NCBI GenBank assembly: GCA_018000455.1
Contig: JAGNJW010000018.1
Span: 1-64,000, forward strand
DNA length: 64,000 bases
Reading direction: 5' to 3'
Source: Acidobacteriota bacterium
GTDB taxonomy: Bacteria > Acidobacteriota > Vicinamibacteria > Vicinamibacterales > UBA2999
Of the stretch, positions 1 to 64,000 are shown one piece after another. The notes under the pieces are model-generated. The model was given only the letters and a program-made list of their open reading frames with translations, was not told the origin of the DNA and ran no database searches. Within the stretch, counting starts at the first letter, position 1; the number at the start of each line of letters is the position of its first letter. Made by a program: the position numbers and the translations under genes.

Positions 1-1387
1 CCGGCGCCCGTTCGTTGCAAGGGGTCCCCGCCGGCCCGTCTGTGCCCGCGGGCCCCTGCGGGCCCTGAGGCCCTGCCGGACCCGCCGCACCGTCGTTACC
101 CGCCGGGCCTTGCGGACCGGCCGGACCCTGCGCGCCGTCGTTGCCAGGCGTACCCGCCGCGCCGTCGTTGCCCGCGGGACCCTGCGGGCCCTGAGGCCCT
201 GCCGGACCAGCCGCGCCATCGTTACCCGCCGGGCCCTGCGGACCGGCCACACCATCGTTACCTGCCGGGCCTTGCGGACCGGCCGGACCCTGCGCGCCGT
301 CGTTGCCAGGCGCACCCGCCGCACCGTCGTTGCCCGCGGAGCCCTGCGGGCCCTGAGGCCCCTCCGGACCCGCCGCCCCGTCGCTACCCGCCGGACCCTG
401 AGGTCCAGCCGGACCAGCCGCACCGGCCGCACCATCGTTACCCGCGGGACCCTGCGGACCCTGAGGGCCGGCCGGACCAGCCGCACCATCGTTTCCTGCG
501 GGGCCCTGCGGACCAGCCACACCATCGTTACCCGCCGGCCCCTGAGGTCCAGCCGGACCAGCCGCACCGGCCGCACCATCGTTGCCCGCGGAGCCCTGCG
601 GACCCTGAGGCCCGGCCGGACCAGCGGCACCATCGTTACCCGCCGGGCCCTGCGGACCGGCCGGACCCTGCGCGCCGTCGTTGCCAGGCGCACCCGGGGC
701 ACCATCGTTACCCGCCGGGCCTTGCGGACCGGCCGCACCATCGTTACCCGCGGGCCCCTGCGGTCCCAGAGGCCCGGCCGGACCAGCAGCACCATCGTTA
801 CCTGCCGGGCCCTGCGGGCCGATCGCGCCAACTGCACCCTGCGCTCCGGTCGGCCCCTGCGGACCAGCCGCACCAGCGGCCCCCGTCTGACCCACGGCGC
901 CGGCAGGACCTTGCGGTCCGGTCGGGCCCTGCGGCCCCTCGGGTCCGGCAGGACCCGCGCCAATCGCCTCGGCAAGACCACTCAGGTCTGCGTTCAGCAG
1001 CACGAGCCCCTGCGACACCCTCAGCGGCTGGAACACCGGCGACGGCGAGGTGGCGACCTGAATGTAGTAGCGGTCGAGCTCGCTTCCGCTGAACGGCGGC
1101 GTCACGCTGACCACGGCGCGACCGCTGCCGTCGAAACTGCTGAAAGCAAGCAGCACGAAATCGGCGCCGACGGAGAACCGGACGCCAGCGTAGGCGAACC
1201 CAGATCCCTTGGAACTGCCAAGAATCGCGAAGTTCTCACCGGGTGCGCCGGTGACCGTGACGATAGTGGCGGTGCCGGGCACGATCACCGTCTTGCTCAG
1301 GGTCACCACCGGAGCCTGAGCGCGGGCCACGGTCGAAGTCAGTGGCACGGCGACCAGGGCCGCCAGAACCACGGCACAACCCCGCAT
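1..1387 (-). CDS. Secreted collagen-like repeat protein (N-terminal part, runs off left edge)
   Basis: Reading the minus strand from ATG at 1387 gives a signal peptide (about 24 residues ending ARAQ), a compact domain of about 115 residues, then uninterrupted Gly-X-Y triplets from about residue 143 to the window edge, with many GPAG, GPQG and GNDG units. The reading frame stays open for all 462 visible codons. The N-terminal domain is clearly homologous to that of the protein at 45548-46438 (shared elements include PGE-FA, VGAD, GRA-V, TPPF and YIQV-TSPS), so the two genes are paralogs. By analogy the missing C-terminus may be a phage tail-collar domain. Gly-X-Y repeats usually form trimeric rods on the cell surface or outside the cell; the exact role is unknown. 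The GC-rich repeats also create long spurious open frames on the opposite strand. Confidence 0.85.
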
Positions 1388-1545
1388 CCACGCTCTACAT
1401 TGTCCGGTTTCAAATAGTCCAACGCGCATCATGTCTGGTCTTCTCCCTGTTCCGGCTGTTCGCCGCTCATCGCTTGAGCACGAACGATGCCATGAGAAAA
1501 ACACAGAAATGTCGGCCAAAAACTCAGATCTGTGCGCGTACGCAC

Positions 1546-1572
1546 GGTGTGCGCACAATTGTGGCGCACACC
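1546..1572. promoter_or_regulatory. 27-bp inverted repeat upstream of the collagen-like gene
   Basis: Perfect 9-base arms (GGTGTGCGC and GCGCACACC) flank a 9-base centre that itself contains the palindrome ACAATTGT. It lies about 160 bases upstream of the collagen-like start and about 100 bases after the ahcY stop. There is no T-run next to it, so an operator is more likely than a terminator. The bound factor is unknown. Confidence 0.4.
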
Positions 1573-1672
1573 GCGCCCCGTTATTGACGAGCAGTGTCAG
1601 CCGGAATTTGCGTACACGACAACGGGCGCGAAGGCCGACGCCCCGCGCCCGTTGGAAGCCGTGCGAAGACGT

Positions 1673-3208
1673 TCAGTACCGGTAGTGCGCGGCCTTGTAG
1701 GGCCCATCCGGCGACACGCCGATGTAGTCGGCCTGCTCCTTCGTAAGCCGCGTGAGCTTCACGCCCAGCTTGTCGAGGTGCAGTCGCGCCACCATCTCAT
1801 CGAGCTTCTTGGGCAGGATGTAGACGCGCTTGGCGTCGTAGCTCGTCCCCGACAGCGTCGGTTTGCCGGTGGCGCTGAAGTGCAAATCGAGCTGTGCGAC
1901 GACCTGGTTGGTGAACGACGAGCTCATCACGAAGCTCGGGTGGCCGGTGGCGCAGCCGAGGTTCAGCAGGCGGCCCTCCGCCAGCACCAGCACCGAGTGC
2001 TCGGGACGCGACGGGGTGGCCTTGAACACCCACTCGTCGTACTGCGGCTTGATCTGCACCCGCGTGGCACCCGACTTCGGCAAGCCTGCCATGTCGATTT
2101 CGTTGTCGAAGTGGCCGATGTTGCCGATGATCGCTTTGTCCTTCATCCGCATCATGTGTTCGACGGTCAGGATGTTCTTGTTGCCCGTGGCCGTGATGAA
2201 GATGTCGGCCGTCTCGATCACCTCATCGAGCGTCGTCACCTGGTAGCCTTCCATCGCCGCCTGCAGCGCGCAGATCGGATCGATCTCGGTGATGATGACG
2301 CGGGCGCCCTGGCCCTTGAGCGCCTGCGCGCAGCCCTTGCCGACGTCGCCGTAGCCGAATACCACGGCCACCTTGGCGGACAGCATCACGTCGCTGGCGC
2401 GGTTCAATCCGTCGATGAGTGAGTGGCGGCAGCCGTAGAGGTTGTCGAACTTGCTCTTGGTCGCCGAGTCGTTGACGTTGATGGCCGGGAAAAGGAGCGT
2501 GTTCGCCGCCGTCATCTCGTAGAGGCGGTGCACGCCGGTCGTGGTCTCTTCGCTCACGCCCTTGATGCCGTCGGCCACCTTCGTCCACACGCCCGGGCGC
2601 GCCTTCAGCTCGCGGCCGAGCGTCTCGAGGATGACGCCCCACTCTTCGGGATCGCTCTCGGGCTTGAACGCGGGAATCTTGCCGCTGGCCTCGTACTCCT
2701 TGGCCTTGTGCACGAACAGCGTGGCGTCGCCGCCGTCGTCGACGATGAGCGAGGGGCCGGCGCCGTCGGGCCACACCAGCGCCTCTACCGTGCACCACCA
2801 GTACTCGGCCAGCGTCTCGCCCTTCCACGCAAACACCGGCGTGCCCTTCGGATTGGCCACCGTGCCGCCGGTTTCCGGACGGCCGACCACCACGGCTGCG
2901 GCCGCATGATCCTGCGTCGAGAAGATGTTGCAGCTCACCCAGCGCACATCCGCGCCGAGTTCGGTCAGCGTCTCGATGAGTACCGCCGTCTGCACCGTCA
3001 TGTGCAGCGAGCCCATGATTTTCGCGCCGGCCAGCGGCTTGGCGGCACCGTACTGCTTGCGCAGCGTCATCAGGCCCGGCATCTCGTGCTCGGCGAGGCG
3101 GATCTCCTGGCGGCCGAAATCGGCGAGCGAGAGGTCCTTGACCTTGAAGGGTTCGCGGCCCGCGTTCCTGGCAGCGTCGTAAGCGTGAACGGTCGTGGCG
3201 GTGGCCAT
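1673..3208 (-). CDS. ahcY: Adenosylhomocysteinase (S-adenosylhomocysteine hydrolase)
   Basis: Cytosolic NAD-dependent enzyme that splits S-adenosylhomocysteine into adenosine and homocysteine, removing the product inhibitor of methyltransferases. The 511-residue product starts [11 protein letters not shown], carries the Rossmann motif GYGDVGKG at about residue 285, substrate-site segments such as [14 protein letters not shown], and ends in the family's PYKAAHYRY tail. The length fits the long bacterial form that has an insertion in the catalytic domain. The start has a good ribosome site (AAGGAGAG) a few bases upstream. It lies 42 bases behind the ArsR/methyltransferase regulator on the same strand, so the two are probably one operon and the regulator probably responds to the enzyme's substrate. 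Confidence 0.97.
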
Positions 3209-3250
3209 GTGTCTCTCCTTGCTACAAGTGTTGGAAGTGTCGAACGTCGT

Positions 3251-4219
3251 CTATCTGGTCGCGACGGCGCGAAAGAGCGCCGGGCCCTTCGCCGTCGCCT
3301 CGGTCGGCAGGCCATCGAAGCGCACGTCGGTGAAGCCCGCGCTCTCCAGCCACCGGCGGATCTGCGGCTCGGCGAACCCGAGCCACACATGTCCCATCTG
3401 CTGCTGGTAGTCGCTGCGGTCGTGGGGCAGCATGTCCACGATGAGCACGCGGCCGCCCGGCTGCACGACGCGCCCGGCCTCCGCGATGGCGCGCCCGGGA
3501 TCGGGCACGTGGTGCAGCACCAGCGCGAGCACGGCGATGTCGAGCTGTCGATCGTCGACGGGCAGCGCTTCGAGGGCGCCGCGCCGGACCTCCACGTTGG
3601 CCATCGTCGCAAGGCGCGCGCGCGCAGCCGCCAGCATCTCGGCCGAAGCGTCGACGGCCACGACCTGCGCGACGTACGGCGCCAGCAGGGCACTCAGTTG
3701 CCCGGTGCCGCATCCGAGGTCGCCGACGCGGAGCCGCCGGTCGAGCATCGCCAGCGCGGCGTCGAACTGGAACTGCTGGCCGAAGAGCTCGGCGCGCAGG
3801 TGGTCCCACTGGCCTGACGCCGACGAGAAGAACTGGGCCGACTTGGAGCGGCGCTCGGCGAGCACCGATTCGGCGCGCCGCGCGTCCTGCTCGGCGGTGG
3901 AGGTCTCGCTCGCCTGCTCACGAATGAGCGGCCAGAGGCGCGCCGCCGGCTGGTCGAGCGACGTCGACAGGCCGTAGTAGCGAGACGTGCCGTCGCGGCG
4001 CGAGACGACCCAGCCGCCGTCGGCCAGGGTCTTGAGATGCCGGCTCACGGTCGACTGCGGCAACTGCAGCACCGCACATAGCTCGGTGACGGTGAATTCG
4101 TGCCGCTCGAGCAGGGTCAGGACACGGCACCGCACCGGGTCGGCGAGCGTCGTCATGTGCTCCAGCAACCGTGGCAGATTGGAGCGATCGGCGATGGCGA
4201 GGACGCGCTTCGTATTCAT
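3251..4219 (-). CDS. ArsR-family regulator fused to a SAM-dependent methyltransferase fold (SahR-like)
   Basis: 322 residues from the ATG at 4219. Residues about 15-90 form an ArsR winged helix (ADPVRCRVLTLL, then the recognition helix around QSTVSRHLKTL). Residues about 160-320 form a class I methyltransferase fold with the SAM-binding motif VGDLGCGTGQL at 165-175 and an acidic motif II (VVAVDAS). This is the architecture of SahR, the SAH-sensing repressor of methyl-cycle genes in Proteobacteria. Placement directly before ahcY supports the same role here; a real methyltransferase activity cannot be excluded. A TTG 39 bases further upstream is possible, but the ATG begins the conserved part. 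A paralog with the same architecture sits before metH at 20751. A 24-bp palindrome overlaps the start and suggests autoregulation. Confidence 0.88.
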   Translation of the reverse strand: MNTKRVLAIADRSNLPRLLEHMTTLADPVRCRVLTLLERHEFTVTELCAVLQLPQSTVSRHLKTLADGGWVVSRRDGTSRYYGLSTSLDQPAARLWPLIREQASETSTAEQDARRAESVLAERRSKSAQFFSSASGQWDHLRAELFGQQFQFDAALAMLDRRLRVGDLGCGTGQLSALLAPYVAQVVAVDASAEMLAAARARLATMANVEVRRGALEALPVDDRQLDIAVLALVLHHVPDPGRAIAEAGRVVQPGGRVLIVDMLPHDRSDYQQQMGHVWLGFAEPQIRRWLESAGFTDVRFDGLPTEATAKGPALFRAVATR

Positions 4220-4246
4220 CCGTAAATCCGGATGTAAGGATATATC
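4218..4246. promoter_or_regulatory. Putative operator/promoter of the ArsR/methyltransferase-ahcY operon
   Basis: Positions 4218-4241 form a 24-bp imperfect palindrome centred on ATCCGGAT. Each half reads ATCC-N-TA-N-ATCC towards the centre, and 10 of 12 positions pair. It covers the ATG at 4219. A second palindrome, GATATATC (4239-4246), touches it and could serve as the -10 box. ArsR proteins bind such AT-containing palindromes over promoters, so this is the best candidate site for the regulator encoded here. Confidence 0.5.
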
Positions 4247-4337
4247 GCCGCCGGCCAACTAGTCAAGGCGGCCCGCTCCAACCATTCCACCGTCCCGCGC
4301 CGTCTATATTCCCGACGCGTATACGCGGCAGGCACCT

Positions 4338-4682
4338 ATGCCTCAAGACCGGCTTCGTCCCGATCGTTTTCTGCCGCTGCCCCTGGCGTGGCTCGACATC
4401 CTCCTCGCGCTCTCCGCCGACGACCTGCATGGCTACGCCGTGATGCAGGCGGTGGCGCGGCAATCGGAGTCCACGCTGCACCCCGGCACCCTCTACCGCG
4501 CGCTGGCGCGCCTGCTCGAATCGCACCTGATCGTCGAACTCGACGAGCGCCCCTCGCCAGGCGATGACGAGCGGCGGCGCTACTACCGCGTCACGGCACT
4601 CGGACGCGCCGTCGCCCGCGCCGAGGCCGAACGGCTCGAGCGGATCGTGGCCCGCGCGCACGCCGCGCGTCTTTTCGCCTGA
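4338..4682 (+). CDS. PadR-family transcriptional regulator
   Basis: 114-residue winged-helix repressor. The core reads LDILLALSADDLHGYAVMQAV, then a wing segment LHPGTLYRALARLLESHLI and a C-terminal helix rich in Ala, Glu and Arg for dimerisation. This is the short PadR form. It lies five bases before the orphan permease at 4688, an arrangement repeated many times in acidobacterial genomes, so it most likely controls that permease. A possible -10 box (TATATT, 4305-4310) lies 27 bases upstream of the ATG. The ligand cannot be read from the sequence. Confidence 0.9.
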   Translation: MPQDRLRPDRFLPLPLAWLDILLALSADDLHGYAVMQAVARQSESTLHPGTLYRALARLLESHLIVELDERPSPGDDERRRYYRVTALGRAVARAEAERLERIVARAHAARLFA

Positions 4683-4687
4683 CCCTC

Positions 4688-7423
4688 ATGCCAGACACGG
4701 TCCCGCGCCTCGTCGCCTTGGCCCTCTTGGCCTATCCCGCGCAGTTCCGCGCCCGCTTCGGCAAGGACCTTGCCGCCGCGCTGGCCGAACGCTGGCACCG
4801 CCTCGACGGCACGGCCACACGCCTTCGCCTGGAGCAGCGCGCGCGCCTGGTCACGACGGCCATCGGATCTGGGCTGGCCGAACGCGGCGCGGCCATCCGG
4901 CGCCAGACCTGGCGCACCCATCGTCCGCATCTCTACCAGCCAACCGGGAGACATGCCTCCATGTGGGACCGCCTTCGTTTCGACGTCACGGCCGCCGTTC
5001 GCGGACTGGCCTCGGCACGCTCCTTCACCGCCCTGACCGTGCTCGCCCTGGCCCTCGGCCTCGGCGCCAACAGCGCCGTCTTCGCGGTCGTCAACGGTGT
5101 GCTGCTCAAGCCACTGCCCTACGCGCAGCCAGAACGCCTGGCCATGCTGTGGAGTGAAAACCCGCGGATGGGCGGCCAGACGAATCCGCTGTCGCCGGCC
5201 AACTTCGACGATCTGCGCCGCATGAGCCACTCGTTCGAGGCGCTCGAGTACGCGCTGTCGTTCAACGTCCGCGCCGCAATCGAGGGCCGGGAGGATCAAG
5301 GCGTCGTGCAGATCATGCGCGTGGGTCCCACGATGCTCGATCTGCTGGGCCTGCAGCCGCAGCTCGGGCGGTCGATGATGCCAGGCGACAGGGACGTGGC
5401 CGTGCTGAGCGATCACGCCTGGCGCGCCCGCTTCGGCGCCGACCCCTCGGTGGTCGGCCGGCGGATCGCCCTCAGCGGCAACGAAGCGCTCACGATCGTC
5501 GGCGTCGCGTCCGAGGCGTTCGTGTTCCCGCTCCGCGACATGCTGTGGCAGCCCGGCACGACGACCTCGGCGGCTGTCGACCTGTGGGCGCCGATGTTCT
5601 TCGAAGGGCCGCCCTTCGTCGACGCCAGTGGCAGCTACGTCCGCGCGTTCCATGCCTTGATGGCCGTCGGCCGCCTGAAGCCTGGGATCACCGCCGCCGC
5701 GGCCGATGCCGAGATGCGCGTGCACGCGCGGACGCTGGCAGAGCGCTATCCGGTCACCAACGACGGGTGGGGGGCGCGCGTCGTCGGGCTGCACGATCAG
5801 GCCACGGGAGCCGTGCGGATGGCGATGGTCGTGCTCCAGGCCGGCGCGCTGCTGCTGCTGCTCATGGCCGCCGTCAACGTGACCAACCTGGTCCTGGCGC
5901 GGTCACTGGCCCGGCAGCGCGAACTCGCCGTCCGCTCGGCGCTCGGCGCCAGCGCCCGCCAGCTCGTCCGGCAGGCGCTCATCGAGAGCCTGCTGCTCAC
6001 CGCCGTGGCACTGGCGCTGGCCACTCTGGCCGGCACCTGGATGGTGCGGGCGTTGGTCGCGCTGGCACCGGCCACCGTGCCACGGCTGGGCGAGGTGAGT
6101 GCCGACGCGACGACCTTCGCTGCCTCGACGGCACTCGCGCTCGTCATCGGCCTGGCTCTGGCCATCGTCCCGGCGTGGGTGGCGGCGCACGCCGACGTGC
6201 GCGGCGTGCTGCAGGACGGCTCGCGCGGCGTCGCCGGCGCCTCGCACGGCGGTCGCCGCCTGCGCACGATGTTGGTGGTGGCGGAAGTCGCGCTCGCGGT
6301 CGTCATCACCGTGCAGGCCGGACTGCTCTTCCGGAGCTTCTCGGCGCTGCTCGACACCGACCCGGGGTTCACGGCCGACCACCTGCTGACCCTGCAGATG
6401 ACGACCCCCGACCATCTGAAAGCCCTCGATGCGCGGCGCGCCTTCTACGAGGCATGGTTCACCCGCGTGGCCGCGCTTCCCGGCGTGAGCGCGGTGGGCG
6501 GCACGACGCGGATCCCCCTGGGCAGCTCGAACGTCACGACGTCGGTGCGTGTGGAGGGCAACACGGCGCCAGCCGCGGCACTCCCGGAAGTCGAGTTCCG
6601 GCGCGGTTCCCCCGACTACTTCCGCGCCATGGGCATGCCGATGCGGCGCGGCCGCGGGTTCCTGCCGAGCGAGCTGCCGAGCGATCCGCCGGTGGTGGTG
6701 ATCAACGAGACGATGGCGCGGCTGGTCTTCGCGAGCGCCGATCCGATCGGCCGCCGCCTCCAGACCGGACCGGACCCGGGCGGGACGTGGCTCACCGTGG
6801 TCGGCGTCGTTGGCGACGTGCATCACAGCTCGCTCGAGGCGGCTCCACCGCCCGAGCTCTACCTGAACATGCTGCACAACCCTGCAACTGCGCCGTTCAT
6901 GGCCGTGCGCACGACCGGCGATCCGCTGGCCCTCGTGGAGACACTGCGAGCGGTGGCCACAGATCTCGACCCGCGCCTGGCGCTCTACGACATCCGCACG
7001 ATGAGCGACTTGCGTCGCGCATCCCTGGCGGAGCGCCAGTTCGTCCTCACCCTCGTGGCGGGGCTCGGTGTTCTCGCGCTCGCGCTGGCCGTGGTCGGCG
7101 TCTACGGCGTGCTGGCGCTCGTCGTCGCCGAGCGCACCTCAGAACTGGGCCTGCGCATGGCCCTCGGCGCCGCGCCGGCGTCGGTCATTGCACTCGTCAT
7201 CGGCCAGGCGCTGCGCCTGACCGGCATCGGCGTGGCCCTGGGCCTCGTGTTCGCGGTTGGCGCCGCGACCGCCACGCGGAGCGTGCTGGTCGGCGTCACG
7301 GCCTACGATCCGCTGACCTATGTGGCGGTGCCGCTGCTGATCGTCCTCGGCGCCACCATTGCCGCCGTGGCGCCGGCCCGGCGCGCCCTCGGCGTCGACC
7401 CGGCGACGGTGTTGCAGGCCTGA
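4688..7423 (+). CDS. Orphan FtsX/MacB-type ABC permease (ADOP family) with permease-prefix N-terminus
   Basis: 911-residue inner-membrane protein. Residues 1 to about 90 are a soluble prefix (LLAYPAQFRARFGKDLA) typical of permeases paired with PadR regulators. The core then has a first membrane helix (SFTALTVLALALGLGANSAVF), a periplasmic MacB-like domain, three helices with the FtsX signature VTNLVLARSLARQRELAVRSALGAS, and a second periplasmic domain plus helices ending ALGVDPATVLQA. That is two fused permease halves. No ATPase gene is adjacent, which defines the 'orphan' class. MacB relatives export peptides or lipoproteins or act as mechanotransmitters; the substrate here is unknown. It is the likely target of the PadR regulator just upstream. 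Confidence 0.92.
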   Translation: MPDTVPRLVALALLAYPAQFRARFGKDLAAALAERWHRLDGTATRLRLEQRARLVTTAIGSGLAERGAAIRRQTWRTHRPHLYQPTGRHASMWDRLRFDVTAAVRGLASARSFTALTVLALALGLGANSAVFAVVNGVLLKPLPYAQPERLAMLWSENPRMGGQTNPLSPANFDDLRRMSHSFEALEYALSFNVRAAIEGREDQGVVQIMRVGPTMLDLLGLQPQLGRSMMPGDRDVAVLSDHAWRARFGADPSVVGRRIALSGNEALTIVGVASEAFVFPLRDMLWQPGTTTSAAVDLWAPMFFEGPPFVDASGSYVRAFHALMAVGRLKPGITAAAADAEMRVHARTLAERYPVTNDGWGARVVGLHDQATGAVRMAMVVLQAGALLLLLMAAVNVTNLVLARSLARQRELAVRSALGASARQLVRQALIESLLLTAVALALATLAGTWMVRALVALAPATVPRLGEVSADATTFAASTALALVIGLALAIVPAWVAAHADVRGVLQDGSRGVAGASHGGRRLRTMLVVAEVALAVVITVQAGLLFRSFSALLDTDPGFTADHLLTLQMTTPDHLKALDARRAFYEAWFTRVAALPGVSAVGGTTRIPLGSSNVTTSVRVEGNTAPAAALPEVEFRRGSPDYFRAMGMPMRRGRGFLPSELPSDPPVVVINETMARLVFASADPIGRRLQTGPDPGGTWLTVVGVVGDVHHSSLEAAPPPELYLNMLHNPATAPFMAVRTTGDPLALVETLRAVATDLDPRLALYDIRTMSDLRRASLAERQFVLTLVAGLGVLALALAVVGVYGVLALVVAERTSELGLRMALGAAPASVIALVIGQALRLTGIGVALGLVFAVGAATATRSVLVGVTAYDPLTYVAVPLLIVLGATIAAVAPARRALGVDPATVLQA

Positions 7424-7432
7424 GGGCCGGCG

Positions 7433-9268
7433 TCAGGCAAGCGCGGTCTCGAGCTCGCTCACGAGCCGATCGAAGCGGGCGACGAGCGCGCGAATCGCGG
7501 TGGGCTGCGACAGATCGACGCCCGCCTGCTTCAACAGGGTCATCGGATGACCGCTGCCGCCGGCCCTGAGCAGGTCGAGATACCGGCTGACGCCTTCGTC
7601 ACGGCGCGCGGAATCGGGGCTGCCCACCGCTTCCATCAACGCCGCCGTCGATGCCATGCAGGTGGCGTACTGATAGACGTAGTACGGGGCTTGGAAGAAA
7701 TGCGGGATGCGTGCCCAGGTCCACGCCGTGCGCTCGTCGCGCGCGATCGCGTCCCCCCAGTAGGATTCGACGGTCTTGGCGTAGAGTTCCCCGAGCGCAT
7801 CGGCCGTGACCGGCTCGTCCCGTTCCACCATCCGGTGGGCCTCGAGCTCGTAGTCGGCGAACACGACCTGGTTGTAGAAGGTGCCGACGATGCCGTCGAT
7901 GGCGTGCTGCAGGAGCAGCGTGCGCTCCTCGACGGAGGTCGCCCGCGCCAGCATGAACTCGAGCAGCAGTTCCTCGTTGAGGGTCGACGGCACTTCGGCC
8001 ACGAAGATGGTGTAGCCGGCGTAGACGAAGGGCTGGCTGCTGTGCGCGAGCCAGGTGTGCATCGAATGGCCCATTTCGTGGGCCAGGGTGAAGACAGCGT
8101 CGAGGGTGTCGTTGTAGTTGAGCAGCATGTACGGGTGGGCCCCGTAGACCGGCGCGGAGTAGGCGCCGCTGCGCTTGCCCTTGTTCTCGTAGACATCGAT
8201 CCAGCGCTGGTCGAAGGCGTCGCGGACGCGGGCCTGGTAGTCGGCGCCTAGTCGGGCGGTCGACTCGACAATCCACTCGCGGACATCGTCGTAGCGGTAC
8301 TGCACGTCGTGCACGACGAGCGGCACGTAGGTGTCGGCCGGCGTGTAGGTGTCGAGGCCGAGCACCTTCGCGCGGAGGCGGTGGTAGCGCTGGAAGGGCT
8401 CGACGCCGGCGCGCGCTTCGGCAATGAGGGTGGTCACGACATCGGTCGGAATCGCGTTACCGAAGAGGGCCGCCTGGAGCGTGCTCTCATAGCCGCGCGC
8501 CCGGGCCTGGAACCAGTCGCGGTGCAGCACGCTGTTGTAGATCGACGCAAACGTGTTGCGGGTCCCGCCGAACACGTCGTAATGCGCGTCGAAGACCGCC
8601 TTGCGATCGGCGGCGACGCGGCTGGTGGCCAGGATGCGGCGGTAGTTGCCGTAGGTGCACTCGACCTGGGTCCCGTTGCTGAGAGTGACGGCCGGGAACT
8701 TGGCGTCGGCGGTCGAGAGCGCCTCGTAGACATCCTTGGGCGCGCCAGCCAGCCGCGACGAGAGCGAGAGCAGCCGTTCGCCCGGCAGGTCGAGCACGTG
8801 CGCCTGCTTGCGGAACAGGTCCTCGACGGCGAAGCGGTAGACGGCGAGCGCCGGGTCGGCAGTCATCCAGCCGTGAATCGTCTCGAGGGCGACGGTCAGC
8901 AGTTCCGGATTGAACCAGGACGTGGCGTGCTCGAGGCGGGCGAAGAGCAACTGGATGCGTTGACGCCGCGCCGCCGACGCGTTGTCACGCTGGTCCTGGT
9001 CGTGGGTGAGCGACGGGTAGTACCAGACGCGGTAGCTCAGTTGCCCGATGGCATCGTGGGCCTCGAGCGCGGCTCTGAGTCGCGCGCCGCTCGTACCGAG
9101 CGTGCCCGAGAACGCCTTGAACTCGCCGATGCGGCGTTCGAGTTCGACCACCGCCCCGTCCCACGCCTCCCACGAAGGGAAAATCGCCGACAGATCCCAG
9201 GTGTGAGCGGGATCGATTTCAGACCGTTCGGGGGTAACGAGCGCGGTCGCAGCAGCCATCCCTCTCAT
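7433..9268 (-). CDS. pepF: Oligoendopeptidase F (M3 family zinc metallopeptidase)
   Basis: 611-residue cytosolic zinc peptidase that cleaves short peptides. The zinc motif HEMGH lies at residues 397-401 and the third-ligand region follows in FVAEVPSTLNEELLLEF. The N-terminal half is the helical domain of M3B enzymes (TWDLSAIFPSWEAW near the start). Length fits PepF (about 600). The first ATG is at 9268; an ATG three codons later (9259) is equally possible, and a TAACAT box next to it suggests a very short leader. It is 12 bases behind the DedA/disulfide-reductase gene, so it may be the last gene of the thr-containing operon. It converges with the permease gene, nine bases apart. Confidence 0.95.
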   Translation of the reverse strand: MRGMAAATALVTPERSEIDPAHTWDLSAIFPSWEAWDGAVVELERRIGEFKAFSGTLGTSGARLRAALEAHDAIGQLSYRVWYYPSLTHDQDQRDNASAARRQRIQLLFARLEHATSWFNPELLTVALETIHGWMTADPALAVYRFAVEDLFRKQAHVLDLPGERLLSLSSRLAGAPKDVYEALSTADAKFPAVTLSNGTQVECTYGNYRRILATSRVAADRKAVFDAHYDVFGGTRNTFASIYNSVLHRDWFQARARGYESTLQAALFGNAIPTDVVTTLIAEARAGVEPFQRYHRLRAKVLGLDTYTPADTYVPLVVHDVQYRYDDVREWIVESTARLGADYQARVRDAFDQRWIDVYENKGKRSGAYSAPVYGAHPYMLLNYNDTLDAVFTLAHEMGHSMHTWLAHSSQPFVYAGYTIFVAEVPSTLNEELLLEFMLARATSVEERTLLLQHAIDGIVGTFYNQVVFADYELEAHRMVERDEPVTADALGELYAKTVESYWGDAIARDERTAWTWARIPHFFQAPYYVYQYATCMASTAALMEAVGSPDSARRDEGVSRYLDLLRAGGSGHPMTLLKQAGVDLSQPTAIRALVARFDRLVSELETALA

Positions 9269-9280
9269 GTTACCCGTGGG

Positions 9281-11539
9281 TCATGGTTGCTCGCCAGTCG
9301 TCCCGGGGGGCGGCTCGACCAGACGCTGGTCCCGCCACAGTGCCGGCACGGCGCCCAGCACGCCGCCGAAACCGCCGGCGCCGCGCCGCCAGGCGTGGAA
9401 GGCCGAGAGCAGCGTGTGCTGCCCGCGCGTGACGGTGCCGCGCTTCCAGGCGCCGGCAGCGAACTTGCTGGCCTCGGCCATGGTGGGGTAGGTGTGGATC
9501 GTGCCGAGGATCTTGTTGAGGCCGAGCCCGTGCTTCATGGCCGTCACGAACTCCGTCAGCAGGTCGCCGGCATGCGCGCCGGCGATCGTGGCGCCGAGAA
9601 TCTTGTCGCTACCCGGCGCCGTCAACACCTTCACGAGCCCAACGGCCGCGCCGTCGGCGATCGCCCGGTCGAGATCGTCGATGCCGTAGGTGGTCACCGT
9701 GAACGGCACGCCCTGCTCGACTGCCTCCTGCTCGTTCAAGCCGACGCGGGCCACTTCGGGCTCGGTGAACGTTGCCCAGGGCACGACCGAGTAGTCGACC
9801 CGGAACTTCCGGAACCGGCCGAAGAGCGCGTTCACCGAGGCGAACCACGCGGCGTGCGAGGCCGTGTGCGTGAACTGATAGGGACCGGCCACATCGCCGC
9901 ACGCCAGGATGTTCGGAAACCGCGTTTCGAGGAAGCCGTTGACCTCAACGGTGCGCGACTTGGTGGTCGGGATGCCGAGCGCCTCGAGACCATAGCCGGC
10001 GGTCACGGGCGCGCGCCCCACGGCGCACAGGATCTCGTCGAAGGCAATGGCGCTGGTCGCCCCGGCGTGTTCGACCAGCAGGCGCTTCTCCCCATCGACG
10101 ACCTCGACACCGAGCGCCCGGTGGCCGACGCGCACGTCAATGCCTTCGGAGGTAAATGTCCGAGCGACCAGAGCCGAGAACTCGGCGTCTTCCTTCGCCA
10201 GCAGGCGCGGCCCCATTTCGACCTGGGTCACCTGCGAGCCGAAGCGCGCAAAGGCCTGCGCCAGCTCGCAGCCGATCGGACCGCCGCCGAGCACGACGAG
10301 ACGCCGCGGCAGCGTGCGCAGCCCCCACACCGTGTCGGAGGTCAACGGCGCCACTTCAGCCAGGCCCGGCAGGGGTGGCACGACTGGCCGCGCACCGGCC
10401 GCGATGATGATGTGCGTCGTCGTCAGCGTGCGACGCGTGCCGTCGGAGCTGGTCACCTCGACCGTCCACGGCGAGGTGATCGCGGCCGCGCCTTCGACGC
10501 AGGTGACGCCCAGACGCGTGTAGCGCTCGACCGAATCGTGTGGCGCGATGTCGCCGACGACGCGCTGCACGCGGGCCATGACGTCGGCGAAGTCGAAGTC
10601 GGCCGATGCTTTGCGGATGCCGAGTTCGGGCGCACGACGGATGTCGGCGAGCAGCTTGGCCGACCGAAGCAGGGCCTTCGACGGCACGCATCCGGTGTGC
10701 AGGCAGTCGCCGCCCATGCGGTGCTTCTCGACGAGGGTGACCCGGGCTTTGACAGTGGCGGCGATGTACGAGGCCACGAGGCCGGCGGATCCGGCGCCGA
10801 TGACCACGAGATTGTTGTCGACGCTGGCCGGCCTGAGATGTGCGAACGGACGATAGACCGCCCGCAGGCGGACCGCGTCGATCAGCCGGCGGCCCACGAG
10901 CGGCAGCAGTCCAAGCGCGGTGAACGACAGGAGGAGCGCCGGTGACAGGATGCCGGTGAGGCCCTCGAGCTGCGCCAGCTGGGTGCCGGCGTTGACGTAG
11001 GCCACCGTGGCCGGCAGCATGCCCACCTGGCTCACGCCGTAGAACGTGGCGGCCGCGATCGGCGTGAGCCCCATCAGCAGATTGACGAGGAAGAACGGAA
11101 AGACCGGTACGAGACGCAGCGTGAACAGGTAGAAGGCGCCTTCCCTCTCGACGCCGGCGTTGATCGCCTTGAGGCGGTCACCGAAGCGGCGCTGCACCGC
11201 ATCCCGCAGGACGAAGCGCGACGACAGGAAGGCCAGCGTGGCGCCGAGTGACGAGGCAAACGACACGAGCAGCGTGCCAGTGACGACGCCGAACAGCGCG
11301 CCGGCGGCCAGCGTCATGATGGCCGCGCCAGGGAGTGACGCCGCTGCCACCAGCACGTAGACGGCGAAGAACACGCCGGCCGTCTGCCAGGGGTGCACCA
11401 CGCGATACGCTTCCACCGCGGCCTGCCGGGTCTTGAGCGCGTCGAGGCTCGCGAAGCGCCCGAGGTCGAGGGCGAAGAACGCCACCACGAGCACCCCGAT
11501 GGCGCCGACGACGACTAGGCGAGTCAGGCGTGGCGGCAT
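9281..11539 (-). CDS. Fusion of a DedA/TVP38-type membrane domain and an FAD-dependent disulfide oxidoreductase
   Basis: 752 residues. Residues 1 to about 225 contain a TVP38/TMEM64 (DedA-like) membrane domain with about five hydrophobic helices and the core segment PGAAIMTLAAGALFG. From about residue 243 a class I pyridine-nucleotide disulfide oxidoreductase starts: FAD motif GAGSAG (248-253), redox pair C279/C284 in GGDCLHTGCVPSK, an NAD(P) motif VLGGGPIGCELAQAF, and a C-terminal dimerisation domain with HTYPTMAEASK. The catalytic part resembles mercuric reductase or lipoamide dehydrogenase. No MerR or other mer gene is nearby and the C-terminal Cys pair of MerA is absent, so mercury reduction is unlikely. 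The fusion tethers a soluble redox enzyme to the inner membrane; the substrate is unknown. It starts 46 bases after thrC. Confidence 0.88.
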   Translation of the reverse strand: MPPRLTRLVVVGAIGVLVVAFFALDLGRFASLDALKTRQAAVEAYRVVHPWQTAGVFFAVYVLVAAASLPGAAIMTLAAGALFGVVTGTLLVSFASSLGATLAFLSSRFVLRDAVQRRFGDRLKAINAGVEREGAFYLFTLRLVPVFPFFLVNLLMGLTPIAAATFYGVSQVGMLPATVAYVNAGTQLAQLEGLTGILSPALLLSFTALGLLPLVGRRLIDAVRLRAVYRPFAHLRPASVDNNLVVIGAGSAGLVASYIAATVKARVTLVEKHRMGGDCLHTGCVPSKALLRSAKLLADIRRAPELGIRKASADFDFADVMARVQRVVGDIAPHDSVERYTRLGVTCVEGAAAITSPWTVEVTSSDGTRRTLTTTHIIIAAGARPVVPPLPGLAEVAPLTSDTVWGLRTLPRRLVVLGGGPIGCELAQAFARFGSQVTQVEMGPRLLAKEDAEFSALVARTFTSEGIDVRVGHRALGVEVVDGEKRLLVEHAGATSAIAFDEILCAVGRAPVTAGYGLEALGIPTTKSRTVEVNGFLETRFPNILACGDVAGPYQFTHTASHAAWFASVNALFGRFRKFRVDYSVVPWATFTEPEVARVGLNEQEAVEQGVPFTVTTYGIDDLDRAIADGAAVGLVKVLTAPGSDKILGATIAGAHAGDLLTEFVTAMKHGLGLNKILGTIHTYPTMAEASKFAAGAWKRGTVTRGQHTLLSAFHAWRRGAGGFGGVLGAVPALWRDQRLVEPPPGTTGEQP

Positions 11540-11585
11540 CTCGATGGCTTCGATGCCGGTGCGGACCGGCCGTGTCGGGAACCCG

Positions 11586-12890
11586 TCAGGCCGGCGCCGC
11601 GAGCCGGGCCGCCAGTCGGTCGAGCTGAGGCGGAATACGCACCGCCCTGACCTCGAGAACCAGCCGAGCAGCCAGGGCCGGCGGCAATTCGACCGCCTGA
11701 CCGAGCGTGGGCTCGACGACCTCCGGGAACTTCGCCGGATGGGCCGTGGCGTGCACGATTACCGGCGTGCCGGCGTCGCCGGCCACCAGCTCGGCGCCGC
11801 GCCAAGCGACGGCCGTGTGCGGGTCGGCGATGTAGCCGTCGCGCGCCTTCAGCGCGCGCATCGTGGCGCGCACCTCGTCATCGGTGACGACCACGCCGGT
11901 GATGGCCGCGCGCATCCGCGCCAGGTCGCCGCCGTAGAGCCAGGTCAGGCGCTCGAGATTGCTCGGGTGGCCGACGTCCATGGCGCTTGCCAGCGTCGGC
12001 ACCGCCTCGGCCGGCGTGAAGGCGCCGGTCGCAAGATACCGCGGGAACGGATCGTTGATGGTCGTGGCCGCGATGAAGTGCCCGATCGGCACGCCGCGGC
12101 GCGCCGCCATGACACCGGCCGTGAGATTGCCGAGGTTGCCGCTCGGCACGACGATGGTGGGTGGCGGGCCGCCGGCCGGCAGCTGCAGCGCCGCCCACGC
12201 GTAGTAGGCCATCTGCGGCAGTAGACGGCCGATGTTGATGGAGTTGGCCGACGTCAGCCGATGGGTGGCCGTGAGCGCCGGGTCGGCGAAGGCCGCTTTC
12301 ACCAGCCGCTGGCAGTCGTCGAAGCTGCCCTCCACGGCCACCGCCGCGACGTTGTCGCCGAGCGTGGTGAACTGCACCTCCTGCACGCGGCTCACGCGGC
12401 CGTGCGGATAGAGCACGACGACGCGCGTGCCGGCCACGCGGTGGAACGCCTGCGCCACCGCACCACCCGTATCACCCGACGTGGCGACGAGCACGGTGAG
12501 CGGCCGGGCGTCGCGCGCGGAGGTCACCTCGGCCAGCCACCGCGCCATCGTGCGTGCGCCCACGTCCTTGAAGGCCAGCGTCGGTCCATGAAAGAGCTCG
12601 AGCACGAAGCGGCCAGGGCCCAGGGCGACGAGCGGCACCGGGAAGTCGAGCGCGGCCGACATCAGGCGGCCCAGCGTGCCGGCGGCGAACGTGTCGTCGA
12701 CAAGCGGTGCGATGAGCGCGGTGGCCACCTCGGCGAACGATCGTCCACGCAGCGCGTCGAACTCCGCCGCCGTCATCGCCGGAATCGACGTCGGCACATA
12801 GAGGCCTTGGTCGGGCGCCAGACCCCGCGACACCGCCTCGGCCAAAGCGATCGGCGCGACGGCGCCACCGCGCGTGCTGATGAACGGCAC
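11586..12890 (-). CDS. thrC: Threonine synthase
   Basis: PLP enzyme converting O-phosphohomoserine to threonine. The GTG at 12890 gives 434 residues beginning VPFISTRGGAVAPIALAEAV, which matches the family N-terminus; longer readings run into thrB. The PLP lysine is K108 in LAFKDVGART, and the phosphate-binding loop follows in LVATSGDTGGA. The start overlaps the thrB stop by one base (TAGTG), so translation is probably coupled. With thrB it completes the last two steps of threonine synthesis; aspartokinase and homoserine dehydrogenase are not in this window. Confidence 0.96.
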   Translation of the reverse strand: MPFISTRGGAVAPIALAEAVSRGLAPDQGLYVPTSIPAMTAAEFDALRGRSFAEVATALIAPLVDDTFAAGTLGRLMSAALDFPVPLVALGPGRFVLELFHGPTLAFKDVGARTMARWLAEVTSARDARPLTVLVATSGDTGGAVAQAFHRVAGTRVVVLYPHGRVSRVQEVQFTTLGDNVAAVAVEGSFDDCQRLVKAAFADPALTATHRLTSANSINIGRLLPQMAYYAWAALQLPAGGPPPTIVVPSGNLGNLTAGVMAARRGVPIGHFIAATTINDPFPRYLATGAFTPAEAVPTLASAMDVGHPSNLERLTWLYGGDLARMRAAITGVVVTDDEVRATMRALKARDGYIADPHTAVAWRGAELVAGDAGTPVIVHATAHPAKFPEVVEPTLGQAVELPPALAARLVLEVRAVRIPPQLDRLAARLAAPA

Positions 12891-13831
12891 TAGCGGCCTC
12901 CCGCCAGGTCGACGATCCGTGCGCCGGTCGTGCCGACGGGCGAGACCCATAAGTCCGCGCCGGGACCAGGCTCGGCGGCGTAGGCAGCGGCCATCGCCTC
13001 GCCCACCACGCGAGCGGCATCGAGCGACGGTGCCAGCGCGAAAATGGACGGGCCCGACCCCGACAGACTGCAGCCGAGTGCCCCCGCTTCGCACGCCGCC
13101 TTCTTGACCCGGGCGAAGCCCGGCACGAGCACCGCCCGTTTCGGCTCCGCGACATGATCGACCAGGGCGCGCGACATCAGCGCCAGGTCGCCGGTGTAGA
13201 GCGCCGAGACCAGAGCGCCGAGATTGGCCCACTGGCGGACGGCGGTTGCGAGCGGCACCGAATCCCCGAGCAAGGCCCGTGCCGTCCCGGTCTGCACTTC
13301 GAGATGCGGGTGCAGCACCGCGCAGGACAGGCCCGCCGGCACGGGCAACCGGACGATGTCAGGCGGATCGACACTGCGGACCAGGACGAAGCCGCCGTAG
13401 AGCGATGGCGCGACGTTGTCGGGGTGCACGGCACCACAGCCGGCGCGCTCCCCTTCCATGGCCGCCTGGCACACGAGATCGAGCGAGGCAGGACGACCCA
13501 GCAGCTCGTTGACCGCCACCGCCGCCGCCACGGCGCTGGCGCCGCTGCTGCCAACGCCACTCGCCAGTGGCAAGCCTTTGTGGACGGCCAGCGTGATCCC
13601 CTGCCGCGTGCCGAGGAGCGCCAGCAGCGCCTGGACGGCGGCGCCGGCCGTGTTCTTCGCCGGGTCGCGCGAGAGCCGCCCCCCGTCGCCGGTCACCTCG
13701 CCAATGACGACGCCCGACGCCTCGAAGAGACGTGCCACGACGATATCGCCTGGCTCGTCGAGGGCGAAGCCAAGCACGTCGAAGCCGGCCGCGACGTTCG
13801 AGACGGTGGCCGGCGCGAAGGCCGCAATCAT
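12890..13831 (-). CDS. thrB: Homoserine kinase
   Basis: GHMP-family kinase that phosphorylates homoserine. 313 residues, with the N-terminal APATVSNVAAGFDVLGFAL strand-loop and the ATP-binding glycine loop PLASGVGSSGASA at about residues 88-100, plus the C-terminal GCSLSGSGPSIFAL motif. Length fits ThrB (about 310). It starts inside the stop of the preceding thioesterase gene (ATGA, 13828-13831) and ends on the first base of thrC, so the three genes are translationally coupled. Confidence 0.96.
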   Translation of the reverse strand: MIAAFAPATVSNVAAGFDVLGFALDEPGDIVVARLFEASGVVIGEVTGDGGRLSRDPAKNTAGAAVQALLALLGTRQGITLAVHKGLPLASGVGSSGASAVAAAVAVNELLGRPASLDLVCQAAMEGERAGCGAVHPDNVAPSLYGGFVLVRSVDPPDIVRLPVPAGLSCAVLHPHLEVQTGTARALLGDSVPLATAVRQWANLGALVSALYTGDLALMSRALVDHVAEPKRAVLVPGFARVKKAACEAGALGCSLSGSGPSIFALAPSLDAARVVGEAMAAAYAAEPGPGADLWVSPVGTTGARIVDLAGGR

Positions 13832-14220
13832 CGCCGGCCTCCACTCTCGGGCTGGATGGGGGTCGGGCGTCCGTCCTCGCCCACCGCCACCAGGACCACC
13901 TCGGCGTCGGTGACCTTCTCGCGCTCGCCGGCGCCCGCGCTCCAGTGCTCCACCTCCACCGAGACGGCCACGGTGACCGAGGTCCGGCCCACTCGCAGGG
14001 TCTCGGTGTAGAAGTTGACGATGTCGCCAACCAGCACCGGCGCGTGGAACTCCACTTCGCGGAACGCCTTCGTCACGAAGCGCTGCGGCGCCGTCTTGCG
14101 AGCCTCGACGGCCGACGCCAGGTCGATGTGCGAGAGGATAACGCCGCCGAAGATCGTCCCGAGATTGTTGGTGTCCTTGGGCAGAAGCAGCACTTTGATG
14201 GCGGGGATGCGTTCAGACAT
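13828..14220 (-). CDS. Acyl-CoA thioesterase, hot-dog fold (YciA-like)
   Basis: 130 residues forming one hot-dog domain: LLLPKDTNNLGTIFGGVILSHIDLAS, then RFVTKAFREVEFHAPVLVGDIV and a C-terminal strand ending VVLVAVGEDGRP. The N-terminal Asn and the GG-VL--ID segment are characteristic of YciA/acyl-CoA hydrolases, which cleave acyl-CoA to free acid and CoA in the cytosol. The ATG at 14220 is chosen because this is where family similarity starts. It is the first gene of the run with thrB and thrC; no functional link with threonine synthesis is obvious. It is divergent from speA across 84 bases. Confidence 0.88.
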   Translation of the reverse strand: MSERIPAIKVLLLPKDTNNLGTIFGGVILSHIDLASAVEARKTAPQRFVTKAFREVEFHAPVLVGDIVNFYTETLRVGRTSVTVAVSVEVEHWSAGAGEREKVTDAEVVLVAVGEDGRPTPIQPESGGRR

Positions 14221-14286
14221 CGGGACGATGGTAGTAAAAAGATCGCCTCGGACGCGAATCGGCCGTGCGTGGCCGGGAATTTCGTC

Positions 14287-14292
14287 TATTCT
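14287..14292 (+). promoter_or_regulatory. Candidate -10 box of speA (leaderless)
   Basis: TATTCT ends 12 bases before the speA ATG. Transcription would start about five bases before the codon, leaving no room for a ribosome-binding site, and none is visible. The -35 region is poor. Confidence 0.4.
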
Positions 14293-14304
14293 GATTGGTC
14301 TGAC

Positions 14305-16269
<1,965 letters not shown>

Positions 16270-16290
16270 GCGCACGATGCGGCGCCGACG

Positions 16291-16412
16291 CAGCCGCGGC
16301 GACGCGACATCTTCCTCCGGCTCACCTTCGATCCGGCATGCCGGGTCGACTCTGCTGCCGAGGAGATAGTGTCCCGCCGGCAAGGGGGACCGGCAGAACT
16401 GCCGGTCCTCAG
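16291..16412. repeat. 122-bp interspersed repeat, copy 1
   Basis: Same length as copy 2 at 17200-17321, no gaps, 11 mismatches (about 91% identical), same orientation. It contains the palindrome CCGGCATGCCGG and a hairpin at 16387-16408 (GGACCGGCAG, AA, CTGCCGGTCC). It lies between the ends of speA and the convergent short-chain dehydrogenase gene, where the hairpin could also help stop transcription. The right terminal inverted repeat seen in copy 2 is not recognisable here. Confidence 0.85.
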
Positions 16413-16446
16413 TGGACGAGGCGTCCGGAGACGTCGGCGCTGCTGC

Positions 16447-17151
16447 CTACACCGACCGCGTGATGCCGCCGTCCACCCTGATGTTCTGTCCGGTGATATA
16501 GGCGGCGCCATCCGAGGCGAGGAACGCGATGACCTGCGCGACCTCGTCCGCCGTTCCGTAGCGCCGCAGAGGAATTCGCTGAACCAGCTCCGGTTTCTCC
16601 GGGAAGCTGTCGATGAAGCCCGGCAGCACGTTGTTCATCCGGATGTTGTCGGCGGCGTACCGGTCTGCGTAGAGCTTCGTGTAGGCGGCGAGGCCCGCCC
16701 TGAAGACGCCGGAGGTCGGAAACGCCGGCTCGGGCTCGAAGGCGGCGAAGGTCGAGATGTTGATGACGACGCCTGACGTCTGGCGCTGCATCACCGGCGT
16801 GACCAGGCGCGTCGGCCGCACCACGTTCAGGAAATACACCTCCAGGCCCTCGTGCCAGTCCGCATCCGACAGATCGAGCACCGGCGCGCGTGGTCCATGC
16901 GCCGCGCTGTTCACCAGAACATCGATGCGCCCCCACGCGTCGACCGTCGCGTCGACCAGCCGCGCCAGATCGTCGTCGGATCGGTTCGATCCGGTGAAGC
17001 CAAGCCCCCCGAGTTCCTTCGCCAGCGCCTCGCCCTTCCCCGACGACGAGAGAATCGACACGCTGAACCCCTCGGCCGCCAACCGTCGAGCCGCCGCTGC
17101 GCCCATGCCACTACCGCCGGCCGTCACAATCGCCACCTTGTTACTGGACAT
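16447..17151 (-). CDS. Short-chain dehydrogenase/reductase-like protein with altered catalytic residues
   Basis: 234 residues with a Rossmann fold: cofactor motif TAGGSGMG at 10-17, VLVNSAAHG at about 78-86 in place of the usual NNAG, NISTFAA at 131-137, and a C-terminus ending AAYITGQNIRVDGGITRSV as in FabG-type enzymes. The catalytic Tyr-x-x-x-Lys is replaced by Ser147-x-x-x-Arg151 (SGVFR) at the aligned position. Similar SGVFR-type sequences occur in a conserved branch of the superfamily as far as I recall, so this is probably not simple decay, but the usual hydride-transfer chemistry is doubtful. The gene is flanked by two direct copies of a 122-bp repeat. Confidence 0.85.
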   Translation of the reverse strand: MSSNKVAIVTAGGSGMGAAAARRLAAEGFSVSILSSSGKGEALAKELGGLGFTGSNRSDDDLARLVDATVDAWGRIDVLVNSAAHGPRAPVLDLSDADWHEGLEVYFLNVVRPTRLVTPVMQRQTSGVVINISTFAAFEPEPAFPTSGVFRAGLAAYTKLYADRYAADNIRMNNVLPGFIDSFPEKPELVQRIPLRRYGTADEVAQVIAFLASDGAAYITGQNIRVDGGITRSV

Positions 17152-17196
17152 CAGGCGAGCCTACCTCGCGGTTGGTTTCGCGCCAAGACGGCAATG

Positions 17197-17360
17197 CCGC
17201 AGCCGCGACGACGCGGCATCTTCCTCCGGCTCACCTTCGGTCCGGCATGCCGGGTCGACTCTGCTTCAGAAGAGATGGTGACCCGCCTGCAAGGAGGACC
17301 GGCAGAACTGCTGGTCCTCAGAGTTCGCCGTCGGAAGATGCCACGCCGCCGCGGCTGCGG
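17197..17360. repeat. 164-bp inverted-repeat element containing copy 2 of the 122-bp repeat
   Basis: The ends 17197-17224 and 17333-17360 are inverted copies of each other (25 of 28 positions match). Inside, 17200-17321 is the repeat also found at 16291-16412. The inner hairpin at 17296-17317 keeps pairing although one base differs from copy 1, because the C-to-T change gives a G-U pair. Size and structure suggest a non-autonomous mobile element (MITE-like) or a REP-type intergenic repeat. It sits upstream of the short-chain dehydrogenase start. Confidence 0.75.
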
Positions 17361-17681
17361 GACCGGCCCCAGCACGGAGTGCCCCAGCCTGCAACAAGTC
17401 ACGGACGGCACAGAGCCGATGCGATGCCCCCGGGTCCCGGAAGCCGATTCAGTGCGATCCACTCTGGCGCGCGGCCAGGCCTGCGGCGGGTGGCGCCGGC
17501 GGAAGGGGCCCAACCGCGCGCAGCGGAAGCGAGCACGGATTGGGAAGGCTTTCCGCCGGTGACAGGACCCGCCGGGCTAGACAGTGGCCGCGGAGAGCAC
17601 TGGTCCGGCGCCGGTACATGAGACGAGCGGCGAGTCTCTCGAAGGAGACCGGCCGCTCGAGTGGTGGTGGAGGCTCGCGAC
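17361..17681. other. Non-coding stretch between the repeat element and the DUF349 gene
   Basis: Together with the repeat this is the longest gene-free region (17152-17681). Apart from the repeat I see no convincing reading frame, RNA gene, terminator with a T-run, or strong promoter in it. Confidence 0.5.
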
Positions 17682-20546
17682 CTACGTGCGGGCCACGGGA
17701 CGACGACGTCCGTCGAGCACGCGGCGCACGGCCTTGTCGAAGCGTTCCTGCAAGGGCTTGCGCACGTCGGGCGACACCGGGCCGAGCCTGAGCCAGGCCG
17801 ACTGCGCGCTGCGCAGCTCCTGATCGGCTGCCCGCTGACGCGCCTCTTCGGCCTGCCGTGCCGCGCCGGCGCCCATGGTGTTGGCGGCCAGCGCTTCACG
17901 CCACTGCCTGGCGAGCAGCTCCGCCGGTGACAGCGTGGCGGTCGACTTGGCTGCCCCGCCGTCGTTCGGCGCCAGGGCCTCCACCTTCGCGCACAGCTTC
18001 TCCATGCGCTTGGCGGTCACGGTGGGATCGAGTTCGCCGCCGGTGAAGGCGTCGGGCCAGCGGGTGACGAGCGACAGCAGCGCCGCATTGACGCGTTCGG
18101 CCAGCGGCGTCAGCACATGCCGCGGCAACTCCGGCCCCTGCAGCCAGCGCGCCCGCGACGCCTGCACCTTGTTGTAGAGGTCGTCGGGCATCGCCGCGCC
18201 GTCTTCCGGCACCAGCGCCTCGATCTCGGCGACGGCGGTATCGCGGTCGACGAACTTCGTCTGGATGGCTTCCTGGTCGCGGTTCTTGAAACGCTCGAAG
18301 AACAGATCGCAGGCGGCGCGGAACTTCTCCCACACCTGGTCGGACTTGCTCTTCTTGACCGGACCAACCGTCTTCCACTCCACCTGTAACGCCTTGAGCC
18401 GCGAAGCCGCCTGGTCCCAGTTGGTCGACTGCGCGAGCTGTTCGGCCTCGGCGATCAGGGCTTCCTTCTTCGCCAGGTTCTCACCCCAGTCGTTCTTGCG
18501 CTGCTTCATGTCGGCCTGCCGGCGCGTGAAGAACGCGTCGCAGGCCTTGCGGAACCGCTCCCAGATCGCCTTCTCGCGGCCGCGCGTAACCGGGCCAATG
18601 GCCTTCCATTCGGCCTGCAGCGCCTTCATGGACTCGGCCGTGCGCACCCAGTCGGTCGAATTCGACAACGCCTCAGCCTGGTCGCAGAGCGCCTCCTTCT
18701 TCTTGAGCGCCTCCTGCCGGTCGGCGGCCTGCTGCGCGAAGAAGTCCTTGCACTTGTCGTAGACCTGCGACTGCGCGGCCTTGAAGCGGGTCCACAGCGC
18801 CTCGCCCTGCGAGCGCGGGGCGGCCGCGACCGGCTTCCACTTCTCCTGCAGCTGCCGCATTTCCTCGGCCGCCTTGGCCGGATCGGTGTCGGCCTGCGGG
18901 ATGAGGGCTTCCATCTTGCCGCACAGCTCTTCCTGCACCTGGACGTTGGCCCAGCGCTTCCACTCCTCGGCGTTGCGCAGCTCGTCGAGCCGCGGCTGCA
19001 CGGCGGCGCGCACGGCCGAGAGACGCACCGTCAGGTCTTCGCGATCCTGCGGCGCCGGCAGCGGGCCCATCGTGCCCACCAGCAGCTTGACGTCCTTGAC
19101 GACCGCGTCGGCGTCCTTGAGCGAGAGGGTCTCGGCGGCCGCCCGCGCCTCGAGCGCCTGCACGGCGGCCTGCAACCGCTGCAGGTTCTCCTGCTGTTGC
19201 TGCTGCTTGCCCTCGCGAACGGTGGCTTCGCGCGCCTCGAAGGCCGCCGCCGCCGCCTGGAAACGCTCGTGCAGCGCGGAATCGACCTCGCCGGCGCGCT
19301 GAATCGCCTGCCATTTGCGCCGCAGAGCCTGCCACTGCCCGCGCACGACGGCGTAGTCTTCGGCGACCAGCTTCTCGACCTCGTCGACCACAGCCGGCGC
19401 CTGCGCACGCAGTTCGCGCGCCTGTTCCACCTGTTCGTGCCGCCGCTCGGCGGCCTTGCCGGCGTCGTCGAAACGACGCTGCAGATCGGCGGCCCAGGCG
19501 TCGGGCATCGGCGCCAGGGCGGCCCAGGCGGCGCGGGCTTCTTCGAGCGCGGCCGGCAGTCCGTCGACCGGCAGCGCCTCGACCGTCTCGCACCAGCGCA
19601 CCCGCTCGGCCTGCTCGTGACGCAGGGCGGCGGCCGCCTTCGCGGCCTGGGTGCGTGCCGCCTCGTCGGCGGCCAGTGCCGCGCGCACCCGGTCGGACAG
19701 CGTCTCGAACTCGCCGACGATCGACGGCTCGATGTCGGCGTCGGCGTTCAACTCGACCCACGCCACGCGGGCCGCGGCATAACCGTCGCGGACGGCCGCC
19801 AGGTCCAAGGTACTGCCGAGCGACTCCATCTGGCGGCAGAGATCGCGCGCCGTCTGCTGTTCAGTCTCGCGATACTGCGGCGTAGGAGGCGCCACGGTGT
19901 CGACCGGCGGGGCGGTCATCGCGGTGGCGAGCGCCTTGGCACGCTTGGCCACGGCCCGCGATTTCGCGCGCTGGGCGATGGTGCCCAACTGCTCGGCCGT
20001 GAGCCCAGACAGCCGGTCGAAGGCGGCGACGGCGGCCTCGGCATGCTCGCCGTTGACGGCGACGGCTTCGAGTTCACCGGCATCCGACAGACGCTCCAGC
20101 GCGAGCAGGCGAGTGCTGGCGTCGACCGCGTGCCGGGCGATGCCGCCGAGCAGTTTCGCGTCGCTCAGCTCCGCCACCGCCGCGTGCCGGGCGGGCTCGG
20201 GCGCGGTCGAACGCGCCAGGATCGCCAGATCCTTGGTGCGGCCGAGGGCGCCGAGAACGCGCACCGCGGCTGCGCCGCCCGGCTCGCCGGCGACGGCCAC
20301 GATCCGCTGCACGGCGGCGTCGCGGACCCCGGTGTCGCTGTCGTTGCGCGTCACCGCGGCCAGCACGTCGGCGTCCGCCAGCTGGCCGACGGCCGCCCGG
20401 CGCACGCGCGCATCAGTGTCTTCAGTGACCACCTGAACAAGCGCGTCGGTCTCCGAGGCGTCAAGAGCCTGCACGGCCTCCAGACGGACCATCGGATCGC
20501 CGTGCTTCCAGCGGGCCTGCGGGCGGAGTTTGTCGAGAATACCCAT
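17682..20546 (-). CDS. HEAT-repeat / DUF349 protein
   Basis: 954 residues, probably cytosolic, with no signal peptide or membrane helix. Residues 1 to about 210 are HEAT-like helical repeats (HGDPMVRLEAVQALDASETDALV and following). The rest is mainly coiled helices with several DUF349 units, most clearly in the C-terminal half: LQAEWKAIGPVTRGREKAIWERFRKACDAFF and LQVEWKTVGPVKKSKSDQVWEKFRAACDLFF. The glutamine-rich segment GKQQQQQENLQ is near residue 445. Proteins with DUF349 repeats have no settled biochemical role. A TATA-like box (CATATA) lies just upstream of the ATG. It is divergent from the ArsR/methyltransferase-metH operon. Confidence 0.85.
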   Translation of the reverse strand: MGILDKLRPQARWKHGDPMVRLEAVQALDASETDALVQVVTEDTDARVRRAAVGQLADADVLAAVTRNDSDTGVRDAAVQRIVAVAGEPGGAAAVRVLGALGRTKDLAILARSTAPEPARHAAVAELSDAKLLGGIARHAVDASTRLLALERLSDAGELEAVAVNGEHAEAAVAAFDRLSGLTAEQLGTIAQRAKSRAVAKRAKALATAMTAPPVDTVAPPTPQYRETEQQTARDLCRQMESLGSTLDLAAVRDGYAAARVAWVELNADADIEPSIVGEFETLSDRVRAALAADEAARTQAAKAAAALRHEQAERVRWCETVEALPVDGLPAALEEARAAWAALAPMPDAWAADLQRRFDDAGKAAERRHEQVEQARELRAQAPAVVDEVEKLVAEDYAVVRGQWQALRRKWQAIQRAGEVDSALHERFQAAAAAFEAREATVREGKQQQQQENLQRLQAAVQALEARAAAETLSLKDADAVVKDVKLLVGTMGPLPAPQDREDLTVRLSAVRAAVQPRLDELRNAEEWKRWANVQVQEELCGKMEALIPQADTDPAKAAEEMRQLQEKWKPVAAAPRSQGEALWTRFKAAQSQVYDKCKDFFAQQAADRQEALKKKEALCDQAEALSNSTDWVRTAESMKALQAEWKAIGPVTRGREKAIWERFRKACDAFFTRRQADMKQRKNDWGENLAKKEALIAEAEQLAQSTNWDQAASRLKALQVEWKTVGPVKKSKSDQVWEKFRAACDLFFERFKNRDQEAIQTKFVDRDTAVAEIEALVPEDGAAMPDDLYNKVQASRARWLQGPELPRHVLTPLAERVNAALLSLVTRWPDAFTGGELDPTVTAKRMEKLCAKVEALAPNDGGAAKSTATLSPAELLARQWREALAANTMGAGAARQAEEARQRAADQELRSAQSAWLRLGPVSPDVRKPLQERFDKAVRRVLDGRRRPVART

Positions 20547-20722
20547 GCGTATATGTCCGGCCGGTCTCGGTCACAGTGACGGGCACGGAGCCCCCTAGTC
20601 TACTTCACCGGTCGGCCACTGGTCTCCGGCCATTCGAGCGCAGCGGCGCCCGAGGCCGCCGCCCGGACGTCGGTCTGCCAGGTCCGCGGCCCTGGCCCCG
20701 CTTGGGATGCGGACCCCGTCTG

Positions 20723-20754
20723 TCATATCATTAATTGTGGATTCGTCGATATGA
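20723..20754. promoter_or_regulatory. Putative operator of the ArsR/methyltransferase-metH operon
   Basis: TCATATC (20723-20729) and GATATGA (20748-20754) form a perfect 7-base inverted repeat with 18 bases between. The right arm overlaps the ATG at 20751 and the AT-rich interior includes ATTAAT. The position over the start codon parallels the palindrome at 4218-4241, although the sequences differ, so the two paralogous regulators may recognise different sites. Confidence 0.5.
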
Positions 20755-21754
20755 TTGAAGCCTCCGCCCTCTTTCGCGTGCTCGGCGATCCGGCCCGGCT
20801 GCGCCTGCTGCGCGCCCTGTCGGTCGATCGCTTCAACGTCACCGAGCTGACGGGCATTCTGGGCCTGGCGCAGTCGGGCGTGTCGCGCCACCTCGGCCTG
20901 CTGAAGGACGCCGGCCTGGTCAACGAAGACCGCGACGGCATCTACGTCTACTACCGCCTCGCCCGGGCCAACGGCACCGACTCGCCGCTCTGGCAGCTGC
21001 TCGACGGCGAGTTCACGCGGGCCGCGGCCATTCCCGATGTGCGCGCCGACGACACCCGCATCCAGGAAGTGCGGCGGCTGCGCCGCGAAAACTTCGACCA
21101 GCACGCCGGCGCCGACACGCGCGACGGACGGCAACTGGTGCCGGGGCGCAGCTGGGCGGCGTGGTCGCGCGCACTCGGCCTGCTCCTGCCACCGCTCGAC
21201 GTCGTCGACATCGGCTGCGGCGAGGGTTACCTGACGATCGAGGCCGCGCGATGGGCCCGGCGGGTCGTCGGCGTCGACCGGTCGCCCGCCGTGCTGGCGC
21301 GGGCGCGGCTGCTGGCTGAACGCCGGCGCGTCGCCAACATCGTCTGGAAGCGCGGCGAAATCGAACGCGTGCCGGCGGCCGACGCCTCATTCGACGTGGC
21401 GCTGCTGTCGCAGACACTGCACCATGCCGCCGATCCCGGCCGCGCCCTCCACGAGGCCGCGCGGGTGTTGCGGCCCGGCGGTCGCGTCATCATCCTCGAC
21501 CTCCGCACCCACGACGAATCGTGGGTGCGCCACAAGCTCGGCGACCGTTGGCAGGGGTTCGACGACCAGACGCTCTCGACCTGGCTTTCCGCCGCCGGCC
21601 TGGTGGCGCCGCGCGTTCAGGTGGGTGCGCGAGGCGCTGGCGATCCGTTCGTCGTGCTGGTCGCCGGCGCCTCCAAACCCGACGCGATCCCCCTTTCCGC
21701 TCCCCGCCCCGCCCGTCGCGGCCAGCGGGCGCGCGGGACTGCTCAGGACCCTCG

Positions 21755-21758
<4 letters not shown>
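20751..21758 (+). CDS. ArsR-family regulator fused to a SAM-dependent methyltransferase fold (SahR-like), metH-linked
   Basis: 335 residues. The N-terminal winged helix spans about residues 5-70 ([13 protein letters not shown], recognition helix [19 protein letters not shown]). The C-terminal methyltransferase fold begins near residue 135, with SAM motif [11 protein letters not shown] at 151-161, VVGVDRS, and the post-motif [17 protein letters not shown]. Architecture and domain order match the regulator at 3251-4219, but the two are quite diverged. Its TGA overlaps the metH ATG (ATGA, 21755-21758), a tight coupling that points to control of methionine synthase. In Proteobacteria the SahR repressor of this architecture releases DNA when SAH rises; the same mechanism is inferred here. 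Methyltransferase activity remains an alternative. Confidence 0.88.
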
Positions 21759-25501
<3,743 letters not shown>

Positions 25502-25533
25502 GGCGTGCGGGCGTCTAACCGTTCCGGGGCACT

Positions 25534-26709
25534 CTAGGAGTGCACCGGGGTGCCCGGCGGGAGCACCCTCGGTTCGACCGTCAGAAAGTAGGGCACGGTC
25601 AGCAACGCCAGGGCGGCCGCCGCGCCGAAGGCGCTGCGATAGCCGTAGTGCTGCACGAGCCAGCCGAGCACCATCGACCCGGTGCCGATGCCGGTGTCGA
25701 AGGCCGCGATGATGCTGCCGAAGGCGGCGCCGCGGCGCTCGGGCGCTACGTGACGCATCACGTGGCCGAGGAAGAGCGGATACGCCGAGCCGAAGCCGGT
25801 GCCGAAGACGAGCGCCGAGACGACGAACATCGCGCGGCTGCCACCCACCGAGAGCAGTGCGAACCCGGCGACGACCAGGGCCAGGCACGGCACGAGCACT
25901 TTCTTGTGGCCAATGCGATCGCCGAGTCGCGCCACGTACGGCCGCGTGACGAGAATGGCCACCGAGAAGACCGTGAAGTAGAGGGAGACGGGATGCACGC
26001 CCGACGCTTCGCTGTACATCGCGACGAAGCTCGTGATGCCGCCGTAGCCGAACGAATACAGGAACATCGTGATCGAGAGCGCCAGCACTTTCCACTCGAC
26101 GAGCGCCGACCACGACCAGGCGGCCACCTCGGTCTGGCGCGGCTCGTCCTTCGGCAACATGGTCCAGGCAATGACCAGCATCAGCACACTGAGGGCCGCG
26201 GCCTCGAGGCACAGCACACGCCAGCCGCCGCGACCGTAGACCCACAGTCCGATGGCCGGCGCCATCGACACGGCGAAGATCGTCGACATGCCCCAGTAGC
26301 TCAGGCCCTCGGCGCGGCGGCTCGGCGGCACGATATCGGTCACATAGGAGGCGGCGGCCACGAGCAGTCCCGACCAGAACAGGCCGTGCGCGATGGCCAG
26401 GGCCAGCATCGCCTCGTAGCGCGGCAGCACGGCATACACCAGCGAGAAGCACGCGATGGCGGCGCTCGACACGATGAGCACGCGGCGCTTGCCGATCCGG
26501 TCGACGATGCCGCCCGTGATGGGGCCGGTCGCCGCCGACGAATAGGTGAGGAAGCCCAGGAACAACCCGGCCGCGACGGCGCTGCCGCCAAGGTCGCGGA
26601 TGCGGAAGGGTGCCGTCGGCAGCAGTTGGAAGGCCGACAGGAAGACCACGAAGTTGAAGCCGCACATCACGAAGAAGCGGGGTGTGAAGAGGCGGTCCGG
26701 CGCGGCCAT
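25534..26709 (-). CDS. MFS transporter
   Basis: 391 residues from the ATG at 26709 (MAAPDRLFTPRFFVMCGF). About twelve hydrophobic helices, with the MFS loop signature after helix 2 (GGIVDRIGKRRVLIV) and its second-half counterpart (ARLGDRIGHKKVLVP). It resembles drug- or metabolite-efflux type carriers of about 400 residues; the substrate cannot be inferred. It starts 63 bases downstream of the quinone-reductase gene and is the likely end of a four-gene operon. It converges with metH; a short hairpin (25529-25543, GCACTC/GAGTGC) overlaps its stop codon. Confidence 0.9.
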   Translation of the reverse strand: MAAPDRLFTPRFFVMCGFNFVVFLSAFQLLPTAPFRIRDLGGSAVAAGLFLGFLTYSSAATGPITGGIVDRIGKRRVLIVSSAAIACFSLVYAVLPRYEAMLALAIAHGLFWSGLLVAAASYVTDIVPPSRRAEGLSYWGMSTIFAVSMAPAIGLWVYGRGGWRVLCLEAAALSVLMLVIAWTMLPKDEPRQTEVAAWSWSALVEWKVLALSITMFLYSFGYGGITSFVAMYSEASGVHPVSLYFTVFSVAILVTRPYVARLGDRIGHKKVLVPCLALVVAGFALLSVGGSRAMFVVSALVFGTGFGSAYPLFLGHVMRHVAPERRGAAFGSIIAAFDTGIGTGSMVLGWLVQHYGYRSAFGAAAALALLTVPYFLTVEPRVLPPGTPVHS

Positions 26710-26772
26710 GGCAGTCGACCAGTATAGCCGCGGCGGGCCGGGACATCGCAGCACCGCTGCCGCGACGGGTCG

Positions 26773-27768
26773 CTAGGCTGTGGCGTCGAGCACGATCTTG
26801 CCGATGTGCCGTCCTTCTTCCATCATGCGGTGCGCGTCGGCGGCCCGGGAGAGTGGCAGCACCGCGTGAATCACGGGCCGCACGGCGCCCGAGGCCAGCA
26901 GCGGCCACACCTGTTGCTCGAGGGCGCGGGCGAGCGCGCCTTTCTCGGCCACGCTACGTGGCCTGAGTGTCGAGCCGGTGATCGTCAGGCGGCGGCGCAT
27001 CACCTGCATCAGGTCGATCTCCGCCTTCGATGACTCGAGGAACGCGATCTGCACGAGCCGGCCATCGACGGCGAGCAGCGCCAGGTTCCTCCCGACGTAG
27101 TCACCACCGACCATGTCGAGGATGACGTCCACGCCGCCGCCGCCGGTCGCCGCCGTGAGGACGGCCACCCAGTCGTCGTCCCGGTAGTTGATGGCCCGCG
27201 CCGCGCCGAGTGCAACACAGGCGGCGCACTTCTCGGCCGAGCCTGCCGTGGCGAACACCGTGGCGCCGAAGGCCCGCCCGAGTTGGATGGCCGTCGTGCC
27301 GATGCCGCTCGACCCGCCGTGCACCAGCAGCGATTCACGGGGCTGGAGCCGCCCACGCTCGAAGACGTTGGTCCACACGGTGAAGAACGTTTCTGGGATC
27401 GCCGCCGCCTCGACCATCGAATGGCCAGGCGGCACGGGCAGACATTGCGCTGCCGGTGCCAGGCAGAACTCGGCGTATCCGCCGCCGGCGACCAGCGCGC
27501 ACACGGCGTCGCCCACCCGCCAGCGCGACACTGCGCCATCGGCGGTGGGAGCCACATCGGCGATCGTCCCGGCGACCTCGAGGCCCGGTACGTCCGACGC
27601 GCCGGGCGGCGGCGCGTACTTGCCGAGCCGCTGCAGGACGTCGGGCCTGTTCACGCCGGCGGCGGCCACGGCGATGAGGACGTCGCCGGCCGCCATGACG
27701 GGCCGGGGTCGGTCAACGAGACAGAGACCCGACGGCGGTCCGAAGGCGCCGATCGCAACCGCCCGCAC
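26773..27768 (-). CDS. Zinc-free NAD(P)H:quinone oxidoreductase (MDR superfamily)
   Basis: 331 residues from the GTG at 27768, preceded by a GAGG ribosome site and lying four bases after the upstream stop. An N-terminal GroES-like domain (GDVLIAVAAAGVNRPDVLQRLGKY) is followed by a Rossmann domain with SLLVHGGSSGIGTTAIQLGRAFGA. No zinc-ligand cysteine cluster is present, as in the QOR/PIG3 branch, which reduces quinones with NADPH. Expected length is about 325. It belongs to the operon with the L-threonine dehydrogenase-like gene, the lipoprotein and the MFS gene. Confidence 0.92.
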   Translation of the reverse strand: MRAVAIGAFGPPSGLCLVDRPRPVMAAGDVLIAVAAAGVNRPDVLQRLGKYAPPPGASDVPGLEVAGTIADVAPTADGAVSRWRVGDAVCALVAGGGYAEFCLAPAAQCLPVPPGHSMVEAAAIPETFFTVWTNVFERGRLQPRESLLVHGGSSGIGTTAIQLGRAFGATVFATAGSAEKCAACVALGAARAINYRDDDWVAVLTAATGGGGVDVILDMVGGDYVGRNLALLAVDGRLVQIAFLESSKAEIDLMQVMRRRLTITGSTLRPRSVAEKGALARALEQQVWPLLASGAVRPVIHAVLPLSRAADAHRMMEEGRHIGKIVLDATA

Positions 27769-27772
27769 GCCG

Positions 27773-29092
27773 TCAGTCCTCGAGATCCGAGGGCAGACGG
27801 GGCGACGAGAGCAGCTCGATGAAGACCTGCCACCGTTTCGCTGGGTCGTCGCCGGCTCTCTTCTCGACATAGGCCCGCGCCATGTCCTCGCCCAGGTTGT
27901 AGTTGATGACGTAGCTGCGGTAGGTATCGAAGAACTTCACCCGCTGGGCGGCCTGCGCCGGCGTGTTCATGGCAAAGCGCACGAGCCAGTCGGCCGCGCG
28001 CGCCGCGTCCATGCGGCCGTCGAGGTAACCGCGCGCGGCCTCGTTGCCGGCATACGTCAGTTGCTTCGAGAGCGCCAGCACGTCGTAGTACTCGTCGACC
28101 CTGGCAGGATCGAGACCCGCCAGGGGAAACAACGACTCGCGTTCGAAGGCCCGCCGCTCGGCATCACTGAAGGCCACCTGGATGCCGTAGTTGGCCGTGC
28201 CCTCGGCGATGAGCGATTGCGGAGAGAAGAGCGGGTAGACCGAGAACTCGACCCAGCCGCGATCCCGCACGAGATTCTTCTCGAGCAGCGTGTTGTAGAC
28301 ATGATGGCCCGGATAGCCCTCGTGACACGCCAGGTCGATCGCTCGATCGATGAACACCGGCAGGTCGGTGTTCACCTCGATGAGGCTCTTGAACCCTCCC
28401 TGGTACCAGTTGTAGGCGCTCCACGGCTTGTCGGTCACGTAGGAAACCGCGAACGCCTCGCCGGCCGGCAACGAGACGTGTGCCAGCGTGCGCCGCCGGC
28501 ACTCGGCAATCGCCGCCGTGAACACGGCGTCGAGCTTGCCCGGAGGAATCACGAACGCCTGCCGGAAGGCGCCGTAGCGTGCCGGCAGGTCGCCGTCGCC
28601 GCCAATCCTGGCGCCGATGGCGGCCAGCGCCGCCTCGAACGACGCCTCGGTGTTGCGCGGCGCCACGGCATCGTAGAGTTCGCGGGACTCCTCGTCGAAC
28701 GGATACCGTTTCCCCTGCAACATGCTGACGCGGGCCCGCAGCGCGTTCAGCTGGCGCGCCAGGTAGGCTCGACGCAGCCGGCGCATCTCGGCATCGGGTG
28801 CCGACGCCTCGAGCGCCGGCAACCGCCGCAGGTCCACTTCGAGCACCGCGGCCCGCTTGTTGATGTCGGCGAAGGTCCAGGCCGCCTGCTCCACCTCCTG
28901 GCGCAGCGTCGGCGGGCCGTAGTAGGCGTCGACGAAATTGGCATCGTGCTGGCCGAGCGCGAGCACGAGCCGCACGTAGGTCTCGGCCGCCGCGTGCTCG
29001 GACTCGGCCATCGGAATCGCAGTGCCCATGCAGCCTCCCAGGAGCGCTAAGAACGCGAGCAAGGCGAGGAGCATCAGTCGCGGTGCGTTCAT
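27773..29092 (-). CDS. Lipoprotein with HExxPGHH-type metallopeptidase motif (DUF885-like)
   Basis: 439 residues from the ATG at 29092, preceded by TGAGG. A hydrophobic leader ends in the lipobox LLGGC (Cys21), so the protein is probably lipid-anchored outside the inner membrane. The motif HEGYPGHH lies at residues 257-264, followed by SLIAEGTANYGIQVAF, a candidate third-ligand glutamate region. This pattern is typical of DUF885-like presumed zinc peptidases, mostly alpha-helical. Activity is not established for this branch. It is seven bases after the preceding dehydrogenase gene. Confidence 0.82.
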   Translation of the reverse strand: MNAPRLMLLALLAFLALLGGCMGTAIPMAESEHAAAETYVRLVLALGQHDANFVDAYYGPPTLRQEVEQAAWTFADINKRAAVLEVDLRRLPALEASAPDAEMRRLRRAYLARQLNALRARVSMLQGKRYPFDEESRELYDAVAPRNTEASFEAALAAIGARIGGDGDLPARYGAFRQAFVIPPGKLDAVFTAAIAECRRRTLAHVSLPAGEAFAVSYVTDKPWSAYNWYQGGFKSLIEVNTDLPVFIDRAIDLACHEGYPGHHVYNTLLEKNLVRDRGWVEFSVYPLFSPQSLIAEGTANYGIQVAFSDAERRAFERESLFPLAGLDPARVDEYYDVLALSKQLTYAGNEAARGYLDGRMDAARAADWLVRFAMNTPAQAAQRVKFFDTYRSYVINYNLGEDMARAYVEKRAGDDPAKRWQVFIELLSSPRLPSDLED

Positions 29093-29099
29093 CGGCGCC

Positions 29100-30122
29100 T
29101 CAGTTACGCGCATACCGAGCGAGAATCGTGGGAATCAGGTACTCGTCGAAGGCGCGCGCGAAGTCGTAGGCGGGGGCAAAGCCCCAGTCGCGCCGCGCCG
29201 CCCCATCATCGACGTCGGCGGGCCACGAATCCAGGATGCCCTGGCGTTTGAGGTCGGTCTTCCAGGTGATCTCGGCCACCGGGAAGGCGGCGTGCACGCG
29301 ATCGTAGATCTCGCCGGCCGACAGGCTGAACGCGCCCAGATTGTAGGTCGTGCGCGTCAGGGCGCTCAGCGGCGCCGCCGCCAGCGCCAGCAGCGCCGCG
29401 ACGCCGTCGGGCATCGCCATGAAGGGGATCCGGGTGTCGGGCCGGACGAAGCACTCATAGGGCTCGCCCCGGGCCGCGGCGTGGATCATCTCGGGCGCGT
29501 AGTCGCTCGTGCCGCCCGATGGCACGGTCAGCGCGCTGATGAGCCCCGGGAATCGCACCGCGCGGAAGTCCACACGGCCCGCCTGCGACTCGGCCGACAG
29601 CTGCTTGTAGTGGCGCGCGTAGTAGCGGCCGAGCTGCTCGCAATACAGCTTGTTGCAGCCATACATCGTCGTCGGGGTGGCGAACGCATCCTCGGTCACG
29701 CGGCCGGCGCGCGCTTTGGTGTCGAGGTCGGGAATGCCGTAGGCGGCAATCGACGAGGGGTAGACGAACATCACTGGCCGACCGTGCGACTCTGCCTCGC
29801 GTTGGGAGAACTCCAGCAGGCGCAGCGTGCCTTCGACGTTGACCTGGTGCGCCGTCATCGGCGTGAACTCGGAGCGTGTCGACAGCAGGGCCGCCAGGTG
29901 GAAGACCGTATCGACCTCGAACTCGGCCAGGATCCGTTCGAGGAGCGGCGCGTCGAGAATCGAGCCCGTGAACTCACGCTGTACCAGGCGGCCCAGCGCC
30001 GGCTCGAGCGGATTGAGGTCGAGCGTGACGACCGACTGACGTCCAGACTCCGTGATCGTCGCAATCAGGCCGTGACCGATTTCCCCGCCGGCGCCCGTGA
30101 TGAGCACCACTGGCTTGCGCAT
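29100..30122 (-). CDS. SDR-type L-threonine 3-dehydrogenase-like NAD-dependent epimerase/dehydratase
   Basis: 340 residues from the ATG at 30122, which has a strong GGGAGG ribosome site. The NAD motif is ITGAGGEIGHGLI near the N-terminus, and the catalytic Tyr-x-x-x-Lys is MYGCNKLYCEQL. The segment RFPGLISALTVPSGGTSDYAPEMI, followed by ECFVRPDTRIPFMAMPDGV, resembles the NAD-epimerase-like L-threonine dehydrogenases, which oxidise threonine to 2-amino-3-ketobutyrate. A sugar-nucleotide epimerase is the alternative, but the DTRIPFM segment favours the threonine enzyme. No 2-amino-3-ketobutyrate CoA ligase gene is adjacent. It is the first gene of a four-gene run. Confidence 0.85.
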   Translation of the reverse strand: MRKPVVLITGAGGEIGHGLIATITESGRQSVVTLDLNPLEPALGRLVQREFTGSILDAPLLERILAEFEVDTVFHLAALLSTRSEFTPMTAHQVNVEGTLRLLEFSQREAESHGRPVMFVYPSSIAAYGIPDLDTKARAGRVTEDAFATPTTMYGCNKLYCEQLGRYYARHYKQLSAESQAGRVDFRAVRFPGLISALTVPSGGTSDYAPEMIHAAARGEPYECFVRPDTRIPFMAMPDGVAALLALAAAPLSALTRTTYNLGAFSLSAGEIYDRVHAAFPVAEITWKTDLKRQGILDSWPADVDDGAARRDWGFAPAYDFARAFDEYLIPTILARYARN

Positions 30123-30217
30123 CGTGCCTCCCAACCCGCCGGCATTCTAGTCGGACGAAAACCGTCGAGGCCGCTGCGGCGAATCCAAAAATATGGACAT
30201 CGCCGCAAAAAACAAAC

Positions 30218-30246
30218 TTGTATCGAGGATGTGACATGCCTAGAAT
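30218..30246 (+). promoter_or_regulatory. Sigma-70-type promoter of the TonB-dependent receptor
   Basis: -35 TTGTAT (30218-30223), a 17-base spacer, and -10 TAGAAT (30241-30246). This is the best consensus promoter in the window. It predicts an mRNA leader of about 140 bases before the ATG at 30392. Confidence 0.65.
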
Positions 30247-30391
30247 ACGCGCCACCCCTCCTGACTTGCACATCTCGGCTTCGGCAAGGGGGCCAGGGCG
30301 ATCCGCGCGGCGTTGGCAGGTCTCGGCGTCGTGACGGCTGTCGAGCGCACGGACTAGGGCAACTCGCATCAGCTAGATGGAGGAGTACGGC

Positions 30392-33259
30392 ATGCTTCGT
30401 GTCACCACACTTGGCCTCAGCGTTCTCTTGGCCGCAACAACGGCATTCGCGCAGGTCTCGGCTACCACGGGCGCGATCAACGGCAAGGTCACCGACAACA
30501 CGGGCGGCGTGCTGCCGGGTGTCACCGTCACGGCTTCGAGCCCCAGTATGCAGGGAGTCCGTACCGACGTCACGAACGAGGCTGGCGAATACCGCTTCCC
30601 GGCGGTGCCGCCGGGCACCTATAGCCTGGTCTTCGAGTTGGCCGGCTTCGGCTCCGTCAACCGCGAAGGGTTGCGCGTCGGCCTCGGCTTCACCGCCACG
30701 GTGAACATCGAGCTCGGCGTGGCCAGCCTGCAGGAGACGGTCACGGTCAGTGGCCAGTCGCCCGTCGTGGACATCTCCACCACGACCACGGCCGAGAACT
30801 TCGGCCAGGAACGGCTCGCGGCGTTGCCCAACGCCCGCGACTTCTGGGCCGTGCTGGCGGCCTCACCCGCCATGGTGATGACCCGCATCGACGTGGGCGG
30901 CAGCGCCGCCGGCACGCAGACCGGGTATGCCGCCTACGATACCAAGCAGGATCAGCATCGCCCGATGGTCGAAGGGATCGTGAACACCGAGGGCACGAAC
31001 GGTTCGGGCTTCTACTACGACTACGGCTCGATCGACGAAGTGGCCATCGAGACCAAGGGGCACACGGCCGAGATGCCGTGGCCGGGCGTGTGGTCGAACT
31101 TCGTCGCCAAGTCGGGGGGTAACGAGTATCACGCTAAGCTCTACGCCGACTACCAGAACGAGGGCATTCAGCGTACCAACATCGACAACAGCTTCGTGTC
31201 GCTGTGTCCGAGGAGCGACTGTGGCGAACTCACCCCGTCGGACCTGAACCGCATCTCCCGCTACTACGATCTCAACGGCGACATCGGCGGCTACCTCAAG
31301 AAGGACAAGCTGTGGTGGTACGGGTCGGCGCGCAACCAGAACGTCCAGGGGCGGCTGCCCAACTTCCCGGTCAAGCCGTTCGAAACCGGCCTGACGAACT
31401 ACACGGGCAAGCTCACCTACGCAGTGTCCCAGAACAACAAGCTGACGGCCTACGCCATGTGGGGTAACAAGAGCCAACCCAACCGGCTCGACACGTTCGT
31501 CGTCGGGGCCACCGCGGCCCGCCACAACTCGGCGGATTCGACGTGGAACCAGAACTACTGGGCCCACACCTACAAGGCGGGCTACGAGTCCGTGGTCAGC
31601 GGCAGCACCTTCTTCGAGGTGCGCGGCGGGCAGTTCCGCTATATCTGGCCCAACAGCCGCTATACCGAGGAGACGGCCTACCAGGATATCGGCACGAACC
31701 TCGTGAGCGGCGGCAACCGCGACGGCTGGTTCCGTACCCCCTCGCGCAACCAGGTGTCGGGGTCGCTCACCTATTTCAAGAGCGGCTGGGCCGGCTCCCA
31801 CAACTTCAAGGTGGGCGGCGAGTGGTTCCGCGAGACGTTCACCGACGAACGCGGTCGGGGCGGCGTCGGCAACGTGCCCGGCGACGTGCTGCACATCCTG
31901 AACAACGGCAACGCCTCCGAGGTCTACCTCTTCGCGACGCCGTCGATCTCCGAGCAGGGGCTCGGTACCGTCGGGCTATACCTGCAGGACACCTGGCGGC
32001 TCAACTCGCGGCTGACCATCAACGCGGGCATCCGGTTCGATCGCTACCGCGCCTTCCTGCCGGAACAGGAGGGCCCGCCGGTCGGCCGGTTCAACCCGAC
32101 GCAGCAGACGTTTGCCGCCGTCGACAACCTGAAGACCTTCAACAACCCGGTGCCGCGCCTGGGCCTGATCTTCGACCTCACCGGCCAGGGCCGCACCGTG
32201 CTCAAGGCCAATATCGGCCAGTACTACTGGAATCCAGGCGCCAGCGGCCTGACGGCGGGAGCGAACCCGAACTTCGCCGACTGGTACTCGCGCTATCGCT
32301 GGGTCGACGCCAACGGCGATCTGCTGTATCAGCCGGGTGAAGAGGGCGTGATCATCGCCCAGCGCGGCGGCGCGGCGACGGCACTCGACCCCAACCTGAA
32401 GAACACGCGCACCGACGAGGTCTCGGCCTGGGTCGAGCACGAACTGATGCCGGGCCTGGCACTCTCGGGCGGCTACGTCTACCGGGCCATCGACAACTTC
32501 CGCGTGAATGCGAACTCGAACCGCCCGCTCGACGCCTTCAACGTGCCGATCACGATCCGTGACCCCGGCCCGGACGGTGTGCTGGGCAACGGGGACGACG
32601 GGGCCGGCATTCCCGGCTTCAACCTGAACCCGGCCAACCTGGCGCTGCCGGTCCGCAACCTCACGACGGCCCTTCCCGGCAAGGGTGAGTACCACACGCT
32701 GGAGGTGCAGGCCACCAAGCGTCAGGCCGGTCGCTGGTCGCTGTCGGCGGCGTTTGCGAAGCGCTGGAACAAGGACCACGAGACCGGCTACTTCGGCCAG
32801 AATCTGCGCTCGATCACCACGCCGTCCACCGCCAACGACCTCATCAACACCAACAACGGCCGCTTCGACTTCACGATGTGGACGGCGAAGGTGAACGGCA
32901 GCTACGAAGGCCCGTGGGGCGTGCGGATCACGCCGGCGCTGCGCTTCCAGCAGGGCCAGCCCTACGGCCGCACGTTCTTGGCCGGCGCCGCCAACGGCAT
33001 CAACTACGGCACGCAGCGCATCCTGGCCGAGCCGCTCGGCACGCGCCGGATGGACAACATCACGCTGCTCGACGTGCGGCTGGAGAAGTTCATCGCCCTG
33101 CAGGCGAGCCGGCGAATCGGGCTGTTCCTGGATGCCTACAACCTGACCAATACCGATGCCGCGCAGAACATCGGGTGGAACAGCGGGTCGGCCTTCGAAC
33201 AGCCGATCAGCATCGTCGGACCTTCGATCATGCGCTTCGGCGTGAAGTTCGACTGGTAG
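30392..33259 (+). CDS. TonB-dependent outer-membrane receptor with carboxypeptidase-regulatory-like domain
   Basis: 955 residues from the ATG at 30392, chosen over one five codons earlier because GGAGGAG sits the right distance upstream of it. Signal peptide to about residue 21 (ATTAFAQ). Residues about 25-105 are a carboxypeptidase-regulatory-like beta-sandwich (GAINGKVTDNTGGVLPGVTV, FPAVPPGTYSLVFELAGF). A plug domain follows, then a long beta-barrel rich in alternating aromatic residues, ending FGVKFDW with the C-terminal aromatic expected for barrel assembly. This Oar-like class is greatly expanded in Acidobacteriota and imports or binds large substrates such as glycans or peptides. No partner gene shows the substrate. 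Confidence 0.93.
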   Translation: MLRVTTLGLSVLLAATTAFAQVSATTGAINGKVTDNTGGVLPGVTVTASSPSMQGVRTDVTNEAGEYRFPAVPPGTYSLVFELAGFGSVNREGLRVGLGFTATVNIELGVASLQETVTVSGQSPVVDISTTTTAENFGQERLAALPNARDFWAVLAASPAMVMTRIDVGGSAAGTQTGYAAYDTKQDQHRPMVEGIVNTEGTNGSGFYYDYGSIDEVAIETKGHTAEMPWPGVWSNFVAKSGGNEYHAKLYADYQNEGIQRTNIDNSFVSLCPRSDCGELTPSDLNRISRYYDLNGDIGGYLKKDKLWWYGSARNQNVQGRLPNFPVKPFETGLTNYTGKLTYAVSQNNKLTAYAMWGNKSQPNRLDTFVVGATAARHNSADSTWNQNYWAHTYKAGYESVVSGSTFFEVRGGQFRYIWPNSRYTEETAYQDIGTNLVSGGNRDGWFRTPSRNQVSGSLTYFKSGWAGSHNFKVGGEWFRETFTDERGRGGVGNVPGDVLHILNNGNASEVYLFATPSISEQGLGTVGLYLQDTWRLNSRLTINAGIRFDRYRAFLPEQEGPPVGRFNPTQQTFAAVDNLKTFNNPVPRLGLIFDLTGQGRTVLKANIGQYYWNPGASGLTAGANPNFADWYSRYRWVDANGDLLYQPGEEGVIIAQRGGAATALDPNLKNTRTDEVSAWVEHELMPGLALSGGYVYRAIDNFRVNANSNRPLDAFNVPITIRDPGPDGVLGNGDDGAGIPGFNLNPANLALPVRNLTTALPGKGEYHTLEVQATKRQAGRWSLSAAFAKRWNKDHETGYFGQNLRSITTPSTANDLINTNNGRFDFTMWTAKVNGSYEGPWGVRITPALRFQQGQPYGRTFLAGAANGINYGTQRILAEPLGTRRMDNITLLDVRLEKFIALQASRRIGLFLDAYNLTNTDAAQNIGWNSGSAFEQPISIVGPSIMRFGVKFDW

Positions 33260-33297
33260 ACCGGCGTCGCGGCTAGCGGCCGACTTCATCACCCTGC

Positions 33298-33328
33298 AAG
33301 GGCCCGGTGGCATATCCACCGGGCCCTT
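33298..33328 (+). terminator. Strong hairpin after the TonB-dependent receptor gene
   Basis: Perfect 13-base arms (AAGGGCCCGGTGG and CCACCGGGCCCTT) around a CATAT loop, 38 bases after the stop at 33259. There is no long T-run, so it may act as a weak intrinsic or bidirectional terminator, or protect the mRNA 3' end. Confidence 0.65.
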
Positions 33329-33385
33329 CGCCGTTCATGGCTTGTGTGGCTCGGCGCCAGGATTCGGCTGGCCCCCAGCCCCGAT

Positions 33386-33391
33386 TACAAT
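33386..33391 (+). promoter_or_regulatory. -10 box giving a leaderless mRNA for the small gene at 33400
   Basis: TACAAT ends eight bases before the ATG. The same hexamer with the same spacing precedes dut at 49476-49481. Confidence 0.45.
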
Positions 33392-33399
33392 GAACGTCG

Positions 33400-33633
33400 A
33401 TGACCGACGAGGAGCGCGCCGAGGTCGAGCGCATCATCGGCGCCCACGAGCAGACGCTGGCCGTGTGCCGCGCCTGCGCCGAGACGACGCGCGACCTGGC
33501 GTGGGAAGTGAAGCGCGGCGCCACGCCGCCGCCAGACGCGCTGGCCCAGACGATTACCGAAGCTGAGGACGTACTGCGCGATCTCGCACAGTTCGAGATC
33601 GCGATCGCGCGGATGAAGGCCGCGCTCTGGTAG
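33400..33633 (+). CDS. Small hypothetical protein, 77 residues
   Basis: Not recognised. The product is predicted to be two amphipathic helices rich in Ala and Glu (TDEERAEVERIIGAHEQTL, then a helix ending IAIARMKAALW), with Cys23 and Cys26 as a CRAC pair. No signal peptide or membrane segment. Codon use has the same strong G/C third positions as its neighbours, and a TACAAT box eight bases upstream supports expression as a leaderless mRNA. It converges with the next gene, five bases apart. Confidence 0.65.
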   Translation: MTDEERAEVERIIGAHEQTLAVCRACAETTRDLAWEVKRGATPPPDALAQTITEAEDVLRDLAQFEIAIARMKAALW

Positions 33634-33637
33634 GACG

Positions 33638-34195
33638 CTAGCCCGCGTCTGGCAGCACCGGCCCACCGGCCGGCGGCGGCACCTGGCGCGCGTTGAGCGT
33701 GAAGGCGACGAGCGTGTAGTAGCCGACCAGGGCGATGAGGTCCACGACCGCCGCTTCTCCCAGGGCTGCAATCGCGTCGTCGTAGCGCTCATCGGAGACG
33801 CGTCCGGTCACGACCAGCTCGCGCGCCAAGGCGTGCACGGCCCGGTCGGCGCCCTCGAGCGGGAGCCCCGGCGCGTCTTGGGCGATCGCCTCGACGATCG
33901 CCGGCTCGAGTCCGGCTCGTGCCGCCTCGACGGCGTGCACGGCCCACTCGTAGGCGCACGACCATCGCCGGGCCACGACCAGGACCGCGAGTTCTGACAA
34001 CCGGGGCGGCAGCGCCGTATCGTAGCGCACGAGCTCGCCCAGCGCCGCAGCCCGCCGCGCCAGCTCCGGGTGCGCCAACCACGCCACGACGTTGGCCGGC
34101 ACCGTGCCGCGGCGTCCGCGCCGCACTTCGTCGACCACCGCCCGCTGGGCCGCGGTGAGCGCGGGAGGATCGAGCGGCGTGAAACGCGGCCTCAC
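33638..34195 (-). CDS. Carboxymuconolactone decarboxylase-like (AhpD-fold) protein
   Basis: 185 residues, all helical. It has the AhpD-fold segment LSELAVLVVARRWSCAYEWAVHAVEA, in which the Cys-x-x-Cys of true AhpD peroxidases is missing and a C-x-YEW-x-x-H pattern is present, as in many carboxymuconolactone decarboxylase-family members of unknown substrate. A second helix pair ends ALVGYYTLVAFTLNARQVPPP. It is 16 bases behind the DUF6526-like gene and probably the last gene of the long minus-strand run. Confidence 0.85.
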   Translation of the reverse strand: MRPRFTPLDPPALTAAQRAVVDEVRRGRRGTVPANVVAWLAHPELARRAAALGELVRYDTALPPRLSELAVLVVARRWSCAYEWAVHAVEAARAGLEPAIVEAIAQDAPGLPLEGADRAVHALARELVVTGRVSDERYDDAIAALGEAAVVDLIALVGYYTLVAFTLNARQVPPPAGGPVLPDAG

Positions 34196-34211
34196 ACGGT
34201 CGTCCAGGGGG

Positions 34212-34637
34212 CTAGGTGCGCATGTAATCGGGCCGCCACTGCCTGACGGCCTGCTTGATGGTCGCCGGCGTCATCTGTTCGCTCACGGCACGCTGCAGCA
34301 GGTCGCCCAGTTCGTCGTCCGGCGCGAAGCGCAGGGCCACAATCTGCTTCGGCGAGAGCTGCGCCAGCAACTCGTCCTGGCCGGCCGGGAGCACGCGGGC
34401 GCAGCGCACCTGCATCTCGACCTGAATGATGCGGTCCTGCAGCTTCACGACGTACCAGCGGCTGATGCCGATCACCGGCAGGAGCGTCAGGCCCAACATC
34501 AACAGGCCCAGATCGCGCAGATTCCAGCCGAACCACATCGACCCGCCGATGAAGACCATCGCCAGCACCCACAGCACGGTGGCGATGTAGGTGGGCACCG
34601 GATGGTGCGCGTGATTGGAGTTCGATTGGCTCGTCAC
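34212..34637 (-). CDS. Small membrane protein, DUF6526-like
   Basis: 141 residues from a GTG at 34637 that overlaps the preceding stop (GTGA, 34634-34637). Two adjacent hydrophobic helices at about residues 17-55 (IATVLWVLAMVFIGGSMWF and LLMLGLTLLPVIGI), followed by a cytosolic helical tail: LQDRIIQVEMQVRCARVLP and LSPKQIVALRFAPDDELGDLL. The tail resembles the DUF6526 family, whose function is unknown. Coupled translation suggests it works with, or is made in step with, the metallo-beta-lactamase protein upstream. Confidence 0.75.
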   Translation of the reverse strand: MTSQSNSNHAHHPVPTYIATVLWVLAMVFIGGSMWFGWNLRDLGLLMLGLTLLPVIGISRWYVVKLQDRIIQVEMQVRCARVLPAGQDELLAQLSPKQIVALRFAPDDELGDLLQRAVSEQMTPATIKQAVRQWRPDYMRT

Positions 34638-35620
34638 TTCAACTTCCCTTCCAGTTCGTCGTAGATCCGGCGGATGGCGATGATGCCCTGCTGGTCGGCG
34701 AGCATCCAGGCCGCGTACTCGCCCCAGTTGGCCTGCTTCGCCGCCTCGTCCGCCGAGAGTTCGAGTCGATGCAGCCGCTTCACTTCCTCGATCACGTAGT
34801 GCAGGGCCTTCTGGAACGCCACCAGCTCCTCGCGCGAGGCCGCCGGCGCCTCGATGAAGCCGTGCCCGGGCACGTAGCGGTCGATATCCATGGCCAGCGC
34901 CCGATCGAGCATCTTGACCCACTCGCTTGGATAGGCCGACCGCAGCGCCGGAAACACGCGGTTGAGGAACGCCTCACTCATGAAGAGGATGCGCTGCTTC
35001 GGCAGGTAGGCGTGCAGGTCGCCGCCGGTGTGCGCGCGCCCGAGGAACAGAATCTGCACCTCGATGCCGCCGACGTCGATGGTCTGCCGTTCGCCGGTCA
35101 TCGCCGTGGGCGGCACGATGACCGGGGGCCGCGGCGCCGGCGGCGTAGCGCCCTTGGTCAGCGCTTCAGCCGCCGCCTTCAGGTTCTGCCCCATCACCGT
35201 CGCGGCATCACGCTCCATCTGCGCCCGCGATGTCGGGTGGATGACGTAGGTCACGTCGGCCGGCAGGACCGAGTTGCCGCCCGTGTGATCGCCGTGGTCG
35301 GAGCCGACGACGTACCAGCGCACCGGCTTCGGCGTGATGGACTTGATCTTGTCGAGCAGCGTCTGGGTCGCCGCGACGCTGCCTTGCCCGTCGACGACCA
35401 GCACGCCGTCGGCACCGACGACGATGAGGCTGACCGTCGTGAAGCCGGGAACGCGGATTTCCTCGTAGCCGTAGACGTTCTCGGCCAGGGTGACGAGACG
35501 GGGGAAATCCGACAGCGCGAAGCCGCGTTTGTCTGGGAATGCCGTTCGCGGTTGGGCGGCGGCCGGCCAGGCGGCAAACGTCAGGAGCACCGCCGCGAGA
35601 GCGGAACGACAAACACGCAT
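34634..35620 (-). CDS. Secreted metallo-beta-lactamase-fold hydrolase
   Basis: 328 residues from the ATG at 35620; an ATG three codons earlier (35629) is possible. Signal peptide ends AAWPAAAQ. The fold markers are SLIVVGADGVLVVDGQG, the metal loop SDHGDHTGGN, a second-ligand segment RAHTGGDLHAYLP and a final PGHG. In the metal loop the first His of the usual HxHxDH is Ser, so one zinc site may be altered. Similar exported proteins process small esters, lactones or sulfides; the substrate here is unknown. Confidence 0.85.
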   Translation of the reverse strand: MRVCRSALAAVLLTFAAWPAAAQPRTAFPDKRGFALSDFPRLVTLAENVYGYEEIRVPGFTTVSLIVVGADGVLVVDGQGSVAATQTLLDKIKSITPKPVRWYVVGSDHGDHTGGNSVLPADVTYVIHPTSRAQMERDAATVMGQNLKAAAEALTKGATPPAPRPPVIVPPTAMTGERQTIDVGGIEVQILFLGRAHTGGDLHAYLPKQRILFMSEAFLNRVFPALRSAYPSEWVKMLDRALAMDIDRYVPGHGFIEAPAASREELVAFQKALHYVIEEVKRLHRLELSADEAAKQANWGEYAAWMLADQQGIIAIRRIYDELEGKLK

Positions 35621-35702
35621 GGCGGGCATCTTACCGGGGCCCGGGTGCCAGCGGCTAGGGGCCGCGTCATGCCGACGCGCATGGCAGGGTCCCGGCCGCC
35701 CG

Positions 35703-36725
35703 CTACCGTCCATCGATCAGATCGCCGATGCCCCCGAGGATCGAGCCTTCTTCCTTGCGACGGCCAGTCTGCGGCGCCGCCTTGTAGATCCGGTCGGCCA
35801 GACGGCTGAGGGGCAACGACTGCAGCCACACCTTGCCGGGACCGCGCAGCGTGGCAAAGAACAGACCCTCGCCGCCGAAGAGCGCAGTCTTCACCTTGCC
35901 GACCAACTGGATGTCGTAGGAGACGCTCGGCTGCAGCGCGACCAGGCAGCCGGTGTCGACGCGCAGCGACTCGCCGGCGCCGAGTTCCAGGGCGTGAATC
36001 GAGCCGCCGGCGTGCACGAAGCACAGGCCGTCGCCTTCGAGCTTCTGCATGATGAAGCCCTCGCCGCCGAACAGGCCCGCGCCGATCTTCCGTTGAAAGG
36101 CGATGCCCACCGAGACGCCACGGGCGGCACACAGGAACGAGTCCTTCTGGCACACCAGTTGGCCGCCAATGGCGGCCAGGTCCATCGGGAGGATCTTCCC
36201 GGCGTACGGCGCGGCGAACGCCACCTTGTGCTTGCCGGTGCCCTTGTTGGTGAACACCGTCATGAACAGGCTCTCACCCGTCAGGACGCGCTTGCCGGCC
36301 CCGAGCAGCGCGTCGAGCACGCCGGCGCTCTGCTGTCGGCTGCCGTCGCCGAAGATCGTGTCGAGGTGGATGCCGTCGGTCATGTACATCATCGACCCGG
36401 CCTCGGCCACCGCCGCCTCGCCCGGATCGAGCTCGACTTCGACAAACTGCATCTCGTTGCCGTGAATCGTGAAGTCGATATCGTGGGCACGGCGGCCCGG
36501 GGCCAGGGGCGGCGGCGAGATAGCGCCGGCCCCAGCGGTGCCGTCGACGAAAGCGGCAAACACGGCAACGTCCTTGACGGCCTGCCAGTTGGCCATGCCC
36601 GACGTGAAGACGAGCGTCGATTGGTCGATGCTGCCGTTGCGGAGGTTGGCGAGGATCTCGTCCTGGCTGACCGGCCCCACCTGGTGGCCGCCGATGGCCA
36701 TGTACCACTGCTGCACGCCTTGCAT
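35703..36725 (-). CDS. GYF_2 domain plus AIM24/TIGR00266-family protein
   Basis: 340 residues from the ATG at 36725. Residues 1 to about 55 are a GYF_2-type domain (WYMAIGGHQVGPVSQDEILANLRNGSI, then GMANWQAV). From about residue 85 there is an AIM24-type beta-prism rich in Gly and Val (AEAGSMMYMTDGIHLDT, GGEGFIMQKLEGDGLCFVHAGG, FGGEGLFFATLRGPGKVWLQSLP). The C-terminus GGIGDLIDG resembles the membrane-associating tail of TIGR00266 proteins. Bacterial AIM24 proteins are of unknown function, and the GYF_2 domain may bind a partner. Confidence 0.88.
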   Translation of the reverse strand: MQGVQQWYMAIGGHQVGPVSQDEILANLRNGSIDQSTLVFTSGMANWQAVKDVAVFAAFVDGTAGAGAISPPPLAPGRRAHDIDFTIHGNEMQFVEVELDPGEAAVAEAGSMMYMTDGIHLDTIFGDGSRQQSAGVLDALLGAGKRVLTGESLFMTVFTNKGTGKHKVAFAAPYAGKILPMDLAAIGGQLVCQKDSFLCAARGVSVGIAFQRKIGAGLFGGEGFIMQKLEGDGLCFVHAGGSIHALELGAGESLRVDTGCLVALQPSVSYDIQLVGKVKTALFGGEGLFFATLRGPGKVWLQSLPLSRLADRIYKAAPQTGRRKEEGSILGGIGDLIDGR

Positions 36726-36822
36726 CACGTCTCGTCTCCTGGCGCAGGAAGAATCGGCCACGCGCGCCGCGCCTGGCAACGCGCCCATGAACGGGAACGA
36801 CGTCCTCGCCGATCGTATTGTC

Positions 36823-37464
36823 TCAGACCGGCGCCGGTTGGGCGAGGTCGATGGCGGCGGACGTGTCGCGCTCGAGACCAGCGGCCGCCCCGGCATCGAG
36901 GCCGAGCGCATACGCCAGCTGCGCCAGGTAGATACGCTCGGCGCCCGACACGCCTTCGTCGGCGCGAACGATCGTGAACGCCAGGACGTAGAGATCGCGC
37001 CGCTCGCCGTCGCTGGCGACACCGGCCACGATCTCGGCCAGCGCGTGGCGGGCCAGGAGCTGGTCGTCGGCCGGCAGGTCCACGCCGGCCCGGTGCGCCT
37101 CAGCAGCCACGGCACGGCGTTCGGTGGCGCTCAACGAGCCGTCGGCGTTGGCGGCCGAGACGGCCAGCCGCACCAGGCGGGCGACCTCCGCCGGTACGAC
37201 CAGCGGCGGGACGACAGCTGCCCCGGGCAGGGGCGGGGGCACCGAAGCGCCGCTTGACGGCAGCGCAGGGCCGGCGGCCGGCACCTGCTGCGACCGCAGG
37301 TGGTCGTAGAGGCCCCATGCCACCCCGACGGCCGCCATGACGGTGCTGGCGGTGAGGAAGCCGCCCCGGCCGCCCAAAAACGTCTGGGCGCGACGCGCGC
37401 GCTTGCGCCCCGACCTGCCCAGAGCGCCGCGCACGAACATCTCGAGCAGTTGGTCGCCGTCCAG
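36823..37464 (-). CDS. TerB/DUF533-like protein with one membrane helix
   Basis: An N-terminal basic segment (RKRARRAQTFLGG) precedes one hydrophobic helix (LTASTVMAAVGVAWGLYDHL), then a Pro-rich linker and a C-terminal TerB-like helical domain (EVARLVRLAVSAANADGSLSATERRAV ... VSGAERIYLAQLAYALGL) with acidic residues as in DUF533/YebE. The start is uncertain. An ATG at 37440 has no ribosome site, while a CTG at 37464 follows GGAAGGAG at a good distance and adds a natural-looking DGDQLLE N-terminus, so I use the CTG. Function unknown; the family is linked to tellurite resistance and membrane stress only loosely. Confidence 0.75.
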   Translation of the reverse strand: MDGDQLLEMFVRGALGRSGRKRARRAQTFLGGRGGFLTASTVMAAVGVAWGLYDHLRSQQVPAAGPALPSSGASVPPPLPGAAVVPPLVVPAEVARLVRLAVSAANADGSLSATERRAVAAEAHRAGVDLPADDQLLARHALAEIVAGVASDGERRDLYVLAFTIVRADEGVSGAERIYLAQLAYALGLDAGAAAGLERDTSAAIDLAQPAPV

Positions 37465-37552
37465 GTGTGTTGCTCCTTCCTGCAGGAAAGAATACTGCGG
37501 CCCGCCCCGAAAGGTTCCGGGGCAGGCGCTGGCACGGCGACGCTTGCCGCCG

Positions 37553-39466
37553 CTAGCGGCCCGTCGCCGACGCGTTCGGCACCACGACCTTCGGCGGCTC
37601 CGGCGTCCAGTCTTCGCCCGGGTTGATGAAGCGGTTGGTTTCGAGCTTGTACTGCTTGTCGTAGAGCTGGCGGTAACGGCCGTTCTTCGCCAGCAGCTCG
37701 TCGTGCGTGCCGCGCTCGACGATCTCGCCGCCTTCGAGCACCAGAATCTGGTCGGCACTGCGGATCGTCGACAGCCGGTGCGCAATGACGAAGGTCGTGC
37801 GCCCGTGCCGCAGCCGCTTGAGCGCGTCCTGGATCATCTCTTCGCTCTCGCTGTCGAGCGACGACGTGGCCTCGTCGAGGATCAGGATGCGCGGCTCCTT
37901 GAGCAGCGCGCGCGCGATCGAGACCCGCTGCCGCTGCCCGCCCGACAGCTTGACGCCACGCTCGCCCACGACCGTCTCGTAGCCCTCGGCAAAGCGCAGG
38001 ATGAACTCCTCGCAGTGCGCCAGCCGGCACGCCGCTTCAATCTCTTCCCGCGATGCCTGCGGCCGGGCGTAGGCGATGTTCTCAGCGATGGTGCCGTCGA
38101 ACAGGAAGTTCTCCTGCAGCACCGAGGCGACCTGGTTGCGGTAGTCGCGCAGCTTGACGGTGGTCAGGTCGAAGCCGTCGACCAGCACGCGGCCCGAGAG
38201 CGGCCGGTTGAAGGCCATCACCAGGCTGATGAGCGTGCTCTTGCCGGAGCCGCTCGAACCGACGAGCGCCGTCGTCGAGCCGGCGGGCGCGCGGAACGTG
38301 ACGTCGGTGAGCACGGGGCGGCCGGCGTCGTACTCGAAGCTCACGCGGTCGAACTCGACATCGCCTCGGATGGCGCCCATCGCGGCGTTGCTGGCGTCGA
38401 TGTCGTCCTCGGTCTTCATGTCGAGGATCTCACGGATGCGGTCGAGCCCGGCGAACGCCTCGGTAATCTGCGTGCCAATCGAGGCGATCGAGACCAGCGG
38501 CGCGGCCACCAGCCCGATGAAGAAGATGTACATCACGAAGTCGCCGAGCGTCATGCGTCCAGCCAGGATGTCGTTGCCACCGAGCCAGACCATCAGCACA
38601 CCGACGACGCCGATGACGACGGTGCTGCCGGCCGTCGTCGCCGAGACACCCGTCATCGACTGCGCGATGTTCCGGAACAGGCGGTGCGCGCCGTGGGTGA
38701 AGACGATCTCTTCACGCTTCTCGGCGGTGTAGCTCTTGACGACGCGGATGCCCCCGAGCGCCTCGGTGAGGCGGCCCGTCACCTCGGCATTGATCTTTCC
38801 GCGCTCGCGGAAGAGCGGCCGCAGCGTCTTGAAGGCATAGGCCATGCCGCCGCCGAACAGTCCGAGTACGATGACGGTGACGATGGTCAGCCGCCAGTTG
38901 AGGTAGAGCAGCACGCCGAGGCCGATGACCGCCGTGACGAGCCCTCCTACCAGCTGCACGAGGCCGCTGCCGACCAGGTTGCGCAGGCCTTCGGCGTCGT
39001 TCATGATGCGGGCGACGAGCACGCCGGTCTGGGTCGAATCGAAGTAGCGCACGGGCAGGCGCATCACGTGCGCCTGGACGCGGCGCCGCATGTCGGTGAT
39101 GGCGCGCTGCGCGGCCACGCCGAGCAGCTGCGACAGGCCGAACGAGGCCACGGCCTGCACGAGCGTGGCGGCGCCGGCCACGAGCGCAATCGGCATCAGC
39201 AGGTCGTGGCGGCCTTTCCCGATCACGTCGTCAATCACGTACTTCGCCGACGACGGGAGCACCAGGCCCGCCAGGCGGCTCACGAGCATGAGCGCGAGAC
39301 CAGTGGCCAGGCGGCCGCGGTGCTGGTGGATGAGCAGCCGGGCCTCCCGCCAGGCGGCACCAGGCGAGACCTTCTTCTTCGCTGGTGTGGCTCCGAACGA
39401 GGCAGGAGGAGCGCCGACCCGTTCGGCCCTTCGTGCACTCGGGGTGGGAGGTCGTAGGACGGACAT
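37553..39466 (-). CDS. ABC exporter half-transporter (MsbA/lipid-A-exporter type)
   Basis: 637 residues from the ATG at 39466. Residues about 50-340 form six membrane helices with long cytosolic loops. The ATPase domain has Walker A GSSGSGKST (403-411), Q-loop QENFLFDGTIAENIAY, signature LSGGQ (507-511), Walker B ILILDEATSSLD and the H-loop VIAHRLST. One polypeptide carries both parts, so it works as a homodimer in the inner membrane, most likely exporting a lipid or hydrophobic compound. The extra N-terminal 40 residues are Pro/Ala-rich and disordered-looking. Confidence 0.93.
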   Translation of the reverse strand: MSVLRPPTPSARRAERVGAPPASFGATPAKKKVSPGAAWREARLLIHQHRGRLATGLALMLVSRLAGLVLPSSAKYVIDDVIGKGRHDLLMPIALVAGAATLVQAVASFGLSQLLGVAAQRAITDMRRRVQAHVMRLPVRYFDSTQTGVLVARIMNDAEGLRNLVGSGLVQLVGGLVTAVIGLGVLLYLNWRLTIVTVIVLGLFGGGMAYAFKTLRPLFRERGKINAEVTGRLTEALGGIRVVKSYTAEKREEIVFTHGAHRLFRNIAQSMTGVSATTAGSTVVIGVVGVLMVWLGGNDILAGRMTLGDFVMYIFFIGLVAAPLVSIASIGTQITEAFAGLDRIREILDMKTEDDIDASNAAMGAIRGDVEFDRVSFEYDAGRPVLTDVTFRAPAGSTTALVGSSGSGKSTLISLVMAFNRPLSGRVLVDGFDLTTVKLRDYRNQVASVLQENFLFDGTIAENIAYARPQASREEIEAACRLAHCEEFILRFAEGYETVVGERGVKLSGGQRQRVSIARALLKEPRILILDEATSSLDSESEEMIQDALKRLRHGRTTFVIAHRLSTIRSADQILVLEGGEIVERGTHDELLAKNGRYRQLYDKQYKLETNRFINPGEDWTPEPPKVVVPNASATGR

Positions 39467-39532
39467 CCAGCAAGTATGTCCCAACTGGCGGGCGGGCTCC
39501 CCCGTCCCGTCTTGCCGGGTGGCCGGCGGCCG

Positions 39533-39916
39533 CTAGTTCAGGGCGTGTGGCATGGCCAGCGTGAACGGCGCGATCGAAGCGTCGAACGTATCGCCGGCCG
39601 GCGTCGACATGGTGTAACTGCCCTGCATCGTCCCCACCGCCGTCGTCAGCGGGCAGTAGCTGGTGTACTCGAACGCCGCTCCGGGCGCCAGCAGCGGCGT
39701 CTCGCCCACGACCCCGGGGCCGCGCACCTCCTGCACGTCGCCGTTGGCGTCGGTGATGACCCAATGACGGCTCTGGAGCTGGGCCGTCTCGCTGCCCTCG
39801 TTCGAGATCCGGACGTGGTAGGCGAAAAAGAAGTGCTGCTCGCGCGGCGCGCTGCGTTCGGGGACGAACACGCTGCGCACCTGCACACGGATGCCTCGGG
39901 TGACGGTATCGCTCAC
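39533..39916 (-). CDS. apaG: ApaG (Co2+/Mg2+ efflux-linked protein)
   Basis: 127 residues forming the single fibronectin-III-like beta-sandwich of ApaG: RSVFVPERSAPREQHFFFAYHVRISNEG, HWVITDANGDVQEVRGPGVVGETPLLAPG and YTSYCPLTTAVGTMQGSY. Length fits the family (about 125). Its biochemical role is unsettled; mutants of enteric bacteria are affected in cobalt resistance and magnesium efflux. It lies 33 bases after ubiD and 66 before the ABC exporter. Confidence 0.95.
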   Translation of the reverse strand: MSDTVTRGIRVQVRSVFVPERSAPREQHFFFAYHVRISNEGSETAQLQSRHWVITDANGDVQEVRGPGVVGETPLLAPGAAFEYTSYCPLTTAVGTMQGSYTMSTPAGDTFDASIAPFTLAMPHALN

Positions 39917-39949
39917 TGACTCGTATCGTACTACGGGAACGGTCGTCGC

Positions 39950-41755
39950 CTAATCGAGGTGGCCGCGTTCGGCATCGCCCATGGTCACCTTGCCGTCAGG
40001 GAAGTAGTCGTGCCAGCGGCGCGTGACGAGTTCGGCGGTCACCGGATCGCACGACACCTCGGCCGGGTACCACGGCTTCATGCGGGCGTCGATGGCCACC
40101 GGCGGCGTGAAGGTCACGTGGTTGCGCTCGAGCATCACCCGCGCCGCATGGATGTCGGCCGCCGGCTCGAAACGCGTGAAGGTCGTCCACAGGAAGTTGA
40201 CGGTGCTTCTGGTGGCCCGCTCCGGTTCATCCGAGACGACGACCAGCGGCCAGCCCTCGAAGGCGGGATGCGCGGCCAGGCGCGGCGCCGCGTCAGGGTC
40301 TGCCGCGAACGGGCGCGCACCGACGACGAGACAACCGCCACAGAAGACACGCACGTCGGTCACGTCGGCGGGCGGCGGCACAGCGGGGCGGAACTCGCGC
40401 GGCAGCTCGCGGATGGCGTCGCCCAGGCCCATCCACACGCCCTTCGAGCCCTTGTTCACCGCCGGACCTGCGTAGTCGAGCGTATCCATCGAGAGATGGC
40501 CGAACACGTAGAGGTCGGTGCGCGGATCGGTGCGCGCGAGCACGTGCTCGAGCGTGGCGCGGAAGTCTTTCACGTCCACGGGCCGGTCGGTGAGCAACAG
40601 GAACTTCTGCAGTGAGAGCTGTCCCTCGCCGAGGATGCGGAAGGCGCTGGCCATGGCTTCCCGCGGATAGCGCTGCTTCACGACGGCTGCGGCCAGGGCG
40701 TGGTACCCGGTCTCGCCATACGACCAGAGCTGCTCCACCGCCGGCATCACCAGCGGGAACAGCGGCGACAGCAGCTCCTGCAGCAGATCGCCGATGAAGA
40801 AGTCCTCCTGGCGCGGCTTCCCCACCACCGTCGCCGGATACACGGCATCGTGACGGTGGGCCACAGAATGGACGCGGAACACCGGGTAGTCATGCCGCAA
40901 CGAGTAGTAGCCGTAGTGGTCGCCGAACGGCCCCTCGGGCCGCCGCTCGAACGGCCGCACCTCCCCCATCAGCGCGAACTCGCAATTGGCGACGAGCGGA
41001 TGCGGGTGGCCGAACGACCCCGGCACGCGCGCCAGGCGCTCGCCGGCGATGAGCGAGGCCAGCATCAGCTCGGGCACGTTCTCGGGCAGCGGCGCAATCG
41101 CCGACAGGATGAGCGCCGGCGGGCCGCCCAGGAACACCGTGGCCGGCAGCGGCTGGTTCATCCGCTCGGCGAGCGCATAGTGAAAGCCACCCCCCTTGCC
41201 GATCTGCCAGTGCATGCCGGTGGAGGTGGCATCGTGCACGTGCAGGCGGTACATCGCCAGGTTGTGGCCGTGGCCCCCGGGATGCTCGGTGTAGACGAGC
41301 GGCAAGGTCACGAACGGGCCGCCGTCGTCGGGCCAGCAGGTGAGCGCCGGGAGCTGGTCGAGCCGGGGAGCGCGCGTGACCACTTCGGTGACCGGCCCCA
41401 TCGACTGCCGCTTGAGCCCGACCTTCAGCAGGCTGCCAGCCACGTCGCGCGCGCCCCAGAGCTTGGCGGCATCGGGCGGCATGATGGTCTCGGCCAGGCC
41501 GACCAGCCGCTTGATGAGCCGGATCGGATGCTCGCCAAAGGCCAGCGACGCGCGCCTGCTGGTGCCGAAGAGGTTGGTGACGAGCGGGAAGCCACGGCCC
41601 TTGACGCTCGTGAAGAGCAGGGCGGGCCCGCCGGCCGCAATCACCCGGCGATGGATCTCGGCGGCTTCGAGGTGCGCATCGACGGACGCGGTGATGGTGA
41701 CGAGATCGGCGTCGGCGCGCAGCCGATCCATGAAGGTGCGGAGGTCTGGGAACAT
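39950..41755 (-). CDS. UbiD-family prenylated-FMN-dependent decarboxylase
   Basis: 601 residues. Family segments include ADADLVTITASVDAHLEAAEIHRRV at the start, GHNLAMYRLHVHDATSTGMHW, the prFMN-binding region VFLGGPPALILSAIAPLPE, and the catalytic region CEFALMGEVRPFERRPEGPFGDHYGYYS, which contains the conserved acidic and arginine residues. These enzymes reversibly decarboxylate aromatic or unsaturated acids. No UbiX-type prenyltransferase gene is in the window. It starts three bases after the degenerate amidohydrolase gene. A role in quinone synthesis or in aromatic-acid breakdown are both possible. Confidence 0.93.
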   Translation of the reverse strand: MFPDLRTFMDRLRADADLVTITASVDAHLEAAEIHRRVIAAGGPALLFTSVKGRGFPLVTNLFGTSRRASLAFGEHPIRLIKRLVGLAETIMPPDAAKLWGARDVAGSLLKVGLKRQSMGPVTEVVTRAPRLDQLPALTCWPDDGGPFVTLPLVYTEHPGGHGHNLAMYRLHVHDATSTGMHWQIGKGGGFHYALAERMNQPLPATVFLGGPPALILSAIAPLPENVPELMLASLIAGERLARVPGSFGHPHPLVANCEFALMGEVRPFERRPEGPFGDHYGYYSLRHDYPVFRVHSVAHRHDAVYPATVVGKPRQEDFFIGDLLQELLSPLFPLVMPAVEQLWSYGETGYHALAAAVVKQRYPREAMASAFRILGEGQLSLQKFLLLTDRPVDVKDFRATLEHVLARTDPRTDLYVFGHLSMDTLDYAGPAVNKGSKGVWMGLGDAIRELPREFRPAVPPPADVTDVRVFCGGCLVVGARPFAADPDAAPRLAAHPAFEGWPLVVVSDEPERATRSTVNFLWTTFTRFEPAADIHAARVMLERNHVTFTPPVAIDARMKPWYPAEVSCDPVTAELVTRRWHDYFPDGKVTMGDAERGHLD

Positions 41756-41758
41756 GCG

Positions 41759-42940
41759 TTACTTGGAGAGAACGCCCGCATCGTACACGATGGTCCCGCC
41801 GACCAGCGTCAGCACGCTCGTGATGCCGGCCAGGCGCTCGGCCGGCATGGTGAAGATGTCGCCTGAGAGCACCGCGAGATCGGCGAGCGTGCCGGGGGCG
41901 AGCCAGCCCTTGTCACGTTCCGCCCGCTCGGCATAGGCGCTGCCCCACGTCATGGCGCGAACGGCTTCTTCACGGGTGAGCGTACGCACCCTTGGCCCCG
42001 GCATCTCGGGCTGGACCCACGTCATCGCTTCCAGCGCCAGGCTCGGTGTCAGCGCCCGTGATGAACCTGCCGCAAGGACGACACCGCCATCGGCGAAGGG
42101 TGCCCACGGATACCATGCGCGCCGTCCCGCCCCAACCGGCGTGGCCCCGGGCATGGTGACGGCCAGTACTGCGCCGTATCGAGCCAGGTCTGGGACCCAT
42201 CGGTCGTCGTAGTCAACAGGATTATCGAACCGCGGCCGCTTGCGCTTCCATACCTCCGCCAGTCCCGCTTGCTCCATTGCTCGCAGCCACGGCTCAACAG
42301 CGCCGGTCATGACGATCGGATCCTCAGCGCCGTAGGCCCAGCCGAGTACGGTCGTCAGTCGAGTCGGGTCGATCTGGCGACGGTCGGCCGCTCCCGAGGT
42401 CGCCCACGCGACACCATTCGCCACCAGCCGCACACCCGGCTGTGGCGGAAGGAAGGGATCCTCGTCCTGCCGCACGGTGGTCGGGTCGCTGGTCGAGAGC
42501 GTCGTCGTGTCCTCAGGAGATCGAATCAGCCGCCAGCGCGCCCGCCGCGTGGCCTGCTGCGCGGCCACGACGAGCGAGCGCATGGGTCCGCCAGCGACGA
42601 CCTGCAGGCTGGTGACGCCCTGCGAGATGGCGTCCCGGTCGAGGGCAGACAGGGCAGCGGATGTCGGCGGCCCGAGCGGCAGATCGATGCGCACTTCGTT
42701 GAAGCCCGGCACGACGACACGCCCACCGGCGTCGATGACGCGCGTGGACGGCCCCGCGCTGGCCCTCAACGCCTCAGTGTCGCCGATTGCCACCACGCGC
42801 TCGCGCCTGATGGCAATCGCTTCGGCCCATGGCCGCGCGGCGTCGTTGGTGAACACCCGCGCGTTGGTGATGACGAGATCCGGCGTGACCGGAGTCGCGC
42901 AGCGGGCCAGGCACGCGGCCGCCAGGATCGCGGCGAGCAT
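41759..42940 (-). CDS. Amidohydrolase-like lipoprotein lacking the metal-binding histidines (probable pseudoenzyme)
   Basis: 393 residues from the ATG at 42940; a GTG at 42964 is possible. A leader with the lipobox-like LARC is followed by the start of an amidohydrolase_3 fold: DLVITNARVFTNDAARPWAEAIAI and DAGGRVVVPGF. The next residues should be N-D-x-H-x-H, but the sequence is NEVRIDL, so both metal-binding histidines are missing. The middle is much shorter than in YtcJ-type enzymes (about 550 residues), while the C-terminal composite beta-domain (GTLADLAVLSGDIFTMPAE) is kept. There is no frameshift or internal stop, so a retained non-catalytic role is possible. It is three bases before ubiD. 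Confidence 0.75.
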   Translation of the reverse strand: MLAAILAAACLARCATPVTPDLVITNARVFTNDAARPWAEAIAIRRERVVAIGDTEALRASAGPSTRVIDAGGRVVVPGFNEVRIDLPLGPPTSAALSALDRDAISQGVTSLQVVAGGPMRSLVVAAQQATRRARWRLIRSPEDTTTLSTSDPTTVRQDEDPFLPPQPGVRLVANGVAWATSGAADRRQIDPTRLTTVLGWAYGAEDPIVMTGAVEPWLRAMEQAGLAEVWKRKRPRFDNPVDYDDRWVPDLARYGAVLAVTMPGATPVGAGRRAWYPWAPFADGGVVLAAGSSRALTPSLALEAMTWVQPEMPGPRVRTLTREEAVRAMTWGSAYAERAERDKGWLAPGTLADLAVLSGDIFTMPAERLAGITSVLTLVGGTIVYDAGVLSK

Positions 42941-43016
42941 TCTACCAGCGCTGGTCACGGTCACTCGCGTCCAGGCGGCGTCGCGCTGCCGGGAGATTGC
43001 TCCCGTCTGGCAGTGA

Positions 43017-43109
43017 AGTTGGCGTGTGGACCCATCGCTTCGTCCGGCGGAGATGATCGTACTGCGTCAGTTGGCGAAGCCGGAGGAAGTGATGGTCCGC
43101 ACGTCAACT
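43017..43109. repeat. 93-bp element with 31-32-base terminal inverted repeats
   Basis: Left arm 43017-43048 (AGTTGGCGTG ... TCCGGC) and right arm 43079-43109 (GCCGGAGG ... ACGTCAACT) pair at about 27 positions with one unpaired base. The core CTTCCTCCGGCT is also present near the end of the 122-bp repeat family at 16291 and 17200, which may show a distant relation. It lies in a 241-base gap between the amidohydrolase start and the DinB-fold gene end and may be a MITE-like element. Confidence 0.6.
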
Positions 43110-43181
43110 CGAGGAGCGGCCGAGACCTACCGACGGCGCGGTGAGCCGCGTCGACTCGCGGGCCTGCTCCGTGACCAACGG

Positions 43182-43700
43182 CTAGCTGGCCGGCCCCTGC
43201 CAGGTCTCGTCGGCGCTGCCGCCGTAGATGCTCGGCACCTTGCCGCCCATCGGCCTGAGGTAACTGGAGAGCTGTCCGCGGTGATGCACGCCGTGCACGA
43301 GCGCGAAATTGAGGTAGACGATGGCGGGGTTCTTCATCCCGTAGAAGTCGATCACCTCGGTGAACTTGTGGTCGGGCAGCGCCAGCACCTGCTCGAGTTT
43401 CTTCGGGAACTCGTGCTTGTACCACTCGGCCAGCTTCGCCGGCGTCGGCGCGGCGGCCTTGAGCTTCGTTTCCCCATCGGGGTCGCTCGTGAACTTGCCG
43501 TCGAGTATCGCGCTCAGGAACCAGATGTCGGCGCCGGCCAGGTGAATGGCCAGCTCCCAGGCCGAACGGCTCTTGGCTTCGGGCTTCCAATCCTTGTTGG
43601 CTTCGGGAATCGCCGCCAGCACCTTGGCGGTGGTCATCCACTCGTGCTGCAACTGGGTGCCGATCACGTTGGCAGCGGCGCGTGCTTCCTGGGGTGTCAT
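43182..43700 (-). CDS. DinB-fold protein
   Basis: 172 residues forming a four-helix bundle of the DinB/YfiT superfamily: WMTTAKVLAAIPEANKDWKPEAKSRSAWELAIHLAGADIWFL, and a final helix NFALVHGVHHRGQLSSYLRPMGGK. The three metal-site histidines (one in AIHLAG, two in HGVHH) are present. Members are often metal-dependent thiol transferases (bacillithiol or mycothiol), but the activity of most is unknown. It is ten bases after ettA. It is unrelated to the dinB polymerase gene at 52323. Confidence 0.88.
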   Translation of the reverse strand: MTPQEARAAANVIGTQLQHEWMTTAKVLAAIPEANKDWKPEAKSRSAWELAIHLAGADIWFLSAILDGKFTSDPDGETKLKAAAPTPAKLAEWYKHEFPKKLEQVLALPDHKFTEVIDFYGMKNPAIVYLNFALVHGVHHRGQLSSYLRPMGGKVPSIYGGSADETWQGPAS

Positions 43701-43710
43701 TGGCGACCTC

Positions 43711-45384
<1,674 letters not shown>

Positions 45385-45509
45385 TGAAGGTGGTTGACTG
45401 GGAACGCGTTGGTGGACCGAGAGGGGACCTGAACTCACGCCGGAGCTCGCCGGGTGCCTTGCTCATTCTAATCGACGCCGGCGTGCGCCCGACAAGTCGA
45501 CGCCTGCCG

Positions 45510-45515
45510 TATGAT
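45510..45515 (+). promoter_or_regulatory. Candidate -10 box of the second collagen-like gene
   Basis: TATGAT with a weak -35. It predicts a leader of about 26 bases that contains a GGAG ribosome site before the ATG at 45548. Confidence 0.35.
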
Positions 45516-45547
45516 CGGTGCGCCCTCTCAAATCGGAGTCAATTCCA

Positions 45548-46438
45548 ATGTCCAATTTCAGCCTCGCGTATCGGTCTGGCGTCGTTGTTGCGGTGGCGTG
45601 TGTCGCCAGTGTCTGTCTGACCAGTCACGCGGCTGCGCAGCCGCCAACGCTCGCCGTCTCGCAGTCCAACGTCGCGCCAGGCGCCACCATCTCGGTCGCC
45701 ATCGCGGGCACACCCGGTGAGTACTTCGCGCTCATCGGCAGCATCGTCGGCGCCGGCGGGTCGTTCGCTGGACAACCCCTCGCCGTGGGGGCGGACTACG
45801 CGGTCATCCGGCAGGGCGTGCTCGATTCCGCCGGACGCGCCCTCGTCCCGTTCACACCGCCGTTTCTCGGCTCGGTGATTGACCGGGTCTACATCCAGGT
45901 CGGCACCTCGCCCTCTGCCAGCTTCGCGCCGCTGGCACTCTCGGGCGGGCAGATCCTTCGCAACAACGACCTGGTCTCCGGACTTAGCGGACCGGCCGGG
46001 CCGGCCGGGCCGGCCGGGCCAGCGGGGCCAGCAGGCCCGCAGGGCCCGGTGGGCGCAACCGGTGCGACGGGAACGGCGGGACCGCAGGGCGTGACCGGGG
46101 CCCAGGGACCGCCCGGGCCCGCAGGACCAACCGGCCCACAAGGTCCGGCCGGCACGGTCGCGTTGTTCGGTACGAACACCAGCATGGCGCAGTCGTCATC
46201 CGGTGGGGAATGCACGCTCGGCGAGGTCATCTTGTCGGCGGGTATCAGAGGCGTGGGACTGCCGGCTGACGGCCGGCTCCTGAGCATCGCATCCAATCCG
46301 GCGCTCTTCTCGCTGATGGGCACGACCTACGGAGGCAACGGCACGTCAACCTTCGCCCTACCGGATCTGAGGGCGGCGGCGCCAAATGGTCTGACCTACA
46401 CCATCTGCGACTTGGGTATCTACCCGTCGGCACGATAG
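45548..46438 (+). CDS. Secreted collagen-like protein with phage tail-collar C-terminus
   Basis: 296 residues from the ATG at 45548, preceded by GGAG. Signal peptide ends SHAAAQ. Residues about 37-140 match the N-terminal domain of the protein at 1-1387. A Gly-X-Y run follows from about 145 to 203 ([23 protein letters not shown]). Residues about 220-290 carry a phage tail-collar-like domain ([38 protein letters not shown]). The collar plus collagen layout is that of trimeric phage tail fibres, here behind a secretion signal, so a surface-displayed trimeric adhesin is likely. It stands alone between ettA and the M16 peptidase gene. Confidence 0.88.
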
Positions 46439-46513
46439 CCGCGCGGTGCTCCTCGGCAGTGGCGACCGTCGTCCTTGGGCGCTCGACGCACACGGACGGC
46501 GGCCGGCCTCGTC

Positions 46514-49366
46514 TTACTCCGGCTTGAGCGTCACCACCACGTAACGGTCGAGCGGGAAGTACTTGGTGATCGCCTGGTGCAGCATCGGCACCGTCAGGGC
46601 GTTCGTCCGCTCGAGGCGCCGGGCGATCCCGGTGGCATCCCAGCCGAGCATGTGGACGGTCTGCAGCGAGCCGAGCCAATACTGGTTCTGCTTGGCGTTG
46701 GTCTCCAGATCGCGCCGCTCCATTTCCTGCACCTTCTGCAGGTCGTCGGCCGACGGCCCCTCGGTGCCCAGACGACGGACTTCGTCGAGCACGGCCTTCT
46801 GCAGCATCTCGACCCGGTCGGGCGCGCTGCCGAAGGACACGGTCATGGTGCCGTAGCCCTTCTGGGGCGCCGTGTTGCCGTAGTTGACGCTGACGCCGTA
46901 GGTGCCGCCGAGCTGCTCGCGCAGGATGTCGCGCAGCCGCATCCCGACCAGCGTCGCCGCCGCGCGCGCCCGGTGCATCTCGCGCTCGTCGAGGCCGGTG
47001 TCGGCGAAGAACGCCATCGCGGTCTGGCTCGCCGGCTCCTTGCCTTTTGTGACCTCGGCACGCTCGATCCCTTTCGGAAAGGTCATCCCCATGTCGCGAA
47101 AGGCGGTGCGGCGTGGACCGGTCGATGGCAGCGGCGCCAGCCACCGCTCCACCATCGGCACGACCGTCGCTTCGTCGAATGCGCCCACCATGAAGAAGGT
47201 GAAGTCGGCGGCATTGGCGAAGCGCGCGGCGTAGTCTCGACGCATCACCGCGAGATCGAGGGCCTGGACGTCGGCCGGCGTGAGGCTCTTGGCCGAGTAG
47301 TGCCCCGATGTCGTGAGCTCGCGCACTTTCTCGCCGAACAGATAGCGCGGGCTCTGCCGCTGGTTCTCGAGCAGCGCGCCGAAGCGGCGCTGCAGGAGCG
47401 CAAAGCCCTCGTCGGTCAGGCCGGGCGCCGTGAACGTGAGGTAGACGAGCTGGAGCGCCGTCTCGAGATCCTTCGGCGTCGACGAGCCCGAGAGCCCGTG
47501 CGTGAAGCTGTCGATGTCGGGCGAGGCCGACGCGATCCGCCCGGCCAGCACTTTCTCGAGGTCCACGGGTGAGAGGCCGCCCACGCCGCCCATGGCGACG
47601 AGCGCCGGCGCCAGCGCGGCCTCGCGGAAGTCGGCCTCGGAGGCGAGCGAGCCGCCCCCGTAGGCATAGGCGCTGAACACCACCTGGTCGGCCTTGAACG
47701 TCGTGGGCTTGAGCCAGACCTCCATGCCATTCGACAGGGTGAGCACGGTCACCCCGATCTCGGCAATCTGCCGCCGGCTGGTTACCTGACCCGGGGTTGG
47801 CGGCGTCGGCACGAGCTCGCGGCCGGCGAGGCCCTCGCTCCACGGCGTCACCGCTCCGGCAAAGGCCGCGGCGAATGCCGTCCGCAGCGTGTCGTCGGTG
47901 GGGGCGGGGCCAGCCGAGACGGCGGGCGCCACGCCGAGCACGACGCGGCTGTCGTCGCCGACGAGTCGACCGATCTCGGCCGTGAGGTCGTCGGCCGTGA
48001 TACCCGGAAGGGCACCACGCACCATCTGGAACTCGTAGGCGATCCCGGGCGCCGGCTCGCCCTGCAGGAAGTGCCGCACGAGCTCGTTGGCGAGCGACGG
48101 GCTCTCGGCGTTGCCCCGCTCGTTGAACGCACGCTCGTAGTCGGCCAGGAGCGCGCGCTTGGCCCGGTCGATCTCGGGTGCCGTGAAGCCGAACTGCTCG
48201 GCCCGGCGCGCCTCGCGCACCACGGAATCGAGGCCTTCGGCCGTACGCCCGGCCGGCACCTCGGCACTCAGTTCGAAGAGCGACAGCGCCCGCCCCAGGC
48301 CCGAGGCGCCGGCCTGGGCCGCGAGAAACGGCGCATCGGGCCGCCGGGCGAGCTCCGCCAGCCGCTGGTTCAGCATCGAGAGCGCCAGCCCGCGCACGAT
48401 CGAACGCCGGTACGCGCCCACGGTCCCCTCCGGCTCCGGGGTGCTCTTGAATGCGGCCGTGACGCTCCAGCGCTGGGCCTCACTGTCGGTGACCATGTTG
48501 TAGAGCGTCTCGGCATGCGGTGGCACGACACGGGTGACGACCGGCGCCGGTCCGGCCGGCGTGGGCAAGTCGCCGAAACGCAGGCGCACCAGGCGCTCGG
48601 CCTCGTCGAGTGGCAGATCGCCGGCCACGACGACGGCCATGCGGTCGGCGCGGTACCAGGTGCGGTAGAAGTCACGCAGGCGTTCGGGTGGGAAGGTGCG
48701 CAGGGTGTCGGGCAGCCCGATCGGCAAGCGATCGGCGTAGCGCGAGCCGGCAAAGAGCACCGGTAGCTGCTGGTCGGTCACACGCGAGCCGGCGCCGAGG
48801 CGGCCGCGCCACTCCTCGAGCACGACGCCCCGTTCCTTGTCGATCTCCTCGTCGGTGAGTGACGCGCCGCCGGCGAAGTCGCTGAGCGCGAGCAGGCCCT
48901 TGTCGACGTAGCCCTCGCGGTCGGTCGGGACGTCGAGCATGTAGATCGTCTCGTCGAAGGACGTCGACGCGTTGACGTGCGGACCAAAGCGCGCCCCGAT
49001 CGACTCGAGGAAGGCCACCAGTTCACCGGGCTTGAAGTGCGTGCTGCCGTTGAACGCCATGTGCTCCAGGAAGTGCGCCAGTCCGCGCTGGTCGTCCTCC
49101 TCGTGGATGCTGCCGACATCCACCGCCAGGCGCAGAGACACACGACTGGCGGGCCGCCCGTTGTGTCGCAGGAAGTAGCGGACGCCGTTTGGCAGCCGGC
49201 CGCTGCGAATGACCGGGTCGAGCGGCAGCACGGCGGCCGGGTCGGTTGCCACGACGGGCAGCGCGGAAGGTGGCGCTCCCGGTGCGGCCACCTGGGCACT
49301 GGCAACGGCGGCCACCACTCCGGCGAGGATGACGAGGGCAGGGAGGAACGGCAGGCGAAGAGTCAT
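46514..49366 (-). CDS. Exported M16-family zinc peptidase (two-domain, pitrilysin type)
   Basis: 950 residues from the ATG at 49366, which follows AAGGA. Signal peptide ends VASAQ. The inverted zinc motif HFLEH lies at 98-102, with the second-ligand Glu in the downstream ALSDFAGGASLTDEEIDKERGVVLEEW region. Two M16 halves follow (a second inactive half begins near residue 540), matching the PqqL/YhjJ class of about 900 residues. These clamshell proteases degrade unstructured peptides in the periplasm. It is divergent from dut. Confidence 0.93.
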   Translation of the reverse strand: MTLRLPFLPALVILAGVVAAVASAQVAAPGAPPSALPVVATDPAAVLPLDPVIRSGRLPNGVRYFLRHNGRPASRVSLRLAVDVGSIHEEDDQRGLAHFLEHMAFNGSTHFKPGELVAFLESIGARFGPHVNASTSFDETIYMLDVPTDREGYVDKGLLALSDFAGGASLTDEEIDKERGVVLEEWRGRLGAGSRVTDQQLPVLFAGSRYADRLPIGLPDTLRTFPPERLRDFYRTWYRADRMAVVVAGDLPLDEAERLVRLRFGDLPTPAGPAPVVTRVVPPHAETLYNMVTDSEAQRWSVTAAFKSTPEPEGTVGAYRRSIVRGLALSMLNQRLAELARRPDAPFLAAQAGASGLGRALSLFELSAEVPAGRTAEGLDSVVREARRAEQFGFTAPEIDRAKRALLADYERAFNERGNAESPSLANELVRHFLQGEPAPGIAYEFQMVRGALPGITADDLTAEIGRLVGDDSRVVLGVAPAVSAGPAPTDDTLRTAFAAAFAGAVTPWSEGLAGRELVPTPPTPGQVTSRRQIAEIGVTVLTLSNGMEVWLKPTTFKADQVVFSAYAYGGGSLASEADFREAALAPALVAMGGVGGLSPVDLEKVLAGRIASASPDIDSFTHGLSGSSTPKDLETALQLVYLTFTAPGLTDEGFALLQRRFGALLENQRQSPRYLFGEKVRELTTSGHYSAKSLTPADVQALDLAVMRRDYAARFANAADFTFFMVGAFDEATVVPMVERWLAPLPSTGPRRTAFRDMGMTFPKGIERAEVTKGKEPASQTAMAFFADTGLDEREMHRARAAATLVGMRLRDILREQLGGTYGVSVNYGNTAPQKGYGTMTVSFGSAPDRVEMLQKAVLDEVRRLGTEGPSADDLQKVQEMERRDLETNAKQNQYWLGSLQTVHMLGWDATGIARRLERTNALTVPMLHQAITKYFPLDRYVVVTLKPE

Positions 49367-49475
49367 GGGTGTCCTTGAGACGCCGCCGCCGGACTGATGG
49401 TCGCCCGGCCGGCGCGCGACCATCATGCCCCGGTTCCCTCACAAAGCGTGCGCCGGATGCCTCCCCGCCCGCCGC

Positions 49476-49481
49476 TACAAT
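49476..49481 (+). promoter_or_regulatory. -10 box giving a leaderless mRNA for dut
   Basis: TACAAT ends eight bases before the dut ATG, so the transcript should start at or next to the start codon. No ribosome site is present. The -35 region is poor. Confidence 0.45.
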
Positions 49482-49489
49482 CACCATCC

Positions 49490-49921
49490 ATGACGCTCAC
49501 CATCACGCGCCTCGCCCCCCACGTCCCATTCCCCTCCTACGGCACCCCAGGCGCCGCGGCCTTCGACCTGGCGGCCTCGACCGACACCGAGGTGCCGCCG
49601 CACGCCATCGCGCTCGTGCCCACGGGGCTGGTCGTCCGGGTGCCGGCAGGACATTTCCTGGCGATTCTGGCGCGCAGCAGCACGCCGCTCAAGCGCGGCC
49701 TGATGGTCGCCAACGGCGTCGGCGTCATCGACAGCGACTACTGCGGTCCGGCCGACGAGGTGAAGATCCAGGTCATCAACGTGACCGACGCGCCTGTCAC
49801 GGTGGCCGCCGGCGAGCGGATCGCACAGGGCATGCTCCTGGCGGCCCCGCGAGTCGAGTTCATGGAGGCGACGACCTCTGATGGCCCGTCGCGTGGCGGC
49901 TTCGGCAGCACCGGCCGCTGA
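49490..49921 (+). CDS. dut: dUTP diphosphatase
   Basis: 143-residue trimeric dUTPase that converts dUTP to dUMP and keeps uracil out of DNA. All five motifs are present: AAFDLAAS (motif 1), ARSSTPLKRGL (2), GVGVIDSDYCGP (3), RIAQGMLL (4) and the C-terminal arm SRGGFGSTG (5). The ATG at 49490 is where family similarity begins. First of four same-strand genes (dut, otsB, otsA, dinB). Confidence 0.95.
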   Translation: MTLTITRLAPHVPFPSYGTPGAAAFDLAASTDTEVPPHAIALVPTGLVVRVPAGHFLAILARSSTPLKRGLMVANGVGVIDSDYCGPADEVKIQVINVTDAPVTVAAGERIAQGMLLAAPRVEFMEATTSDGPSRGGFGSTGR

Positions 49922-49987
49922 CGGTCTGGCCACGGTCTTGGGCGTCCGAGGTGGCGCTCGGACGCGACCGCGATCTAGGATGACGTC

Positions 49988-50781
49988 GTGCATGCCGAAA
50001 TCGTCCGTGCCTCGGTGGCGCGGCGGCGCGGCGCGCGGCTCGTCGTGCTCTCGGATTTCGATGGCACACTGGCCGAGTTCGAACTCGACCCCACCCTTCC
50101 CCGGATTCGGTCGGACGCGTTCGCTGCGCTCGTCGCGTTGTCGTCGCTGCCACGCGTAACAGTCGGGCTCGTCAGCGGCCGCCGGGTCGCCGATCTGGCC
50201 GATCGTGTTGCGCTCGACCCCGGGGTCTACCTGGCCGGCCTGCACGGCCTCGAGATCGTCGTCGGCAATCGCCAATGGCGTCACGACGCCGTCGAGCGCG
50301 CGCTGGCGGCGGTGCCGTCGCTCTCGGCCGCGCTCGCTCCCGTCGTGGCCGCAGTACCCGGGGCGCGCCTTGAAGCCAAGGGCGCCGCCGTCGCCGTCCA
50401 CGTGCGCGGCGCAGCGGCAGAGGACCGCGCACGCGTGCTGGCGGCCGCCGATGCCGTCGCCGAACCGTGGCTCGCCACCGGCGCCCTGGCCCGGCAAGCC
50501 GGCTCCAACGTGCACGAGTACCTGCCGGCGGCCGCCTGGAACAAGGGCGACGCCGTCCGCTGGATCGCCGACGACGTCGAACGCGTGACCGGTGAGGCGC
50601 CATGGCTGGTCTACTTCGGCGACGATCTCACCGACGAACACGCCTTCCTCGCCGTCGGCGACGGGGTGTCGGTGGTGGTCGGCCAGCGGGCGTCCGCAGC
50701 GCGCTTCCGCCTCGACGCGCCGGCCGACGTGGCGAGGGTGCTCGCCCAGCTTGCCGAGGCGGTCGCCCGCGAGGACGGCCC

Positions 50782-50785
<4 letters not shown>
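49988..50785 (+). CDS. otsB: Trehalose-6-phosphate phosphatase
   Basis: 265-residue HAD-superfamily phosphatase. The nucleophile motif is LSDFDGTLAEF (DxD) and the acidic metal motif YFGDDLTDEHAF is near residue 216, with a cap domain between. It removes phosphate from trehalose-6-phosphate. The start is GTG at 49988; TAGGAT (49976-49981) six bases upstream could be a -10 box giving a leaderless mRNA. Its TGA overlaps the GTG of otsA (GTGA, 50782-50785), so the two steps of trehalose synthesis are made together. Confidence 0.94.
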
Positions 50786-52302
<1,517 letters not shown>

Positions 52303-52322
52303 CGACAGAAGCAGCCGGGCCG

Positions 52323-53438
52323 ATGCGGCGCATCCTCCACATCGACATGGACGCTTTCTACGCGTCGGTCGAGCAGCGCGACAATCCGGAGCTGCGCGGA
52401 CGCCCGGTGGCCGTCGGCGGCGCCCCGGATCAACGCGGCGTCGTCGCGGCCGCCAGCTATGAGGCGCGGACGTTCGGCGTGCGCTCGGCCCTGCCGATGT
52501 CGCGCGCCGTCCGCCTCTGTCCGTCGCTGGTCATCGTGCGGCCCGACTTCCAGAAGTACCGGCAGATCTCGCAACAGGTCTTCGCGCTCTACCGCGAGGT
52601 CACGCCGCTGGTCGAACCGCTCTCGCTCGACGAGGCCTACCTCGACGTGACCGAGAACACCTGGGGCGAGCCGCTCGCCGTCACCGTCGCCAGGCGCCTC
52701 AAAGCCGCGATCCGCGAGGCCACAGGGCTCACGGCCTCGGCCGGCGTCGCCCCCAACAAGTTCCTCGCCAAGATCGCCTCGGGCTGGCAGAAGCCCGACG
52801 GCCTGACCGTGATCGCTCCCGAGCGCGTCGAGCGCTTCCTGCGCGAGTTGCCGGTCGACGCGCTATGGGGCGTCGGCCCGGTCACCGCCAAGAAGCTCGC
52901 GGCGCACGGCATCACGCGCCTGCTCGACGTGCGGACGGCCGACCTCGACCAACTACGCTCGATCGTCGGCACGCTCGCGGACTGGTTGAAGGATCTGTCG
53001 GAAGGCCGTGACGCCCGGGCGGTCGAACCCGACCGGCCATCGAAGTCGTCGGGCTCGGAGTGCACCTACGAGCACGACCTCACGCAGCTGGACGAGATCC
53101 GGCGCGAAGTGGCGGAGATGGCCGGCGAGTGCGCGGCCTGGCTCGAGAAGCGGGCACTTTATGCCCGCACCGTCACCATCAAGGTGCGCTACGCCGACTT
53201 CGAGACCGTGACCAGAAGTCACAGCGCTGAGCCGACGCGCGACCTGCCCTCGCTGGTCGCACGGGCCAACGACCTGCTGACCAAGACCGAGGCAGCCGCG
53301 CGCGCGGTGCGGCTGCTCGGCGTCAGCGTGCACAACCTCACGGAGACGACCGCCCCGCCGCCGGCCTCGGCGCCGCGCTCACGCAAGGGCGCCGAGCTGC
53401 CCCGGCTGCCCTTCGACGACGATTCCGCCGGCGGGTAG
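52323..53438 (+). CDS. dinB: DNA polymerase IV (Y family)
   Basis: 371-residue error-prone polymerase for translesion synthesis. Catalytic segments: HIDMDAFYASVEQRD at the start, SLDEAYLDVT near residue 104, the thumb helix-hairpin-helix (LWGVGPVTAKKLAAHGI), and a little-finger domain. The C-terminus ends ELPRLPFDDD, in which LPRLPF could be the sliding-clamp binding motif. It begins 20 bases after otsA, so it may be transcribed with the trehalose genes. No LexA box is evident upstream. Confidence 0.95.
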   Translation: MRRILHIDMDAFYASVEQRDNPELRGRPVAVGGAPDQRGVVAAASYEARTFGVRSALPMSRAVRLCPSLVIVRPDFQKYRQISQQVFALYREVTPLVEPLSLDEAYLDVTENTWGEPLAVTVARRLKAAIREATGLTASAGVAPNKFLAKIASGWQKPDGLTVIAPERVERFLRELPVDALWGVGPVTAKKLAAHGITRLLDVRTADLDQLRSIVGTLADWLKDLSEGRDARAVEPDRPSKSSGSECTYEHDLTQLDEIRREVAEMAGECAAWLEKRALYARTVTIKVRYADFETVTRSHSAEPTRDLPSLVARANDLLTKTEAAARAVRLLGVSVHNLTETTAPPPASAPRSRKGAELPRLPFDDDSAGG

Positions 53439-53466
53439 GCGCACCGGGCTGCGCGACGCTCTCACG

Positions 53467-54624
53467 TCAGGGGGTGATGACGCGCACCCGTGTGAGTACG
53501 ACGTCGTCGACCGGCGTTTCGCCGTTCACGGCAACGGCCTCGATGGCCTTCACGACCTCGAGCCCCGAGCGCACGCGGCCGAACACGGTGTATTTCTGAT
53601 CGAGTGACGACGCCGGAGCCGTCACGATGAAGAACGACGTCGTGGCCGAGTCCACCTCGGCCTGACGCGCCATCGACACGATGCCGACATCGTGCGCCTG
53701 GTCGTTGAACTCGGCCTTCAGTGGCTGGATGTGTCGTTCCTGCGTCTCGGTCAGCGGCGTCTTTCGGGTGGACATCATGCCAGTCTGGACGACGAACCCC
53801 CGCACCACGCGGTGCCAGGTGGTGCCGTCGTAGGCGCCGAGCGCGGCCAGCCGAAGGAAGTTGCGGACGTGCTCCGGCGCCTTGTCAGGCGTGAAGCCGA
53901 TGGTGATGTCGCCGAGTGAGGTCTCGAGCACGGCGGTCACCTGCGCCAGCGCCTCGACCGTCTCGGTCGCAAACGGCGGCGGCACCTCGGCAGGTCTGTC
54001 GCGGATGACGACGGCGGTCACCGTCACCGGCTCGAGCGGCACGCCCGTGTCATCGGCGGCACCTTCTGAAATCGTCTGCGCGACGCGCAGCCCCTCGCTG
54101 ACGCGCCCGAACACCGTGTGCTGGCCGTCGAGTGACGGCTGATCGACGATGCAGATGAAGAACTGCGTGCCGCCGCTGTCGGGGCGTCCCGGGACGACCA
54201 CGGCGGACACCGCGCCGCGTGTGTGTTTCTCGGTCAGGCCCTCCCGGGCCAGACGATTCAGGCCGCCGGTGCCGGCCCTGTCGCGCGTCGCGGGATCGCG
54301 GGTGAGCGGGTCGCCGCCCTGCACGACGCCCTGACGCACCACGCGGTGAAACGTCGTGCCCGTCAGGCCACCCTCGCGCGCCGTCTTGATGAAGAGGCCG
54401 ACATGGTTGGGCGCGTGCTCGGGCAGCAGATCGATCACGATGTCGCCCGCCACCGTGGTCAGCACGGCCTGTTTGCCACGCATCTCATCGAGCGTGAGCG
54501 GCGTGGAGAAGAGCGGCTGAGGCGGGGTGGCACCCGGCCGGGCCGGACGTGCCGCTTCTTGCGCGGCGGCGCTGCTGCCGGTCGCCACCACGCCCACCAC
54601 CATCAGCCATACCAGCCTGCGCAT
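53467..54624 (-). CDS. Exported protein with two tandem cyclophilin-type peptidyl-prolyl isomerase domains
   Basis: 385 residues from the ATG at 54624, preceded by GGAGG. Signal peptide ends GSSAAAQ. Two cyclophilin domains follow: about 60-215 (VLTTVAGDIVIDLLPEHAPNHV, TTFHRVVRQGVVQGGDP, GTQFFICIVDQ) and about 235-385 (VLETSLGDITIGFTPDKAPEHV, TTWHRVVRGFVVQTGM, TSFFIVTAPA). Each keeps the HRV and FFI core segments, while Trp-121-type cyclosporin contacts are absent, as is usual in bacteria. The protein probably assists folding of exported proteins. The tandem arrangement looks like an internal duplication. Confidence 0.92.
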   Translation of the reverse strand: MRRLVWLMVVGVVATGSSAAAQEAARPARPGATPPQPLFSTPLTLDEMRGKQAVLTTVAGDIVIDLLPEHAPNHVGLFIKTAREGGLTGTTFHRVVRQGVVQGGDPLTRDPATRDRAGTGGLNRLAREGLTEKHTRGAVSAVVVPGRPDSGGTQFFICIVDQPSLDGQHTVFGRVSEGLRVAQTISEGAADDTGVPLEPVTVTAVVIRDRPAEVPPPFATETVEALAQVTAVLETSLGDITIGFTPDKAPEHVRNFLRLAALGAYDGTTWHRVVRGFVVQTGMMSTRKTPLTETQERHIQPLKAEFNDQAHDVGIVSMARQAEVDSATTSFFIVTAPASSLDQKYTVFGRVRSGLEVVKAIEAVAVNGETPVDDVVLTRVRVITP

Positions 54625-54643
54625 GATACCGCCTCCGCCGCTG

Positions 54644-54672
54644 ATTGTAGCCGCGGTCCCAACGTCCGTCAC
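54644..54672 (-). promoter_or_regulatory. Promoter of the tandem cyclophilin gene
   Basis: On the minus strand: -35 GTGACG (54672-54667, four of six consensus bases), a 17-base spacer, and -10 TACAAT (54649-54644). A short leader with GGAGG precedes the ATG at 54624. Confidence 0.5.
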
Positions 54673-54795
54673 CGCCATCGACGCCGGCCGGCGAACCGGC
54701 GTTGGGAGGTGGCCGTCTAACCCGGACGATTGCGACCTGGGTGTGGGGTTGCCTCTTGACCTGACGGGATCGGTGAAGGGCGGGAGGACACTGCC

Positions 54796-55386
54796 ATGAC
54801 CGTTCCCGTGCTCGTGCTCGTCGCCGCCTTCGTCATCGCGCCTGTGCCGTTCAGCGTGCCACTGCGTGCCGTGGCGCCCGCCAGCTTCGGCGCTCCAGGA
54901 GGCGCGGCCTACGGCTCAGCCGATCGCCTTCGCCCACAGGGAGCCCGGGTGCAGGCATGGCTCCGCGAAGCGCGCCGGCGTTCGCCCACCGTAAGTCGCC
55001 TCGCCGACCGCATCGAGCAGAGCGACGTCATGGTCTACCTCGAGATCGGCCACCGGCTCTCGCCGAACGTCTCGGCCTGTCTCACGTGGATGGCCACGGT
55101 CAGCACACGCCGGATCGTGCGCGCGACGTTCAGAGACGATCTCGGCACCAACGAGGTCATCGCCCTGCTGGCGCACGAACTGCAACACGTGGTCGAACTC
55201 ATCGAGCATCCTGAAGTGCGATCGACAGAGACGCTACTCGACCTCTACAGGCGAATCGGCCACTCCACCGGGAGCGACGGCCTTCACTGGGATACCGCGG
55301 ACGCCGTCGCCGCCGGTACCCTCGCGCGGCTCGAGGCCACTATGCCCGTGCGTCCCGGCCCGAACACCTCTACGAAAGGAACGTAG
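54796..55386 (+). CDS. Secreted protein with HExxH motif, unknown function
   Basis: 196 residues with a strong GGGAGG ribosome site. A hydrophobic N-terminus ([17 protein letters not shown]) acts as a signal peptide or anchor. Residues 120-135 read [16 protein letters not shown], with H127-E128-x-x-H131 as a gluzincin-type zinc site. The third ligand is not obvious; Glu135 and Glu137 are too close and a later Glu or His would be needed. I do not recognise the family. It overlaps the end of the convergent nitroreductase gene by 17 bases. Confidence 0.7.
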
Positions 55387-56041
55387 CGATCGCGTCGAGC
55401 CCCTTGCGGGTGATGTCTGGCACCTGAGCGTCCGGAGCCGGATAGCCTGCCACGAGCAGCAGAAACGGCCGCTCCTTCGACGGGCGGCCGAGCAGCGTGT
55501 TCAAGAAGCCCATCGGACTCGGCGTGTGCGTGAGCGTGGCCAGCCCCGCGTCGTGCAACGCCGTGATCAGGATGCCGGTGGCCAGACCCACCGATTCGGT
55601 CGCGTAGTAGTGCTTCACGACAGCACCGTCGGCGGTTACGCCATGCGGCTGCACGAAGACCGCGATGAGCCACGGCGCGATCTCGAGGAACGGCTTGTCG
55701 GCGTCGGTGCCAAGCGGCGCCAGCGCCGCCAGCCACTCCTCGGGCGCGCGGTTCTCGTAGAACTCCCGCTCTTCCTCCTCGGCGGCCACGCGGAGCCGGT
55801 GCCGGAGGCTGGCATCCTCGCGCCCGATGGCGACGAAGTGCCACGGCTGCTGGTTGGCGCCGCTCGGCGCCGAGCCGGCCGCCGCCAGGCAGTGCTCGAT
55901 AAGAGCCCGGGGCACCGGGTCAGGCGCGAAGTCGCGCACGGTTCTGCGCCGTGAGGCGCGGGCGGCGAACGCTTCGGCACGTTGGATGGATTCGGCTTCG
56001 GGCAGGCGCTGGAAGTCGAGCGGACGAAGGCGCAGGGGCAT
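55370..56041 (-). CDS. Nitroreductase-family FMN oxidoreductase
   Basis: 223 residues from the ATG at 56041, which has AGGA upstream; a TTG one codon earlier is less likely. FMN-binding segments are [18 protein letters not shown] near the start, [19 protein letters not shown], and the C-terminal [22 protein letters not shown]. The pattern resembles the iodotyrosine-deiodinase/BluB-like branch of the nitroreductase superfamily. The natural substrate is unknown. It lies 15 bases after rsgA on the same strand. Confidence 0.88.
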
Positions 56042-56056
56042 CAAGGATCCTCGTGG

Positions 56057-57181
56057 TTAGTCGCGATCGCGTGCGCGGTAGAGCTGCCGGAGCGACCGGG
56101 CAATAGCTTTCGACTGCGCGCGTTCCTGCACCCGCTCCCGGACGTCCTGCTTGCCGATGAGCGCCCGCGCTTCGGCCTGGAGCTTGTGGAAGCTCGCCAG
56201 CCTCGAGGCCTCGAGGCGCCCGGTCTCGACGGCGGCGCGAACCGCGCATCGCGGCTCACTGCGATGGCCGCAATCGGTGAAGTGGCAGCCGGCGGCGATC
56301 TCGTCGATATCCTCGAAGCTGGCGTCGGCGATGTCGGGCGCGGCCCAGAGCTGCAGCTCGCGCATGCCCGGTGTGTCGATGAGCAGCCCCCCCCACGGCA
56401 GGCGCACCAGCTGCCGGTGCCGGGTCGTGTGCCGGCCGCGCGAGTCGGACGCCCGCACGGCCCCTACCGCCAGCAGTTCCTCGCCGACGAGGTGATTGAT
56501 GAGCGTGGACTTCCCCGCTCCGGAGCTGCCGAGCAGCGCGCCGGTGTGCCCAGGAAGCAGCGCCGCGCGCACCTGGGCCACACCACGTTTGTCGCGAACG
56601 CTCACGGCGTAGATGTCGGCACCCGGCGCCACGGCCTGGCATTCCGCGATCTGCGGCGCCACGTCGTCGACGAGATCGGCTTTGCTCAGGAGCACCTGCG
56701 GTGTGGCGCCACTGTCTTTGGCCAGCACCAGATAGCGCTCCAGCCGCCGCGGATTGTAGTCGCGGTCGAGGCCCATCACGATGAAGACGACGTCGATATT
56801 GGCGGCGACGACCTGTTGCTCGGTGAGCTCGCCGGCGGCCTTGCGCGAGAAGTGCGTCCGGCGTGGCAAGATCGCTTCGATGGTGGCCGTGCGCTCGCCG
56901 GCCCGCGTGCGGATGGCAACCCAGTCGCCCACCGCGGCCATGGCGTGCCGCCCGGCGGCCTCGTGCAGCAGCTTGCCTGAGTGCTGGGCTCGGACATCGC
57001 CCGCGGTAGTGTAGAGACGCAGCAGATGGTTGTACTCGATTGCGACGCGCGCCGGCGTGAGCCCCTGGTCGGCGAACGGACCGAACGCCGCCGCCCACCC
57101 GTCATCCCAGCCGTAGATCGCCAGATCCACGGCCATCGCGGATGGCTCGGCCTCGGCGTCGGTTGGCGGTGGCCCTGGCAT
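56057..57181 (-). CDS. rsgA: Small ribosomal subunit biogenesis GTPase RsgA
   Basis: 374 residues. An OB-fold N-terminal domain (LLRLYTTAGDVRAQHSGKLLHEAAG) precedes the circularly permuted GTPase, with the G4 motif LLSKADLVDD, then G1 GALLGSSGAGKSTLINHLVG and G3 LIDTPGMREL. A C-terminal zinc site reads CHFTDCGHRSEPRCAV, with its Cys and His ligands intact. It acts late in 30S maturation. The ATG at 57181 is used; an ATG 15 codons later is possible since the first residues are poorly conserved. Confidence 0.95.
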   Translation of the reverse strand: MPGPPPTDAEAEPSAMAVDLAIYGWDDGWAAAFGPFADQGLTPARVAIEYNHLLRLYTTAGDVRAQHSGKLLHEAAGRHAMAAVGDWVAIRTRAGERTATIEAILPRRTHFSRKAAGELTEQQVVAANIDVVFIVMGLDRDYNPRRLERYLVLAKDSGATPQVLLSKADLVDDVAPQIAECQAVAPGADIYAVSVRDKRGVAQVRAALLPGHTGALLGSSGAGKSTLINHLVGEELLAVGAVRASDSRGRHTTRHRQLVRLPWGGLLIDTPGMRELQLWAAPDIADASFEDIDEIAAGCHFTDCGHRSEPRCAVRAAVETGRLEASRLASFHKLQAEARALIGKQDVRERVQERAQSKAIARSLRQLYRARDRD

Positions 57182-57258
57182 CGCGGTAGTGTCCCGCGTC
57201 TTGCGGCGCCTGACAAGGGTGGCGCGGAGCCTTCGGCGCCGGGTCGGCCTCGTGAGCG

Positions 57259-57483
57259 ATCAGCTCTACCTCTGTCGATCGGCTGATCGCCTATCTGCTC
57301 GAGCCGCTGGCGGTGGCGTTCCTCTCCCACACCGGCCCCATCGTGCTCGAGTTCCCCGCCGGCGCACGCGACCAGACACGGCCGCCTTCCGCCTTCCTCG
57401 ACGACAACGAGGCCGAGGGCTCGTCACCGCTGACGGTGGAAGCGCTGGCCGCCCGCCTCACCGCGGTGCTCGCGCGAACCTGA
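57259..57483 (+). CDS. Possible small gene of about 66-74 residues without a standard start
   Basis: An open frame from just after TGA (57253-57255) to TGA at 57483 has strongly G/C-biased third positions throughout and reads like a real protein: LIAYLLEPLAVAFLSHTGP, EFPAGARDQ, LTVEALAARLTAVLART. Start codons are the problem. The first usable one is CTG at 57283, while coding bias extends back to ATC at 57259. A GTG at 57252 lies in another frame, and removing one base would join it to this frame, so a small frameshift is possible. No family recognised. It converges with the hydrolase gene. Confidence 0.4.
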   Translation: MSSTSVDRLIAYLLEPLAVAFLSHTGPIVLEFPAGARDQTRPPSAFLDDNEAEGSSPLTVEALAARLTAVLART

Positions 57484-57491
57484 CGAGAGCG

Positions 57492-58151
57492 TCAGCCGCG
57501 GCGCGCTGCCAGCCAGCTCCGCGCGGCCTCGACGAAGACCTCGCCCCACTCGTGACCGCCATCGAACTCACAGACGGCGTAGGCGACGCCAGCCTCGGCC
57601 AAGCGGGCTTCATCGGCGGCGAGCTTGGCGGCCGAATACCAGGTGTCGGCCCGACCGCGGCCAATGAGCACCGGCGGCAGGCCCTCTCGGTCGACAGCGA
57701 CGTCGGGCGGCAGGTCGCCGCCCAGCGCGATGATGCCCGCACACGTTGGGTTCGCCACGAGGCCCGTGCGGTAGGCCTGTGCGGCGCCTTGCGAGAAACC
57801 GGCCACGATGAGCGGCGCCCGCGTGGCGTAGTCACGCGTCACCGCCGCGCGCACGGCGTCTGCGTAGGCCAGGTTGTCGGCGATGGCGAGGTCGCGATCC
57901 TCGCGCGTCATCCACGAGGCCACGACGTCCTGCGCGCGATTGTAGAAGCGGTGCAGCCCCTGCACGCTCACACGCAGCCACTGGTGCTGCGGGTCGAGTC
58001 GCACCAGCGCCTGGAGATGCGCGGCCGCGGTTTCGCCGTAGCCGTGGAAACCCATCAGCACGGGCCACGGCCCATCGCCGCGCGGGGCGTCCACCAGAAA
58101 GCGGCCGTGCGTGCCGGTGGCGATCGTGACCGTCGTGGGCTCGGTGCTCAC
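57492..58151 (-). CDS. Alpha/beta hydrolase of the phospholipase/carboxylesterase type
   Basis: 219 residues from the GTG at 58151, which overlaps the upstream stop (GTGA, 58148-58151). Catalytic residues are visible: the Ser nucleophile in VAGFSQGAAQAY, Asp in IGRGRADTWY and His in FDGGHEWG. The oxyanion segment is MGFHGYGETAA. No signal peptide. This matches small cytosolic serine esterases of the PF02230 type (about 220 residues). Coupled to the DUF5916 gene upstream; no shared function is known. Confidence 0.88.
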   Translation of the reverse strand: MSTEPTTVTIATGTHGRFLVDAPRGDGPWPVLMGFHGYGETAAAHLQALVRLDPQHQWLRVSVQGLHRFYNRAQDVVASWMTREDRDLAIADNLAYADAVRAAVTRDYATRAPLIVAGFSQGAAQAYRTGLVANPTCAGIIALGGDLPPDVAVDREGLPPVLIGRGRADTWYSAAKLAADEARLAEAGVAYAVCEFDGGHEWGEVFVEAARSWLAARRG

Positions 58152-60421
58152 TGCAGCAGGTCGAACATCCGGCTGAACTTGATGACGAGACTGCGGTCCT
58201 GGCGCTCGGGCGTCGGCCTGAGGTCGTAGAGGCCGCGCGTGTCGTTGTAGACGACGAACAGGCCGGTATTGGCCGCCTGCAGCCAGCCGAGGCGGAGGTT
58301 CATCGACCACACGTCGGCCCGGTCGTTGTACTGCACGAGCGACTGAACGAACATCCGCGGCGTGAACGAGAACGAGAGGCGCGTGCGCACGAGATTGGTC
58401 ACGAAGTCGCCCTGCGGCAAGTCGACGTCGTTGCGCTGGTAGGAGACCTCGCCGGTGAGCTGCTGGCCGGCGCGGAAGCGCAGTGTCGGGCTGATCGTCT
58501 TGCGATGACCGCTGAAGAAGCCGCCGAAGTTGGTCTGCAGGTTCAGGCTCACTGCCCGTCCCTGGTTGGTCATCATGACCGGCTGCACTTCGACGTTGTT
58601 GTAGGAGCCGGCCGGCACGAAAATCCCGGGAAAAATCTGGAACGGCTCCCGCACGCCTTCCTGGGTCAGGTTGATGCCGGTGTGCACCTCGGTCGAGTCC
58701 TTGAACTGCCAGTGGTTGTCGATGTGGGTGTAACCAGTCTCCTGGAAGCCGTCGAGCCCCCAGAAGCCCCGATACGTGACGTGTGGCCGCAGCTCCTGAA
58801 AGATTCGCTTCGGGCGGAAGCGCGTCATCACCCGTACGTCCGGCTTGCGGTAGCCGCCACGCGACAGGAAGCCGATCTCGGGATTGAAGGCGTCGCCCAC
58901 CTGCTGGTAGCCGGCATCGAAGTCGATGCGCTGCAGGTTGGTGCGAGAGCGGATGTTGAAGGCGGTGTCGTCGCCGCTCCGGCCGGGCGTCTCTGTTTTG
59001 GCGAAGAAGCCCGATACGACGGTGTTCTGCTTGATGCCCCAGCGGCCGTCGAGCGCGTAGGTGCGGCCGTAGTCGTCGACGCCGGCGAGATCGCCGGTGG
59101 CCTGCCGCTGCGTGATGAGGCCGCCGAACTGCGAGCGGTTCGGCAGGTCGCGGCTCACGCGCACGACCGAAAAGTTGTTGCTGGCAATCCGGCTGTCGAG
59201 ATCGCTGGTCTGCATGTTCAGCAGGCCGACGTTGTACTTGCCCGCCTTGCCAGACATGCGGCCACCGGCCACGATCGGCACCGACTCGCCGTCGGCCGAG
59301 AGGCCGATCCGGCGGCTGAAGAAGAGGTCGACCTCGCCCTGGTTGCCGACCGAGAAGAAGCCCGCGTTCTCGAGGAAGAACGGGCGCTTCTCGGGAAAGA
59401 ACAGATTGAAGCGATCAAGGTTGACTTGCTGGTCGTCCACTTCGACCTGCGCGAAGTCGGTGTTGATGGTGGCGTCGAGCGTCAGGCTCGGCGTGACGCT
59501 GTACTTGAGGTCGCCGCCGAACTCGGCCGAGTTGTCGGTCGGCGCCGGCTTCACCCCAGACGTGATCGTCTGGCCGAGTGCGTAGGGCATGATCTTGAGG
59601 TTGCGGACGCCCGGCGTCTTGATGCCCGACACCGACCCCGCCAGCGAGACGCGATAGAGGTTGAACTGCCGTGGAATCGGCGCCCAGTAGGCGCGCTCGT
59701 TCTTGCGGCGGATGTTGCGCTGGAAGTTCATGCCCCAGGTCTGGTCGGGCGAGCCGGGAAAACGCAGCGTCTTGAAGGGGATGGCGAATTCCGCCGTCCA
59801 GCCGATGTCCGAGATTCTCGTGCGCACGGTCCAGGCGCCGTCCCAGTTCACGTTGAACCCGCCACCCGAACCCGCCGACGAGGTGCCCCCGAACGCGAGT
59901 CCACCGCCGCCCTGTCCTTCGTTGGTCACCTGGCCGTCGTACTCGCCGCCGGCCGCGCTGGTGCCGAAGACGAACCCGTTCTGGCGGTCGCGGTAGGTGT
60001 CAAACACCATGCGGAAGCTGTCCACCTCCTCGAGCGAGGTGTCGCGCCGCGCATCGGCGGTCACGATGCCGCCGACCTCGGCGTCGTACATGACGGCACC
60101 GATGTAGAGCGTGTCCTTGGTGAAGATGAGGCGCACTTCCGTCTTCTCGGTTGACGGCGCGCCTTCGCTCGGCTGCTCCTGCCAGAAGCCGGTGAGCGGC
60201 GGCGCCGCCTTCCAGGCCGGATCGTTCAGCACCTCGCCGTCGAGCGTCGGCGCTTCCGAAACCGCCACCGCCTCGCCGGCAGGCCGCGGACGCTGGGCGG
60301 GCGACCCCGGCGGCGGCTGGGCGGCGGCCGGCAGACTGGCAACCACGACACCGGCGAGACACACGACGCGCAGGAGACGCCGCGGGCTGGCCACGGACGC
60401 CACGGGCAGGGAGAATCGCAT
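58148..60421 (-). CDS. DUF5916 outer-membrane-type protein with N-terminal CBM9/DOMON-like domain
   Basis: 757 residues from the ATG at 60421. Signal peptide ends ASLPAAAQ. Residues about 50-230 form a carbohydrate-binding-like beta-sandwich (APTLDGEVLNDPAWKAAPPLTGFWQ, EVRLIFTKDTLYIGAVMYD, WTAEFAIPFKTLRF). A long DUF5916 region follows, with barrel-like alternating strands and the segment FFPEKRPFFLENAGFF typical of the family, ending in RMFDLLQ. Members are common in Acidobacteriota and Bacteroidota, and their function is unknown. It is divergent from the hydrolase at 60493. Confidence 0.88.
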   Translation of the reverse strand: MRFSLPVASVASPRRLLRVVCLAGVVVASLPAAAQPPPGSPAQRPRPAGEAVAVSEAPTLDGEVLNDPAWKAAPPLTGFWQEQPSEGAPSTEKTEVRLIFTKDTLYIGAVMYDAEVGGIVTADARRDTSLEEVDSFRMVFDTYRDRQNGFVFGTSAAGGEYDGQVTNEGQGGGGLAFGGTSSAGSGGGFNVNWDGAWTVRTRISDIGWTAEFAIPFKTLRFPGSPDQTWGMNFQRNIRRKNERAYWAPIPRQFNLYRVSLAGSVSGIKTPGVRNLKIMPYALGQTITSGVKPAPTDNSAEFGGDLKYSVTPSLTLDATINTDFAQVEVDDQQVNLDRFNLFFPEKRPFFLENAGFFSVGNQGEVDLFFSRRIGLSADGESVPIVAGGRMSGKAGKYNVGLLNMQTSDLDSRIASNNFSVVRVSRDLPNRSQFGGLITQRQATGDLAGVDDYGRTYALDGRWGIKQNTVVSGFFAKTETPGRSGDDTAFNIRSRTNLQRIDFDAGYQQVGDAFNPEIGFLSRGGYRKPDVRVMTRFRPKRIFQELRPHVTYRGFWGLDGFQETGYTHIDNHWQFKDSTEVHTGINLTQEGVREPFQIFPGIFVPAGSYNNVEVQPVMMTNQGRAVSLNLQTNFGGFFSGHRKTISPTLRFRAGQQLTGEVSYQRNDVDLPQGDFVTNLVRTRLSFSFTPRMFVQSLVQYNDRADVWSMNLRLGWLQAANTGLFVVYNDTRGLYDLRPTPERQDRSLVIKFSRMFDLLQ

Positions 60422-60492
60422 ATGGTTGGGATGGCCGCTCGACCGCGAGGGGCCGCAGCTCCTCGTAATATAGCGGTCGGACCTCGCGAGCC

Positions 60493-61209
60493 GTGTCATC
60501 ACTTGTCATACACATCCCCTTCGTCACGGGTGCGGGCGCTGGCGAACTGACGACAACCGAGGCACCGGCCGCTCCGCTCGTCGTGTTCGCCCACGGCGCC
60601 GGCGCCGGCCACCAATCGCCGTTCATTCGGCGTTTCGCGGCGCTCTTGGCCGCGCGCGGCATGAACGTGCTGACCTTCGATTTCCCCTACATGGCCGCCG
60701 GGAGGAAGCTGCCTGACCGGCCTCCGGCCCTCGAAGCCGCGTTCCGGGCGGCCATCGATGCCGGCATCGGTTGCCTCGAGGGGCGGATTCGCGGCGTGGT
60801 CGTCGCCGGCAAGTCCATGGGCGGACGCATGGCCACCCACGTAGCCGCCCAGCCCGATGAATGGACGTCGCCCGTGCCGCTCATCGCGGCCGTGGCCTTC
60901 GGCTATCCTCTACGTCCACCGGGCCCGCGCGGCGGCGACCGCGTGTCGCACCTGGCGCGGCTCACCGTGCCGACGCTCATCGTGCAGGGCACGCGCGACA
61001 CCTTCGGTGGGCCCGGGGACGTGCGGGCCGCGGTGCCGGCCACCTCGAGGCTGCACGTCATTGGCGTCGAGTCGGGCGATCACTCGCTGAAAGTGCTGGC
61101 CTCCGGCCAGCGGCCGCAGGCCGAGGTCGACAACGAGGTGTCCGACCAGGTGGCACGCTGGATACTCGAGGCGGCCGAGCACGCCCGCCCGGCGACGTCC
61201 GTGCCGTGA
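60493..61209 (+). CDS. Alpha/beta hydrolase of the KANL3/Tex30 type
   Basis: 238 residues from the GTG at 60493. The oxyanion region VVFAHGAGAGHQSPFIRRFA, the Ser nucleophile in VVAGKSMGGRMAT, Asp in IVQGTRDTFGG and His in ESGDHSLKV give a complete catalytic triad. This matches the KANL3/Tex30 (dienelactone-hydrolase-like) branch, whose bacterial substrates are unknown. No signal peptide. It precedes the orphan permease by 34 bases. Confidence 0.88.
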   Translation: MSSLVIHIPFVTGAGAGELTTTEAPAAPLVVFAHGAGAGHQSPFIRRFAALLAARGMNVLTFDFPYMAAGRKLPDRPPALEAAFRAAIDAGIGCLEGRIRGVVVAGKSMGGRMATHVAAQPDEWTSPVPLIAAVAFGYPLRPPGPRGGDRVSHLARLTVPTLIVQGTRDTFGGPGDVRAAVPATSRLHVIGVESGDHSLKVLASGQRPQAEVDNEVSDQVARWILEAAEHARPATSVP

Positions 61210-61243
61210 AACATTTGGCGTCCACGGGCAGTCTAGTCCCCAC

Positions 61244-63694
61244 ATGACGCTCGCTTCCGATGTCTGGTACGGCGTGCGCGGCGCAGCGCGGTCACCGGCA
61301 TTCGCCCTGACGACCGTGGCCTCGCTGGCCCTCGGCATCGCCGCCAGCAGCACCGTCTTCAGCGTGGCCGACGCGCTGCTGGCGCCGGCCGCGGGCGTCG
61401 CCGACTCGGGGCGGGTCGTCGACATCGGCCGCGCCAACGCCGGCAGCGGATTCGACAACATGTCGCACCCGGCGTTCGAGTACCTGCGCCAGCACGCCAC
61501 GTCGTTTTCCGACATGGCATCGGTGGAGTTCGGCGGACGGCCAATGAGCTTGACGATGGCGGGGTCGAGCGAGCGGGTGTTCGGCAATCTGGTCTCGGCG
61601 AACTTCTTCGACGTGTTGGGCACACGCGCGGCCCTCGGCCGTTTCTTCAGGGCCGACGAAGACGCCGTGCCCGGTGAGCGGCCGGTGGTCGTCTTGACGC
61701 ATCGGTTCTGGACCCGGCGTCTCGGAGCCGATCCCACGATCCTCGACCGTCCGCTGGTTCTGAACAACCGCGAGTTCGCCGTGGTCGGAGTGGCCGAGCC
61801 TGGTTTCGAAGGCGTGACCCTGGCCGGGACCGACCTGTGGGTGCCCATGGCGATGGTGGCGGAGGCCCGCGGTCTCGCGAGCACCAGCCTGTTGACCGAC
61901 GTGCGTGGCGTCTGGCACATGGGCGTCGGCCGGCTGGCGCCGGGCGTCGCGCGCGCTCAAGCGCAGGCCGAGCTGAACACGCTCATGGAGCAGTTCAAGG
62001 CCGCCAACCGGGAGGCGAACCAGCGCCACACGATCGCGATTCTGCCCACGAGCCGCGTGCCCGGACCCATGCGCACGCCGTTTCTCGCCTTCATCGCCGC
62101 CCTCTTCGCCCTGACCGGCGCTCTGCTGGCGATCGCCTGCAGCAACGTCGCCGGCATGCTGCTGGCGCGCGCCAGCGCCCGCCGGCGCGAGATGGCCACG
62201 CGTCTGGCCATCGGCGCCAGTCGCGGCCGGCTCATCGCGCAGTTGCTCACCGAGACCGGCGTGCTCTTCGTGGCTGGCGGACTGCTGGCGGTGCCGCTCA
62301 CGCTGGCGTGCGTGCAGATGATGAACGCGTCACTGCCGGCCATTCCCATTGCGCTCAATCTTGCCGTCGAGGTCAACGGTCGCGTCGTGGCCTTCGCGCT
62401 CGCCGTGTCGCTCTTGACGGCCATCGCGTTCGGTCTCGCGCCGGCGCGCCACGCCCTCGCCATCAACCTGGCGCCCCTGCTCCACGGCGCCGCGGCCACG
62501 GCCGACCTGCGACGCCTGCGGCTTCGTCATGCCCTCGTGGTGGCCCAGGTGGCACTCTCGCTCATGCTGGTGGTGACGGCGGGCCTGTTCGTGCGCACGC
62601 TGCAGCAGGCGGCTCGCATCGATCCCGGATTCACCACCGCCGGCGTCGTGCTCGCCAATGTCGACCTCGCGCTGTCAGGCTACCGCGGACCGGCGGCGGT
62701 AGCGCTCGTCGGCCGATATCAGCAGCGCATCGCCGCGCTGAACGGCGTCGAGTCAGTGGCCGCGGCCCGGATGATTCCGCTGCAGGGCAGCGGATTCGGA
62801 CTCGGACGCATCCGCGTTCCCGGCCTCGTCGGCCCGTCTGGCGACGACACGCTGGACGCCGACTGGAACGTCGTGTCGCCCGAGTACTTCGACACGGTCA
62901 AGATGCGCCTGGTGGAAGGGCGCGGTCTCAGCGACAGCGACGAGGCCGGCAGCATGCCGGTCGCGGTCGTCAACCAATCGTTTGCCCGTGCAGCCTGGCC
63001 CGGACGTCCGGCGGTCGGGCAGTCGTTCCTGCATCGGGATCGCGACGACCACGAGGTGGCGGTCCACGTCGTCGGCGTGGCCGTCGACGCCAAGTACCGC
63101 TACATCAGCGACGCGCCGGCCCCGTTCGTGTTCGTGCCCATGGCGCAGCAGCCGGTCGGCGACGTCACGTTCTTCGTGCGGCACCGTCCGGGACGTTCGC
63201 CCGAAGGCGACTTGCGGGCGGCCATGGCGCAAGTGGAGCCGAGCGTCCCGGCGATGTTCGTGCAATCGTTTGACGACGCGGTGGCCATCGGCCTGACGCC
63301 GCAACGGCTCACGGCTTGGATTGCCGGTCTCGTCGGCGCGCTCGGCGTCGGCCTCGCCGCACTCGGCCTCTACGGTCTGATGGCGTTCATCGTCACGCAG
63401 CGCACGCGCGAGCTCGCCATCCGGATGGCGCTCGGCGCGTCGGTTCACGAGGTGCGGGCGATGGTCGGGCGACAGGCGGCACGGCTGGCGGTGGCCGGCG
63501 TGGTGCTCGGTGCGGTGCTGGCGGCGGGCATCGGCACGCTGCTGCGCGGTCTGCTCGTGGGAGTCGCTGCCGTCGACCCCGTGTCGTACGGTAGCGCGGC
63601 TCTGCTCTTTGCCACCGTGCTCACCGCGGCATGCTGGGGGCCCGCGACCCGGGCGGCGACCACCAACCCGGCCGCCGCCCTCAGGGCCGAGTAG
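61244..63694 (+). CDS. Orphan FtsX/MacB-type ABC permease (ADOP family), without prefix domain
   Basis: 816 residues. It starts directly at the core (DVWYGVRGAARSPAFALTTVASLALGIAASSTVF), so it lacks the soluble prefix of the permease at 4688 and has no PadR gene beside it. It has a MacB-like periplasmic domain, three helices with IACSNVAGMLLARASARRREMATRLAIGAS, a second periplasmic domain, and a final helix trio (LALYGLMAFIVTQRTRELAIRMALGAS) ending in AAALRAE. No ATPase gene is adjacent. Substrate unknown. It overlaps the end of the convergent TerC-like gene by 14 bases. Confidence 0.92.
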   Translation: MTLASDVWYGVRGAARSPAFALTTVASLALGIAASSTVFSVADALLAPAAGVADSGRVVDIGRANAGSGFDNMSHPAFEYLRQHATSFSDMASVEFGGRPMSLTMAGSSERVFGNLVSANFFDVLGTRAALGRFFRADEDAVPGERPVVVLTHRFWTRRLGADPTILDRPLVLNNREFAVVGVAEPGFEGVTLAGTDLWVPMAMVAEARGLASTSLLTDVRGVWHMGVGRLAPGVARAQAQAELNTLMEQFKAANREANQRHTIAILPTSRVPGPMRTPFLAFIAALFALTGALLAIACSNVAGMLLARASARRREMATRLAIGASRGRLIAQLLTETGVLFVAGGLLAVPLTLACVQMMNASLPAIPIALNLAVEVNGRVVAFALAVSLLTAIAFGLAPARHALAINLAPLLHGAAATADLRRLRLRHALVVAQVALSLMLVVTAGLFVRTLQQAARIDPGFTTAGVVLANVDLALSGYRGPAAVALVGRYQQRIAALNGVESVAAARMIPLQGSGFGLGRIRVPGLVGPSGDDTLDADWNVVSPEYFDTVKMRLVEGRGLSDSDEAGSMPVAVVNQSFARAAWPGRPAVGQSFLHRDRDDHEVAVHVVGVAVDAKYRYISDAPAPFVFVPMAQQPVGDVTFFVRHRPGRSPEGDLRAAMAQVEPSVPAMFVQSFDDAVAIGLTPQRLTAWIAGLVGALGVGLAALGLYGLMAFIVTQRTRELAIRMALGASVHEVRAMVGRQAARLAVAGVVLGAVLAAGIGTLLRGLLVGVAAVDPVSYGSAALLFATVLTAACWGPATRAATTNPAAALRAE

Positions 63695-64000
63695 GCTTTT
63701 GCGGTCCGGCGGAGATGGCGGCACGGAGCCCGACCGGCACGCCCGCGTTGCGCAGGCGCAGGTTGATCATCTCCACGAATACCGAGAAGCCCATCGCGAA
63801 ATAGATGTAGCCCTTCGGGATGTGCTGCCCCAGCCCCTCGCCAACGAGCGACATGCCGATGAGCAGCAAGAAGCTGAGCGCCAGCACCTTCACGGTCGGG
63901 TGCCGCTGCACGAACTCCGAGACGGCGCCGGCCGACACCATCATGATGCCGACGGCGACGACGACGGCGATGACCATCACCACGATCGACTCGGCCATGC
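63681..64000 (-). CDS. TerC-family membrane protein (C-terminal part, runs off right edge)
   Basis: About 106 C-terminal residues are visible, with two hydrophobic helices (IVVMVIAVVVAVGIMMVSAG and VKVLALSFLLLIGMSLVGEG) and the TerC segment HIPKGYIYFAMGFSVFVEMINLRLR. Full TerC/YkoY proteins have about 240 residues, so the methionine at 63998 is probably internal and the start lies beyond the window. The family is involved in metal-ion (manganese) export and tellurite resistance. Confidence 0.85.
   Translation of the reverse strand, partial: MAESIVVMVIAVVVAVGIMMVSAGAVSEFVQRHPTVKVLALSFLLLIGMSLVGEGLGQHIPKGYIYFAMGFSVFVEMINLRLRNAGVPVGLRAAISAGPQKPTRP

Follow-up and report, generated by a model that had tools for sequence, protein, structure and literature searches.

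SahR is an ArsR-family regulator that responds to SAH and is described from Desulfovibrio, Alphaproteobacteria and some Gammaproteobacteria. SAH is a toxic by-product of methylation that is recycled by the ahcY product. The gammaproteobacterial SahR and SamR sites have a common core of ATC and GAT separated by 10 nt (ATC-N10-GAT), and the SamR site is a 24-bp palindrome (Leyn et al., PMC4239095). The same authors take regulons with SAM-cycle genes such as ahcY as a mark of SAH sensing and regulons without ahcY as a mark of SAM sensing (PMC4239095); the effector of SamR in Xanthomonadales is unsettled and is argued there to be SAM. Binding by Desulfovibrio SahR is reported to be SAH-dependent (work cited in PMC8877191). 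ArsRM of Brevundimonas sp. M20, which heads a metF-HMT-metH operon, is reported to methylate As(III) and to bind its own promoter (PMC10190100). ArsRM is probably a SahR relative, as it occupies the place in the gene order that SahR has in Alphaproteobacteria. No report of SahR outside Proteobacteria was found in the open-access literature searched.

The window analysed here, a stretch of 64,000 nucleotides, carries two ArsR-methyltransferase fusion genes: one precedes ahcY (SahR-like; P1) and the other precedes metH (SamR-like; P2). An earlier note on this DNA had taken it to be acidobacterial, and the nearest relatives agree: they are labelled 'Acidobacteria bacterium' (86% identical protein), and a family-level relative is named Vicinamibacterales. 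Judged by their sequences, P1 and P2 are regulators of the SahR/SamR kind outside Proteobacteria, the new part being a conserved pair of predicted dedicated regulators.

The ahcY-linked fusion gene and its operon

P1 is a predicted protein of 322 aa encoded at 3251..4219 on the minus strand. The open frame extends over 3251-4258 (minus strand), and the ATG at 4219-4217 is the start codon that agrees with the relatives of P1, in which the start codon most often lies 14 or 18 bases after the operator core described below begins. The earlier note had placed the gene at 3251-4246; that start was rejected, as 4246 is a GAT in the P1 frame and not a start codon. Its description of the product as an ArsR helix-turn-helix (HTH) joined to a SAM-binding fold was confirmed by Pfam, with matches to HTH_5 (E-value: 9e-12) and HTH_20 (E-value: 7e-12) in the N-terminal part and to Methyltransf_11 (E-value: 8e-25) in the methyltransferase domain. 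An AlphaFold2 model of P1 (pLDDT 93), built with an input alignment of 50 relatives from the fetched loci, consists of an ArsR fold, a long helical linker and a class I methyltransferase fold. When the C-terminal domain was compared with known structures using VIA-align, the best match was 1vl5 (Z 21.9, rmsd 1.7 over 158 residues), and many SAH- or SAM-bound enzymes were among the matches. The SAM/SAH-pocket residues D167, G169, C170, G171, G173 and D190 show no variation among 50 P1 proteins. A search of solved structures with P1 recovered separate domains only and no fused relative. Full-length Foldseek matches (Rv2258c with SAH, TM 0.43) were discarded as a guide to the domain arrangement, given that there was no global superposition (rmsd about 20).

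The downstream gene of the operon is ahcY, encoding S-adenosylhomocysteine hydrolase (1673..3208, minus strand; TIGR00936, 580 bits against a cut-off of 497.6). P1 ends at 3251 and ahcY starts at 3208, which gives the 42-bp gap reported in the earlier note. In all 78 P1-type loci recovered (including a few duplicate records of one genome), the regulator is followed by ahcY on the same strand. A Shine-Dalgarno sequence, AAGGAG, can be read before ahcY (3215..3220, minus strand); similar motifs were found upstream of ahcY in 73/76 loci and upstream of the regulator in 2/76. No Rfam family matched anywhere in the 64-kb window at gathering score, so neither ahcY nor metH showed a SAH or SAM riboswitch upstream.

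Several other features were seen in the window. A PadR regulator gene followed by a MacB/FtsX-type permease gene (4338-7423) is divergent from the sahR-like gene; the NCBIfam match of this PadR regulator is to an acidobacterial paralog family and falls below the cut-off. A long plus-strand open reading frame at 110-1417 has a repetitive, Arg/Thr/Leu-rich translation, which suggests a tandem-repeat stretch, perhaps with coding on the other strand. A short-chain dehydrogenase gene is flanked on either side by near-identical 24-bp palindromes, GGGACCGGCAGAACTGCCGGTCCT (16386-16409) and AGGACCGGCAGAACTGCTGGTCCT (17295-17318).

The predicted P1 operator and its conservation

The predicted P1 operator (4218..4241) is 24 bp long and has the layout ATC-N5-ATC-NN-GAT-N5-GAT. 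It can be read as two ATC-N10-GAT cores that overlap by 8 bp, the right one (on the gene strand) being the conserved one. This 16-bp core operator, ATCCGGATNNACGGAT (also given as ATCCGGATTTACGGAT), occupies 4218..4233 on the minus strand. A -10 box, TATCCT (4237..4242, minus strand), identified from the sequence and from conserved columns in relatives, overlaps the outer half-site such that the outer ATC (4239-4241) falls within it. The -35 box is TTGACT (4261..4266, minus strand), and 47/76 relatives have TTGAC at a matching distance, 31-33 bp before the core. Across the 77 usable loci, core copies sit just downstream of a -10 box upstream of the regulator, and in nearly all relatives the core separates the -10 box from the start codon.

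The earlier note had drawn attention to a 24-bp palindrome at 4218-4241 over the start codon. The palindrome is real, with pairing at 10/12 positions, but the start codon (ATG 4219-4217) is overlapped at its edge only, and it is the 16-bp core that is kept throughout the order. Taken alone the palindrome is modestly unusual and constitutes weak evidence, because the 64-kb window contains 18 instances of a 24-mer paired at 10/12 positions and such a 24-mer arises in 0.7% of shuffles of the local 158 bp. The layout ATC-N5-ATC-NN-GAT-N5-GAT has its only match in the window at 4218-4241, and the palindrome pattern ATCCNTANATCCGGATNTANGGAT, with three mismatches or fewer allowed, has a single match in the window, which is also its only match genome-wide. 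When the 5.19 Mb of this genome were scanned, the exact core 16-mer was found once; the matches with two mismatches include a copy within this operator that overlaps it. No P1-type site was identified in this genome upstream of metK or of a second ahcY-family gene (L316, G000:C24:2404-3603; 512 bits, over the cut-off).

For conservation, 149 genomes of the order Vicinamibacterales were sampled, of which 116 encode one or both fusions and 89 the ahcY-type fusion. The check proposed in the earlier note was whether the palindrome and the ahcY neighbourhood are kept in related genomes. Both are conserved: ahcY is present at 78/78 loci, and the core matches ATCCGGATNNACGGAT at 12 or more of its 14 specified positions in 76/77 sites (at least 11/14 in 77/77 usable loci, most of them 14/14). 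The exact 16-mer occurs as 63 copies in 60/149 genomes, and the reversed pattern does not occur. An ahcY-type regulator is encoded by 58/60 genomes with the exact 16-mer and by 31/89 without it (Fisher p=7e-16). About 58 of the 63 copies lie directly before P1; the five located elsewhere are in G089 (two copies), G123, G052 and G043, and the one in G052 (L197) is near a weakly related gene.

The published ATC-N10-GAT consensus holds at the P1 site and at nearly all acidobacterial relatives. The outer left ATC is exact in 28/72 sites from the order and, elsewhere in the phylum, in 12/23 relatives belonging to other families. A third fusion type, divergent from ahcY and with a 24-bp operator between the two genes or nearby, occurs in other acidobacterial families; the full 24-bp layout is present in several distant regulators (L260-L263, L266, L267, L270) and so reaches other acidobacterial classes. 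Three metH-linked fusions from the Pseudomonadota sample (L293, L302, L304) share it at sites of the form ATCTCTATATCGCGATAGGTAGAT. Another case outside Proteobacteria is Leptospira interrogans (NZ_CP043881.1, 131539-138435), where a sahR-like gene, ahcY, a 4Fe-4S protein gene and metH lie in a row downstream of a perfect 22-bp palindrome, GATATCAAGATATCTTGATATC. As the layout recurs in distant acidobacterial and Pseudomonadota regulators, the 24-bp span is a meaningful unit and more than a coincidence at a start codon. The idea that its outer 8 bp are merely the -10 box was dropped, since this ATC is found again in further families of the phylum, in the distant acidobacterial regulators and at the three Pseudomonadota metH sites.

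The metH-linked fusion gene and kinship of the two regulators

The earlier note overlooked a metH-linked paralog, P2, and its operator within the same window. P2 (20751..21758, plus strand; 335 aa) has the Pfam domains of an ArsR-methyltransferase fusion and is 39% identical to P1 over 33-309. It overlaps by 4 bp with metH, which encodes a cobalamin-dependent methionine synthase (21755..25501, plus strand; PRK09490/TIGR02082, far over cut-off): the metH ATG overlaps the P2 stop codon (ATGA). Downstream of P2-type genes, metH is the next gene at 39/40 loci, and at the fortieth the contig ends. The predicted P2 operator, ATCATTAATTGTGGATTCGTCGAT (20727..20750, plus strand), abuts the P2 start codon. 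At P2-type sites the outer ATC (37/38) and GAT (35/38) are conserved and the inner part is ATGTAGAT-like. The exact form ATGTAGATTNNTNGATNTG is present once each in 43/149 genomes, with no reversed matches, and the genus form has one exact match in this genome. Where both genes are on one contig, 23/27 P1/P2 pairs are divergent; the two lie 0.8-33 kb apart, and here the distance is 16.5 kb. From the two operator surveys it follows that P1 and P2 carry distinct, non-overlapping operator codes, and the pair recurs across the order, with one predicted dedicated operator for each regulator.

The P2-type motif was absent upstream of metK, and weaker P2 sites may exist in this genome beside the one match to the genus pattern. 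The metK gene (L317, G000:C11; gene at 194961-196082, minus strand) is preceded by a leader of some 150 nt. This leader has a good promoter (TTGACA..GATACT) and forms strong hairpins, and it ends in a terminator-like GCCCGC..GGCGGGCTTTTT ahead of the start codon. It matches no Rfam family and is possibly an uncatalogued metK leader.

To examine kinship, 120 proteins were placed in a quick IQ-TREE tree (midpoint root, SH-aLRT support only and no bootstrap), in which SahR is represented by alphaproteobacterial proteins and the SamR type by metH-linked Pseudomonadota fusions. The P1 clade (SH-aLRT 97) includes relatives from across the phylum together with assemblies labelled Chloroflexi, Latescibacterota and Phycisphaerales, and the main proteobacterial clade (SH-aLRT 99), which is largely metF/metH-linked, stands apart from it. 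In this tree, the P1 type is resolved as a deep clade separate from alphaproteobacterial SahR. The P2 clade (SH-aLRT 99) belongs to a larger group (SH-aLRT 96) with the three metH-linked fusions from Pseudomonadota and eight further acidobacterial proteins. Because of their metH link and 24-bp site, we infer that the three Pseudomonadota fusions are SamR-like proteins from Gammaproteobacteria or, more narrowly, Xanthomonadales. Since P1 and P2 are placed in different clades, they do not stem from a recent duplication.

Proposed function and comparison with known systems

We consider it likely that P1 acts locally, repressing both itself and ahcY in the sahR-like/ahcY operon and most likely being released by SAH, and that P2 plays the same part for metH. 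A P1 dimer would bind the operator at 4218-4241 through its ArsR domain and block transcription initiation, as the operator coincides in part with the -10 box, with the start codon (at its edge) and with the presumed transcription start. The C-terminal methyltransferase-fold domain would most likely bind SAH; a build-up of SAH would then release P1, allowing ahcY to be expressed and SAH to be hydrolysed. We infer SAH as the ligand, and the direction of the response, by analogy with SahR: ahcY is the target, and the criterion of Leyn et al. (PMC4239095) favours SAH for such a regulator. A single transcript could yield little repressor and much AhcY enzyme, given that the regulator lacks a Shine-Dalgarno sequence and ahcY has a strong one. 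P2 is predicted to repress metH at its own operator as P1 does ahcY, so that two steps of the SAM cycle would each have a dedicated repressor. More tentatively, it is conceivable that in many Vicinamibacterales P1 reads SAH and opens ahcY while P2 reads SAM, or another range of SAH, and opens metH; the SAM/SAH ratio would then be metered by two insulated repressors, with a shared 24-bp grammar split into two non-overlapping codes.

The same repressor and operator could instead respond to SAM (as a co-repressor) or to another SAM-cycle compound. A methyltransferase pocket would take either SAM or SAH, the Xanthomonadales SamR effector that has been argued to be SAM (PMC4239095) provides a precedent, and P1 falls in its own clade; its position outside the alphaproteobacterial SahR clade means that its ligand may differ from that of SahR. 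However, the ahcY operon headed by P1 has the genome's sole exact P1 site and ahcY regulons mark SAH sensing (PMC4239095), so we regard a ligand other than SAH as rather unlikely. It is also possible that the P1 methyltransferase domain is catalytic, because it keeps the SAM motif and a related proteobacterial fusion is reported to methylate arsenite (PMC10190100). The stronger proposal, that P1 is a working methyltransferase such as an ArsRM-type arsenite methylase with autoregulation secondary, draws on that fusion's reported As(III) methylation and own-promoter binding (PMC10190100) and on the presence of ArsM structures among the fold matches (5evj, Z 19.1; 4fr0, Z 18.2). It is improbable, as P1 reaches 65 bits with the arsenite methyltransferase family, whose cut-off is 263, and its neighbour is always ahcY. 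Furthermore, of its three cysteines (31, 48 and 170) only 48 and 170 are conserved, and because these lie in the HTH and the SAM motif, respectively, no separate arsenite site is seen.

There is very little likelihood that P1 is a metal- or metalloid-sensing ArsR regulator that sits before ahcY by chance. Its N-terminal part does match the NCBIfam model HTH_metalloreg (68.5 bits against a cut-off of 55), but this model describes a broad subfamily, P1 is without the conserved metal-binding cysteine pair, and the ahcY neighbourhood is kept across the order and beyond. Least probable of all is that the palindrome arose by chance or forms an mRNA hairpin and is not an operator. Its position at the start codon and the 18 comparable 24-mers in the window would fit such an origin, yet the sequence itself, beyond its pairing, is conserved in 76/77 relatives at a fixed distance from the promoter, is unique genome-wide, is tied to the presence of P1 and fits the SahR/SamR grammar (PMC4239095).

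If P1 and P2 are dedicated repressors as proposed, a design described for SahR and SamR in Proteobacteria would now extend throughout a large phylum whose members are mostly uncultured soil bacteria. There it would be divided between two regulators, each with its own task and its own operator, which together would form a natural pair of insulated metabolite switches. The pair offers a test of methyltransferase-fold sensing (SAH or SAM), a question that is open for SamR. A further suggestion is that the SahR/SamR-type family may include fusions described as arsenite methylases. Like ArsRM of Brevundimonas sp. M20, P1 is an ArsR-methyltransferase fusion at the head of a methionine-cycle operon with a predicted site in its own promoter; unlike ArsRM, neither an arsenic context nor an arsenite site is seen at P1.

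P1 resembles SahR in combining an ArsR domain with a methyltransferase-fold domain, and proteobacterial relatives of this same make-up were recovered, in keeping with the architecture that the earlier note ascribed to proteobacterial SahR. It is also similar in its predicted targets (ahcY and the regulator itself, the only ones by exact site in the genome), in its predicted palindromic operator with an ATC-N10-GAT core and in its predicted autoregulation. It differs in its phylum, Acidobacteriota, in having 27-40% identity to SahR, in the letters of its operator (ATCCGGATNNACGGAT, in contrast to the ATAAAGATATCTTTAT type upstream of alphaproteobacterial genes) and in a regulon of apparently one operon, whereas SahR takes ahcY, metH, metF and metK together. 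P2 is SamR-like in its link to metH, in its 24-bp palindrome with ATC-N10-GAT and in grouping with metH-linked fusions that we take to be gammaproteobacterial, whose ATCTCTATATCGCGATAGGTAGAT sites share the layout of 4218-4241. In contrast to the broad regulon of SamR, P2 has one clear site per genome, and P1 guards ahcY, a gene absent from SamR regulons.
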